Assembly: GCA_036971615.1 (NCBI GenBank)
Contig: JAYKKR010000002.1
Location: 3,782,001-3,846,000, forward strand
DNA: 64,000 bases
Direction of reading: 5' to 3'
From: Amyloporia xantha
Lineage: Eukaryota; Basidiomycota; Agaricomycetes; Polyporales; Adustoporiaceae
Position 1 is the first letter of the stretch; each line of letters opens with the position of its first letter. A program made the translations under genes and the position numbers. The notes beneath the pieces were generated by a model. It had not been told where the DNA came from. It searched no databases and worked only from the letters and a program-made list of their open reading frames with translations. Positions 1 through 64,000 of the stretch are shown here, piece by piece.

Positions 1-130
1 TGTACTGTCCACGCTTGGAGAGATTGAATTTTGAGTCCAACGACTATGAACTGGATGACGAGAGAACTGTAAGAGCTGCTTGCCGCTCTCACTCACCTCC
101 GGTCAGTCATCCCCATCCAATCACCTGCAG

Positions 131-693
131 AACAAAGATTATGGCCTGCCAGCCTGTCCTCTCAACTCGAATCGTCGTTGTATCCTGATACACCATCGAG
201 ATCGTCATATCCGATCGTGCCAAGTTATCAGCCTGTGTCTCCGGCCCCTACCTTCTTCCCCGCCCTCTCTTACACATTTACTTCGACCTCCTCACCTGCC
301 GGTTTTACGCATGCTTTCCAACCTACATCGCAGCCGATGGTCCTTACAGTGTTGTCGTCCATCCCCCCCAAGAAGGCGTCATCCTCCAGATCCTATGGAG
401 CCTTTCAGGAGCCAGTAGCAGGACCATCGAATCAGTATGGTGCGACGAAGCGAGAACTGAATTCAAGGAAGGTGCGAGATGAGAGTGTGGCACCAAAGAG
501 GACGCGAGCGGGTAGAAACACAAAGGCCACAGTCACTTCCGCACCGCCCGCACTAGAAAAGTGAGTTGGTTGCAACCTGCTTCTCTTCATGTCCTGACGT
601 CGTCCCCGGCATTGGTGTGTTATGTGTGAGATGAGAATGAACAGTGATGAAAATGGCGAATCGACACGAGAAGTCGGGTGGCCATCTTACTAG
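131..693 (+). CDS. 3' end of an unidentified Ser/Pro-rich protein gene (partial)
   Basis: A reading frame open from about position 131 to 560 encodes a Ser/Pro/Thr-rich stretch that becomes basic near its end (motif APKRTRAGRNTK). It is followed by a consensus donor GTGAGT at 561 and an acceptor near 644. The joined frame continues as a short acidic tail (DENGESTREVGWPSY) and stops with TAG at 691-693. A CTGCAG acceptor sits just before 131, so an upstream exon is expected, probably extending past the left edge of the window. Low complexity and a basic patch would suit a nuclear or regulatory protein, but no domain is recognisable and no function is claimed. The model rests only on splice signals and an open frame. 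Confidence 0.35.
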
Positions 694-2734
694 TACGGGA
701 AAATACTTGCTTCAATTGGTATGTCAAATAAATGTGGAAAATGTAAGTCAACCTGTCTTACTTGTTTCTTATGTTTACTGACGTAGGGTCGACAGGTTTT
801 GGAGGGGGATTGCTCTCACTCGTCAACTCAACGGTTCAGTGGATAGCGGGGTGGGCGGCAGACCGTCGCGGTCGTATTCCCTATGACCTCTATCACGCTC
901 AAAGGAGGCAACTGTGGGGTTTCCACTCAATGGGGAACGTGCCACTGGGGACGAGGGCGAGACGGTAGGCGAGACGTGGCTGGAGCTGGGATACGGTACG
1001 ATGGGTTCCAGCCGAGGCCGCGTCTGTTCGAACCAGAGCAAATCTGGCTAGATATCCGGATGTCCACCAATTGCTGGCTAGTCTCACAGAATTCTGTCCA
1101 TTCTCGTTGATATTTATCTGTATGTTGTATCTAGCCCTCTGGTTTGTATTGTTCATACTGTATTTGTCGAAGTTCATCCCGCGCGCGTTGTGTCGTGGAT
1201 AGTATGTATGAGAAGTCTCTACACGTTTAGACTCTTCTGCGTAATATAGTTGCATTCTATTCCCTTGCGACGTTTGTAAGTTTTGTCTTCCGGTTGGCGA
1301 GTCGTGGATCGCCAAATTGTTGACGGTTGTGGCGTCTTCGTAATAAGTGAGATCATGTGATCGCGTTACTGCGTCTCTCGAATCGTGAGAACGTCCTGTC
1401 CGCTGGGAGATTTGTTCACGGAACATGTTCCGTGAACATGTTCCCGGAACCGTGCCTGGTGATGTGACATGTGTGACTATAGGGGGAGGGCCACAGTCGC
1501 TTTGACCGCCAGCCGGGCGGCCCAGTACTTACTACTCGCGTCGGGAGCGGCCCATGACCACCGCCCATACATCCTATCGTGGGCGCCTTCGGCGCGGATA
1601 GCTAGAGCTCAGACGCTGCGGCTGCTGGCAGACCGGGAGATATAGAAATATTAATGTTTGATTGAAACTTAGTTCAATATTAATATTGTAGTAGCCTGGG
1701 AGGGTGCCATCCGCTCAGTGCCCACCCGACCGTCATGGTCTACGTCTAGCAGTAAGTAGAAGTGGAACGCGAGGCCGTTAACCTAGCGGAGTCAGTGGTG
1801 CCGCCGCCCGACACTTAGGAGACGGCCGCCACGGCGGCGGCAGGACCGCTCAAGCGCTTAAGCTCCAGTGTGGCCAGCGTGATGGTGTGTCACTAAGGCG
1901 CCAATACGTGACGTTCCGCGTTCCGGTGCCCTGTTCAGGGAACGAACCTCCCCGTGGACAGGACATTCTGCGAATCGTGGACTTGGTTCGAGCCGTCTCG
2001 AGTTCGCTTGAAGCTTTCTATGGCTGCTACGTCCCTGAATCATTCGCTGTCTTGCTCTACGGGGCTTTTTTTACTTTGCATATCAGGTTGGAAGATTGCC
2101 AGTAATCAGAGTCATCCGATTACAGTGTACGTCGTCGTGTATATTTGCATCTATCTGGAGGTTTGGAAGGATTGACTCTGTCTGTCTAGCCTCCTATATT
2201 CTCTGAACCGATAAAGTCCAATGTTGACGATGATTCCGTGTTCATTTTCTCCTAGCATTGTACGGTATTCCTGCAACGGGACATATGTACAAGAGGTGAG
2301 TCTAAAATCACGCTTCTGGACACATCATAGCCTTCATTTTGCCGGTGTTCAATTTCGCTTGCCTGTAAGAATTCTTCGTTGTCTCTGGGAAATCCAGGTT
2401 GACAGACCATGTTTCCTATTCTTTGGAAGTCTAGTCCAATGGACGGAAGCTCACCATGGTATGTCTGATTGAGAATTCAAGAAATCAGCTCCGTCCTTTA
2501 TTTATTCGGCGATGTATCCCTTCCATGATTTTTCAGATGCCGGTCTAGCCTCCACTCCTTTGTGCCACTTATTCGTGATCGCATTGGCTTTGCCTTCACG
2601 ATAATGCAAGTCAACTCCACCGCACAAAGCATCAAGATGGTGCTCTGGCCGCATCGACCGGAGAGCTTCCCGCAGTTCTATTGTTTGAGAGTAGATGCCA
2701 CTACACTAGCGGTCACGTCATACCTCAGAATCGG
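694..2734. other. Gene-poor stretch, no supported gene
   Basis: Only short overlapping open frames occur on both strands, none with a recognisable domain or a convincing exon chain. It contains the palindromic 13-bp repeat at 1413-1450 and a small AT-rich inverted repeat near 1650-1690. The rest looks like unremarkable intergenic or decayed sequence. Confidence 0.5.
1413..1450. repeat. 13-bp tandem repeat forming a perfect 26-bp palindrome
   Basis: Units of about 13 bp (TTCACGGAACATG, TTCCGTGAACATG, TTCCCGGAAC) follow each other. Positions 1413-1438 read identically on both strands. The TTC/GAA half-sites resemble heat-shock element halves, but their spacing (6 and 7 bp between starts) is not the canonical 5-bp HSE spacing. 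Function unknown. Confidence 0.8.
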
Positions 2735-2742
2735 TATAAAAG
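2735..2742 (+). promoter_or_regulatory. TATA box candidate
   Basis: TATAAAAG lies about 310 bp upstream of the putative zinc-finger start at 3054, and 119 bp upstream of another ATG at 2854 that opens a short Cys-containing frame. Its assignment to either is tentative. Confidence 0.3.
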
Positions 2743-3053
2743 CTCACGTCCCTTCCGTGAACCCCGCAACTTCTTTTCCCTTCTCAGCAGGCCCTTCACC
2801 GCCTCAGATTTCCTAGCGAGCGCCTTCATTTGAGACTTCAGTTGCTCTTCATTATGGTGCAGTGCACACACTGCTACCTAATCCGTACAAAATTTCTTAT
2901 TGAGGACCCGAAACTCGCCCACGCCGCTGCCCTCGTTTCTCGGACGCAGGGAACAAGAAGCAAAGCGTCGAGTCTTTGCTATCTCCGCTTTCAGCACCCC
3001 CAAACTCCAAACTCTTCAATTCCAAACTCTTGCTGTCATCCTCTTCACACAAC

Positions 3054-3528
3054 ATGTCTTTCACATATACACTCCTCATACCCAGGTGCATACTGCACTT
3101 GCGTATGCATACACCCCTAAATGCACCTCGCCGTATGAAGATGCGTTCCATGATCTGGAACTATCACTTGGGGTGTTCCCTCGGTCAGACCTACAACTCC
3201 ACCTGCGACTCCGTAGGGTTCGCAGCGGACGACTGCTTTGTCCCATCTGGCCCCGGGAGGGTGAGTGTGTCAATTCTGTTATTCCGGCATTGTCTGACAT
3301 GTCTGTCTAGGTCGAATGCCGGTACTGCAACGTCGAGCTCAACATGGAGCAGGGAACACTGTCCCGGCATAAGAAGACGGACCGCAATTGCCAGGCATGG
3401 GGGGACAACGGGCCTGTTCTACAATGCCCAAATTGCCACAAAGTGTAGGTTGCTTATATTCATCGTTTCAAAGAAGTGTGTTTTGACCACATGTATGTAG
3501 CTTCAAAAGTAACTCCACATTGTCATGA
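3054..3528 (+). CDS. Small zinc-finger-like protein, apparently truncated
   Basis: The most informative exon (3311-3444) encodes a clear finger-like pattern: CRYC, then GTLSRH with further basic residues, then a second CPNC. A 50-bp intron (3261-3310, GTGAGT donor, phase 0) precedes it. A second intron (3445-3500, donor GTAGGT) follows. Joining at 3501 gives HKVFKSNSTLS and then a stop at 3526-3528. In the first finger the equivalent Leu-Ser is followed by Arg-His, so the second finger ends just before its expected zinc-ligand histidines. The start at 3054 (MSFTYTLL) is chosen only because it is in frame. This could be a short nucleic-acid-binding protein or a gene broken by a frameshift. No close family is recognised. 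Confidence 0.4.
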
Positions 3529-5410
3529 AGTGACACCTAGACGACAATCACTCCCCTTCGTCTCTCACGTATGGCTTCGGTCACTCCTTTTCCTGGTTAC
3601 CCGTCTACATAGATGAGAGGGATACCTGTCCCATAGACGAGCCTGTGGTCATATGCGGTTTATCTTTCTGCGCCAAGTATGTCTACATGACCTTCAGTGG
3701 TGTAAAGCAGAGCTTCCCGTCGTCCCGCACATCGACACATTTCTCGATCTCCTCTCCGACTTTATATCTACTGCAAAAGGGCGATTGTGCTCGCTCACAC
3801 ACATCGCAACATCGCCGCCACCAGACGTAACTAGGACGTTGCCGCCCCGAAACCTGTCGCCAAATGGACATGCTGACTTCTCTCACCTTGAGTTGTCACA
3901 AGGCCAACCTATCTATCGTGCGATGGCAGGCCGAACCGGAATGGCTTGTTGGCCGCACTTACCCGTCCTGAATCATCCAATAGGTAACCTTCACTGACTG
4001 TACGACTCACTAGTAAGCGTTGTCTGCTGTCACATGTGAACTATTGCTAATTGTTATTTAGGCTCTTAAGACTCAACACTTATTGTGGAGATTATCCATG
4101 CCACCCAATTGACGTTCAAGCATTTCGCGTGAAGTTTTATCCAGGACGCATACCCGTTTATTGCTTCGAACCTGCCAAGAGCCGTTCTGGCGCCAGATTT
4201 ATTCCTCATCAGGTCTGTTCTGAGCTGGAGGGGTTGTGTGCTCTTGACCCAGGCCTCGGGCTGAGTCGTTCGCGGCCGCGGCGGTAAGACACTTCAAGAT
4301 GTTCACACTTATCGCCAGTGGAAGGTGCAGAACCGAGCGTCCATCAGCGTCCACCCAACTCACCACAGGTTACATGTATGATATGACTTTGGGGCGAGTC
4401 ATATAGATGCTCGAGTCCCCTCGATCTCGAGTTTCAACAGTCGGTCTATGTCCCCGGATTTATGGAGTCGAGAGCGCACTCGCCTTTCCCAAATGGGCAA
4501 ATTCGTACTTTCTGCGTAGGCCGGTTGGAACACTGAAATGGCACGAAAGGCGGTGGACTTGCGTCCGCTTGCTCTCCTTTGACGGACCTAAGCAGTGCAA
4601 TTAGAGCGTCCAAGGTTTCTTCTAACACCAGAATCCGATAAGAACTCCCACTCTACCCTGCTATAACCGGCGCGTAGCATAATGATCCACTCTCTCCCCT
4701 GTGGTGGTGAGTGCCTTGTTTCAAGTATGGGCTCAATGCAATGATGGCGGTGACCTTATTCACTGAATCGAGATGTTAACGCCATTTACGACCTATGTCT
4801 GTACTCTCTGACGGCCGCGACGCTCATATCTGTCGCCGGCGATCCCGGACATCTCTGCACGTTTGTTATGAAGAAGGGCGCTGCTAGTCATCTCGCGATG
4901 AGGTCTCGACATCATCACAGCCATCCAAGTGACGTATAATGGATCCTCGTGCGGTCTGCTTCGTCCTTCATAGGCCTCCGCAAGACGCGCTGGCAGAGGG
5001 CCGGACGTGTTGAGCAGGGCAATCTCAGCGACGCTGACAAGACGCAAGCTCTTCGCACCCGCTCCTAACTTATGCTGATCTAGCATCCGAGTCCTATTGG
5101 CACCCACCATGCCCGATGCGCCATACTCAAATCCCTCCCTCCAGACGAGCATCGACCCGAGTAGCCCAAAACCTACATTACCCTCTTCACAGAAACGCAC
5201 ACTACCCTCTTCATAGAAACGCACGGGACCGTACGCGGCCATGACCGTCACCGCGCCCGCGGTGAGCTACCCCCTCGCGGCGACGACGGTCACTGTGTCC
5301 GAGCCGTATATCAGCTCCGGCACGACACGGTTCGGGTCCCCCACCGTCACGGCCACAGTTGTGAGCGAGACGACCGTCAGTGCGTGTGCGAATTGGGATG
5401 GGAACACGCG

Positions 5411-5436
5411 CTCAGGCTCAGGCTCAGGCTCAGGCT
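5411..5436. repeat. CTCAGG hexanucleotide microsatellite
   Basis: About four and a half perfect tandem copies of CTCAGG, encoding a (Ser-Gly)n run in the overlapping plus-strand open frame. Confidence 0.85.
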
Positions 5437-6143
5437 GGCCTAGTGCGTGTTTCGTGCTGCAGTAGTCGGCACATTTCCCCGCTCACTTAGGTCCTGCGTC
5501 TCTGGGGTTGGGCGCTACGAAGTAGATGGACGTCCCAGCATGTGAATGTCATTCTTACCACGTACTATATCCGAGCTTCCTCTTGCGAAGTGCGTTATTC
5601 AAGGAATCAGGATGCTACCCGAACGTGTCCAATCGCGGTCATGTGACCATACATTTTACGTACAAAGTCGACGTGTGTACTCGTCTCCGAGGCCCTTCGC
5701 ATGAAATAGATCCCATGTACAAGACGAAATTCACTGCATTTCCTCCTCTCTCCCCCCCTCGAGTCGCCTGACATGCTGCTCACGGCCATCCCATTTATCA
5801 CGCTGTTGCTGCCATCTCCGTCACATTCAACACGCTGCCACAATCTCCGTCTCCCCCACGTACCCACCACGCGATGCACATCGATCCTTCTCCACACACG
5901 CACTCATCTGCAGGACGACACCCAACGGGGTGCGGCCACTTCTCGAGATCCAAGAAAACGAGAAAAATAAGCATTAGAACAGGCCTGCTACGACACCTCC
6001 CCGCGATGAAAAAAGCCCCAAGTACACGCCGCAACAAGCCGCTCTACGACGAGTAACCGTAAGATATGGTATGTGTATCGATGTGCGCGCTTTGACCTAT
6101 CGTAATGGTAGATGGTGGAATGAGATACGCAGAACAGAGACAG

Positions 6144-6171
6144 AGATGGAGAGATGGAGAGATGGAGAGAT
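6144..6171. repeat. AGATGGAG 8-bp tandem repeat
   Basis: Three and a half perfect copies of AGATGGAG inside a purine-rich tract (about 6130-6215) downstream of the dehydrogenase gene. Confidence 0.85.
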
Positions 6172-6447
6172 AAGAGCGAGAGGAAAGGAGACAGAGTGAG
6201 AGGAAGAATGTCCGAGAGACCGACCGACAGACTTGACTAGACCAGCGTTTCGCTGTCGAGGAGCAGCGGGATGATGTAAGTTACTTCTAACGCGCGCGTT
6301 CTACTTCAGTGTTCTTGTATCGTTATGTTATATTTCCTGTATGATTGGTGAGACTTGAGATTCGAGACTTCTTTCTTCCATGATGACCGACGTAACGCCC
6401 CCGTTCCCCCGTACGGCAACAATCGCATCAATAACGATCGCGGACAA

Positions 6448-8051
6448 TTAGATGATACAGTAGCCGCCATCGACGCGGATTTCGGAGCCAGTCATGAAAC
6501 GGGAAGCGTCGCTCGAAAGGAAAACGACGGCGCCCTGCAGGAATGTGGTCAGCACGCGGACGGACAGGACAGCATTGCTTGGATACACACCGCCAAGTCC
6601 TCGGGCTCTCCCATCTGTACGTCACCGAGAACGAAAGGTGTGAGAAGCGAGCAGCTGAAAGGGGAAATGACAACCACATACCCTGCCCATGGGTGTCAGG
6701 CTTTCCCATGTTTTCTATGGGATCACAGCCACGGTCAGCGGGGAGCGAGCAAATAGGGGAAGAGAGCTGACGGACCTTGAGCTCCTGGTCGTGTGCCAAG
6801 ATGGTCCTTGTGAGCTTGGTCAACATGTAGCCTGGGCTGGAAAGGGAGAAGCCGACACGTGAGAGGGGCAGGGCGGACGCGTGACGTCATGCGCCTCACC
6901 TAAGGCAGTTGACGCGGACGCCCTTCTTGGCCCACTCCACGGCCAGACTCGCGGCCATGTGCTTCACGGCTGCGAGCGAACAGAGTAATTAGCCTCAGAA
7001 CGCTCTCACACCCCGAAGAGACGCGGAGAGAAGCCAAGCGGGCGGGAGGAAGTGCGGGGCTTACCAGCTTTCGCAGCGTTGTACGGCGTCTGCGGCTGCG
7101 GAATGTTCACAATCTGCCATTTTACCCCGCACACGTCAGCCACGCCCCGACAGCAGACACGGCCAACCCACGTTCGCACTCATGCTCGCCACGAGCACAA
7201 TGCTGCCTCCGCCCTGCGGTATCATGTTGCGCGCGGCTTCCCGTGCTGTGAAGAACGCGCCGTGCACGTTGATATCGTATAGCCGCTTTATCCGGTCGAA
7301 GGGGTAGCTGGAACGAATTTGATCAGGGCTAAACATACGCCGGCACGGGGGAGCGCCACCCACTCGAATGCGGAGTAGTTCTCGACGATACCTAGATCCC
7401 GAGAAGAGAACGATGAGCGAAATGAATCTGGGCCGATGACACGAATGACGCACCCGCTGATGCGACGACCGAGTCTATGCGGCCGTACGAGTCCATGACC
7501 CTGCGGAACGCCTGCTGGACAGAGAGCTCGGAGGACACGTCGCAGCCGATGCCCATCACGTTATAGTCGCTCGGGTCCATGTCACTGTCAACTTCACACC
7601 TTATCAGCAATCCGCCGCCGGCAGCGCGGGCGCGAGGGATCCTGACCGCATGATGCCTTGATGAGCTCCTGGGCCGCCTCGGCCGCCTCCTCCTCCTTGA
7701 GGTCGAGGATGGCGAGCTGGGTGCAGCCGGACTGGATGAACGCGCGGCAGAACTCGTTGCCGAGGCCGCGGGCGGCGCCGGTGACCATGCATACCTGTGG
7801 GTGGGGGAGGCAAACACGGCTGAGCGTCGACGCGGGGAGGAGGGTGCGGCGCGGGGGACACGCACTTTGTTGGCCATGGAGAACTCGGGGAGGGTCTTGA
7901 CGACCTTTGCCTTTGCGGCTACGGCGCTGTTGATGGTGGACTCGAAGCGGGCATGGTGGACGAGGTGTCGTGGGGGGCGGCGGGCGACGGCGAGGGGTCT
8001 TGAGAGTGTGGAGGAGACGAGACGGGAGCTCATCGCTGGCAGGGAGAACAA
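6448..8051 (-). CDS. Short-chain dehydrogenase/reductase, mannitol/arabinitol dehydrogenase type, with mitochondrial-like leader
   Basis: This is a multi-exon SDR. Exon 1 (8051-7866) gives an Arg/Ser-rich, acid-poor leader typical of a mitochondrial presequence; ATG at 8051 or 8033 could serve as start. Exon 2 carries the Rossmann motif TGAARGLG and exon 3 ends in VVASAG. A later exon has [16 protein letters not shown], then [11 protein letters not shown], followed after an intron by the catalytic YNAAK (Tyr-x-x-x-Lys). Next come [13 protein letters not shown] and RVNCL, SPGYMLT, and the C-terminus [15 protein letters not shown] before TAA at 6450-6448. The ending and the YNAAK site resemble fungal mannitol, arabinitol or sorbose SDRs, so NAD(P)-dependent polyol/ketose interconversion is inferred. 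The substrate cannot be fixed from sequence. Introns are short with GTGCGT-type donors. Confidence 0.85.
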
Positions 8052-9961
8052 TGAGGAAGCGTGTGTGGAGATGGAGGGGGAAGAGAGAGAGGAGCGGTGA
8101 GTTGTGAGGTGTTAGGGGGAAATTATTTATTGGGTCGGTCCACGCTGTTCTCCACCAGGGGCGCCTAGAGAGCGTCGGACCGATCAAGCCAGTCCGCGCG
8201 GGGCTTTCCCTTTCGTGTTGACATAATCCGCCCCTCAGCCAATCCCCGCGCTCGCCATCCCGCCACCTGACTCGTGCCCCTCTCGACACCGTGCACCAGC
8301 CGAGCCCATCCCCGTCCTCGACGTCTAGATCGTTCCCCAAGCGCGTCCTCCCCATTGGCCCATCGCTTCCCATCGTCCTTAACGATGGCGCTACCGGGTG
8401 CTACCGAGGCCTCGTCCCGCGTACACGCCCCTGGCTGGTACGTGAGCTGTCCGCTCGGTCGACTTGGAAATCCATCACGCATAGGGGTAACCTGTGGTCC
8501 TGTGGCGGTGACTGAATGGCACCTCTTCTGTCGCTCGGAGCGTACGACCTGGCGCTGGCTGCCAACCCCCGGCCGCCTGTGAGACGCTCTACTCGACGAC
8601 CACCGGATCCGAACCCTCTGTCTCAACCCTTCCCCTCATCTCGTAATCGAACCGTTCATCTCACCGATCGACAGCGCAATTGCACCCGAACCCCGCGGGC
8701 ACCGACTCATTTCAATTTGGCAAGTGGACTGCCTTTTTGGGCGGACGCAGCGCGGTCAGGTACCTAACCCGCCGCGGTTGCCCACCCCGCTTTCCTATGA
8801 TCCGTCTGGGGAAAACACGCGCTCTGAAGTTCAGCACGACAGTCTTCAGTCTCGAACCAGACTGGCCGCGCGTGCCCCCACTACGAAAGTATAGTCATGC
8901 TGGGGTAACCAGCCACCAACGATAACTGGGGAGAAATGGCAATCACGTTGATCCGTGTAACACTCCAGAAGCATGCACGCAGGTCGGATCTTAAAGCACC
9001 TATGTTTAGCCCATCCGTACATGCATCCGTACAAGTTGCCATATTTGTAGGATCCGCCCGCATGAAGCCTTCCACTGCATACACCGCAGCGGCTGGCAAA
9101 TCATACCTATCAGGAGCTGTACCCCCTTCGCAGGCTCTCGCCGTCCGTGTCGATGGGGTGACTTCGGTACGTCCACCGACTCGGCCTTTCCGAAGTTTCA
9201 CCCGCATTGCAAATACAGTACTGTGTCATGTTCTGCAAAGAATTTGGACAGCTGAATCATGACGCTTGCCAGCGGGAACCACACAACTACTAGTGTGTGA
9301 GGAAAATGACGAGCAGCGACGCGCGCTCGTCTGTTTGCCCCGCGAGGACTGGGCTGTATAAGCTTCCATACTAGACGAGCAAAATTTTCTGGTCGCGACA
9401 GCTAGTAGCTACAGACTGCGCTCTCTTCACCGTATGCAGTACTTTCGAAGCCTGCAAGGACCCCCATTCGACGGCCTGACTTATTACGTAGGAGCTCCCT
9501 TTCGCCAACCCTGAGTTCGCCGTATTTCACTTCGCAGGTCCTCGTGCGGATCGCGAGTTACCATCACCCCAGCTAGCGACAATGCAGTGTATTGAGTATT
9601 GAGCATACTGGTATATGAGAGACAACATAGTAGGTATGGTAATGGAGGACATAAGTCAAACGAATGATGAGGGGGTATCCACACAGCAACAGAGACACGA
9701 ACCAGTAACTTACGGAAAATAAACATCGCGCAGACTAGAACTAGAATATACTACTAACGAGAACGGTACCCCGCGGCCGGCCTCATCGACCGCCGCCAGC
9801 AATTATAAAGCGCAAATCCAGCCGACCCGCACATGAGTAATGTGAAACGAAAAATAGAGAGAGAGAACGCAGACGCCGTCCACAAGCACCGCCCACCCCA
9901 GCCCCCGCGACCCTGCGGGCATCGAGAGCGATCTGCAACACACGCACCTCCGCGACGACGA
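8052..9961. other. Intergenic, no supported gene
   Basis: This stretch holds the upstream region of the dehydrogenase and the downstream region of the kinesin gene. It has only short GC-rich frames without domains. A GACGAGC/GCTCGTC inverted repeat around a GCGACGCGCG core lies at about 9309-9332. Confidence 0.5.
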
Positions 9962-12900
9962 TCACAGACACGCAAACTTGGACTTGCGCTTCTGCACCTC
10001 CTCCATCCGGCTGTCGAGCTGGGCCCGCGCGCGCTCCTTCGCGCGCCGCTCCTCGTCCAGCTTGTGCTCCAGCGACTGCTTCTCCTCCACGATCGACCGC
10101 CGCACGTTCACCACCTCGTTCTTCGTCTCGTGCAGCTCCGCGCGCAGGCTCGTCAGCTGCGACGTCAGAGTGTCGCGCTCCCGCGCCAGCTCCGTCGCCT
10201 GCATCCGCGCCTTGCGCACTGCGGGGGTGGCGCCAAAACATGTGTCAGCGATCCGCGCCCCAGCTCTAAATGCGTGCGAAATGAAAGAATGCGGGGGTGG
10301 GGAAGGTACTCACGATTTTTCTCCGAGTCGCCTAGCGACGATTCCAGTGTCGCGACGAGATCGATGTGCGCCTGCAGGTCTGTCTCACAGTGTGTCAGCT
10401 GCTTGTTCAGTGTCTTGATCATCGCCTCCTGCTCATCAATCTGTTTCGCCTGTTGTTGCAGCTGTACCGTGACCTTCGGATCAATAGTGCTTGTAGGAGA
10501 CGGAGGCCCGTTTGTTAGAGAGGGCGCGAGGGATGTGGTGGGTGTCGAAGGCGAACCAAGCGGTGTATCCCCGCTCAGCGGCGAGGTGAACGCAGACGAT
10601 GAAGCAATACTTGACTGGGGCTCGTGCAATCCCATCGGCGCTGGCGGAATCGGGACTGTCGGTGGAGGTGCAGGCGGCGGAAGTTTCGTCGGTGACATGC
10701 CATTCGCACGAATCCCCCGATCCAAACCTTGCCGCTGACCTGGTGACGGACTTCGCACCAGTTGCGATTGCAAGTCCCGGAGCAGCGTGTCCTGTCGGTT
10801 CTTCTCGGCTTGCAAACTGTCCATCTCGTCCTTGGTCCGCTGGAGTTCCTCTTGCATCTCGGCAATAACGGAGCGGTGCCTCTCCAAGTCGTCGACGAGC
10901 GAGTCACGTCTAGACGCCTCCTTGACAAGCTCCGACGTTCTATCCCGCGTGTCTTGCAGCTCCTGCCGGAGCTTGGACACTTCGTTTGCAAGCGCGTCCC
11001 GCTCGTCGTTAGAGCTGTTCAGTTGTTGGTGCAAAAGGCCGATGACGTCCGTCTTCTGCTGCAAGGCCTCCTCGTGCGCTCTCCGCGTCTCGTCTCGAGC
11101 GACAACATACTCCTCAGACGCTGCCTTGTAAGACTCCAGCTCGTCGAGGAGTAGATTATGATTTTGCTGCAGGCCCTGCACCTCATCATCCCGCTCTTTC
11201 TGCATCTCGCCGAGTTGCATGTCATGGTCTTTTCGCAAGATCTCGAGCTCCTCCGCGTGCTTCCCCTCCATCTCTGCGAGTGATGCGCTTATTCGCTCCT
11301 TCTCTTCAGCAAGAAGCTGCTCTGTCCGAGTACGGGACTCCTCGAGATCAGAGCGATGCTGCTCCTCGACGGCTATTAGTTGTGCCTGAGCAGCAGTAAG
11401 GGCGGCCTGGTGTTCAGCCTTTAGATGAGCGATCTCCTCTGTATGTGATATGATAAGAGCAGTCCGCTGTTCCTCTGCGGCGCTCTCCACACCCGCGATG
11501 GCCGTCTTGTGCACCTCCTCTAGTCGTGAACACTCTTCTGAGTGACTACGCTCGACCTCCTGGAGGACTGACGCTTGCTGCTCCTTGGCCGCTCGCAACT
11601 CAGCCTCCAGCTTCTGCTGCAGGTCGGAGCTCGATGATGTGAGGTCTGTTCGAGTGTGCTCCAGTTCCGCAGTCAACCTAGCAATCTCCTGGGACGATGC
11701 TTCCTGAAGTTTAGTCAATTGAGCGGTATGCTCAGCAGCACTCTTCTCCAGAGTTATGCGGTGTTCCTCATCCTTGGCCGACAACGCCTGGACATGCTGA
11801 GCTTGAAGCTTGGAGAGGTCTTCAGCGAAGGTCGCTTCCTTCTGGTTGATGGCCTCGGCGTGACTGGCCTTCAACCTGTCCCGGGAGCTCTTGTGTTGCT
11901 CCTCCTTGGCCGAAAGTGTCTGTGTGTGCTCATCTTTCAGCTTCTGGATATCTTCGGCGAACTGTCTTTCCTTGGCGCCAACAGCAGAAGCGTGCTCTTC
12001 CTGAAGCTCTTTGAGAGCAACGTCCCGCGCGGATTGGGATTCCGAGAGTGAGCCCTCGCGTGCAATCTCCGCCATCCTCATTTCCCGAACGTGCTCGTCA
12101 CGGAGTCGCTCCATTGCCGTCGCCGCTTCCGCTGTCTGCTTTTCGATGGCCTGTGCATGCTCGGCGCGAAGCTTGGTCAGCGCGTTATAGAAGTCATCCT
12201 CTGTTTGATGAAGTGTGGCTGCAGCCTCCTCCGCACTGCGCTTAAGGGCATCTTCATGCGCTGCGGTGTGCGAGGCTACCATAGCTGCATGTTCCTGTTG
12301 GGTATGCTCGAGCATGTCGTCGACTTCTTGGCTGCGACGCTTGAGCTCCTCTTCATGCTCAGCTTTCAGTTTCCCGAAGGCAGCTTCATGATCCTGGGAA
12401 GCTCTCTCTAGCGCAGTCTGGGCTTCGGCCAACTCAGCGCGCAATCCACTCAGGGCTCCTCCATGATCCTCCTTCATGCGTGCCAGCAAGCCGTCAACTT
12501 CAGCCTCCTTTACACGCAAGGCCTCCTCGTGCTCCGACTTCAGCTGGGCAATCTCAGAGGCATGCTCGGCCTGGACGCGCTCCAGGGACTCCATCAACTC
12601 GATTTCCCGACGTTGCACTTTCGCGAGAGACTCGGCAAGGTCTGATTCTCGTAGACTAGCCTGCGCCAATGATTCTACAAGGTCGGCTTCGCGCTGCTCC
12701 GATCGTTCAAGTCTCTCTCGATCTTCACCGTGTTTGGCCAAGTCTTCCTCGTGCTTTTTCTGGAGAGCTTCAATCTCAGTGGACATGTTCAATGTCTGCA
12801 ATTCAAGCTTCAGTATAAGAGTCAGACGACGATCATAGAAAGCCTGACCTGATCGCGGGAGAGCACTGTCAGCTCCTCGAACTGGCGGCGTACTTGACTC

Positions 12901-15900
12901 AATTCAGTGTTCAGAGAATCTACCGTCTCGCGATGGCTAGACTCCTTCTGTGCCATTGATCTACGCAACAGAATAAGGTAAGACACATATTGGAAGAGTC
13001 AGGTCCGTTAAAGTCAGACTTACCGCATAAGTTCGTTGAGTCTCTCGATCGACTCATCAGCATCCGGCGTCGACAGTCCATCTTGAGTAACTTGAATATG
13101 CAGACTATGACGAAGTTGCTTGAATCGAGCCATAGTCTTAGGGGAAAGGTGTAGACCAGCATCCACAGTCCCGTTTCCATTGGCGTGGATAGGGGTCACA
13201 GGGGTGTCTGCTGAGGGAGGTTGGGTGAGATTGGCGAGCGCAGTTGCTCGTTCCTTGTCTTTCAATGAAGTCTCCAGCGTGGTTATCTCATCCTCTCGTT
13301 CCTTGAGGACCTCCTGGAGCCTCATGATCTCCTGTTCGAGGCTAGCAACCGATCTCTCGTTTCCAGCGATGTTTACGGAAGGAAGAGATATGGAAAGATT
13401 AGGTCTAGAATGAGAGCGGGATAATGATAAGGAACTACTCGTTCCGTGGCTGGACGTAGAAGCTTTGCGCGATCTGGCCGACGATAGCTCCTGTGAAAGC
13501 GATACAGATTGCGAGAGCGATCTGGGCCACAACGAATCATTAGCACTTCAGCCTAGACGGTGTGAACTTGATAGCACTTCACCTGGAGTGGAGTGACTCT
13601 GTTGACGCTACTTGTCTGAAGAATGGCCGCTTTACCGTGCCGTTCGTCGGGTGCTCGAGACCGTCTTTGGACACCCTTGTCATCCTTCTCCTAGGAGAAA
13701 GATCAGCCGGCCGTTCTGGAGACTCTGAGAGTGCGATCGGGGCGTTGACCTTGGCCTCGTCAAGCTGGGCAGCTAAGTCGGCGATCTCACGTAAGGCATC
13801 CCGGTACTTGGCGGTCACGGACGAGAGATCAGCGAGCGTCGCCGTATGAGTCTGCTGCAATGCCACCAGTTGACCCTCGACAGAGCTGTCAGGCTCCACG
13901 CCGAGGGAGTCAGTGCTGGCACCATTGGTCTTCATAGCAGGTGCGACTTCTTCCAAAGACTTTCGCGCTTTGGCAACTTCGCCAACCAGATCGCCGAGTC
14001 GTTCCCTGTCTTGTGCAGCCTCCTTCTTCTTCGCCTCCCACTCCTCCATCTTCAGTTCCAGAGCACGAACTTTACGTTCCCGCTCCTCGAGGTCCGTCCG
14101 CCAGCTCTCCCCGTCCCGCATGAGGCTCTCTAGACGGGACTGCAATACTTCAACTTCCTCTCTCCTGCGGTCACACTCCTTCTCGAGCTTCTCGACAGTC
14201 TCTCGCAGGATCAACACAGACTCATCTGATCGAGCCAGACGTGCTTCTAAATCTGCAATATACTGTGTGGAGTATGTTTCCGAATCCTTATACTTCGAAA
14301 TTTCCCGCTTGAGATCCGTTATAGAGCCACTCGATGACATGGATGACTCGTCGTACTGCTTGACTTTTTCCTCCAAGTCACGGATATACGCCTATCCCCA
14401 CGCTGTAAGCATTGAATTCAGTAAAAGATGGGATGCCTCACCTCGTTAGATGCTTCACGCTCTGACAGCTTAGAGACTCTTGATTTGAGCTCCTCAACGT
14501 ACAGCTCAATCGTCCCATGCCTCTCAGAGAGCTCAGTGTACTCCTGCTCCTTCTCTTCATAGAGGTCATTTGTGTGTCTCAGCGCCGCTCGGTTGAGGTT
14601 GAGCTCAGCCTCCATCGCACTGATAGTCTTCTCGTACTCCTCGATGACGGGTCCCACAATCTCCTCGTACTTGGCCGTTCCACCAATGTGCCCTCCCTTG
14701 GAGTTACGCTGCTTCTCTGCCAGTTCCCTCCGGAGTCGCGTCAGTTCCTCAGTCCGTTCGACGAATTTCTCGCGAAGCGTTTCGTAGTTGGTCTGCAGCT
14801 CTGCCATCTGCGCCAGGACCTTCTTCCCAGCACCCTCAGAAATCTCCGAGACACCAGAATGGGGACCGGTTGAAACACCTCCCCCCTCTTTGATAACCTT
14901 CAGTTCCTTCCTAAGGCGAGTGACGGTGCCCTGGAGCCACTCAAGGTCGTCCCAACCCTCCTCCTTCTCGTTCAACACTGCCCGATTCTTGATATTCCGC
15001 GCCCGATTCGCATACTTGAGTGTATTAATAGTCTCCCCAACGTTCCACTCTGTCGGGCTCACACATGCGATCATGAGAGTGTGTGCGTTCCCGCCAAGTG
15101 AGTCCTGAAGTAGCCGCGTGAGCTTCGAATCACGGTACGGGACATATGACGCAGTATGCGACTTGGCTCGCGCCGGGTCGCCCAATGCAGATATGACGTT
15201 CCCGAGAGCGAGCAGACCGCTATTGATGGAAATACCCTCTTTGATACGATCGCCGGCAGCGGCGGTACGTTTGAGCTGTGAAGCGAAGAGAACGATCAGT
15301 ATCATTTATGATCGGACAAGACAGACAGACACTGACCCGCTCAGAACCCGCCAGATCAACAAAGTGGAACTTCGAGACGATGGTGACCCACTCTCCATCT
15401 CCATCATCCGCCGCATTGCTACCTCGGCTACCGTCGGGGGAAAGCAGCCCAAGAGAACTCGCCGGTCTGCCTCCTCTTGTCATCGCAGAATGGAAGCTCG
15501 GAGTGGACGGGCGCCCCATGGTGGGCGAAGACACCCTCACCTGGGGCGTGTTGATGAACGCTGAGCCTGGCCGCGCAATCCGTGATTGTGGGCGCCCGCC
15601 GGGAGGCAAGGGCGAGGATGAACGCGGCGGGGGTTTAGAGCCAGTGAACTTCTTCTGCGTCAGTGTGAGGGAGAAGATAGCGTGGGATCGGGACGACTGT
15701 GCGTTCATGTCCGTCTCATTTGTCCGTCTGATAGCGGTACCTTGACGGATAAGACTACGTGAAAGCATACTTCAGCGCAGTTCATGCCCTCTGACAGTAC
15801 ACGACTTACCCCATCACTTCCGTTGGCCCTTTGACGCTCACTTCCCGCAGTCCCTCCCAGATGATATGACCCTGCTTGTCTTCCCGAATCTGAACTTCGC

Positions 15901-16533
15901 GTTTTCCCAGTCCTTCCTCCATGTTTAGCAGATCAATCAAGTCTTCGTTGTAGATTTCGATGAACGAGCCCTTGAGGCTGTAATTCCATGAATCTCCTCG
16001 TTCCTGCTTCAGCTCCCTACAGCGTGCGAAGATGGTCGACACAGCTCTCGGAATGATACCCATACCATTCGATGGGTCGCTCGGATCGGCGTCAAGGTCC
16101 ACTCCAGTCATGGTGAATGTTTTCCCACTGCTGGTCTGACCGTAGGCGAGAATGGTGCAATTGAAACCTTCTACGAAGCGCGAGATAAGCGGCTTCGCAG
16201 TGGATGTAAACAGCTCATGTTGTGTCGCGACAGGGGGGTGCACTTGGTCGAAGGTGAACAGTTGCTTTTTGCCCGCACTCGTGCTCGGAGAGGGAGCGCC
16301 AGCGCCAGAACCGGAGGAAGGAGTGGCATCCACAGAGATAGTGGTGGTATTTACGGCGTTTATGACAGACCGTTGAAAACGAGCGGGAATGGAACTGGCG
16401 TCCTGGGTAGTGGTCGGCCGAATGCGCAAGGCTGCGGGGAATGTTCATGTCATGGCAGAGCTGGTCAACCGTGGTACTCACCGACTTGGACCGAGGTCGT
16501 CGCTGAATTTGACGACGACGGCGAGGGTGCCAT
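9962..16533 (-). CDS. Kinesin-4-like motor protein with very long coiled-coil tail
   Basis: Exon 1 (16533-16482) encodes a short Ser/Thr-rich start and splices into [12 protein letters not shown], the first strand of a kinesin motor. Exon 2 (16431-15810) holds the P-loop GQTSSGKT and [13 protein letters not shown]. Exon 3 has NAQSSRSH (switch I) and DLAGSER (switch II). Exon 4 has [33 protein letters not shown] and [14 protein letters not shown]. The motor is N-terminal and the [12 protein letters not shown] wording is typical of kinesin-4 (KIF4/KIF21). A tail of some 1,500 residues of heptad coiled coil follows, rich in Glu/Lys/Ala/His, with a Pro/Ser-rich break near 10500-10740, ending in KRKSKFACL. 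The whole protein is about 2,000 residues. Kinesin-4 motors are plus-end directed and control microtubule growth or transport; cargo is unknown here. A long antisense open frame over 10-12.8 kb is a shadow. Confidence 0.93.
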
Positions 16534-17799
16534 GTTGAATGGGCGGCGTCGAGGAGGCTATCGACGACGGCGAGCACAATGTCTCAGGCGTGGGTGGGTG
16601 TGATAGAAAACAACGAGTACGGGCACCGCCGGTTTGGGCGAAGTGTTGTCGTCGCGATCGGTTTCCATATATGTTTCCCAGTCACGTTATTGATCCCATC
16701 ATTCGCCGCTTAGAAAGTCGGATACAAGCGGACCCTAGCGGCTTATTCAAGCTAGAAGTTACCCTTAGGATCTCTCGAAACGGTTTCAGTATATCAGAAC
16801 TCTACATTCACAGGCAAGGCAGTCAGGCAATCCAGAGGCTTATACATTCGTCTTCAAAAGAGTACTCCTGGTGAACATTCAGGTCATCGGCGTATTATTT
16901 AATCTATCAGGCCTCAGGCCGAGAGTGGACTTGGCAGGAGACTGACCAGGGCAGACCGGCTCCCACAGAAACTTCGTGACAGAGTAAGCAAACAACTCGA
17001 TATACCGTCTCAATAGACAGCGGCGATGAAAAGTGCCTTCATAGTTGATGCTGTCAGTGACGGCCAATTTCAGTGAAGGCAGTATATCTGAGCCGTCTAC
17101 AACAAGCAATGGTGATTGAGATCACTATTGACCGACGATCGTACGCATATCGACAGACGCCGCTGAATACATGGCATTGGAGTACTTATCCTCGTAATTG
17201 TAAGGCTTCCTCTTGCGAAATACACGCCATCGGACAAGTGCCGTTGTTCGTGGAAGTTGTATGCAAGCCTGAGGACGGACCGACAGTTTCAAATAGCCTG
17301 ATCAAGTGGTCACTTCGAAGGGGTCGTATATCTGAACGTCATAAACGGGGCTGCTTACTGAATTTCGCGAGGACCAATCAACGCGACATTGACCAAGGAT
17401 AACAGAAGAACAGAAGAGGCCATTCCAGGCAAGCCTGCTTGACTCACTCAAAGTGGGCAGCTTGAGGCTGAAGAAAGTTCAGGTGGACAGCCGATAGTAC
17501 ATCTCGCACTGGCCTGCACATAGTTGGCAGCGAAAGAGATCTTACAGTCATATATACCAGATGGTCAGTGATGTAGAAACCTGACATACCATGACTGGAA
17601 GTAATCTCTAGTTGCGAATGGATCGTGGGTACGATGATGTGGAATGACGATACCTTCCATATGCAGAAAACATCCGGAGGAGCCATTCCCTTGCCCATCC
17701 AGGGCGCGCTTATATCAAACTTACGGCTTCCTTTGACAGAACGTTAACCTACCATGTTCGTCTGCACCCGCTCCCTTCGCCTTTTGCTTTCTATCCGCC
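16534..17799. other. Divergent intergenic region between kinesin and WC-2
   Basis: About 1.27 kb lies between two divergent start codons. Only short frames occur, with no domains. It presumably contains both promoters; no clear regulatory motif was found. Confidence 0.5.
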
Positions 17800-19669
17800 A
17801 TGTCACTCGCAGAGGCAATCCCGCAAATCGCCCCTCAGAGCTTCCAGAGTGGACAATCCTCCAGTGCGGCGTCCTCGGGCTCAGGCTCGACTGTCGGCGC
17901 GAGGCCAAAGGATTCGCAAATATTCGAATTCACCAAACGCAAACGGTGGGCGGACCTACTGGTCACAGAGCTCAGCGACGCGATTATTCTCGTGCTCTCT
18001 CCAGCATGCAAGGTATGGTATTGTGGCACAGCCGTGACAGACCTACTTGGTTGGAAGGAGGACGAGCTCATCGACGGCGACCTCGCTGACCTCATGAACG
18101 GTACGTCCTGCTCCTGGAGTATCACGCGCCACTTTTTTCGGGGATATGGATAACTACCCAGGTTTGATCGAGAACACGTTAATACCGAAAAAGTGTGTTC
18201 ATCACGAGCGTTAAGCTCGCCATGAGACTTATATTCTCGCTCTGACGGTATTGTACATCCGTTGCATCGGTGTGGACTTCTATCCGTGCGTGTCTGTGGT
18301 CTTGAGTCCAGACGCGCACCACCTCTCCGTGCGGTTTCTGCCAATGGCAGCGGCTGTTATAGACTGCTCTGACGCAATCTTCCAAAACTGTCACGGCGTG
18401 GACGGATTTGGAACAAAGTTAACAACAACCGCGCAGGGTATCGGGGTGTGGCGTTTCATTAGAAACGGATTAGAAACGGATTCTAGTCTCTGCCTACATC
18501 CTTTCTTATCGAGTTGCGGTCACTTCTGATCAGCTCGCCAACCCCGAGACCCCTAGCGACATGTGAGTGCGGAAGTTAGTCCACGCCCCTCTCCCGTGGC
18601 GTTTCTGTCGGACCCACACCGTTTTACATTAACGATCTGCCAATAATTCACCACGATTTGTTCCGGGACAGCGACTCTCTGTAAAGAAAGGACCAGTGCT
18701 AAAGTAAACCCTATTCTGATTGATTTGTGGCACGCAGTGGATGACCGTGCCAGCTTTCGCAACATCTTCCGTGACTGCATCCATGCCAAGCAGCCGCTGC
18801 TCGCGTATGCACGTCTACAGTGCAAGAACGACTTCTACATGGCAAGCGACTACTCATCCCGCCCGCGCGAGGTGCTCTTCGAGATCACCGGATACGCACA
18901 CTTCCTACCGGACACGGATGAGCTACAGTGCTGCTTCGCGATGGCGAAGCCGTATCCTAGCCGGAACACGGCCATGTGGGTGTCCCTCCTTCTCCGCTGT
19001 CAAACATGACCTCATCGAACGCCGCTGCCACAGGCTCAACACCTTTCTCGAGCTGAAAATGGAGAACGAGCGCCTCCAGCAGCGTCTCGTCTCCCTACGT
19101 GCGCAGAACAGCACCCTTGACGCTGCGGCATCGGACCCCTCGGGCTCGCGTGTGCAACAGTACTCGCAAGGCCAGCTTCCTTCGCATTCTACAACCCCTG
19201 GCCAACAGGGTGCCGATGGATATTACGACGGATACGACGACGTGTGGTCCACAAGAGCCAACCTCGATGGCGGTGGGATGAGTGCCTATGGTGAGCACGG
19301 CACCATTGACGAGGATGCCGAGTCAGGCGGGCCCAGAAAGAAGGTACCCACCAAGCCCGAATCAGAAATTACGCTGTGGATCATTGATATGGATTCTCAC
19401 AGATCAAACGAGCGTACAGTGGCGCCGAGCAGTACGTCTGCGTTACGTGCGGCCGCACTGACTCGCCCGAATGGCGCAAGGTTTGTCTTCATGCATATTG
19501 AGCATCTTTGGACCTGCGGCGCTGACATTTCGTTTGCCAGGGGCCTCTCGGACCCAAGACGCTGTGCAACGCGTGTGGCTTGCGCTGGGCGAAGAAGGTG
19601 CGCACTGACAACTCAAGTCAGCTGAATGGCGACGGTGACGTGCCCGGGTCAAGCTCGCTAGTATTCTGA
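17800..19669 (+). CDS. wc-2: White collar 2 homologue (PAS plus GATA zinc finger), light-response transcription factor
   Basis: Five exons (17800-18100, 18738-18975, 19034-19343, 19403-19480, 19541-19669) sum to 1,056 nt, giving 351 residues. Exons 1-2 form one PAS domain: [25 protein letters not shown], then [10 protein letters not shown] and [13 protein letters not shown], ending [17 protein letters not shown] short leucine-rich helix ([18 protein letters not shown]) follows. The last two exons encode a GATA finger, CVTC-x17-CNAC, containing [19 protein letters not shown]. In fungi WC-2 pairs with the flavin photoreceptor WC-1 and binds GATA-like promoter elements for blue-light responses and development. 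No WC-1 partner lies in this window. The protein is short compared with ascomycete WC-2, as in other basidiomycetes. The first intron is unusually long (637 bp). Confidence 0.93.
18101..18737 (+). other. Unusually long first intron of the WC-2 gene
   Basis: The donor GTACGT at 18101 and the acceptor GCAG at 18734-18737 join phase-1 codons exactly, giving an uninterrupted PAS domain (LMN|VDDRASF). The other three introns of this gene are 58-60 bp. This one is about ten times longer and has no convincing coding exon inside. It includes a short tandem duplication (GAAACGGATTA) near 18461-18482. Confidence 0.7.
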
Positions 19670-20149
19670 CCGAGTGCTGGACATACGTTAGATGATAGAC
19701 ACGGGACATTTCTTGCAGATACTACTTGTATATACTTATGCATTTATCAGGACAATATCTTGGAGCACTGATTCCCTGGCTATAGAATTTGTGTATCAAT
19801 GCTGATGTCTTTAATCGACCTATGTAAAAATCAGCGGTCATGTATCAGTGACCTTACCAATTGTTATTAGCGTAATGCCTGTACGGTTAATCAAGTCTGT
19901 ATCCTTGATCAATTGTGGACTGGAGTCTCTGAGAAGGTGTACTAGAGACGAGATGAAACATGCCTGATCGCGAGTTCAATTTGGCGAGATGCGGTCGTCT
20001 ATAGTGAAACATTCTGTCACTAACCGACGGCTCGCCTGCTTCAACAATTCCAGATAGGCACGCGGAGCGGGACTCAACAGGAGTTACATAGCAAATCATT
20101 CCAGTCAGATATCCATAGTAATTCCAACGATGAGAGGACGCCGATGATT
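19670..20149. other. Convergent 3' intergenic region
   Basis: AT-rich sequence between the WC-2 and BRX1 stop codons. Probably holds the two 3' UTRs. Nothing else seen. Confidence 0.5.
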
Positions 20150-21277
20150 TTAAGCAAAAACCTTCGAGACAGCGAGCTCGTCTTCCTCTCTCCGGCGGCT
20201 TTCCTTTCTGCCACTCCGCTCCTGTTCCGCATGCTTTCGCTTGCCATATTTATCGCCCTTCTCTCTCTTAATCGCCGACCGCACAGCAGCCGGGGAAATA
20301 AATTCTGGACGACGATCATTAGCGCAAGAATACCTTTGAGAATACGTCCAAGTCTCACCAGGGTTGGAATATACTGTGGTGCCACTGAAGGCTCCTTCGA
20401 ATATACGAATCGGGGTGAGAACAAATCGAGGCCCAATCTCAACGAGAGACGTCTGAGGCGGCCCATTAGGCTGAAGCGGATCCTTCTCGATAATCTGGGG
20501 AAGTGTTTGCCCTCAACATTCGCTGGTCGACATTCAGGAGGACACATGCCACAAACCTGGAAATTACGGAACCATATCTTGTTGTCAAGGATCGAGAAAG
20601 TCAAGACATGGTCGACGAATGGCTTTGCCTTCCGTGCTTGCGGAGGTACGCCAAAAATCTGAGGTGACACGGCGTCAGATGGAGGCAGGACATGCGTAGC
20701 TATACTCACATGTGTGAAAACCTCCTTGGTAAGCCTCCCCCATTCGCTCTCGTCGAACGCTTTGTCGAAGCTGACGATGCCTCTGCTTCCCTTCAGACAG
20801 TTTCCGGTCATCTTGAGCTCGTCCATAGTATGCACATTCTGCACATGCATTTTGATGCTGGGACCATTTGGAGTTTTTGCAGCCCAGAGGTACAGGTCTT
20901 CATGCCTCCGTGCTTCGAAGTATAAAGTATTGTTACAGTTGTTCAAATCTGCTAGTTCGGGCAGTAGATGCAGGTGGTTCTTGGAGTCGAGCTTGGCGTC
21001 TACATAGAATATTCAGCCTAAGCATTGAAGGGGCTCACCTGACCATACCTTTCTTTACATGTGGTAAGAGGGCTTCCAGATCATTCATAAAGTGCCGCAT
21101 GCGATGAGTGATACCGCGGGACGACAGGAGTAGTACTCGCTGCTTGTTCTTCATTTTCTTCGGTACGGGAGCTTGTACCTCGTCCTCAACATCCATATCT
21201 TCAGCCTTGCGCTTCCCCTTCCCTTTCAGGTCGGCTTTAGAGGCATTTACCCTCTGTGTTTTGAGTAATGTTGCCAT
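20150..21277 (-). CDS. BRX1: Ribosome biogenesis protein BRX1 (Brix domain)
   Basis: Four exons (21277-21049, 20999-20710, 20658-20557, 20494-20150) sum to 966 nt, giving 321 residues. After a basic N-terminus (KMKNKQRVLLLSSRGITHRM) the Brix domain continues with MNDLEALLPHVKK, YFEARRHEDLYLWAAKTPNG, FDKAFDESEWGRLTKEVFTH and FVDHVLTFSILDNKIWFRNFQ. It ends with LVEIGPRFVLTPIRIFEG and a basic tail (IKREKGDKYGKRKHAE). BRX1 is a nucleolar factor of early pre-60S particles. The start at 21277 (MATLLKTQ) is chosen over the in-frame ATG at 21289 because BRX1 proteins usually begin near this point; either is possible. The start region faces the RING gene with only about 200 bp between them. Confidence 0.93.
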
Positions 21278-21379
21278 GAGATATAACACTGGAATAATAC
21301 AGATCTTCGAGAGTAGGCACAGAAGGTATTACTCTTAGACGCTGGTCGTAGGACTTGCCGCCAATATTTTTGCTCGAAC

Positions 21380-21417
21380 ACGTGACATTGTTTGGCGCGT
21401 CGCGTCTCGAACGCGCC
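21380..21417. promoter_or_regulatory. CACGTGAC plus GCGTCGCG motif in BRX1/RING divergent promoter
   Basis: CACGTGAC (near 21380) is followed about 8 bp later by GGCGCGTCGCGTC, itself in an inverted repeat (GGCGCGT/ACGCGCC, 21394-21417). A similar pairing occurs near 58882-58908. Possible shared promoter element of the two divergent genes. Confidence 0.4.
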
Positions 21418-21473
21418 TCTCTCCGCGCGTCACCTTCAAGGGCCTCACTTGCTGTCATATCGAGAACACCACC

Positions 21474-22503
21474 ATGAACATCAAGTGTAGCGTTTGCTTT
21501 GATTTACTTGATGAATTCAACCCTCCCACGGCGACCAGCTGTGGCCACCTGTATTGTCTAGATTGCGCGACGTTCATCTTTTCAACTCCAGGGGCGACGT
21601 GCGCAATCTGTCGCAAGCCGCATACAATGAGGAATTTGGTCAGATTATACCCAGATTACGACAGCGACAAGAATTTAGGACAGTCTCCTTTGCATAAAAG
21701 GAAAAGTGCACCCCGTCTTGGAAACAAAGCCGTCACAACCGAAGATGCTCGAGTTCGAGAAAGCGAGCGATTCACGGGTGACCGCTCTTCACGAGATTCT
21801 CTCCTTGCGAGGTACGTGATTCTTTTTAGGCTCAAAATTGCGAGAATTTGCTTGTGCTTAAACTTGCTACGAGCGTAGTCCCAACGTAGCGTTCGAAATC
21901 CGGGTAAGCAACTGTACGCTACAGAAACCGGATATGAGTTGACGCGTGAATTTATATGACAGAAACTTTTGAAGTCAACAAGGCATGCTCTCAAACAAGT
22001 GGACTCGGTTCGTAGGTCTCATTGAATATCTCTGCCTTACTCGCTGACGAGTCTATACAGAAACTGGACAACGCCGAGCGACTACATGCTTTGGAAGATG
22101 AGGTGGAACAGTACCAAAGGAAATGTCGCGACCTGAAGGGCCAGATAAAAGGCAGCAGGAGAGAGAGGGAGCTGGAGCGTAAGGATGCAGCGAAGGCACT
22201 AGCCACGGAACGGAGCGAGGGAAAGGCACGGCTTTCCGAGGTAAAGGAAAGATTACGAGCTGTTAAGAAGGAGATGTCCTCCGCGCGAGAAGAGATAAAG
22301 AAGGCCGAGGCGGATGCCAAGGAGCTGGATGAAGAGATGAAGTTATGGCGCACCAGTGCCAATCGCTACAAGAAGAAAGTAAGCATTGTTTGTGCTAAAT
22401 TCTACGTTAGTATTGACGGGGGATTTAGTTCTACGCGCTTAAGGCGAGGGTAAGAACGTGTAGACGATGCGATGACTCTGATGACTCTCTTGAGGTCGTC
22501 TGA
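21474..22503 (+). CDS. RING-finger coiled-coil protein, tandem copy 1 (putative E3 ubiquitin ligase)
   Basis: Five exons (21474-21811, 21879-21903, 21963-22007, 22061-22378, 22429-22503) sum to 801 nt, giving 266 residues. Residues 5-50 are a C3HC4 RING: CSVC, SCGHLYCLDC and CAIC, followed by KPHTMRNLVRLYPDYDS. Exon 3 (KLLKSTRHALKQVDS) and exon 4 encode a long charged coiled coil (LHALEDEVEQYQRKCRDLKG onward, ending LWRTSANRYKKK). The C-terminus is acidic. RING domains recruit E2 enzymes, so ubiquitin ligase activity is inferred; the substrate is unknown. The neighbouring gene at 22987 has the same exon pattern and is clearly a paralogue. Confidence 0.82.
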
Positions 22504-22986
22504 TCCTACTATCAGGCAAGTTTAGACACCATAGTTACAGTTCTATTCACACACTCTCACGGACTCACGGAACCGCAGGATTTGTTTTGTTGATCGTATA
22601 CAAAGATCGAGATGTAATATCACTGGCATCCCCTTCTATGCTCAAATATTAATAGTATATTGCACCCGGTATTCATACAAATCCCAAAAAGTTCATAGAT
22701 GCTCCCTGAGGTTCGATATACACCCGCATTTTCTAGCAAATTTCCTCTGACATTCATGGCCAGGACCACAGTGTCTTAGCTACTGATTGTTGAAGTCAAC
22801 GTTGTGTTCATCTGTATCATGAATCATGAATCATGATCATGTTGAGGACAGAGGACGGATGTCACGTGAACGTGTCGCGCGGATACATGCATGCATGATG
22901 CTCGGACGCGTCCGAATATCACAGTTCTGAGTTCCGCCCTTCTGCTCAGTGCCCACTTCCCCCACTTTACCTGAACACCAACTACC
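22504..22986. other. Spacer between the tandem RING genes
   Basis: No gene seen. It contains ATCATGAA direct repeats near 22818-22842 and a TCACGTGA E-box-like palindrome near 22862, about 120 bp before the copy 2 start. It presumably holds the promoter of copy 2. Confidence 0.5.
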
Positions 22987-24035
22987 ATGAAGGCACGGTG
23001 CAGTATCTGCCTCGAGACCCTCACCGATGATACCTCTCCCATGACGACCGTATGCGGACACCTCTACTGCCTTGATTGCGCGACTTATAACTTTGCTGAC
23101 CCGGACGCCACTTGTGCCATCTGTCGCCGCCCACACGACCTTGACGCGCTCATCAGGCTATATCCTGACTACGAATATGAGCGAGAACAACCACCCCCGT
23201 CCAATAGGCACCAGGACATAGTGGATATCGGAAATGGCGTGCTCGAAGCCTGCTACGACGTGCTGAGCAGCGAGGACGAGCTTGACGAGATCGGGTTAGG
23301 ATCCGCACTTGCCAGGTAAGTTCTGTGCCAGCACGAATCCCTTTGCTTATTATATCCAGGACGGATGACCTCGTCGAGACGTTGTCCAGATCTCAAATTG
23401 AAACCTCCGACATTCGAGTACGCATTTGTCGATGTGGCACTAACAGCAGGCAAACCTGATGCACGATCATACAGAACCTACTGAGAAATATTGTTGATGT
23501 CCTTGCGAACATACGTTCAGTGTGTCCTGTACCGCCGCTTCAGAGATTCCCACTGCTAACTGATTCCTTACCACAGAAAGTCGATCAAGCCTCGCAAATA
23601 GCGCAATTGCAGGAAGAGCGGGAAAGGCTATCTCTCGCTGCCCGCAAACTAATGGACAAGCTGAAGGAGGCCAATCGTTTACGGGATACGGAGCGAGCCG
23701 CTGCCAGTAGCCAGCTTGTTGAGCAGCAGAATGAGTTGGCCGCACGTATAGCAGAGCTCCATGGAAGGCTACAGGAGACGGCAAGTATGTTGGCCACTCA
23801 TCGGTCGAGCTTGGAGGCGCGCAGTGTCGAGACAACTGAGCTGAATGGGGAACTGGTGCGATGGCGTACACAGGCCGCTCGATACAAGAAGAAGGCAAGT
23901 GATCATCATCGCTCATCACGTCTACTGCATTGACGTTGCCACCTGAAGTATCACGCTCTGAAGAAAGAGCACGAGGCTTTCAGGAATGGTGTTGAAGACG
24001 CTTTCTTCGCCGATGACTCCCTTGTAATTGTCTGA
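22987..24035 (+). CDS. RING-finger coiled-coil protein, tandem copy 2 (putative E3 ubiquitin ligase)
   Basis: Five exons (22987-23315, 23360-23417, 23475-23519, 23577-23894, 23949-24035) sum to 837 nt, giving 278 residues. The RING (CSIC, VCGHLYCLDC, CAIC, then RRPHDLDALIRLYPDYEYE) is close to copy 1. Exon 3 (NLLRNIVDVLANIRS, 45 nt) and exon 4 (coiled coil, 318 nt) have exactly the same lengths as in copy 1. The last exon reads YHALKKEHEAFRNGVED and ends DDSLVIV, parallel to the copy 1 end DDSLEVV. The fourth intron starts with GCAAGT instead of GT (GC-AG class). The copy 1 junction at the same position uses GTAAGC, which supports this reading. Function inferred only from the RING. Confidence 0.82.
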
Positions 24036-24437
24036 TTTGGATCCTAGCATAGCATCGGATGCGATACCTTGTTCATTCAGTACGAGATACCCCACGGCAG
24101 CAACTCAACTCATCCGCTCTAAACATGATGGATTTAATCACACATCATATTGACATGTATTACTATATCACAGTTCGATTACCGCTGCAATGCTATTGTA
24201 AGTACTGACAAAGCGTCCACACGAGCGGAAGGGCTGCAGTCGAAATGAAACCGAGTCGAAGCGAAGAGGGCATTTTTGGACATGGTATGGTACCTGAGAA
24301 CATAAGTACATGGTACAAGGAACATGCATACGGGCCTGCAGATAATAAAGATCAAGAAAGTAGCAAGAACAAAGCCAGCCGCTGAGTTGAAAATCGACAC
24401 CACCTCTATCTCCTCTGTCTTCACGCCCGCAACTCTC
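24036..24437. other. Convergent 3' intergenic region
   Basis: AT-rich spacer between the stop codons of RING copy 2 and the KH-domain gene. No gene is supported. Confidence 0.5.
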
Positions 24438-25858
24438 TTATGCACTGCCAGTCTGCGACTGTGCCCGCAGCTGTTTCTGCTTCTCCTGTTCCAGCCGCTG
24501 AGACGCATGCGCGTCAGTGACGCAGCATCTTGGAAGCCGAGGTCGACACTCACATGGTACAGAAGCTGCACAGCCATTTGAATGTTCGCAGGCTGCCCTG
24601 TGATCACTACTAGCCGTTCCCCCTCCCCGCCCGCGGGCGCCGGGGCCCCGTTCATGCCCACGCCTACAGCCCCTGGTTCCATAATCTTGATCTGGCTCGC
24701 ACTCATATGCCGAATCTCGTTGATTTTTGCGCCGCCCTTTCCGATGATACACCCAACTAGGTCGTTCGGGATGTAGATCTGCTGTGTCTGCAGCTGTTGT
24801 GGGGGACCCTGCGAGCCTCCTGCATATGGGTTTGAATAGCCGGGAACGTATGAGGAGCCAGCATTCGGCGGCCGGCGCGAGTAGCTAGAGGGACGGTAGG
24901 ATGAGTTGTTGTAAGAGGGCATTCGTTCGTTGGCTTCGATGAGGATGTTGCCGATGTAATAGGTCGCAATATGAATCGCGTCAGCGACGCCAGACACGCT
25001 CAGTACCCGCTGCAAAAAATTCGTTCGTAACGAACAAACGTGTTGAACGTAGCATATACGCACCTCTGTTGACCCTGGAAGCATGCCCTCGCTGGCATTA
25101 AGCCTTGCTCCACTTGCGTCCTGGATCTCCTTGATCTTCGTTCCGCCCTTACCAATGACTGACCCCATCCGAGAGTTGGGAATCATGAATTTTATGGTAA
25201 CAGCACGGCTACCGGGAACGGAGGGTTTGTCGAATGGCTCGTCGTTGATTCTCCGCACGATCAAACCAAAAGCCTGAAAACAAGCTAAGTAGCGGGCCAT
25301 GGTTGAACACTAATTGACGCGTACTTTCGAAACCGCATCCAGCGGACCGCTCACGTTCAGAATGCGCTCTGGGTTTCCAGGAATGCTCTCCGACACCATC
25401 ACACGAGCACCGCTCTTCTCCCTGATCTCGTTGACATGCGAACCTCCCTTTCCAATGATTATGGAGGCATCCTGTGTGACAATCAAGCATCGCATGTGGA
25501 TGTTGGCAGCTGGGGGTGCGGAGCCCGCTGCAGAGCTGCTGGGTGCTGCAGAAGTGGACGCAGAGCCGGTGTCCTCGCGCTTGACCTGCCCGTCTCCGGA
25601 CTCTAACATCTCGGAAGATGCAGCCTTGTCAGACGGCTGAGTGGGTGAAGGGGTGGACGCGGTGGTGTCGTCGACCGAGGCTGGGGCCTCCGACATATTT
25701 ACGTCACCTGCGGTGAACGCAGCGGAGGCTTGGTGAGGCTGAGCTGGTGAGTCATCCGTGGTTGACGTAGCGCCTGTATTGGCACGCTTATGCTGCTTCT
25801 GTTGTTCGGTATCTGAGGGGGAGCGGGAGCGCTTGCGGGTGGTGTCAGCTTCTGGCAT
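24438..25858 (-). CDS. Three-KH-domain RNA-binding protein (PBP2/HEK2/Rnc1-like)
   Basis: Four exons (25858-25325, 25273-25064, 25009-24554, 24497-24438) sum to 1,260 nt, giving 419 residues. The N-terminus is Ser/Ala/Gln/Pro-rich and disordered. Three KH domains follow, each with a GxxG loop: HMRCLIVTQDASIIIGKGGS, IKFMIPNSRMGSVIGKGG and IYIPNDLVGCIIGKGGAK. The linker between KH2 and KH3 is Ser/Tyr/Arg/Pro-rich. After KH3 the last exon gives RLEQEKQKQLRAQSQ. The order and spacing match the fungal poly(C)-binding-like family (S. cerevisiae Pbp2/Hek2, S. pombe Rnc1), which binds mRNA 3' regions and affects stability or localisation. The specific target is unknown. Confidence 0.9.
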
Positions 25859-27759
25859 GGTGGTAAATTCAGTGTTTTTCAGCGTCCGTAGACGGTGGTG
25901 TCAAGGCCTGTGAGTAAGGGACACGTAGGAGAGGAGGCTTGGAACGGGAGGTTGGGACGATGGTTGGGTTCTGAGGGGATGCAGCGGGGATGGTGAGGGG
26001 AACGCGGGAGGGGAAAAGGCATCTCGCTACGGATGGAAAAACTCACCTTGAAGTCGTCGGTCACGACGAGGAGCTATGCTAGCACACCGGAGACGACGAC
26101 GGAGAATGTATGCGCCTGGGTTGGGAAGTCGATTAGACGCCCGGTAGCCCTGGCCCTTTTGAGGCCAAACAGAGCACAACGGACGTCCGGCTGGTTTGAC
26201 GGTGATCGCTCTGCTTGTTTGATTTCACGTCCAAACTCTCTGTTTATTCGTGATGCTGTCTGGATGTAGAAATACAAGCAGTCTATCCATTACTATCCGT
26301 CTGCCATCGTGATCCGGAACATAGGCAAGTATTTCTTATACAAGAACTTCCATGCCAATGAATCGCACGGTCGATGGAGAACTGCAGAAATATCCCAGAT
26401 CGTAGCATCCGTATCATGATATCGGGTCTCCTGGATGCATCGCCTTCAATCAATGCATTGCATTCAATCAATGAGGTATGTACATCGTAAAAATAGGATT
26501 GACAGTGTCCAGGTACACCTACCAACGCACCACTCGCCGCGAATCCCCCGGTCCGACGGTTCTTGATCCCCAGTAGGATGAGAAGGTGGTTCCACAAATA
26601 CTGGTATCGTTGTGACCGAAGTCTTGACATAACTCGGTCAAGTCCGGGTTACACATATCACGGAGACAGCGTCCAACGTCTCAAGTGCGCCAGGTCGTTC
26701 GCGATGATGATGAAGGGATCTATTTCCACACCATGGGCGGCCAACCTGTGCGAGCCTGTGCAGCTCTTCGTCTTTTTATTTCTACATCTCGAGTCGCAAC
26801 TCGACTGCGTTTCGGAAGTGAGCCTAATCGGCAGCTATTGCGTCGAATAGAGCGACACAGCCTGGGTGTGTTGACATCATATCTGATTCAAATTTCACCA
26901 TGTGGCGGCCTAGCATGCACTTGCAGTTCGTCGGTATGGTCATGTTCGGTGAAAGTTCTCAACTTGATGTTCAGTGAAACAGATTCATTAGATGTTCTGG
27001 CAATACCGCTTGCCCTCCGCACAGCGTTCCTCTTCATAGAACTAAGGATACATTATAATACCAGTCGTCGTATACAAGTAGTAACAGGAGGTCCTCGTGT
27101 TGCCGAGATGCGAAGAAGCGGGAAGTAGTCGGTAGATCGAACCATGTAGATCCCCCTGTGCATACTTGCGTCAAATGCAGACAGAAGATACAATATCTCA
27201 ACATGCTTCCCTTTGGCTGACAGTATTATGTAATGACACGAGTATCAACGCGTGTACATCGCTACGCTATTATGGACCACTTTGGAGATGGCAATTTGCC
27301 AGGCCATGTCGCAAGAACACCCAGAGAACATCAGGAAGTAGTTCAAATTGAACTTCAAGCAATCAATCATACTAGCAGTTCGAATGACACCCAAGAAGCT
27401 CATTGTCCTCGGCCAGGAGGCGTTGTACGCGAAGCACGAGCTCGGCGTAGTGGCGTTGAAGGTGCTGACTAAGCCCTACATAGGGTAATTTTGATCGGGC
27501 GCTTGGCCCCCTTCTTCCTGATTCGGACGACAAAGCTATTCAGACAAAAGGAATGCTAAAGCAAGGCCCTCGTTTGAATGTTCTATCGCCAGGGCCCGTG
27601 CACTATTATCCTGCCCATCATGGACTACACGATGACATGTGCTTTGTTGACTCGGCTATGGCTCGTATATAACACCAGGGGGAACGAGCATTGTATTCTG
27701 CGAGCTCATATTTCAGCTTTTGAAGCCCTCCTTCCCGCCTCCTTCTTCCTTACGACGCC
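25859..27759. other. Intergenic, no supported gene
   Basis: 1.9 kb upstream of both the KH-domain gene and the arrestin-like gene. There are only short frames. A short one at about 27384 (MTPKKLIVLGQEALYAKHEL) is a possible exon but has no partners. TTCAATCAATG is directly repeated near 26448-26475. Confidence 0.45.
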
Positions 27760-29508
27760 ATGACTGTTTCTATAGAGATCCGACCTCATTCAGACACGGT
27801 GGATATGTACGGCCAACCGGACAAATCGTGAGTGTTTTCTGTAGTTGTGCGATCCTCATGTTGTAACTGACGCCATCATAGTACTGCGTATTCGCTTTCC
27901 GGGGACGTCGTCATTTCCTTATCCTCTTCATATTCACTCTTCGAGCGCCGCCGGGCTGTCCGGCTCATTCTTCAGTCCCTCACCATTGAGTTTGAGAGTC
28001 AGTGTGAGCTGATCACCGAGGAGACAGGCTATGCGCCCTTCCGTCTTTGCAATGTGTCCAAGGAACTCGTCTTCGGCGAACCTGCGGAGCTCAGCAACGA
28101 GGGGCACGAAGACGGGGATGGTCCGTGTATCTGGAACGTGGCCTTCAACCTCGCCATTCCTGGTTGGCTACCTCCCTCATCCACATATGGTGACTGCGTG
28201 AGCGGGAATGCAGGCACGCGCTACTCCTTGTATGCGTCTGCGAAATACCTCAACATCGACGACGGGCCCAGCAAGTCACTCTTTTCCTTCTGCTGTGCCC
28301 CCTTCCGCTCTCAGATACGCGTCATATTGGCACCGAGATACGACGTCCAAATAAACCGCTTTATCAGTGCTTTCGTTGAAGATCCGTCATCGTCATCGTC
28401 GTCTTCATCTTCAACCATCGACTACACTGTGATTGCTGAGGAGCGCAAGGATGTTACGAGTACCTCTGGTTTCCCCTTCGAGGTGATTTCGAAGGTTCGT
28501 GCCGTGGTGTCTGTCCCAGATAACGTCGACACGAACGACAGCTCGTTTCCAATCTGCCTGAGGTTGCGTACGCAAGACCTCGCGGAATCTGAATGCAAAC
28601 GTCTCCGAGTGACTGGCTTCGAGATAGAGGTCGAACAGATGGAGCATTACCGGTTCGTACTATCTCTTGCCCTCGCCACTTTCATTCGTCTGACAAATGA
28701 CCATAGCATTTCACCCTCGTCTACATACAGGGCTCTGTATCCCCTTCCTCCATCTTCAGAGCAGCCCCCACGTCGAGCACTGCGCGATCCACATCCACTC
28801 CAGCTCATATACGAGGTCGGGCTCGCCGGTAGTGCCCCCACTCATCAAACCTGCAGCCGCTCCTTTTCCCTCCTCCCGAAGGGCAACTCTGGCCACTACT
28901 CCCTTGCAGGCGACGGCTACGTATTCTCCAACGACGCGGATCCAGCCAACAGTTCATCATGGTACTCTATGCGCACGCATGTCCCATTCGAAGGACGTGA
29001 TGACAAGGGGACCTCCTGCCGTCTGCGGGAGTCGGGGCAGAGCCCGCTCTTCGGAGTGAACCACCGATTACACATCACACTGACGTGCACATACGATCTC
29101 ACCGACGGCCCGACGCCGGAACGCGCGACCGAGAATCTACGGTTCCAGCTCCCCATTCGATTTGCGCGCGTGCTTCCCATTAGTCCTGTGTCGCCTGGAT
29201 GTTTGTCACCTTCGGTCTTGTCTCACCTCTCAGGGCACTCCCCATCGAGTTCCCTCGATTCGTTGAGCAGCATCGCGTCTTCTGCAACGGGTAGCTTGCC
29301 TATGGCTAGTCTGCCATACGCCCAGCCGCTGCCAGCGTACTCACAGCTATTCGATGCGAACGGCGATCGGAAGATCGACTACTCTATACCCTTGCCCGCA
29401 TATACCCCATCCTGCCATTCTTCTTCGTCGTCCATTACATCTCTGAATTTGACCGAAGAAGAAATGCTGGGACAGCAGAATGAATCAGAGACTGCTGTGC
29501 AGTCATAA
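27760..29508 (+). CDS. Arrestin-like N-terminal domain protein
   Basis: Three exons (27760-27827, 27882-28652, 28707-29508) sum to 1,641 nt, giving 546 residues. The second intron is 54 bp and in frame, so the unspliced reading frame also stays open. The start MTVSIEIRPHSDTVDMYGQP leads into AYSLSGDVVISLSS and RRRAVRLILQSLTIEFE, a beta-sandwich pattern typical of arrestin-N proteins. Later strands include CIWNVAFNLAIPGWLPPSS, GTRYSLYASAKY and HRLHITLTCTYDL. The C-terminal third is Ser/Pro/Tyr-rich with PLPAYSQLF and PLPAYTPSC, both PxY-like motifs. In fungal alpha-arrestins (ART/Rim8-type) PPxY-like sites recruit Rsp5 ubiquitin ligase, so a role as a trafficking adaptor is inferred. No transmembrane segment is present. 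Confidence 0.78.
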
Positions 29509-29915
29509 GCAAACTGGTTCTCGGGGCTAATCGCTTACGCCCGCTCATTAAGATAGAACCAATATTTCGCGTCCGCTCCATCCACTGGCGCATTGCTCTG
29601 CAGCTTGTCCTCTTCGACTTCGTCTATCCTTTGTGCCTGCATTGCCCTGCCTTTCACACTCGTTCGTTCGGCCAATCCTCTTGTTTTGCTACGTTTACGT
29701 TGCTCCTTCGCTTTTACGCCTGGTCAGGTCATTATGTACAGTATATACTCTCAGACATCACCGCTGTATCGATACGTTGCTAGTTACTTGAAGACGATAG
29801 TCCATTGACCCTGGGTAATAAACCAGGCTGGTTTGAAACATCGAGAGAAAGACTGTTCTTTCGCATGCGAACACCATTCCGTTATCATCTTTGAGTTGGA
29901 TTGGCGTCCAGCTAT
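29509..29915. other. Convergent 3' intergenic region
   Basis: Spacer between the arrestin-like gene and the phosphodiesterase stop codon. A short frame at 29593-29808 is not supported as a gene. Confidence 0.5.
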
Positions 29916-30556
29916 TTACACAAGAGTTATCTTCTCCAGCACCTCCCATTCGGGCACAGGCCCTTCGCATCGGACTACCCAAATGGCTTCTCCCTCAAAG
30001 CCTTCCAGGAAATCTGTCCCTGATCCCTCTCCCACAACTTCGGCACAATTCAACGATACGCCCTCACCGGGGCGATCTATCACTCTGCCCATGTCCCTCA
30101 GTTCCTGCGCAACACGTATACGCTGGTCCCAATCTGCATTGTCAATGTAATAGAGCGACACATGGGGAACAGGCGGCACCGCAGAATGGCCGAGCTTCTC
30201 TCGCAGGTGAGCGCGTAATCGCGCAAGCCCCTCGTTCTCGTGCACAACGGCATACACCGACATGAAATACTTCTCTCCGACATCCACAGATCTGAAGTGG
30301 GTCGGAAGGGCCGTTTGGCCATCGGGGATGACGTTTCGAAGGTCGGACGTGCTGGTTGTGCTTGCAGGAATAGTAGCAAGCGTGAGGTGAGGCTCGAAAT
30401 CGACGAACGAAGATGGGGATTTAGCAGTTGAGGATTTGATTTGCATGACTCGTTTCAGTTTGACCGCTTGAATGGCGGTTGGAACCAGCCATAGTGATAT
30501 CCCTGCCCCCAGTTATTGAAGAACAGGAGATAACGTAGAGCAACAACCTCACCCAT
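29916..30556 (-). CDS. 2H-family cyclic phosphodiesterase (CPD1-like)
   Basis: Two exons, 30556-30553 (only ATGG) and 30502-29916, sum to 591 nt, giving 196 residues. The splice at 30552-30503 (donor GTGAGG, 50 bp) yields MGISLWLVPTAIQAVKLK, the usual start of fungal cyclic phosphodiesterases; without it the frame has no ATG at this position. Two catalytic His-x-Thr/Ser-Leu motifs are present, EPHLTLATIP and PHVSLYYI, diagnostic of the 2H phosphoesterase fold. The yeast Cpd1 family opens ADP-ribose 1'',2''-cyclic phosphate made during tRNA splicing, so that role is inferred. Both tRNA genes in this window need such splicing. The C-terminus is acidic/hydrophobic (VPEWEVLEKITLV). Confidence 0.88.
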
Positions 30557-31286
30557 GATCAATGAAAGGACCCAGATGGTGAGTACACACGTGCCGCTGT
30601 CGCGGAAGGCACGGACCCACTGGGACCCACAGCGCTTATTGAATGGCAAGCAACAAGTTGGCCATTTTGTTCGTCTCCCATAGGTGCCGGATCTTACTTG
30701 TGGGTATCTTGTCTAATAGTAATATTTCGCAGAGCTGGAAGACTGGAATGAATACTCAGACACTAGCTCAATTGATTCGTACCTGTCTTCACGTTGAAGA
30801 CGTGGCATGTCAGCTACCAAGCTGAGTGCGTACTCTCACGAGGAATACAATAGCATCCCAAAGCGTCGAGATGCAGACCAATCGACAAACATAGAAACAC
30901 GTGCAGCTGTTCGCGCTAGCCTATGAGGAATATCTAGCCACTGCCGTACAAGCCAAATCGCTTCATAACGATCAAACGGGCGCCCGGTACAGCGTGGTTA
31001 CCTTCAGAAAACAATAACCGCCCTCTATAAGACATGGCAGTCAGTGCGGGACCTTTATATCCCCCTGCAAGGTGTATCCCACTGCGTGGTGATACATTCT
31101 CGAGTCTTGAAGACAATCCTCAGCGATACCTAACGGATTTACATAGATAATCATGAGGTGAGTAGTGACCGAGTTAGCATGTGGGGGCTTTTTTTTTCTC
31201 ATTTCGCCCCAGTCGTGGCTCCCCATCACCGCAAGAGCAGGTCGATTCTCCTCAGAGTAAGCCAGCGCCCGGACCATCTCGAGTTG
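30557..31286. other. Intergenic, no supported gene
   Basis: Upstream region of the phosphodiesterase and of the unidentified gene near 31.3 kb. Only short frames. Confidence 0.45.
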
Positions 31287-31343
31287 TTGCGTGAGTACCA
31301 GCAGTCGTGTCTTCCTGCCCATGGACCTCACTGAGTTCGCCAT

Positions 31344-31865
31344 GTGCACAGCCGCCGTACACGTATCAAGGATGCCGATCGCACGACCAAGGTCTACACC
31401 TCCATGGTGCTGTACTACGCCTCGCGGCTGAGATGCAACTCGCAGTGGCTGGACCACCATCGGCAGCGGAACGAACGCCAGACCGCCTCCGCCCGCCGCG
31501 CGTTCACGAAAGCGATGAAGGGCGTCCGCGACGCCGGCTTCGAGTGGGAGCCTCGCGGCGACGAGCAAAATCTCCCGCCGGACGTGGACGACGAGACGCG
31601 ACTCAAGGTCCGCGCCGCCAAGCTGGCCTGGCGGAAGCTGAAGAGCGAGGAGCGCAACTCGCGGAACTGGGAGCGGCTGCTGGTCGCGTCCTCGCAAAGG
31701 ATGGACAAGCAGCTGCGCACAGATCTGGCTGCGTTGATCGCGGCACACGCGCTGCATGGCGAGCACTTCCGCCAGTCGAGACTGAAGAAGTCGCGTTGGG
31801 GCGTCATCAGCAAGACTGTCCTGAGCAGTGTGCGTTTACGACAGGGTACGAAAGGGCATTTGTGA
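31344..31865 (+). CDS. Unidentified charged alpha-helical protein
   Basis: An open frame of about 170 codons with GC-rich, codon-biased sequence encodes a strongly charged protein (TKVYTSMVLYYASRLRCNSQ, LDHHRQRNERQTASARR, AKLAWRKLKSEERNSRNWER). It looks wholly helical and basic. The 5' end is uncertain. The frame opens with GTG at 31344, and a GCACAG acceptor at 31351 preceded by a GTGAGT donor near 31289 suggests that an upstream exon joins here. No family is recognised and no function is proposed. Base composition rises sharply relative to the flanks, which is the main reason for calling it a gene. Confidence 0.45.
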   Translation: MHSRRTRIKDADRTTKVYTSMVLYYASRLRCNSQWLDHHRQRNERQTASARRAFTKAMKGVRDAGFEWEPRGDEQNLPPDVDDETRLKVRAAKLAWRKLKSEERNSRNWERLLVASSQRMDKQLRTDLAALIAAHALHGEHFRQSRLKKSRWGVISKTVLSSVRLRQGTKGHL

Positions 31866-32083
31866 TCGGACAAGACATTCTTCTGTACGAATATTCACGA
31901 CATCACGGCGATATTGTACGAGTGGTAAGGTAGTTCAGCATAGATTACACTAATTTTGTACATACATCACTAGTGTACAACAGCGGCACTGGACATCCAT
32001 GATACAGCGCAATCGGAAAACAAGCTCTATTGTGACTTGGCAGATGATACAAACTTGAGATGCCCACGTACCGCGATCCTCGC

Positions 32084-33983
32084 CTACTCGTCTCTCAGGC
32101 TGATCCAGGACTCGCCGACGCCGGAGCCGTACCCTTCGTTGCTCTCGACGTCCGCGTCAGAGCCGGTCTCTGAGACATCGAGTTCCTGGTGCTCTTGATC
32201 GGAGTCGGCAAGGGCCTCCTCCGCTTTGGGTGTGGGCTCGGGCTCGGGCTTGGCTACTGGAGCCGCTGGCGGCGGAGGGGCAGGTGCGGCAGGTGCTTCA
32301 GGCAAAATGACGTGAGGCTGAATGGGTAAGAGAGCATTACGGATGGAGACAAGAAAGTGGGGGATGTTCAATATAGTATCTAAGACGAGAGCAGGGAGGT
32401 GTGAAGCCAGTGCATAGGTCCCCGCTGCTCACGGAGCGATCAGCAAGTCGATATATCTCTAATCGTGTCGTGACATACCTCCGGCACCAACAAGGACCCT
32501 ATCACCACGGATCCACTCCCTGAGCCTACCGAGACCAAGATCGAGCACAGCGCCGAAGGAAGTAGCTCCGTTCTTACGTCCGTCGCTCACGATATCAACA
32601 AGCAGATTCACAAACACAGAAACATCTGTCGGCTGTCTGTGCACGCCGACGTGCAAGCCTTCCTCAACGACCGCGGTGAACGCTGGGCCATACGCCATTT
32701 TCTCCATCGGGGTCCAGTCGTCCATAGACTTGAGCTCGTCACTACGCGTATCCGGTTGCACGCTCGGTCCTGCCATGCCGACTGCGCCGACGTCGACGAC
32801 AACGACCTTGATGTTCTTCATAGATGCCGACGTGTCCGTGAGTGCAGCCATGCGAATCTCGCGCCTAAGAACTTCCACTCCACGCAGTGTCGCAGCGGCG
32901 CTCATGGCCTGGGCTGAGGCAAACGGCACGCCGACGCGTGCGTCAGTGACAGGTAGGCAGACAACAATGCTCTTCCTGCCAAGGTTATTCATGATGGCAT
33001 CGCGTGCACGCGCAGAGGACGACCGAATGAGGGGCATCATCGCTTGCAGGATCTGCAGGGGCGCTATGTGCGTGGCTTGCAAATATGCGGCGTATGTATC
33101 GCGCAGAGGGAGGTGTTCGAGAGGGGCGGGTGGAGGGACGACATCGGATGATGGAAGCGTGAGGAGCGAGATGACCGAGTGGACGTGAAGATAGGCAGAT
33201 GGCGAAGCATGTGGATCGCCGGCAGCAGTGATAGGGAAGCGTCTGGAAAGCGTAGATGAGAGAGAGCGCAGGAAGTAAGGGATCGTATCAGGCTATGCAT
33301 CAGAGCGTTAGCTGGGCCCACGAGCACGAGACGCAGAACAAACCTCTGTGGGATCGAGTACGAGAGCTCGCACATATCCATGGCATCGCCGTTCAATCTC
33401 GTTGACTGCTTCCGGAGTCGACACACTTGCGATCACGATGTACCCCTTCTTCTCGAGCTCCAGAATCAATGGAAGACCTGAGGACGAGTCTCCTCCCAAT
33501 ACGACTGAAATGCGCAGCATCAGCGGGAAGGTGCTAGACCAGATGGTAAATGCACGCACCAACTACTTGTCTTCTCTCCGACCCTGCTGTGGCCCTCACT
33601 CTTACTGTCTTGACCCGAGTGCTATAGTAGCCATAGCCTACTAGCAGGCCGGTGCCAATGGCGCCGATACTGATGCCGGCAGTGGTCCACGGATGTTCCG
33701 CAGCCCAGCTGGCAGGGTGCTCCAAGAACAGATGTGCAGGTGGAGGAGGTGGAGGCGGTGGCGGTGGGGGCACCTCAAAGGCACCGAGTCCTGGAATATG
33801 CAAGCTCGGCAGGGGAGGGAGTGATTGAGGGCCAAATCGAGAGACGTCCTCCCACAGGCGGTGGATGGCCTCGTTGACGCGGGGAAGATCTGGGGTCGCT
33901 GCCTGGAGTGAGGAGAAGAGCAGCTCCTCGAGCGACTCCAGATAGTCCTCGATTTGCTCGACGGTGGGCACGATGGTGGGCAT
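32084..33983 (-). CDS. DUF1776-family, membrane-anchored SDR-like protein
   Basis: Four exons (33983-33560, 33504-33344, 33292-32479, 32379-32084) sum to 1,695 nt, giving 564 residues. The N-terminal ~85 residues are soluble, ending in a polyproline run of about eleven residues. One likely membrane helix follows (TTAGISIGAIGTGLLVGYGY). A Rossmann-like region comes next: VVVLGGDSSSGLPLILELEK, KGYIVIASVSTPEAV, LRDTYAAYLQATHIAPL, IVVCLPVTDARVGVPFASA and IKVVVVDVGAVGM. No clear SDR Tyr-x-x-x-Lys is visible at the expected place, as is common in this fungal family. The C-terminus is acidic and Pro/Glu-rich. DUF1776 is a fungal family of unknown function; a degenerate reductase at an organelle membrane is an inference. 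Confidence 0.8.
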
Positions 33984-34189
33984 GTCGATGGACGACCTCA
34001 GTGCGGCGTTTGCACGTCCACTCCCCGCTCGCAATCGACGCGGCGACACTAACAAGGACAAACATTGCCTTTTATGGTATCTTCCTGCATCCCGCACGCG
34101 ACACACCACTCTCAATTCCACTCCATCTGACCACCTCCCTGTGCGCATTTTGCGTCGTATTCCCATGTAAAAAATCATAAAAGTATCAG

Positions 34190-34194
34190 AAAAA
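34190..34194 (-). terminator. Pol III terminator of tRNA-Ser
   Basis: A run of five A on the plus strand gives TTTTT on the transcript strand, 7-11 nt after the tRNA 3' end. Confidence 0.75.
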
Positions 34195-34200
34195 GCTTAG

Positions 34201-34311
34201 CGACGCCAGCAGGATTCGAACCTGCGTCCACAAAGTGGAACAGATAGATAGGTTCGAATCCTGCACGAACTTAGTTCTAATCTGTCGCCGTAACCACTTG
34301 GCTATGGCGCC
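34201..34311 (-). tRNA. tRNA-Ser(AGA) with a 29-nt intron
   Basis: Acceptor GGCGCCA (34311-34305) pairs with TGGCGTC (34208-34202), discriminator G at 34201. The A box reads TAGCCAAGTGG. The anticodon stem ACAGA/TCTGT closes a loop TTAGAA with anticodon AGA at 34278-34276. The intron (34274-34246) begins one base after the anticodon, at the canonical 37/38 position. A long variable arm (TCCAC-TTT-GTGGA) and discriminator G confirm a type II serine tRNA. The T arm is GCAGG-TTCGAAT-CCTGC. The intron contains a 15-nt exact reverse complement of the T arm (see finding). Confidence 0.95.
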
Positions 34312-35438
34312 TTGATATGAGGGAGCAAAAATTGTATATAGTTCAATTACTATAATCAATTTCTGCTGTGCTTCAAAAATCATATACAGTACTCAAGTCT
34401 ATAAGTCTAGAGATCTTTCTGAAAGCCTTTTTTGTGCTGGTGAAAGTTTCTCCTCACAGGGAGGTCATTGGTCAGGATGGTGTCCATGTTTGGAACATAG
34501 ATCATCTGACCGCGATATAGCACAGGCGCGTCGCGTCGCGCAGACTCGCGCTCCGCTAGTGTGTTAATTACTATCTGATCGAGCATGCGGTGACTGCACT
34601 GGAGGTGTCAATGTCCTTTATATCTTTTTAGTAGCACTATCGTCAGCAAAGGGTTCAGTCTACGGTGGCTGGTTTCATAATCGCCCCCCGGGGCTATGTC
34701 ATCCGCTGGTAAACTCAGATAAAGGCATGCAATCCAAGCCTGGCCTCATATAGGTAGACACGGTAGTGACATCATGGTGCACACATATATTATCGTTGTC
34801 AGCTAACACATACATCGGTAGTGTTCAGTATATGACATCAAAGAGCATCTAGAAACTGCTGCTTGCTTATCAAAAGTGGAACCCACTGACTGCGTAACAA
34901 GTCCATTTCGTTACAGTCTAATCCTCTGTCCGGCTGTACTGTCTTGAGGTGGTATGTACGGGCATGAAGTTTGGCATTGCGAGTAAAGCTGACGACATCT
35001 CGTCATCGACAATTACTATGATCAGTTGGCCTAAGTGTGTCCAGCCGACGGGAGATAAATGGCACGCTCTCGAGTCTCTTCGTATCTACGATTGTTCTCA
35101 TTGACGCGCAGAACAGTCGGTTTACATCCAGAACGTGCGACAAGGCAGATAATATTTCCAAAGGACCCATCAGCAACACCCCTCGAGTCACCACTTATAG
35201 CTTGACAGACCTCAATTGGGATCATACATCAATTTTACTTTCTGGGAGCTAGAGCCGTACATGAAAGTCAGCGATAAGTCAAAACTGAATGTCGGCCTAT
35301 GCAGGGGTCGCTACTCAACATCACTCCGTGAACAGAAATCGTCATATCATTTTTATTGGCGGTGCATGCTCTAAACGAAATAGTTCCGAACGGATAATCC
35401 ACCGACCAAATCACACACGCCACGTCGCATCTCGGCAA
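34312..35438. other. Intergenic, no supported gene
   Basis: AT-rich sequence with only short frames between tRNA-Ser and the 3' end of ATP2. It includes GGCGCGTCGCGTCGCG at about 34525-34540, a copy of the GC motif seen upstream of several genes. Confidence 0.5.
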
Positions 35439-37428
<1,990 letters not shown>

Positions 37429-37946
37429 GGTCGACGACGTGGACGATGTGGTGGTGGAATGACGAGACGAAGAGGTCGCCTATGGCCAGCAGAATAAAGT
37501 TCATTTTACGCTCAGCCAGACTCCGCTCCTCCCCGTGCCGGCTTGCTCCGATCCCCAGCGCGCCTTCCACACGTGCACCAGCTGCAGGCCACTCTCGCTT
37601 CTCAACAGACCGCATTTCTCGTTGACCTCAATCACTCGAGCCAGACATAACGACAATATCTACGAGGGTTCCTATGAGAGTGTCAACGAACTTCTGCTGC
37701 AGTCAAATTCGTGTGCCAATGGTCCTGCGTGAGACCTCGGACACCGCATCCGCGTCGCGCGACGCGCCACCGGGACATGGTTGCCGGACCGCGGTTGCAA
37801 TGCCATAGGCAAAAATTTTGAAGTTCCTGGACGTAATGGAGCTACAATCTTATATACGCACGTTCGTATCCCCCGCAGGCTGTTGAAGTAGGCGGATCCG
37901 TGTCGATACCCTCTATTTATCCAGCAGAAGTAGCTGGCCATTCTAG
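37429..37946. promoter_or_regulatory. Divergent promoter region of ATP2 and ADE4
   Basis: The 518-bp spacer separates two divergent start codons. It contains a perfect 16-bp palindrome CGCGTCGCGCGACGCG at 37751-37766, the strongest example of the GC motif repeated upstream of genes in this window. No gene is supported. Confidence 0.6.
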
Positions 37947-39932
37947 AGTAAGTGCATCCGTCAGGAATCAGCGATGGCTGCTCACGAAGTGACCTGCGGA
38001 CAGTGTGTGGCATCCTAGGTCTTCTCCTGCACGATCCGAGCATCGACGCAGCCTCAGAAATCTGCGAGGGGTTATCGCTTCTCCAGCATCGCGGACAAGA
38101 TGCGTGCGGCATCGTCACTTGCGGGCCCAAGGGGCGTTTCTACCAGTGCAAAGCGAACGGCATGGTCAGGGACGTCTTTGATTCTAACGCATTGACGTCC
38201 CTGGTCGGCGGGATGGGCATCGGACATGGTTCGTGATGTCCTTCTACTCCAGCATACATTGCTAAGTCCATGGGATGTCCAGTGCGATACCCCACTGCGG
38301 GCAGCTCCCACCACGCCGAGGCGCAGCCGTTCTACGTCAACTCTCCGTATGGCATTGTCTTCGCGCATGTAAGCAGCTCCTTATGCGCGACACTTGACTA
38401 CTAACAGCACTCCAGAACGGCAACCTGATCAACACCGCGTCCCTGTTGCAATTTATGGATGCCACTGCGCACCGACACATCAACACCTCGTCGGACTCAG
38501 AATTGCTCCTCAACATTTTCGCAGATAACCTGCAGAAGACAGGAAAGTTCCGAATTAACGAAGAGGATATCTTCACCGCCATCGGCGGGCTGATGGAGCA
38601 GTGCAAGGGCGCATATGCGTGTGTTGCAATGCTCGCCGGTTTCGGCATCATCGCGTTCAGAGATCCGAACGGCATCCGGCCTGTAGGGATGAGCTCGCGG
38701 AAAGCGCAAGGTAGCGCATCGGGCAGGGACTACCTGTTCGCCAGCGAGAGTGTCGTCGCCGATGCGAGCGGCTTCGGAGATTGGGAAGACGTGAAACCTG
38801 GTGAGAAATGCGGCTGCCATGAAATAATCACCGCATGTGATTCTGATGTTGATCTAGGCGAGGCTGTTATCATTACACGCAACAGCGTCAGTCGCCGGAT
38901 AGTCGCCCAGCCTGCCCCTTTCGCGCCGGACATCTTCGAATATGTGTACTTCGCCCGCCCAGACTCCGTCCTGGATGGCGTGAGCGTGTATCGGAGCCGC
39001 ATGGCAATGGGCGATGCCCTCGCTGAGGAGGTCCAACGGGTGCTCACTGAGAAGGGGCTGTCTGTCGATGTTGTTATTCCAGTCAGTGACCCCAACATAC
39101 ACCTGACTGCTAGCTGACGGTGTATCGTAGGTCCCGGACACATCCCGAGTCGCTGCGTTGAACCTCGCACAGAAGCTGAACGTGCCCTACCGAGAGGGAT
39201 TTATCAAAAACCGCTATGTTGGGCGAACATTTATTATGCCCGGGCAGCAAATGAGGCATGTAATGTTGACCTAAACATGCATAATCTGGGCTTATGTTTC
39301 GCTCACAGACGCAAAAACGTTCGACGAAAGTTGAACGCAATGGCACTCGAGTTCGCTAACAAAAATGTTCTCATTGTCGATGGTACGGACACTTCCGCGT
39401 CTCTCTCGGCACAACTGATTGTGTGCTAGACTCGATCGTGCGGGGCACGACATCGAAGGAGATCATCCAGATGGCGAAGGACGTCGGCGCGAAGAAAGTC
39501 ATCGTCGCCAGCTGCGCGCCGCCAATACGATACTCGAACGTCTACGGGATTGACATGCCCTCGCGCTCCGAGCTCGTCGCGCATAACCGCACTACCGACT
39601 CCATCGCGCAGACGATCGGGGCGGACCTTGTCATCTTCCAGACGCTCCCTGATCTCATCGCGTCCGTGCGGCAGTTCAATCCGTCGATCCCACAGTTTGA
39701 CTGCTCGGTGTTCACGGGTGAGTACGTCACGGGGGGCGTGGACGAGGAGTACCTCGGGCGGCTGGAGCAGGTGCGTGCCGACAACACGAGCGCGAAGATC
39801 GCCCGGTCGAATGGGATCGCCGGGGGTCCCGATGTCGTGCTGGAGAGCAGAGAGCTCGCGCTTGGCTGCAGCGGGCCTATGAACGGTGCCGATGATACCG
39901 TAGGTTTGCATAATAGTTGGAAATTAAGTTGA
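37947..39932 (+). CDS. ADE4: Amidophosphoribosyltransferase (first step of purine synthesis)
   Basis: Eight exons (37947; 38004-38228; 38283-38368; 38416-38800; 38858-39081; 39131-39255; 39309-39382; 39430-39932) sum to 1,623 nt, giving 540 residues. The start codon is split: A at 37947 and TG after a 56-bp GTAAGT intron. The spliced protein begins [11 protein letters not shown], with the catalytic N-terminal Cys of the glutamine amidotransferase domain. Typical motifs follow: [51 protein letters not shown], and the PRPP site [11 protein letters not shown]. Intron 6 must start with GCATGT (GC-AG), since only ATGAG|A restores [17 protein letters not shown]. The enzyme makes 5-phosphoribosylamine from PRPP and glutamine in the cytosol. 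Confidence 0.95.
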
Positions 39933-40174
39933 ACGAGACGTGGCAGTATAGAGTCTAACTACTGTACCAATGTTGTAGTGTATCTTTTTGGGCAGCCGTG
40001 TAGCCTTACACTGTGTAGGTGAATTAAATTTTTAGCATCTGTCACAAATCTGTCATTTGCATACTTGCACCGCGCGGGTCGTTAGATCTTAGACCTCAGT
40101 GAGGAGCTCTTTCAGGCTGTTTCGCCGACTTGCTTCGAGTTGTCTATATAAATGTTATTGAGTAAATATGCAAT

Positions 40175-40276
40175 GCCATCGTGGCGCAATGGTAGCGCAT
40201 CACCTTCCTACTATGTGTGCATGCACAAGGGAGATGAAACAGGTGGGGGTTGCGGGTTCGATCCCCGTCGGTGGTA
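40175..40276 (+). tRNA. tRNA-Arg(CCT) with a 30-nt intron
   Basis: Acceptor GCCATCG pairs with CGGTGGT (two G-U pairs), discriminator A at 40276. The D arm is GCGC-AATGGTA-GCGC. The anticodon stem TCACC/GGTGG closes a loop TTCCTA with anticodon CCT at 40207-40209. The intron is 40211-40240, and its AGGGA can pair with UUCCU of the loop, as expected of a pre-tRNA. The T arm is GCGGG-TTCGATC-CCCGT. It resembles the yeast tRNA-Arg(CCU) body. The intron holds a 12-bp palindrome TGTGCATGCACA. Confidence 0.93.
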
Positions 40277-40287
40277 ATTGGATACAA

Positions 40288-40293
40288 TTTTTT
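40288..40293 (+). terminator. Pol III terminator of tRNA-Arg
   Basis: TTTTTT begins 12 nt after the tRNA 3' end. Confidence 0.85.
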
Positions 40294-41984
40294 GCGACCA
40301 AGCATGTTTCCAGGCAGTTATGCTTCATTTTGTTTTAGTTTCGTTTCACTGGCTCATTGATCAGCTTCCCTCCGGAGGTTTTTGTTCGACCGTTCATCAT
40401 TTCAGTATTTCGCGCCGCTGGCCATCTTATATTACACTCTCATTATATCATTGGATGCTGTCAGCCGACCATAGGGGGACAAGTCAGAGGCACGAGTTCA
40501 GGTATATGTTACTCATCGTACATGTTGCACAGTGGTGATCTCATAGCGCCATAGCTTTGTCCCGTGCCGGGCCACGGACGTCAAGTTGGCATATTCGCAG
40601 CAGTCAGTACTAGTGCTGCCAGTGACTATTACTTTTGCAGTTATGACCACTCACAGCCTTTTTGAAGAATCTTTACGTGTCATTACTTCGGTGCGGCACG
40701 CCACAAACAGTAGTCTAAGTTCACTGCACTTATATTGAAGCTGTGACGACGTTGGGTGTGAAATGCTTCATACTGCTAATTCTGTACCTGCGGATGTTGT
40801 AGGAGGCATTACCTCTGCTTGCTGGAGAGTAAACACATTTAGCGTACCTATATGCCATGCCCTATGGTGCGGAAGGAAAGATGTAGCTCCCGCCACCCGG
40901 TGAGGCCACCCGGAAAGGCCACTGGCAGGTCTCACCCAACGTATAGTATGAAGATATCCATAGTAAGAAATACCGGCTGTGTACCTGTGCGTTTCACGGG
41001 TGCATCTTCCACAGGACCCTGACGTGTGAAGTCTATGAGGAAGTGCAGCCTGGTATCCTCCACAAGGCGTATAGCTAAACGGGCACTCCAGCAGCCGAGA
41101 CAATCCGCGTTGAGTGTACCAAGACGTCCTGTATAAGCTGGAGCAAATGCAAATTTCGGAAAGTAGACGGAGTGATATCGAGATGTTCTCCTACACAGGC
41201 TCTAGGCTTTAGCTGCACTCTCGGTACTGTATCGCTATACCTGTATTTCGCAACATGCAATGCATCTTGCTAGTATCTCGTGACAGCTCAGGAACGCAGT
41301 GACGCCCGAAGGCGCTGCTTGACTGCCGAGCAAAGTCCAAGAAGACTCCGCAGTGCATAGGCATAGCGTGTGCGCAAAGGATATCCTGAGGGCCCAAATA
41401 AGTAGGAGAGAAACGTACATTCTGCCTCTGCAGGTGTGCTCATCCCGCTGGAATGCTTTGCCTAGTACACCTTGTAGGACTCGGGCAACTCGGCACAGAA
41501 AGATATCTGGTACACAATAATCGGCGCCATACTCCGAAGGTCAAGAGACACCAGGATCGCAGTGCGCAGGTCTGATAGGAATCGCATCCGCGTCCGCAGT
41601 GTCCCGGCGTTGCCGGGAACAGACTCTTCCGATGGGCGAACCTACTGCAACCGAGGCCCTCCAAGCCTACTAGTATAATATCAATGGTTCACGGAGAAAA
41701 TTCTAATTTTGTCCATGGCTGTATGTCGGAAACATCGAGTGAAGACAGCACCATTCGGCAAGTCGGCGGCAAGACGCCAAGCTTGGCTCTCCCGCCACCC
41801 GAGCCCGCTCGCCACTCGGTCGCGTGACAGGCGCGCGACGCGGTGGAGCCATAATCTTAAGGTTCTTGGCGACTTGGCATGGCACTGATTATGTAACCCA
41901 AGGCTATGACATTCGGTCCTTGTCCGATGTAAAGCAAAAAGGTTGGCTGTCCGTGGGCTACCCGCAGCCACACCTTCCCCTCCA
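40294..41984. other. Intergenic, no supported gene
   Basis: 1.7 kb with short frames on both strands and no domain. It includes CGCGTGACAGGCGCGCGACGCGG at 41821-41843, about 140 bp upstream of the first exchanger gene, a further copy of the GC motif. A decayed gene cannot be excluded. Confidence 0.45.
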
Positions 41985-44205
41985 ATGTCTACCATCTCAG
42001 ACCGCACCCCCCTCCTCGAAAACGGGAACGGCGTTCATGAACCCAGATCCTTTGCCCATCGCGTCGTGGACGTGCTAAAGGCCGACGGCGAACCGTCGTG
42101 GCTCGCCTCCTATCGCTTCTTTATATTCGGCTCCTGGTTCAACGTCTTGCTGTTATTCGTGCCCCTCAGTTTCTTGTCGCACTTCTTGAACTGGGATGCC
42201 GCCCTTCGCTTCTCCTTCAGTTTTATGGCTATCATGCCACTCGCCGCAGTGCGTTCCGTGTCTGACAGCGAATTCATGTCTTAAACGACTAATTCGGTTT
42301 TCAGCTCCTGGGAACTGCGACTGATCAGATGTCTGTGAAATTAGGACAGACCCTTGCTGGTTTGCTCAACGCGTCTTTCGGAAACGCGGTAGAAATAATC
42401 GTCGGTGTTGCTGCTCTGATGCAAGGTAGGAACATGTCTCTACTCTTGCTTTGACTTCGCTGAAAAAAGCTTCCGAATTAGATGAGTTGCGCATAGTGCA
42501 GACTTCTGTACGTTTATGATGTTGCTACTTGGTACGACCGCTGACGTCATCGCAGATGTTGGGTTCGATATTGTCCAACATTTTGTTGGTCCTAGGTTGT
42601 TCTTTCTTTGCAGGTCAGTAGCATCACGAGAGCTCGCTGAAAGACATGAACGACTCATCGTGGTATCACGCAGGCGGCCTCATTTATCCCCAAAGCGAAT
42701 TCGACCAGACCGCTGCACAGGCGTAAGTGGTTTTAGATTCCTTGTATGCTTGTCCCTGACACTTTCTGCTGCAGTTCAAGTTCTGTATGTATTTTCTTTG
42801 AATCATTACGCATGAATTAATTCAGCCCCCTCAGTTGATGACCCTTGCATGTATAAGTAAGCCAGCAGTAAGTCACGCCAGCAGCGGACACGAATCTGAC
42901 GGTTTCCCTCCGTAGCGCTGGTCATCCCTGCAGCTTACCGCAGTGCGAAAGGACATGACACAGTCGACAATGTGAAAGTCGCGCTTGGGCAGGCGATTAC
43001 GGACGCCACCGGTTCCAACTTAGAGTCTGAATCTGGCCTGAGATTCATTTCTCGCGGAACGGCATTGTTGCTCCTAGTAATATACGTCGGCTATCTCGTT
43101 TTCCAGGTACGTGCCATCGACTATTATGGCATGACATATATGTCTTCATGTTCCCCGTGGCGGCCCATGTAGCTCAAGACACATGCGAATCTGTTTGAAT
43201 CTGAGAGATTGGCAGACGAAGAGATACCGGAAATGAGCATACCAGCTGCGGCTACTGGGTATGTGCACGGTTGATATTGAGGAAGCTGATTGCGCTGACT
43301 ACATGTTTGATGCTGCAGACTGCTTGGGGCCACAGTAATCACCAGCTTTTGCGCGGACTACTGTATGTCCAGCTTCCTCTCGATTCCAAACACTGCCTGA
43401 CGCAAATTCTCTTACCTAAGTGGTGGCCTCAATCGAAGAAACGGCAACCCGATATAACATTCCGAAGCCGTTTATCGGCATAGTGTTGCTCCCCATAGTG
43501 GTAGGAATCATCGTCCTGGCCTTCACTTATCCGAGTCTGACTTGAGCATGCTTGCGTTTAGGCGAATGCTGCTGAGCATGTTACCTCCATTTGGATGGCC
43601 CGTAAAGGCAAGATGCCGCTCACTATCGGCATCTGTGTGGGGAGCGCAATTGTGCGTAATGCTTCATTTGGTACGGGGTTTTGGTGCTGAGCAGTGACGT
43701 ATCCTTAGCAACTATCGACATTTGTGGTTCCCTTGCTCGTCATCATCGGCTGGATGTGAGCTGCGATCCTTCATACAGCGGAAATGCTTGAGTCGCGTTA
43801 TTGACTTTGCTCGTATAGGACACACCACGACCTCACTTTGTTCTTCTCAAATTTTGAGGTATTGTATCATAGTGTACCATGCTACCGTTTATTAATGACA
43901 CAAAAATCCAGACGATCGTTTTGTTTGTATCCGTGCTTCTTGTCCAATTCCTCATTCAGTGCGTTGTCTCTCTCTTATGTATTCATGCGAAGTTGACGGT
44001 ACTGTCCACAGGGATGGCAAATCAAATTACATGGAGGGCATGATGTAATTGACACTGTCGTAAACGCGAATTCATATGCTAATGTGTAATCATATACTAG
44101 GTTAATCGCGCTTTATCTGGTCATTGCGATGGCTTGTGCGTATTATTTTTGCTCGATTTGCGGCTGCAATTGAAATTATGTTTTGTTCCAGTCTGGGTGT
44201 CATGA
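41985..44205 (+). CDS. Vacuolar-type Ca2+/H+ exchanger, tandem copy 1 (CAX/VCX1 family)
   Basis: The gene is cut into more than ten small exons. The start MSTISDRTPLLENGNG leads to EPSWLASYRFFIFGSW and the first membrane helices. The c-1 motif is intact (LLNASFGNAVEIIVGVAAL). It continues with DELRIVQTS, MLGSILSNILLVLGCSFFAG, LMTLACI, GLRFISRGTALLLLVIYVGY, LVASIEETATRYNIP, and the c-2 motif ANAAEHVTSIWMARKGKM. The end is THHDLTLFFSNFE, TIVLFVSVLLVQFLIQ, DGKSNYMEGMM and FWVS before TGA at 44203-44205. A 10-nt exon (42775-42784) is confirmed by frame. CAX proteins move Ca2+ into the vacuole in exchange for protons. The tandem paralogue lies 520 bp downstream in the same orientation. Confidence 0.9.
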
Positions 44206-44725
44206 ATTAAGTCAAGCAGTAGCCACGCAGTTGACGGCCGAAAATCTATCGTTAGTCTTCCACCAATCTGACGAACATAGGACTCTTTGTCTCCTCGTCC
44301 GCGGTATACCATGTTCGCGAAACCTGCGCTGATACTCCGCATCATAACCTTTCATTATCCCATCGCTGGTCTGTGCATGTGTAGGAAGTCAATAGCCTCT
44401 AAACCTTTCGGTCGATGTTGTACGGCTTGCTATATTGTGCAACGAATAAATCCAGTCCTGCTTGAATCTACGTAAATTATGCTTTAGTGTATAGGTCTTG
44501 TCTACCTGATTACTCGAACCATGGCATCGTACGTATGCAGCATTTGCAGTAATGCACGCAAATTTTGAAACCGAGCTGACTGCCGTGTGGATGTGATGAG
44601 CCCCACCACGTGTAGTTTACTTTGAAGTTCGCGTGATCGGCTGATGATCGGCAGTCCGAACGACGTCAACAGTGCGATCGCACGTTTTCTTGAATCGGCC
44701 GTCTCTGCCAGGCCTGCCGCCTAGG
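44206..44725. other. Spacer between the tandem exchangers
   Basis: AT-rich, with short frames only. It presumably holds the copy 1 3' UTR and the copy 2 promoter. Confidence 0.5.
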
Positions 44726-46994
44726 ATGTCCACCGCCGACGTAGATCGAATCCCGCTGCTGGAGGTTGTCGACGATGTAGAACACAGATCTCCTGGCCAT
44801 TGTTCTATCGACGCTCTTGAGACAGAGAAAGAGCCCTCCTGGCTCGCCTCGTACAAGTTCTTTCTTTTTGGCTCCTGGCTCAACATCCTCCTCGTCTTCG
44901 TCCCTCTCAGCTTCCTCTCACATATGCTGGATTGGAATGTAGCGCTTCGCTTCTCGTTCAGCTTTCTAGCTCTGGTTCCTCTTGCGGCGGTACGTCTAGG
45001 ATCCGGTCATTGCACACGCTCAATCCTGACACTCTCTCGCTGTTCAGCTCTTGGGAACGGCCACCGACCAGATGTCGACAAAACTGGGCCAGACTCTTTC
45101 GGGTTTGCTCAACGCATCTTTTGGGAATGCCGTAGAAATGATCATTGGGGTTGCTGCTCTACTCCAAGGTATGCTGTGAATTATATCAGGGGCTGGACCG
45201 CTGTATCATTCTCACTATTGCCATAGGACAAATCCGCATTGTACAGACATCGGTATGCGCAGTGTTATGCAGCAGTAGCGTTTTCTCATGTTCTGGCAGA
45301 TGATAGGTTCTGTCTTGTCAAATTTACTCCTCGTCTTTGGTTGTTCCCTGTTCGCAGGTCCGCATCCATGATAATTCAGAGAGTTTATACTTACTTCAGA
45401 CTTATGCTGGGGGAAGGAGGACTCAAGTACTCCGAGGTCAGATTTGATCCAACTGTGGCTCAAACGTGAGTTTTGAACATCATTAGTCTCTTCCTCATCA
45501 CTTCTGTATTATACAGCTCGAGTTCTGTACGTGTTAAGATTGGCGCAAAATATGATTTTGAGCTAACATGTCGCTCAAGTTGATGACTCTCACATGTATT
45601 GGTACGCTTTTCACACCTTATGATTCTGGAGGACGTGTCAGTAATTTGCACCATCGTGTAGCACTTGTGATACCAGCGGCCTATCACCAATCTCGTTCAA
45701 ACTTGGCAGGGTCCAGTAACTTTACAAGCACATCGTCGCCTTTTGATCCCATCGAAACTTACATCCATGGCCTGGAATCCGGACCGGTCCCCAGCGATGG
45801 CCTCCTCTTTATTTCCCGCAGTGCAGCTGTCCTCCTGTTGCTCGTCTACTTTTGTTACCTATTCTTCCAGGTGAGGACAGTGTCGGCTGAAGTGATATTG
45901 TAGTCCTAAACGCCAAACATGGATTTTGCACAGCTTCGGACCCATGTTTTCCTCTACGACTCCGACACCACCCAAGAGAAAAAGGCACAGGGACCGGTTG
46001 AGCTCATACATGAAGACCAGGAGGTGCAGGAGATGAATGTCCCGGCTGCTGTCTCCGCGTATGCCTCATGTACTATCTATTCCCTCCAATTTGCCACTGA
46101 CAGTTTGGCTTGTCAAGACTGCTTCTGGTGACCGTCGTGACATCCTTCTGTGCTGACTATCGTTAGTGTTCTTTTTTACTTATTATGGCGGTACAGAGGT
46201 CAGAACTGCCCCTTAGTGGTCGCATCCATCGAGGAAACCGCGAAGCAATACCACGTCTCGGAGCAGTTCATCGGGACGATCCTTCTTCCCATAGTTGTAA
46301 GTCTCACTGTCAAGTTCTATGCCGGTTGCAGAGTCTCCGCTGACATGATCCAGTCAAATGCCGCAGATCACGTCACTGCAATCTGGATGGCCAGGAAGGA
46401 CAAGATGGAGATTACGATCGGCATTTGCATAGGCAGCTCGATTGTAAGCACTTACTACTGTTCCACTGTCCGCCGCAGACCGTGTCTTGAGGCGCTGGCT
46501 CTCTAGCAAATTTTAGCATTCGTGGTCCCGTTCCTCGTCATATTGGGCTGGGTGTAGGTCTCGTTGCATTCCTACCTAATCAACTACGCTGAGGATAAGG
46601 GATAAAGCACCCATCACGAACTCACGTTGTCCTTCGCCAACTTTGAGGTAGCTTGGATTTGTCTTGCTGCATGCCATCGTCTGATTGATGTGCGTCATAG
46701 ACGGTGGTCCTATTTATCGCAGTTGTGTTCGTACAATACCTCATTCAGTACGTGATCACGGGTTTCTCGTCCTCCCAATCTGAATAGTCATTCGTGATAG
46801 GAACGGCAAATCAAATTACATGGAAGGAGTAATGTAGGCGGTCTCTTCTGTGAACGCCTCATCCGGCATACTCATATTTTGCGCATGAAGGCTCGTCTCC
46901 CTGTACCTCATGATTGCGACGTCTTGTACGTTTCTCACCTGGGTCCGGCTACTGCCCGTACTAACCCGTCTAAACCTCAGTCTGGGTTTCGTGA
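44726..46994 (+). CDS. Vacuolar-type Ca2+/H+ exchanger, tandem copy 2, with altered c-2 motif
   Basis: Same exon layout as copy 1. The start at 44726 (MSTADVDRIPLLEVVDD) is chosen by alignment with copy 1, although an in-frame ATG exists at 44672. Shared blocks include EKEPSWLASYKFFLFGSW, LLGTATDQMSTKLGQTLSG, the c-1 motif LLNASFGNAVEMIIGVAAL, LLVYFCYLFFQ, LVASIEETAKQYHV and THHELTLSFANFE, and it ends FWVS with TGA at 46992-46994. The c-2 motif reads SNAADHVTAIWMARKDKM: the conserved Glu of NAAEH is Asp (GAT, 46366-46368). A 10-nt exon (45517-45526) matches that in copy 1. The membrane cores look intact, so it is probably expressed but may differ in ion preference or rate. Confidence 0.9.
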
Positions 46995-47244
46995 CACCAT
47001 CGCCTTCGGTATGGAGTAGCTCAACCTGCTCTGCAAAATGAATTAACCAAGGCAGCTCTCCAAGCGTGTCCAGCTTGAACGAATAGATTTTCCACCGCGA
47101 CAGCTACAATGTATGCCGATGGAATCGTGATTCTGCGGGAATACGATACAGGGAGGGAGGATAGACTACTACTATTTGGGTATGGAAGCGAGACGAGTAT
47201 AGAGAGCACGATGATAAGTCTATGTGTTGAGATATGAGAACGTT

Positions 47245-48502
47245 CTATGAAACGAGACTGTCGCCTTGGAGCTCTTCAAACTTCCTCCTCGCCAATCTGA
47301 CGTTCATCCGCAAAGCGGCGGTCTCTGCACCACTTATCAGAAAAGGTGTATCAAAAGGTACATCGAGTCACGCACCGATTGTCGGGTCATGGACCACGAT
47401 TAGCACGTAAGTGTTTCGGGTCAGCTCGTCGAGCACGGCGGTGAATTCGTCCAGCTCCATCTCGAGGGAGTAGAACTCCTCGCGCACGCGCGAGCATGCG
47501 TGCTTGAACGCCTTGATGAGCTCCGACGTGCGCTCGTACCGTATCGGGGAGAATTTGTGTGGGTCCGAGTCGGACTGGGAGTCGGCGTGTAACACTGAGC
47601 CTTGCGAATAGGTCGCGGAAGATGGTGTGGAGAAGGCGGGAGAGATGACGGGTGGGGAGGCAATGGACGCAGCGGGTGCAGGAGGGGGAGAAGAGGTGGC
47701 GATGACGAGGAAGGTTGTACGCTCGAAGAGGATCACTTCGGTTGCGTTGCACGCCTGTGCAAGTACGGTTAGATGTTTGGAGAGAACAGCGGCGTTTGGG
47801 ATGAGGGTATGTACTATGCGAGACCATGCCTAGTTCCCGTGAGCCATTGTGTAAATAAGATTGGGAGGACACGACTGACCTTGTATAAACTCTCGTCGTA
47901 TATACTAGTTCCAAACACGGTCACTTCGACATCCCCACTCGCCTGCTGAAGCTCGTGCGTCTTCCTCTCCAGCACTACCGCTCTGTCACCCCTTGCCAGG
48001 TCCATTTTGTGGACCAACAAGAACACCGCCGCCTCTGGACTATACTTCCGCAGTGCAGCTAAGCAGTCACGGTAGTACTCGAGGTCCTTCGTCATGTTAC
48101 GCGACTCGACCTCGAAGACATAGATCATGACACCGACGTGTTGGAATATTGTCGACTGCTGTTGCGATAGATACAAGTCCATGAAAGCATCTTGACCACC
48201 GCAGTCCCACAGGTTGAGGATGAGGTCACCGAGGAACCGGACATGGTTCTGCTCGACGTCTATCGTAGCTCCAAGCCGTGAAGTGAGGGAGGCGGGATTG
48301 TTGGAACTGAACAGAGAACATGTAAATATACGCCCTGATGGCAAGCATTTTGGAATACTTTTGGAAGAATTTAATACTCACAAGATCAACGAGCGCATAG
48401 ACGTCTTGCCACTCCCCGACGCTCCCATGAGAAGAACCTGTAATGCGACCGCTCTGCCAATTGTTCATCACCGAAAATTGCAAGCCCTACCTTCTTTTTC
48501 AT
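47245..48502 (-). CDS. GTR1: RagA/Gtr1-type small GTPase of the TORC1 pathway
   Basis: Five exons (48502-48491, 48437-48382, 48306-47880, 47829-47376, 47324-47245) sum to 1,029 nt, giving 342 residues. Exon 1 encodes only MKKK. Then come VLLMGASGSGKTSMRSLIF (P-loop), SRLGATIDVEQNHVRFLG (switch I), LNLWDCGGQDAFMDLYLSQQ (switch II with Gln), HVGVMIYVFEVESR and LLVHKMDLA (guanine specificity). The C-terminal half is a roadblock-like domain (HTLIPNAAVLSKHLTVLAQA, ILFERTTFLVIATSS) with a Pro/Ser/Ala insert of about 45 residues. It ends FEELQGDSLVS. RagA/Gtr1 pairs with RagC/Gtr2 on the vacuole and signals amino-acid supply to TORC1. The order and motifs are unambiguous. Confidence 0.93.
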
Positions 48503-48996
48503 GGTGGTTTAAGGTCAACACCAGGGAACTCTAACCTTACTTCGCATCTACTCAGGACTGCTGAAACGTAATGATAGGTTTGCTTCTTCGGTCAGGCTCC
48601 GTTTGAGTCACACCGAGTCGTCAGCAGACGTAGCAAATGATACCCAGGACAAGCCGGGACTAGTAGCAGATTAGAGCAACACGTCCGCGTTTGGACGGCT
48701 GGGAGGAGGAAGAGAGAGGATGAATAGCGACCATATGGGCTGCGTTGCTGGGTATGAGGTAAGTCGGCCAATATTATGGATGCCCGCTATGCAACTGGCG
48801 CCTCTACCGTGCTTCCGAGTCAAAATTCCTCATGAATGGGAACCACTTGCAATGTTTACAACGTGTATTTCTAACTGCTGTGATCATACAAACATCTACA
48901 TTTATCCAGGCCATGGGTAGAACATATCATGACCAGACGTCCATTGCTCGTACAGTTCCCCCTTTCTTCTTCGATTTACACATTCAAGACATGTTG
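48503..48996. other. Intergenic, no supported gene
   Basis: Upstream region of the Rag GTPase and 3' region of lumazine synthase. Nothing else seen. Confidence 0.5.
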
Positions 48997-49690
<694 letters not shown>

Positions 49691-49876
49691 CGTTAGGCGG
49701 CCCTTGTCGGCAAGCGCTCATCGTCGCCGTAAATGATTTGACGTTATTTGTCACGTGTAGCAGGTTTTTGTTTCTGTCGCGTCCCATTGGCCGCAACAGG
49801 TGGCTGCAGCTCTACTCTGTCTGTGTTCTGTGTCGTGCGTCCGGTTCCTTACTGAACTCTGTCAGCGTATACAGAA
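49691..49876. promoter_or_regulatory. Compact bidirectional promoter of RIB4 and SRP40
   Basis: Only 186 bp separate the two divergent start codons, so both promoters and 5' UTRs must share this space. A TTTGTCACGTG element with a CACGTG core lies near 49748-49758. Confidence 0.6.
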
Positions 49877-51883
49877 ATGGCAGTCGAGAAGGAGACTAAT
49901 GACGGGGCTGTCGCGCGTGAGTGGATGAGTTGATGTCAGGAGTTTGGTCTGCTTACGCCTCTAGACATCTGTAGTATCATATGCTCTCATTTACGACTTT
50001 CTGGTGAGAAAGTCGCACACAAAAGCGGCGGACGCAGTCAAGAAGGCAGCCAAAGATGTCGTCGTCCTCAAAGAGGGTGTTAAACCTGAGGCAAATCTGG
50101 AGGATGTCCTGAAGCAATGGAAGGCATTGAAACCAAAGCCGAATTTGTGAGTCGGAAGATATATTAATTCCATCGTCTACGTGTTCTATCATGAAGTGTT
50201 GTAGGAAGGCAGCTTCTAGCTCTGATACCGACTGTACGTCTGTCTGTCTCGTGTACTCTATGAAACTCCTGACCCAGTAGTACTCAGCTTCATCAGAGTC
50301 GTCGAGCTCGAGTTCGGAAGAAGAGTCAGACTCGGATTCTAGCTCATCTTGTGAGCCCTACTTCCTGCGGTCTACTCGTTCGATGGCTGACAGTAGAGTT
50401 TGGTTTAGCATCATCTTCGTCTGACTCCGATTCTGAGTCGAGTACGTTACCGCTCATTCTTCTTTGAACAACTTACACTGAAGCGAATCTGAAGAAAAGA
50501 CCAAGGCGACGAAGTCACAGAAACCAGTGAAACCTGCGTCGTCCCCTCCGAAGGTCGAACCATCAAAGCTAGCCGCAAAGCTTGAGAGGTCATCGTCTCC
50601 CACATCAAGCAAGACGCTCTCTACAAACGGCAAGGATAGTGATGATGACGACGAAAACGACGACGACGATTCAAGTTCAAGTTCCAGCTCCAGCTCATCT
50701 GAGGAAGAGGTGCAGGCACCGAAGCAGACGCAGCCACCTGCAAAGAAAAGCAACGTTAAATGCAAGCCAAAAAAGGCAGAGAGCAGTGAAGAAGAGAGCT
50801 CGAGCGACGGCTCAAGTAGTAGCTCGGAGGACGAGGGGACCAAGCCGGAACCCGCCACTGTTACTAAGCAGGAGAAGAAGGTAGAAAAGAAAAAGGGAAA
50901 GAAGTCAAATATCAGTGATGATGGCTCGAGTAGCAGCGACGACAGCTCCAGCGATAGTTCGAGTGAACACGAGACGAAGGCTATCACCGCGAAGAAGGCG
51001 AAGAAGAGCAAGCAGGACTTGGAGAAGAAGAAAGAGCCAGACAGTAGCGACGAGAGCTCCAGCAGCTCCAGCGAGGAGGAGGTGAAGAGGCCGGGGAAGA
51101 AGGGACCAAGTCAAAAACCGGTGAAGAAGAGCGACCAGGTCAAGGGAAGCAAAGTTCGCAAATCCCAGACAGAAACCTCATCGTCCCCTTCCCCTTCCCC
51201 TTCCTCGTCCTCGTCCTCGTCGGATTCGGATTCTGACTCAGACTCAGACTCAGACTCGTCATCCTCTAGTTCGTCTTCCGACGCAGAAACCGGCAAGACA
51301 AAGGCGAAGGCAGCGAAAGCTATGTCAGCTCCGGGCAAGACGAAGTCTACGCCCTCAGAGGAGAACTCTCGAGCTGTCAAAAAGCGTCGAATCTCGGAAA
51401 GCGGGGCAGCTGTCCCTAGTGCGGTCATCAGCACCGATAGAGAGTTCGAGGATGCGGCTCCGCAGGCTGTGCCCGATACTAGCGAGAAGAACGGGGACAG
51501 CAAGGGAAAGAAGCCCAGGAAGAGCAATACGCCCTTCCAGCGTATCAAGCCGGATGCGGTTGAATTCTTGGATGAACGGCTGAAGGATAATAGGTTCGAG
51601 GCGAGGGTACGTGTGCATCAATGTCAGCGTGCTCTATTCACGGCCATTGATGTCTGGGTGTTGTTCCTTAGGGTGGGGGCACAAATGACTACGGAGAGCG
51701 GGCTGCTCGCGATCTCATCGTGACCCGCGGTGCTGGATTCCGCAAGGAGAAGAACAAGAAAAAAAGAGGAAGCTACCGTGGCGGAGACATCACTGTCAGT
51801 CATATATTTATGAGAATCGGATTCGTATGATGTTTAGCTGACCCCGGGTTTAGATGCAAAGCCTCAGCATTAAGTTCGATTAG
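49877..51883 (+). CDS. SRP40: SRP40/Nopp140-like nucleolar protein
   Basis: Several small 5' exons precede one large Ser-rich exon. After MAVEKETND the second exon gives SIIYALIYDFLVRKSHTKAA, a LisH-like helix pair. Alternating blocks of poly-Ser/Asp/Glu (casein kinase 2-type sites) and Lys-rich segments follow, the Nopp140 signature. The C-terminal SRP40 domain is clear: FQRIKPDAVEFLDERLKDN, FEARGGGTNDYGERAARDLI, RGAGFRKEKNKKKRGSYRGG and, in a last small exon, MQSLSIKFD with TAG at 51881-51883. Nopp140/Srp40 is a nucleolar chaperone for snoRNPs. The antisense open frames of poly-Ser/Leu over 50.5-51.5 kb are shadows of the repeat codons. Confidence 0.92.
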
Positions 51884-52032
51884 GTTCACGGCTACACTGA
51901 CTTGATGCACAAGTACTGGGCATCTGACAATCATGCATGTACGGTTTAGATACTAATGGCACTCCATCGCCCGGATTCATAGCATATTATGACGAGATTG
52001 CGGATCAGCATTGCATATCGTGCATATTGATA

Positions 52033-53919
52033 TTATATTGCTTCTAATGTCCGAACGGATATCACTTTCATCCATGATGAATCTTCCTTTGGACCTTCAC
52101 TTTCACCTCTCGTATACCACGCATCCCACTTGAAGCGTGATAAGACTTCATCAGGTTGTCCTGCCCGTCGCCAAACCACCTGCGGCGCGTACCATGAGGT
52201 GCCGGGTTCAATGACGACCCTCGCCTTTTCCTTGCCGTCTTTAATTGATGCAAGGACATTTTCAGGAACCCTGGCCAGGTCGAGCTGTATCAGGAACCTC
52301 ATGTCGTACAATATCTGATCATGGCCACTGCTTGAAGGCGGTTTTGATAGGAGACTGGTAATATCGCGGGTTAGACCGTTCTCTCTTCCCACTTGTTTCA
52401 GTTTATGGTCTGCGAGTGGAGTGGCTCTCTGGATGAGCCACGCAAAATCCTGTCGCTTGCGTGGGTCGTTGAGTCTCTTGAAAGAACCATTCTGCAGCCT
52501 GACGCCCGGCATCCAAATTACGTTTGCTCCTGCTGAAAAACTCCGCCGTGCAGCAGGTGCCTCGAGTGTGTTCCAGACATGGGCGACGATCGTCTCGAAA
52601 CTTCGACGGTGGCCACCAGCTTCGGCTTGCACGCTGCCCCACAAACGAGGGGAGACGTAGCGCAGGATCCGGCGTACCAAGGCTATGCGCACTTCATGCT
52701 CAGTGACGCGCGCGAGGCGATCGGAACGTAACATCACGACCGACTGAGGAGATGGGAACATAGACGCTGCAAGATGATTGTCCACTTGAATATGGCAGGT
52801 TAGCTGAATAAGATTACCGACGAGGCGGGTGCGGAGGCCAACCTTGGGTGTCCACCATTGCGAGGCGCTCGCCGAGAATTCTCACGGCATCTCGTAGACC
52901 GTCGTTCCCTGGCAGAGGAGACTGCGCACGCAAAGTCCGGATGGCCACCTTGACGTTTGGATGCTGGTCGAGGAGAGTGACGGGACCGAGATCGGTATTT
53001 GTCTGCCAGATGCACGCTCTGAGCTCGTGCGCGCCGATAATAATTTCGTATACATACATGAGAATCACCTGAAATCGGGTTTGCTTCCCGCGCGAGGGTA
53101 TGTCGTATAGCATTGCGCAGGGTAAGAGACGGCTGGAAATTGGTCGGATCATTGACATAATCCAGGCCATGCTTCTCGCAAGTAGCAAGAATCCTGTCCT
53201 GTGGCCTAAATCAATACGTTCCAACATATGTCGACGAGTGTAGATACCTTCGGAACGGACAAGAGGGGCCGGACAATCCACCTCGACATGCCGCGATAGC
53301 CAGCGTAAGTTAACGGACCGCCTTCACCCATACCCCATCTTCTGACTGGGCGCATGCCGCCCGCGCCTACGTCACCGCTGCCCATAGAAATGCGCATGAT
53401 GGCAGTCTCGACCTGGTCATCTGCGTGGTGTCCTTGAGCGAGCGCACCTAGGCCTCCCTTGAGCATTGCTGAATGGAAGAGCTGATGGTACCGCGCATCT
53501 CGCGCCAGCTGCTCGACTGGCTGGCCTTCGGACGGAAGAGGAGGGAACGGGGCAGTCCCCCAAGGAACTATTGACGTGTAATATCTGACATTGAGTTTCC
53601 GCGCTGTGTCCTCGGCGCGGTGGGCCATTTCATGGGATGACTCTTGCAGTGCATGATTGATGTGAACTGACAACACTTGGGTCGGAAAACCAGGACTACC
53701 CCTTTTCTCTCTGACCGCAGAAGCCAGCAGATAGAGAAGGCACGTTGAGTCCGGCCCTCCAGAGTTCGCTACGCCTGCAAACACAAGCGGTCAATAGTGA
53801 TTGCTCTATTTGCTAAAACAAGATGACGCACCTATCCTACCCGGCCATCCTCCTGGAGGAGTGCATCGTTGGAAGAGATGCAGAAATTCCCCCTGCGAGA
53901 TGGGGGAAACAAGACGCAT
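52033..53919 (-). CDS. TilS-like tRNA(Ile)-lysidine synthase (probably mitochondrial)
   Basis: Exon 1 (53919-53832) encodes MRLVSPISQGEFLHLFQRC and PPGGWPGRI, and splices into the PP-loop exon 2 (53774-53248): VANSGGPDSTCLLYLLASAV, with SGGPDS as the ATP pyrophosphatase motif. Then come VLSVHINHALQESSHEMA, ALAQGHHADDQVETAIMRIS, and WIVRPLLSVPK. Exon 3 continues DRILATCEKHGLDYVNDPTN, the usual TilS core. The C-terminal part (HLAASMFPSPQSVVMLRSDR, then a region down to VISVRTLEAI) is less conserved. TilS converts cytidine 34 of tRNA-Ile(CAU) to lysidine; in fungi the substrate would be the mitochondrial tRNA. The intron 2 acceptor CACAG was chosen because it keeps frame. A MITE-like element begins 17 bp upstream of the ATG. 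Confidence 0.88.
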
Positions 53920-53936
53920 GTACAGAACTCAATGAA

Positions 53937-54439
53937 ACTGGGGGCAAAATAAGATGTGCGACGGCGGAATACTCTCCTTATCACAAATGGTAGTGACATT
54001 TTCGGAGTTCCGATTATTGTATGGCCCATTTCACATTTTCGACTTCCGAACATTGGTCACAATATTTGAAGTACATTCACTGAATGGGTACGCTACAAAA
54101 ATACTCGTTACTTGAACGTTCTGTGAGAGAAGATAGTCTAAGCTCAATTTACATGTGGTGATCACTTTGGATTTCGAGACTTCAAATACTGTCTAATGCA
54201 CACCCAATCAGAGAATATCTCACAAATACATTCGATTCTTTAGCATAACAATTGATGTTCGGTCTTTCGGTGGCCGAAAACATAGAAAGGTCCATACAAC
54301 ATTTGGGTCTCCGAATATACTACTTTCATCTGCAATAATCTACAGCATTTTCGGGTACGGAACATCCTCCTGAAATTCGACCACACCGGAGCATGTACGG
54401 AGAGTATTCCGCCGTTGCACGTCTTATTTTGCCCCCGGT
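53937..54439. mobile_element. 503-bp MITE-like inverted-repeat element
   Basis: The 41-bp ends (53937-53977 and 54399-54439) are inverted copies with three mismatches, beginning ACYGGGGGCAAAATAAGA and ending GGCGGAATACTCTCC. Weaker inverted similarity continues inward (TTCGGAG and TTGTATGG blocks), so the element is largely fold-back. It has no coding capacity. No convincing target-site duplication was found. It lies between the divergent start codons of the TilS-like and YTH genes, 17 bp from the former. It is AT-rich and unlike its neighbours. Confidence 0.85.
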
Positions 54440-54665
54440 CTGAAGGTGGGTCGCAGGGTAGTCAACGAAAGTCCGGCCAATGTCCAAAAGTGGTCACACC
54501 CGGAGACCGGATGATCCTCACCGGAGCGGGGAATGGGCCAGAGACCGGAGGCTACGGGCCGTGTGCGGCATGCGCCTTTGAAGGCAGGCGCGGTATCCAC
54601 TGCCTGCTCTGATTCAGTTTACGCTCCTTCTCTTGTCTTCCACGCCGACTTGCGTCTGTTCAGTC

Positions 54666-57508
54666 ATGTCTTCGCAGTCTGGCCATCCAATTTCTCCCCC
54701 GCCAGTTCCTGCGTCGACCACCAATAATTCCAGCGGTGGTGTCCGTCGACATCACACAATCTCGGCTTCATCTCGTTCCGCCAGGCCAACTTCAAAAATT
54801 GCTATCTCGGAATTGGAGGACCCGCAGAATGAACAGATTTGGGCTGACGACGAACTAGTTGATCAGGATTGGGTGGGCGGCATCGGTGCAGTTGGAGAGA
54901 AATCGTCGTTGCACAGGCAGGCTTCCCTCCCAACGCGATACAATCGAGGTAAGTCGGTTCCGCGTGCTCATCCGGTAACCAGTGTTAGACCGCAGCATTG
55001 TCTGACCGGCGTGTTAGCAGCCTTCGGTGGACAGCCTGGACGGCAGCCAGGCTCTCATACTCCGAGGACGCTTAATAGCTTGTCCGCTATCGCCGGACAA
55101 GAGGGCGAAGAAGAGGAATGGGAGAGGGAAATGCGAGGTCTTCGCGACGAGGATGAGGTACGAATAACTTCTATGCATTTGGCCTTATAGCGCCTAATGT
55201 GTATACTGCAACTCAGCATGGTATGAGCGTCTCTGACCATGGTCATCATGCCATGGACTCTTCGTCATCCGCGGCGTCCCCGCTCTCGCCGCATTTTGGT
55301 GGTCTTCCTCACGGCCCCTCTCCTCCGCCTGGAGCGTCTGCTGGTGTTCGCAGGCACCAGAGTCTCAACTACCCTACTGCCGCAGCTGGTGTGCGGCAAC
55401 TCACCTCCGGCCTCAAGCGTGCTGGCACGATTCAGGCCGGTCCGGTCAAGCCTCAGACCAGAGGAGTTGTGTACTCCGGTGCCCAAAGTCCTAGCCCTAC
55501 CAATGCTGAAGAGGAGTATGATAATGACAGCACACATGCTGAGGAGGATTCATACTTTGGGACCTCGGGGCAGCATGGACAGGGGCAGTATCCTGGAAGC
55601 CCCATGGGCAGGTCATCCCCGTGGAGCACTCCCGGTAACGACTGGCGCAACCAAGTCGGCGGGAGCGGAAACAACAACGGCATCGACGACGTCTCGCTGG
55701 CTTTGTCCGCAATGGAAATCAATCAGCAATATGGCGCAAACGCGGGCAACTTTCAACATGGACAATCTACACATCCTCCGCGGTTCAACCCATCTCAGCC
55801 GCCCGCAATGCATGCCTCAGGCATGCGCAACGGTGCCAATGCTGGGTCGTCACGTAAGCTACAGCTCGTAACAGACCTCGACGGCCGCAATGGCCAGACT
55901 GCAGTCCAAAGTGCATCTGCTTATGTTCCCCCAATCGGGCACTCATTGTCGCCGGCCTCCCAGTCTCGTGGGGAGCGTGAGGAGCAGCCGCAGCCGCAAC
56001 AGCCAACGCAACGCGACCGCGCTTTCACAGCCTCTGGTACCACCACGTGGGATCAGAAGGAGCGAATCCTAGGTGGACGTGCCTCGAACCCTAGCTTGCA
56101 TCATCTCTACCAGGGTAAGAATGGGAATGGCGGAGATATTCCGAGCGTCCCTCCTATTCCATCTCAGTACTTGAATCAAGGTCAGGCTCCGAGGATGGGC
56201 ATGACCTCTCCTCCTCTGAGCCAAGGTGGCCGAACTCATAGCCGTGGCCAGTCTCAGAGCGGCTCGCAGGGCGGACCTCTCGATGGATTCATCAACTCGC
56301 CCATCGATGTGCCGACCCTGATTGCTACGAAGGGGTACAATCCAGTAGACTTCGACACGAGGCCGTTATTCGTGGGTAATCATCTTCGATATGACATATG
56401 CATTCTGACCGTACGTTAGGCGCGGTACTTCGTTATCAAATCATACACGGAGGATGACGTACACAAGTCGCTGAAATATGAAATCTGGAGTTCCACGGAC
56501 CCTGGGAACAAGCGGCTGGACAAGGCGTTCAAGGAATGTGCCGGCAGGGGTCCTATCTACCTTTTCTTCAGCGTCAATGCCAGGTAAGCTTCCTCTATCG
56601 CGCGGGACATGTACTCTAACGGGCTGATCCGTCACTATGTTTCCAGTGGCCATTTCTGCGGAATGGCTGAAATGTTGACGCCCGTAGGTTTGGGCACTGT
56701 TCTGAGTGGGCAGGAGTTGATGCGTGTTGGGATTGTAGGTTGACTATACCCGAAGCAGCACAGTATGGGCCTCAGACAAGTGGAAAGGCGTCTTCAAAGT
56801 TAGGTGGATTTTCGTACGCGACATCCCCAATGCCAATCTCCGGCACATTCGACTCAAGTAAGCCGAGATTCCACTTTAGCGCCGATCTTCATTGATCTTG
56901 TGGAAAATCATAGCAACACTCAAGAACGCAAGCCAGTCACCAACTCACGCGATACCCAGGAATTACTCCCAGATGCGGGACAGGAGATGTTGCGCATTTT
57001 CCATACTCACCCTGCACGAACGTCACTCCTGCAAGACTTCGCATTCTACGAGGTATGGTTTTATCGCTGTCTGCGTGCTGCGTCAGTAACTGAAGCCGAC
57101 TGTACTCCTCAGCTGCAAGCCATGCAGAAGATTCAGGCCGCCCAAGCTCAAGCTCAAGTACAGGGTATACCTCAAGGTGCCTCGTCGCCTACGCAGACTC
57201 CCATGTCGATGCAATCCACTGGCCAATCCCAAATGTCCCCATCTGGCGCGTCTGGACAGCATCCCTTCGCCATGTCGAACCCCACCGCGCTGGCCTATGC
57301 CGCTCAACACATGGGACTACAGCAGATGAACATGAACATGTTAGGCATGAACCCACTCATGCAGATGCAGATGAATATGGGCGGTATGGGCACGCCGTTC
57401 GCGAACCCGCATGCCATGCAAAGCGTCATGCGACACCCGAGTCCGGGCCCGATGCCTGTTGTTGGAGGCCAAAACTTCATGGGCCTGGGCGGCATGCCTG
57501 GGTTCTGA
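54666..57508 (+). CDS. YTH-domain protein (YTHDF-like m6A RNA reader)
   Basis: A long Ser/Gln/Pro/Gly-rich disordered N-terminal part (about 550 residues) begins [17 protein letters not shown]. The YTH domain is spread over several exons: [117 protein letters not shown], and [15 protein letters not shown]. The three aromatic-cage tryptophans (IWSS, VWAS, KWKG) are present, so binding of N6-methyladenosine is expected. The C-terminus is Met/Gln/Gly-rich (many [17 protein letters not shown] repeats), consistent with phase-separating YTHDF proteins. ATG at 54666 is preferred over the in-frame codon at 54633. Confidence 0.93.
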
Positions 57509-58041
57509 GTGTCACATCGGAAATGTCCCAATGATCTAACGAAATGTCTTGAATATAGAACCTGAGCTCTCGAGCGTGTTGGAAACCCAAATATGAACCC
57601 ACTCTCTCTTGCTGTTCTCCTCATCTTTTGCGCTGTTGTTTCTGCCCGCCTAATCTGTGTATCACCATCGTCCGGCACCGGTGCTCTATTTGTTCTTGCA
57701 GCATAAAGTTACCATAATGAACTGATACGCCGTACACCTTCCCTCTCTTCTCATATTTCGCTTATCATCCAGAGTCGCAAAGTACAACATCGGGACGGTA
57801 CCAATGGACGTGGATAGTCTCGAATGTTCACATGTATTTGTCCTGCAATTTCCCGTACTAACATACGCGTACGCCGTAACGCAATGTAGTTCTTCCGTGC
57901 GTACGTAGTGATGTAGACAGATTCTTGGCCTTTCCGACCAATGTATATTTTTCGGTTCTGTTCATCAGCTGGTATGGTAGGATCCGAGCGACCGAAGTCT
58001 AAGGTAATTGATGAGTACCATTATGGGATGCAACTTATATA
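57509..58041. other. 3' region of the YTH gene and left flank of a MITE
   Basis: No gene is supported. Ends with the TA dinucleotide at 58040-58041 that flanks the second inverted-repeat element. Confidence 0.5.
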
Positions 58042-58834
58042 GTGCTGCCGTGAGGTGAGGTACCTCAAGCCTCAAGGTGGCTTGAGGTGGACCGGAATCT
58101 CGGCACGCCACCTTAAGCTACCTTGAGGTCACCTCAAGGTATCTCAAGGTGACCGGGTCTGGGTGACGGACGTGAGAAGTGTGGTCACGTTATCAAGTCA
58201 CGACGTTATGCGTAGCAAATGGACATGGACTCGCGCCTGAATCTGCGCGATAAATGTGTCCAACGCTTCCTCGATCAGCTCGAGACATTATCCTCATTGC
58301 ACATTTGTCATTTCTTTTACCTCTATGAATTTATGCTTCATACTATTAAGTACATGTAGAGTGCCGGACTAATAAAACTAGGCTCTACGCCCTTGGGCAA
58401 CGGCACGACGAAGGTGCTAGTGTACTTACCAGTACGGAGGATAAATTCGAAGAATTTTAAAAAAAGAGTACTGTGCTAGTGCGCCACCACGAATTCCGTC
58501 ACCGCACCCTGCAGGAGGAACCCGCCTCATATTGACCCTTCTATGTCAGAATTTGACAGACTGTTGTCGAGTAATGCATAGGTAGAATACATTGATATTG
58601 TTTCTTTTACATTACATACACATAATCTCCCGTTCATACTTCCCTACTACCGTCTGATGACGCCGTAGACCATCGAAATAGCACTGTGCCCAGTATGCCG
58701 TATCGGTGCCGGTGCGGCCCGACACACCCGCGCCACCTCAAGGTACCTCAAGGCGCACCTCAAGTACCTTGAGGTAGATGAGGTGACTGTCGGAGTTACC
58801 TCAAGGTCACCTTTACCTCACCTCACGGCAGCAC
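58042..58834. mobile_element. 793-bp MITE-like element with TA flanks and subterminal CTCAAG arrays
   Basis: Perfect 21-bp terminal inverted repeats begin GTGCTGCCGTGAGGTGAGGT (58042-58062 and 58814-58834). Each end is flanked by TA, the duplication expected of Tc1/mariner-type insertions. Eleven CTCAAG/CTTGAG hexamers, mostly within ACCTCAAGGT contexts, cluster in both orientations within about 110 bp of each end: six on the left and five on the right. The middle (about 58170-58730) has no open frame of note. Clustered subterminal repeats are typical of transposase-binding sites, so this looks like a non-autonomous DNA element. Confidence 0.85.
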
Positions 58835-58933
58835 TAAGTTACTTATATGTATATAACTTACGCGCCGTTTTCTTTGCAGGACACGCGTCGCGTCGCGACG
58901 CACGTGACATGATTCGGACAATGCAATATCGAA

Positions 58934-60812
58934 ATGAGCCTCCCGGAGAAATTGCGCCCTCGCGCACTTCTTGTATCATACCATGTACTATCAACTCGGA
59001 GGATTTCAAAGGCATCTGAAGTGAGTCCAGCTACGTCGGTTTCCAAGAGTGGCGTCTCAATAGTCTGAATCACTAGCGAGCTGCCCGAAGGCCTGGGAGA
59101 ACCCTCAACGCGTCGAACTGGCAATGGTATAGAGCTTGTGCTAGGTAAGATTACTTGTCGCTACGCAAGCTTTGATAATATAATGGTCAAAGTTAGGAAT
59201 CAGACCGAACGGGGCATCCTACCTTCTGATCCCCAGAATTCGTTATGAGAGCCTTCGTTTGCGTTGGCCAACAAAGGCGGGATGGCCCTCGACCCGGTTT
59301 CTCTCGTTGTCGCCCATTCAATTTCCCGACAAGGCAGCTTTGGATCAGAAGTTGCAGACTTTGGTCTCGAACAAGAAAGCTCAGAATGGCAGGCCCAGAG
59401 ACCGGTCGAAAGCCAATACCGCGTTTACAGTGGCTGGAGAGGGCCCGTCTGCTATCGGGAAGGAGCGGGCATCCTTTGAGCACCAGCGGTATGTAAATTA
59501 TGCTATCCTCATATAGCCTACTAGTAATCAGCACGGCAAAGGGTGTTATGTCGGATTTACCGCAACGAGTTGCGGGACAAAAGAGAGTTCTCACTCTGGC
59601 CTATGTCTTGGGTGAATGACGTTCGCATGGTCACCTTCACTTATAATACGTGGATAGCGGATGAGCGTATACAGTCAGTGCGTGAAAGGGATCCGACGCT
59701 CCTCGATGTGGGATGGTCCGAGTTCCCCTTGCCTTCTAGCGAACAGGAATTCGTTGCACTCTCCAGCACACATGTTACCGTGAAAGAGACCCGACTGCTC
59801 GGTAATCCGGGCAATGAACGGCTTGTGAGTACTCTGAATCTCCGGCCTGGACCAGACCTGATGTTCGACCTAGGATTTTGAGTCTGGCACTAGCGAGATG
59901 ATTGCAAGATCGCAAATTCCCGATCGTCTTCAGCAATTTCTGTCTACGCCGCGAGGGAGGAATGGGTCGGGACATATCCTACTTCTGGTCCACGATGAGG
60001 AGAAGACGATGAACGTGTTGAAAGCGCTTGAAATAGACACTTCGCGATTCACACTCGGCATATTCGACTTGCTTTATGGGGACGGGACGAATGCGTACCC
60101 GCGCAACGGTCGCGACGGGCAGAGTAATCATCACGGCCAATCGAGAAGGGATCCACGATCGCGCTCTCCTCGCCGAAACGGGGGCGAGCGACAGGCTTCC
60201 CGCCCACGCTCCCCTTCATCGGGTACTTCGTCTGCTTCTGTCCACGTCGTGGACGTACGTGCTATGTATCACGTGTTAAGGCGTATTTCACCACTCACCG
60301 ATACGGTGCGTCAGAATGCCCAGGGGTTGGGGATAAAGGACGTACTCAGCATCAACCCGGATGGAACGCGGAACTTGGCAGAAACCGACGAGAACGGAAT
60401 GTGCGCAGGTAGCGAGAGCAGGTCGGTACAGGCTGAATATTATGTCGTATTTCGTGAGCTCATGGGCATCATTCCTAGATTGCTTGGTTATATGTGGGAG
60501 TCCATGGCGCACGGTCCAGCCATAGATGAACAGCGGGTGCTGCGCTGGTATTCGACGCCCGCGGATGATGAAATAGACGAACCTGCTGAGCAGTCGACGA
60601 CTTCAGATCCCGCAGATGAGCCAGATGAGGAAAATGCAGAGGATGAGGATGAGGATGAGGATGAGGATGAAGAAATGGACCCCAATGACATGCTGCAGCC
60701 GGCCGCATCTACGTCGCATGGAGCGCCCGGTGGCTCAGGGACGGCACAGAGCAAATCACTCACTATTATGGACGCTGGAGGATGGGATCTCGAGTCCGAC
60801 GACGAGTGGTAA
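58934..60812 (+). CDS. Gfd2/YDR514C-like (RNase H-fold) domain protein
   Basis: The 3' part is well supported: an exon ending RLLGNPGNERL at 59826 joins via GTGAGT to DFESGTSEMIARSQIPDRLQ. This continues with GSGHILLLVHDEEKTMNVLK, ALEIDTSRFTLGIFDLLYG and VVDVRAMYHVLRRIS, and ends in an acidic tail (EDEDEDEDEDEEMD) and WDLESDDEW. The order RERDPTLLDVGWSEF, then THVTVKETRLLGNP, then HILLLVHDEE resembles the fungal Gfd2/YDR514C C-terminal domain, an RNase H-like exonuclease fold. The usual Asp-x-Glu pair of the first strand is not visible (FTYNTW instead), so catalysis is doubtful or an intron is misread. The 5' exons (ATG at 58934, MSLPEKLRPRALLVSY, then one near 59238-59490) are tentative. Confidence 0.6.
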
Positions 60813-61263
60813 ACCCGTCTTTTTTTCAAAGGCTTTTGATGCCCAGGTTATATGAGAGCTGATCTCTCGTATATCTCTCGAATTGAAATTGTATAGCTAT
60901 TTGTGTTAGCATCTTGTCTCCGATACCTCTCACGATTGAAGATGTAATACCGATCCATATAATATACTGAATTCTGTTTACATGGTCATTCAGTACTTGG
61001 TCCCCGTTGAATGGTGGCAATAATAAAGTACTGCAGGAGCACGCGGTCTTATTGTCACGGGTTGCAGCGAGTCTCATCCAATCTAGCGAACTGCCACACC
61101 TGCCTAAAATGGCAACAATCGGGGTGATAGTTGTCCGAACGCGTCCAATCTCCAACCACCGGCACGACAGCTACGGTCGCGTCTAGCCTGCGACTCTGGT
61201 GATCGCTGGCCCTCATCCAACGCGTTATTCTGGTATATTACTCTACGGGTTTGAGGAACTAAG
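60813..61263. other. Intergenic, no supported gene
   Basis: 3' region of the Gfd2-like gene and promoter of PAC1. Nothing else seen. Confidence 0.5.
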
Positions 61264-63006
61264 ATGTCGTTGCTGTCTGAGCGACAAAAGGAGGAACTGT
61301 AGGTCGCAGGAAACTCCGGCGCAGTTGAGACAGGTGCTCAATCTGTTGATACAGTCACAAAGCTATCCTGGAATACCTGCATACGAACAACTTCACGGAT
61401 GCGTTTAACTCTCTGAAGTCGGATACAGGCCTTGAATACACACCCGATCCCAAGGCGAAATATGCGGGACTTCTGGAGAAGAAGTGGACCAGTGTGATAC
61501 GACTGCAAAAGAAGGTGCGTTGCCAATGCCTTTGCAGCTTCCTGGGGCGACTGAGACCGTTTGATTGTACAGATTATGGACCTGGAGAACCGCAATGCCG
61601 CACTGCAAGAAGAACTATCTCTTTCTCCTGCCAAGCGGGCCCAAATGCAAACGGACTGGGTCCCAAGAGCACCTGCAGCATATGTTCTGACTGGCCATCG
61701 CGGACAAGTCCTCAAAGTAGCATTTCATCCAACATTCAATCTGATTGCATCTGCGAGTGAAGACGCGACTGTCAAGATATGGGATTGGGAGACTGGCGAA
61801 TTCGAGCGCACGCTGAAGGGGCATACGAGGGCGGTCAATGATGTCGATTTCGATAGTAAGGGCAATTTATTAGGTGAGTTCTGAAGGCCTTCCCTCTTCA
61901 TGTTGTGCTCGTGCAACGACTGAGGAAGAACTGCATGCATATCGTTCATGGATCATTAAGTTACATGCTCCTCCGATTTATTCATCAAGATCTGGGATGC
62001 ACAGAACGATTGGCGGAATACCAAGACATTTCCCTGGTCATGAACATACAGTCTCCTCTGTTCGGTTTATGCCAGGTGATCAGCAGATTGTCAGTGCAAG
62101 TAGGGACCGAACAATCAGAATATTCGATGTCGCCTCCACGTTGGTCTCCCCGTATCTCAAGTTAATTGCCTTCATTGACATTCATTGATGTAGACATCTA
62201 GTACGTACAATCATAGGCCATTCGGACTGGGTTCGATGTATAGAACCATCCGACGACGGTCGTCTAATTGCAAGCTGTTCTAACGACCAAGTAAGTCATA
62301 CACACCAGTCGTGTATTGCAATACGTTTACACATGCTCTCCCATAGACTGCTCGTCTAAGTGATCCACTAACTGGGGAAACCAAGATGGAGTTCAGAGGC
62401 CACGATCATACCATTGAAGTAGTTGCGTTCGCTCCTATATCGTCCTATACTGCCATACGGGAGTTAGGTGGTCTGCCGGTACGTCGCTATGGTAGTCTCC
62501 CCTTAGATCCAAATGATGAGAGGTTGCAACGTAGGACAAGGACCGGAATAAGCGATCAGGAGCATATCTAGCCACTGGATCGCGAGATAAGACCATCAAG
62601 ATCTGGGACACCCAGAGTGGGCAATTGATCAGAAGCCTGGTAAGTTGGTCATAGCAAGTTACTAAGCATATACATGAATCCTCGTTACCCACAGGCGGGA
62701 CACGACAACTGGGTGCGGGCACTCGTGTTTCATCCCACCGGCAAATTCCTCCTTTCTGCCTCAGACGACTACACAATACGCGTATGGGAGCTCTCAACAG
62801 GGCGCTGTATAAAGACCGTCCAGGCCCATGGGCACTTCGTGACTTGTCTAGCGTGGGGACCACAATCCGGCTCGCAGGGCGCTGCAGACGGTGCCGCTAA
62901 GACTAACGGTGTCTCCGCGGAGAGCAAGACAGTCGATACCGACAAGTTTGTCAACGTGGTCGCGTCCGGCAGTGTTGACCAGACGATCAAGATTTGGCTC
63001 CCATGA
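61264..63006 (+). CDS. PAC1: Nuclear distribution protein PAC1/LIS1
   Basis: Exon 1 encodes [12 protein letters not shown] and splices to [20 protein letters not shown], the LisH dimerisation motif. A coiled coil follows ([20 protein letters not shown]). Seven WD40 repeats then run through the rest: [19 protein letters not shown] with [24 protein letters not shown] with [26 protein letters not shown] with [72 protein letters not shown] with IRVWELSTG, and finally [11 protein letters not shown]. Introns, several near 50-60 bp, fall within the blades. LIS1/PAC1 binds dynein and is needed for nuclear migration in hyphae. The ends are well defined: ATG 61264, stop TGA 63004-63006. Confidence 0.95.
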
Positions 63007-64000
63007 TGTCGTTATTCCATGTTGCTTTCTACCGTCGCTAGCTACTGGCGGGCTGTTTTGTTCTGTATGATGTCGCTCAATCCTACATTCTAGTAATGGT
63101 GGTCTTCCTTTTGCATGTCTCGTTCCAGTAAGTGGTTTTGGTTGTTGACTGTACATTGGGCACTGATAACATAGCTGCAGTGGCTGAATCAGCATTGTAC
63201 TCGTGGTACTCTGTTTCACTCTCATTAATATCTCTACTTAGATCCGTCGCATACATCGCTGATTTCTATACGTTCTTTGCTGGACCGGCATTCCTGTTAC
63301 CCTCCTTGACTCCATCCCTGCACATACCCAGCATCATGATATATATGTCAACCATTTGTATTCTCCATCCGTCCTATTTGGTCTGCAGCGTCGTATGGCC
63401 TTGGTGGCTGATTGCAAGCTTACGAGGATCTGAAGCAACAATACCCTTATACAAGTTTCTTGTACGTCGACGACTGTAGACACTTGTTTCCAGCTCTTGA
63501 ACGACGACTTGTGGTGAGTGCAGAAGTTGTGCCTTCCCTCAGCAATTGCAAGTATTTATGCTTATTGGCCTGACAGTGACGAATGCCGACGGCCCAGGGC
63601 AGAAACTCAACATGCTGCAAACGTACTGCCTATCAAGTTATACGCAAGAGCTTTCTAGTCGGCTGGTCTTGACAAATATAATGCAGATAAAATGCATGTG
63701 CGTGACATGCATAAGTGATTCTGCAGCCAATACGCCGTCACTCGCACATTCATGCCAGGATGATTACATGCGAACGTGGGTGCACGTTGCCAGAAGCGAC
63801 GCCGCTCGTGCCCAGCTCTACAAATACGGACTAATCTGTTAGGGTAACTATACGATGTGCGATGTTTGAACTACCTTTTGGAGAACGGTGAGCAGTCATT
63901 GTTGTGAGGATCTACTCTTCAGAGTCGTCAGTGTAGTCAAAGCATCGGACTACATTATGTCCACTTATCTTCAATTCAGAATTTCAGAATGGGACACGTT
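63007..64000. other. Downstream of PAC1, no supported gene
   Basis: Contains the PAC1 3' region and short frames (for example 63132-63479, hydrophobic) without recognisable domains. Confidence 0.45.

Follow-up and report, generated by a model that had tools for sequence, protein, structure and literature searches.

Background

Introns that disrupt the start codon, i.e. introns in phase 1 or 2 at codon 1, are relatively rare according to the excerpt used here of the survey by Nielsen and Wernersson 2006 (PMC1626468). Like the case described below, the survey concerns introns inside the ATG, and fungi are included; unlike it, positions are counted over many genes, and the excerpt mentions neither ADE4 nor conservation throughout a class. 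In Yarrowia lipolytica, 42 introns have their donor directly after one of the three bases of the start codon and are spliced with high efficiency (PMC13309789, in excerpt). Here, too, the donor follows a base of the start codon, as in intron 1 of ADE4, whereas Yarrowia is an ascomycete yeast and the excerpt treats these introns as a pooled category, from which the cases after A are not separated. Start-codon introns are already known as a rare gene anatomy, and the split ADE4 start adds a further case. No open-licence paper that we found describes a split ADE4 start in its title or the beginning of its abstract; the part that we did not find in print is the apparent conservation of the split throughout the class.

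Gene callers that search for an ATG will overlook a start codon that is made by splicing. If the split is indeed class-wide, the N-terminus of an essential enzyme would have to be revised in public genomes, and the gene would offer a clean example with which to ask why an intron persists for so long in a costly place.

Gene model and start codon

The gene lies in a window of 64,000 nucleotides from Amyloporia xantha, by which we mean the whole stretch of DNA that was analysed. All eight exons keep the frame, as the initial annotation had stated, and the spliced model on the plus strand (1,623 nt including the stop codon; Table 1) gives a protein of 540 aa. The curated model TIGR01134 (NCBIfam purF equivalog) matches over the full length with 442.8 bits against a cut-off of 350, which places the protein in the amidophosphoribosyltransferase (PurF/Ade4) family. 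Six relatives with 81-95% identity could be aligned to the protein over all of its exon junctions; its nearest named relative among the matches listed is Wolfiporia cocos (Polyporales). The second residue, Cys2, aligns with residue 1 of the solved PurF chains 1ecb and 1gph, and would be residue 1 of the mature enzyme if Met1 is removed. As in the rest of the family, it would then be the catalytic nucleophile. A second allele or a paralogue was looked for in the genome, and only one locus was found.

Table 1. Features of the ADE4 locus; positions are those of the window
Feature	Position	Strand	Basis
Exon 1, coding part: single base A of the split start codon	37947..37947	+	direct reading, spliced model
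Intron 1, 56 nt, GTAAGT...CTCAC...CAG, splits ATG after A (phase 1)	37948..38003	+	sequence; supported by relatives
Branch-point-like CTCAC, with its A 19 nt from the end of intron 1	37981..37985	+	likeness to the branch-point consensus
Out-of-frame ATG with 14-codon frame, in unspliced RNA only, ending 15 nt into exon 2	37974..38018	+	sequence
Exon 2, begins TG-TGT-GGC (rest of Met1, then Cys2)	38004..38228	+	spliced model, relatives' alignment
Exon 3	38283..38368	+	spliced model, relatives' alignment
Exon 4	38416..38800	+	spliced model, relatives' alignment
Exon 5	38858..39081	+	spliced model, relatives' alignment
Exon 6, followed by an apparent GC-AG intron (39256-39308)	39131..39255	+	spliced model, relatives' alignment
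Exon 7	39309..39382	+	spliced model, relatives' alignment
Exon 8, including the stop codon	39430..39932	+	spliced model, relatives' alignment

At the level of sequence, we could confirm the prediction that the ADE4 start codon is assembled as A/TG across intron 1. By direct reading, a GTAAGT donor (37948-37953) stands directly after the A at 37947, the CAG acceptor ends at 38003, and the TG at 38004-38005 is followed by TGT at 38006; joining 37947 to 38004 gives ATG-TGT-GGC-ATC, the Met-Cys start that had been proposed. Intron 1 is, at this level, a spliceosomal GT-AG intron whose removal creates an ATG. A TATA-like TATATA begins upstream at 37851. The context of the spliced start is weak, with T at both -3 and +4. 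Since the split after A requires that the last base of the exon is A and not the usual G, the exonic part of the donor is weakened, for which the complete consensus in its intronic part may compensate.

Two other origins of the Met-Cys start were rejected. A donor at 37929 (AA/GTAGCT) would also yield A/TG, with an A at -3, and is farther from the donor consensus than GTAAGT. A contiguous ATG lost to a sequencing error was ruled out by the relatives, which carry Val at the same place (see below). As this otherwise intact gene, the only ADE4 locus found in the genome, has no contiguous ATG in front of it, and as the ATG is likewise missing in relatives, the split goes beyond chance. Nor does the need for Met-Cys as such cause a split: the class II glutamine amidotransferase genes L001 (GFAT-like), L002 and L003 of the same genome likewise begin Met-Cys, and unlike ADE4 all three have a contiguous ATG-TGT, as judged by eye. 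The description of Met-Cys as obligatory fits the fungal relatives, but is too wide for the whole enzyme family.

If intron 1 is retained, the frame upstream of the Cys codon is open back to a TAA at 37949-37951 and contains no ATG. The claim that unspliced RNA has no in-frame ATG is true up to codon 54 of the protein, where the next one is found (38162). The out-of-frame ATG reported within the intron does open 14 codons that end just inside exon 2, although it begins at 37974 and not at 37973; its context has G at both -3 and +4. Three near-cognate codons precede the Cys in frame, namely GTG 37952, CTG 37994 and GTG 38003.

Elsewhere in the gene, intron 6 appears to be a GC-AG intron (GAG/GCATGT...CACAG); this junction is favoured by the frame and by the residues MRRKNV or MRKKNV of relatives.

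The start codon in relatives

Conservation was read from predicted proteins of relatives rather than from the DNA of their splice sites. Gene callers that do not splice extend exon 2 back into the intron in metagenome proteins, and the residue before the Cys then tells the two cases apart: a contiguous start gives Met, whereas A/TG after an AG acceptor gives GTG, that is Val. With the window's own read-through frame as query we obtained 206 proteins at E <= 0.001, the best 120 of which were scored. These rows are clusters at 90% identity, mostly from metagenomes, which share ancestry and whose membership of the Agaricomycetes is inferred from similarity.

Among the best 120 of 206, the codon before the catalytic Cys is Val in all 70 informative rows and Met in none. 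The initial annotation had suggested that this junction be compared in other basidiomycetes; in these relatives the pattern is the one that a G/TG acceptor predicts, as far as predicted proteins tell. The informative rows comprise 48 ORFs that extend upstream of the codon (Val in 48/48) and 22 from the jgi source among the 72 that start at it (V in 22/22); the first residue varies in this source, with V in 27, L in 4 and M in 5 of 36 rows. The remaining 50 of the 120 are uninformative, as they begin with M and come from sources that show M as the first residue in 84/84 rows.

The residue before Val can be compared with the end of an intron. In 40 of the 48 upstream-extending ORFs it is one that fits a YAG end (S, P, T, A, L, I, V), against a background of 55% among the other upstream residues (binomial 3e-5). 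The remaining eight have K or E, as an AAG end would give; with both kinds of end the fit is 48/48 against 64% (6e-10), for a set that was widened after K and E had been seen. Both probabilities are guides only, since the rows are related. The translated intron ends share no motif: the 44 rows that are long enough have 36 different endings of four residues, and only small groups share RFTV or QLEV/QLKV before the Cys. Taken from these proteins, the split start codon looks conserved in Agaricomycetes.

We also compared full-length proteins, using the nearest 120 of 7,999 scored. In this set 87 begin exactly Met-Cys, which fits a contiguous ATG and a split start equally well, and 15 have an extension that ends in Met before the Cys. 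Val precedes the Cys in nine and Leu in four, one begins at the Cys itself, and four have no Cys in place. The 14 listed without a Met before the Cys include five that are labelled partial by their source. The nine Val-bearing proteins are from named Agaricomycetes: Heterobasidion (Russulales), Serpula (Boletales), Hysterangium (Hysterangiales), Sistotremastrum (Sistotremastrales), Pleurotus ostreatus PC15, Tricholoma furcatifolium and three Suillus. Suillus likewise belongs to Boletales, and Pleurotus and Tricholoma belong to Agaricales.

Five jgi contigs of relatives (1.7-2.1 kb), each with an unbroken ORF of 538-550 aa, are probably cDNA. All five ORFs begin with M, followed by Cys in four and by Ser in one (P0038).

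One of the proteins compared, P0112 from Astraeus odoratus, has extra domains and an N-terminus unlike Ade4, and is probably a fusion of gene models. The extra domains are presumably those of S-adenosylmethionine synthetase, as judged from their Pfam numbers.

Controls were taken from outside the group. The search of genome contigs for the DNA of relatives left 80 bacterial purF loci, all of which were used apart from two partial ones; ATG stands before the Cys in 77/78 and GTG in 1/78. The same search in viral contigs found no loci of relatives. The N-terminus of yeast Ade4 as query gave 408 proteins, from which the best 120 were taken; one was already in the read-through list, and 52 of the 119 new rows carry a fungal-like motif that was chosen by us. 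Among the matches listed, the six strictly informative fungal-like rows have Met five times, Arg once and Val never; if four clusters shared by jgi and another source are included (n = 10), the counts are nine, one and zero. Because these controls differ from the read-through set, Val before the Cys is not something that ORF calls of this kind produce in general.

Two fungal-like ORFs differ from the pattern. P0298, which is basidiomycete-like by eye, has a literal Met before the Cys, so that the split may not extend to all basidiomycetes. The Arg row mentioned above, P0246, has Leu-Phe-Arg before the catalytic Cys; this one protein would fit an independent AT/G split start in another lineage.

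Constitutive splicing and alternative explanations

The best explanation of the ADE4 split, to which we assign a probability of about 0.85, would be an inherited start-codon intron that is old in Agaricomycetes and undergoes ordinary constitutive splicing. A short GT-AG intron would interrupt the start codon after its A, and splicing would join this A to TG, creating the only ATG able to start the enzyme and placing the catalytic Cys at position 2. A common ancestor of many Agaricomycetes probably already had the intron at this position, which was then kept; the bacterial and most of the ascomycete-type relatives seen here start on a contiguous ATG. Unspliced messages would have no normal start and would carry the 14-codon upstream frame, and are probably wasted or degraded. 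The sequence anatomy, the reading frame and the Val/Met pattern of relatives are observed; that splicing is always efficient, that the intron is old and what becomes of unspliced RNA are the parts which we infer. Retention of intron 1 differs in kind from that of the other introns, in that it means no start rather than an early stop.

The initial annotation saw in intron 1 a possible regulatory gate, the retention of which would be tuned to purine supply and would switch the first enzyme of the pathway off. Such a gate could draw on the lack of an in-frame ATG before codon 54, on the intronic ATG with its G at both -3 and +4 and on the apparent conservation of the intron position. In another basidiomycete, Cryptococcus, the intron/exon transcription ratio exceeds 0.05 for more than 11.4% of introns (PMC3990503, in excerpt). 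On the other hand, weak sites would be expected of a regulated intron, and intron 1 has a good branch-like site and, as the only one of the seven introns, GTAAGT. The other donors are GTTCGT, GTAAGC, GTGAGA, GTCAGT, GCATGT and GTACGG, which makes that of intron 1 the closest to the consensus (by eye) and points to efficient constitutive splicing. Moreover, while retention of intron 4 would add 19 residues, that of intron 2, 3, 5, 6 or 7 would truncate the protein to 77, 115, 318, 354 or 388 residues, so that intron 1 is not the sole step that depends on splicing; and the translated intron ends of relatives have no common motif. The gate is thus not supported, and we regard it as improbable. 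Equally improbable is a conserved checkpoint, by which the split would have been kept through Agaricomycetes since only processed mRNA gives a free N-terminal Cys, with a splicing rate that may follow the purine state. Less far from the preferred reading, and compatible with it, is the idea that an intron near the start is kept because it raises expression, its place inside the ATG being incidental. When ble was placed behind the A. bisporus gpdII promoter in Coprinopsis cinerea, its expression required an intron after the second codon (PMC7552465, in excerpt), and by this analogy we consider such a role possible, if tentative.

Two further alternatives would yield enzyme by another route. PurF of B. 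subtilis and of human has a short propeptide that is removed during maturation. With this, and as the near-cognate codons lie in a frame that is open from the TAA to the Cys, initiation at GTG 37952, CTG 37994 or GTG 38003 of unspliced RNA might give some enzyme as well, so that the claim that retention turns the enzyme fully off is too strong. Even so, we think such initiation very unlikely, as the intronic ATG lies upstream of the CTG and of the second GTG and would capture many scanning ribosomes. Least probable of all the readings is a hidden upstream exon, from which an ATG farther upstream would start an extended enzyme with a propeptide that is then removed. With ATGs from 37430 on, GT donors only and introns of 36-400 nt, 40 one-intron models in frame with the Cys are possible, all of which produce N-terminal extensions, and in 24 of the nearest 120 proteins listed the Cys is preceded by an extension longer than two residues (which ends in Met in 15, Val in 5 and Leu in 4). 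However, each of the 40 models needs an intron of at least 71 nt and a donor other than GTAAGT, the extensions vary between genera as judged by eye, and Met is the first residue, directly ahead of the Cys position, both in the majority of the nearest 120 and in all five contigs that are probably transcripts.

Neighbouring genes

A divergent gene at 36600-37450 on the minus strand belongs to the ATP synthase alpha/beta family (Pfam ATP-synt_ab_N and ATP-synt_ab) and probably encodes the mitochondrial beta subunit. It has a common intergenic stretch of about 500 bp with ADE4, as estimated from an inferred start of the ATP synthase gene. Just downstream of ADE4, at 40175-40276 on the plus strand, there is a tRNA gene (Rfam, 49.4 bits) that was missed by ARAGORN as run; from its length of 102 bases, it probably contains an intron.
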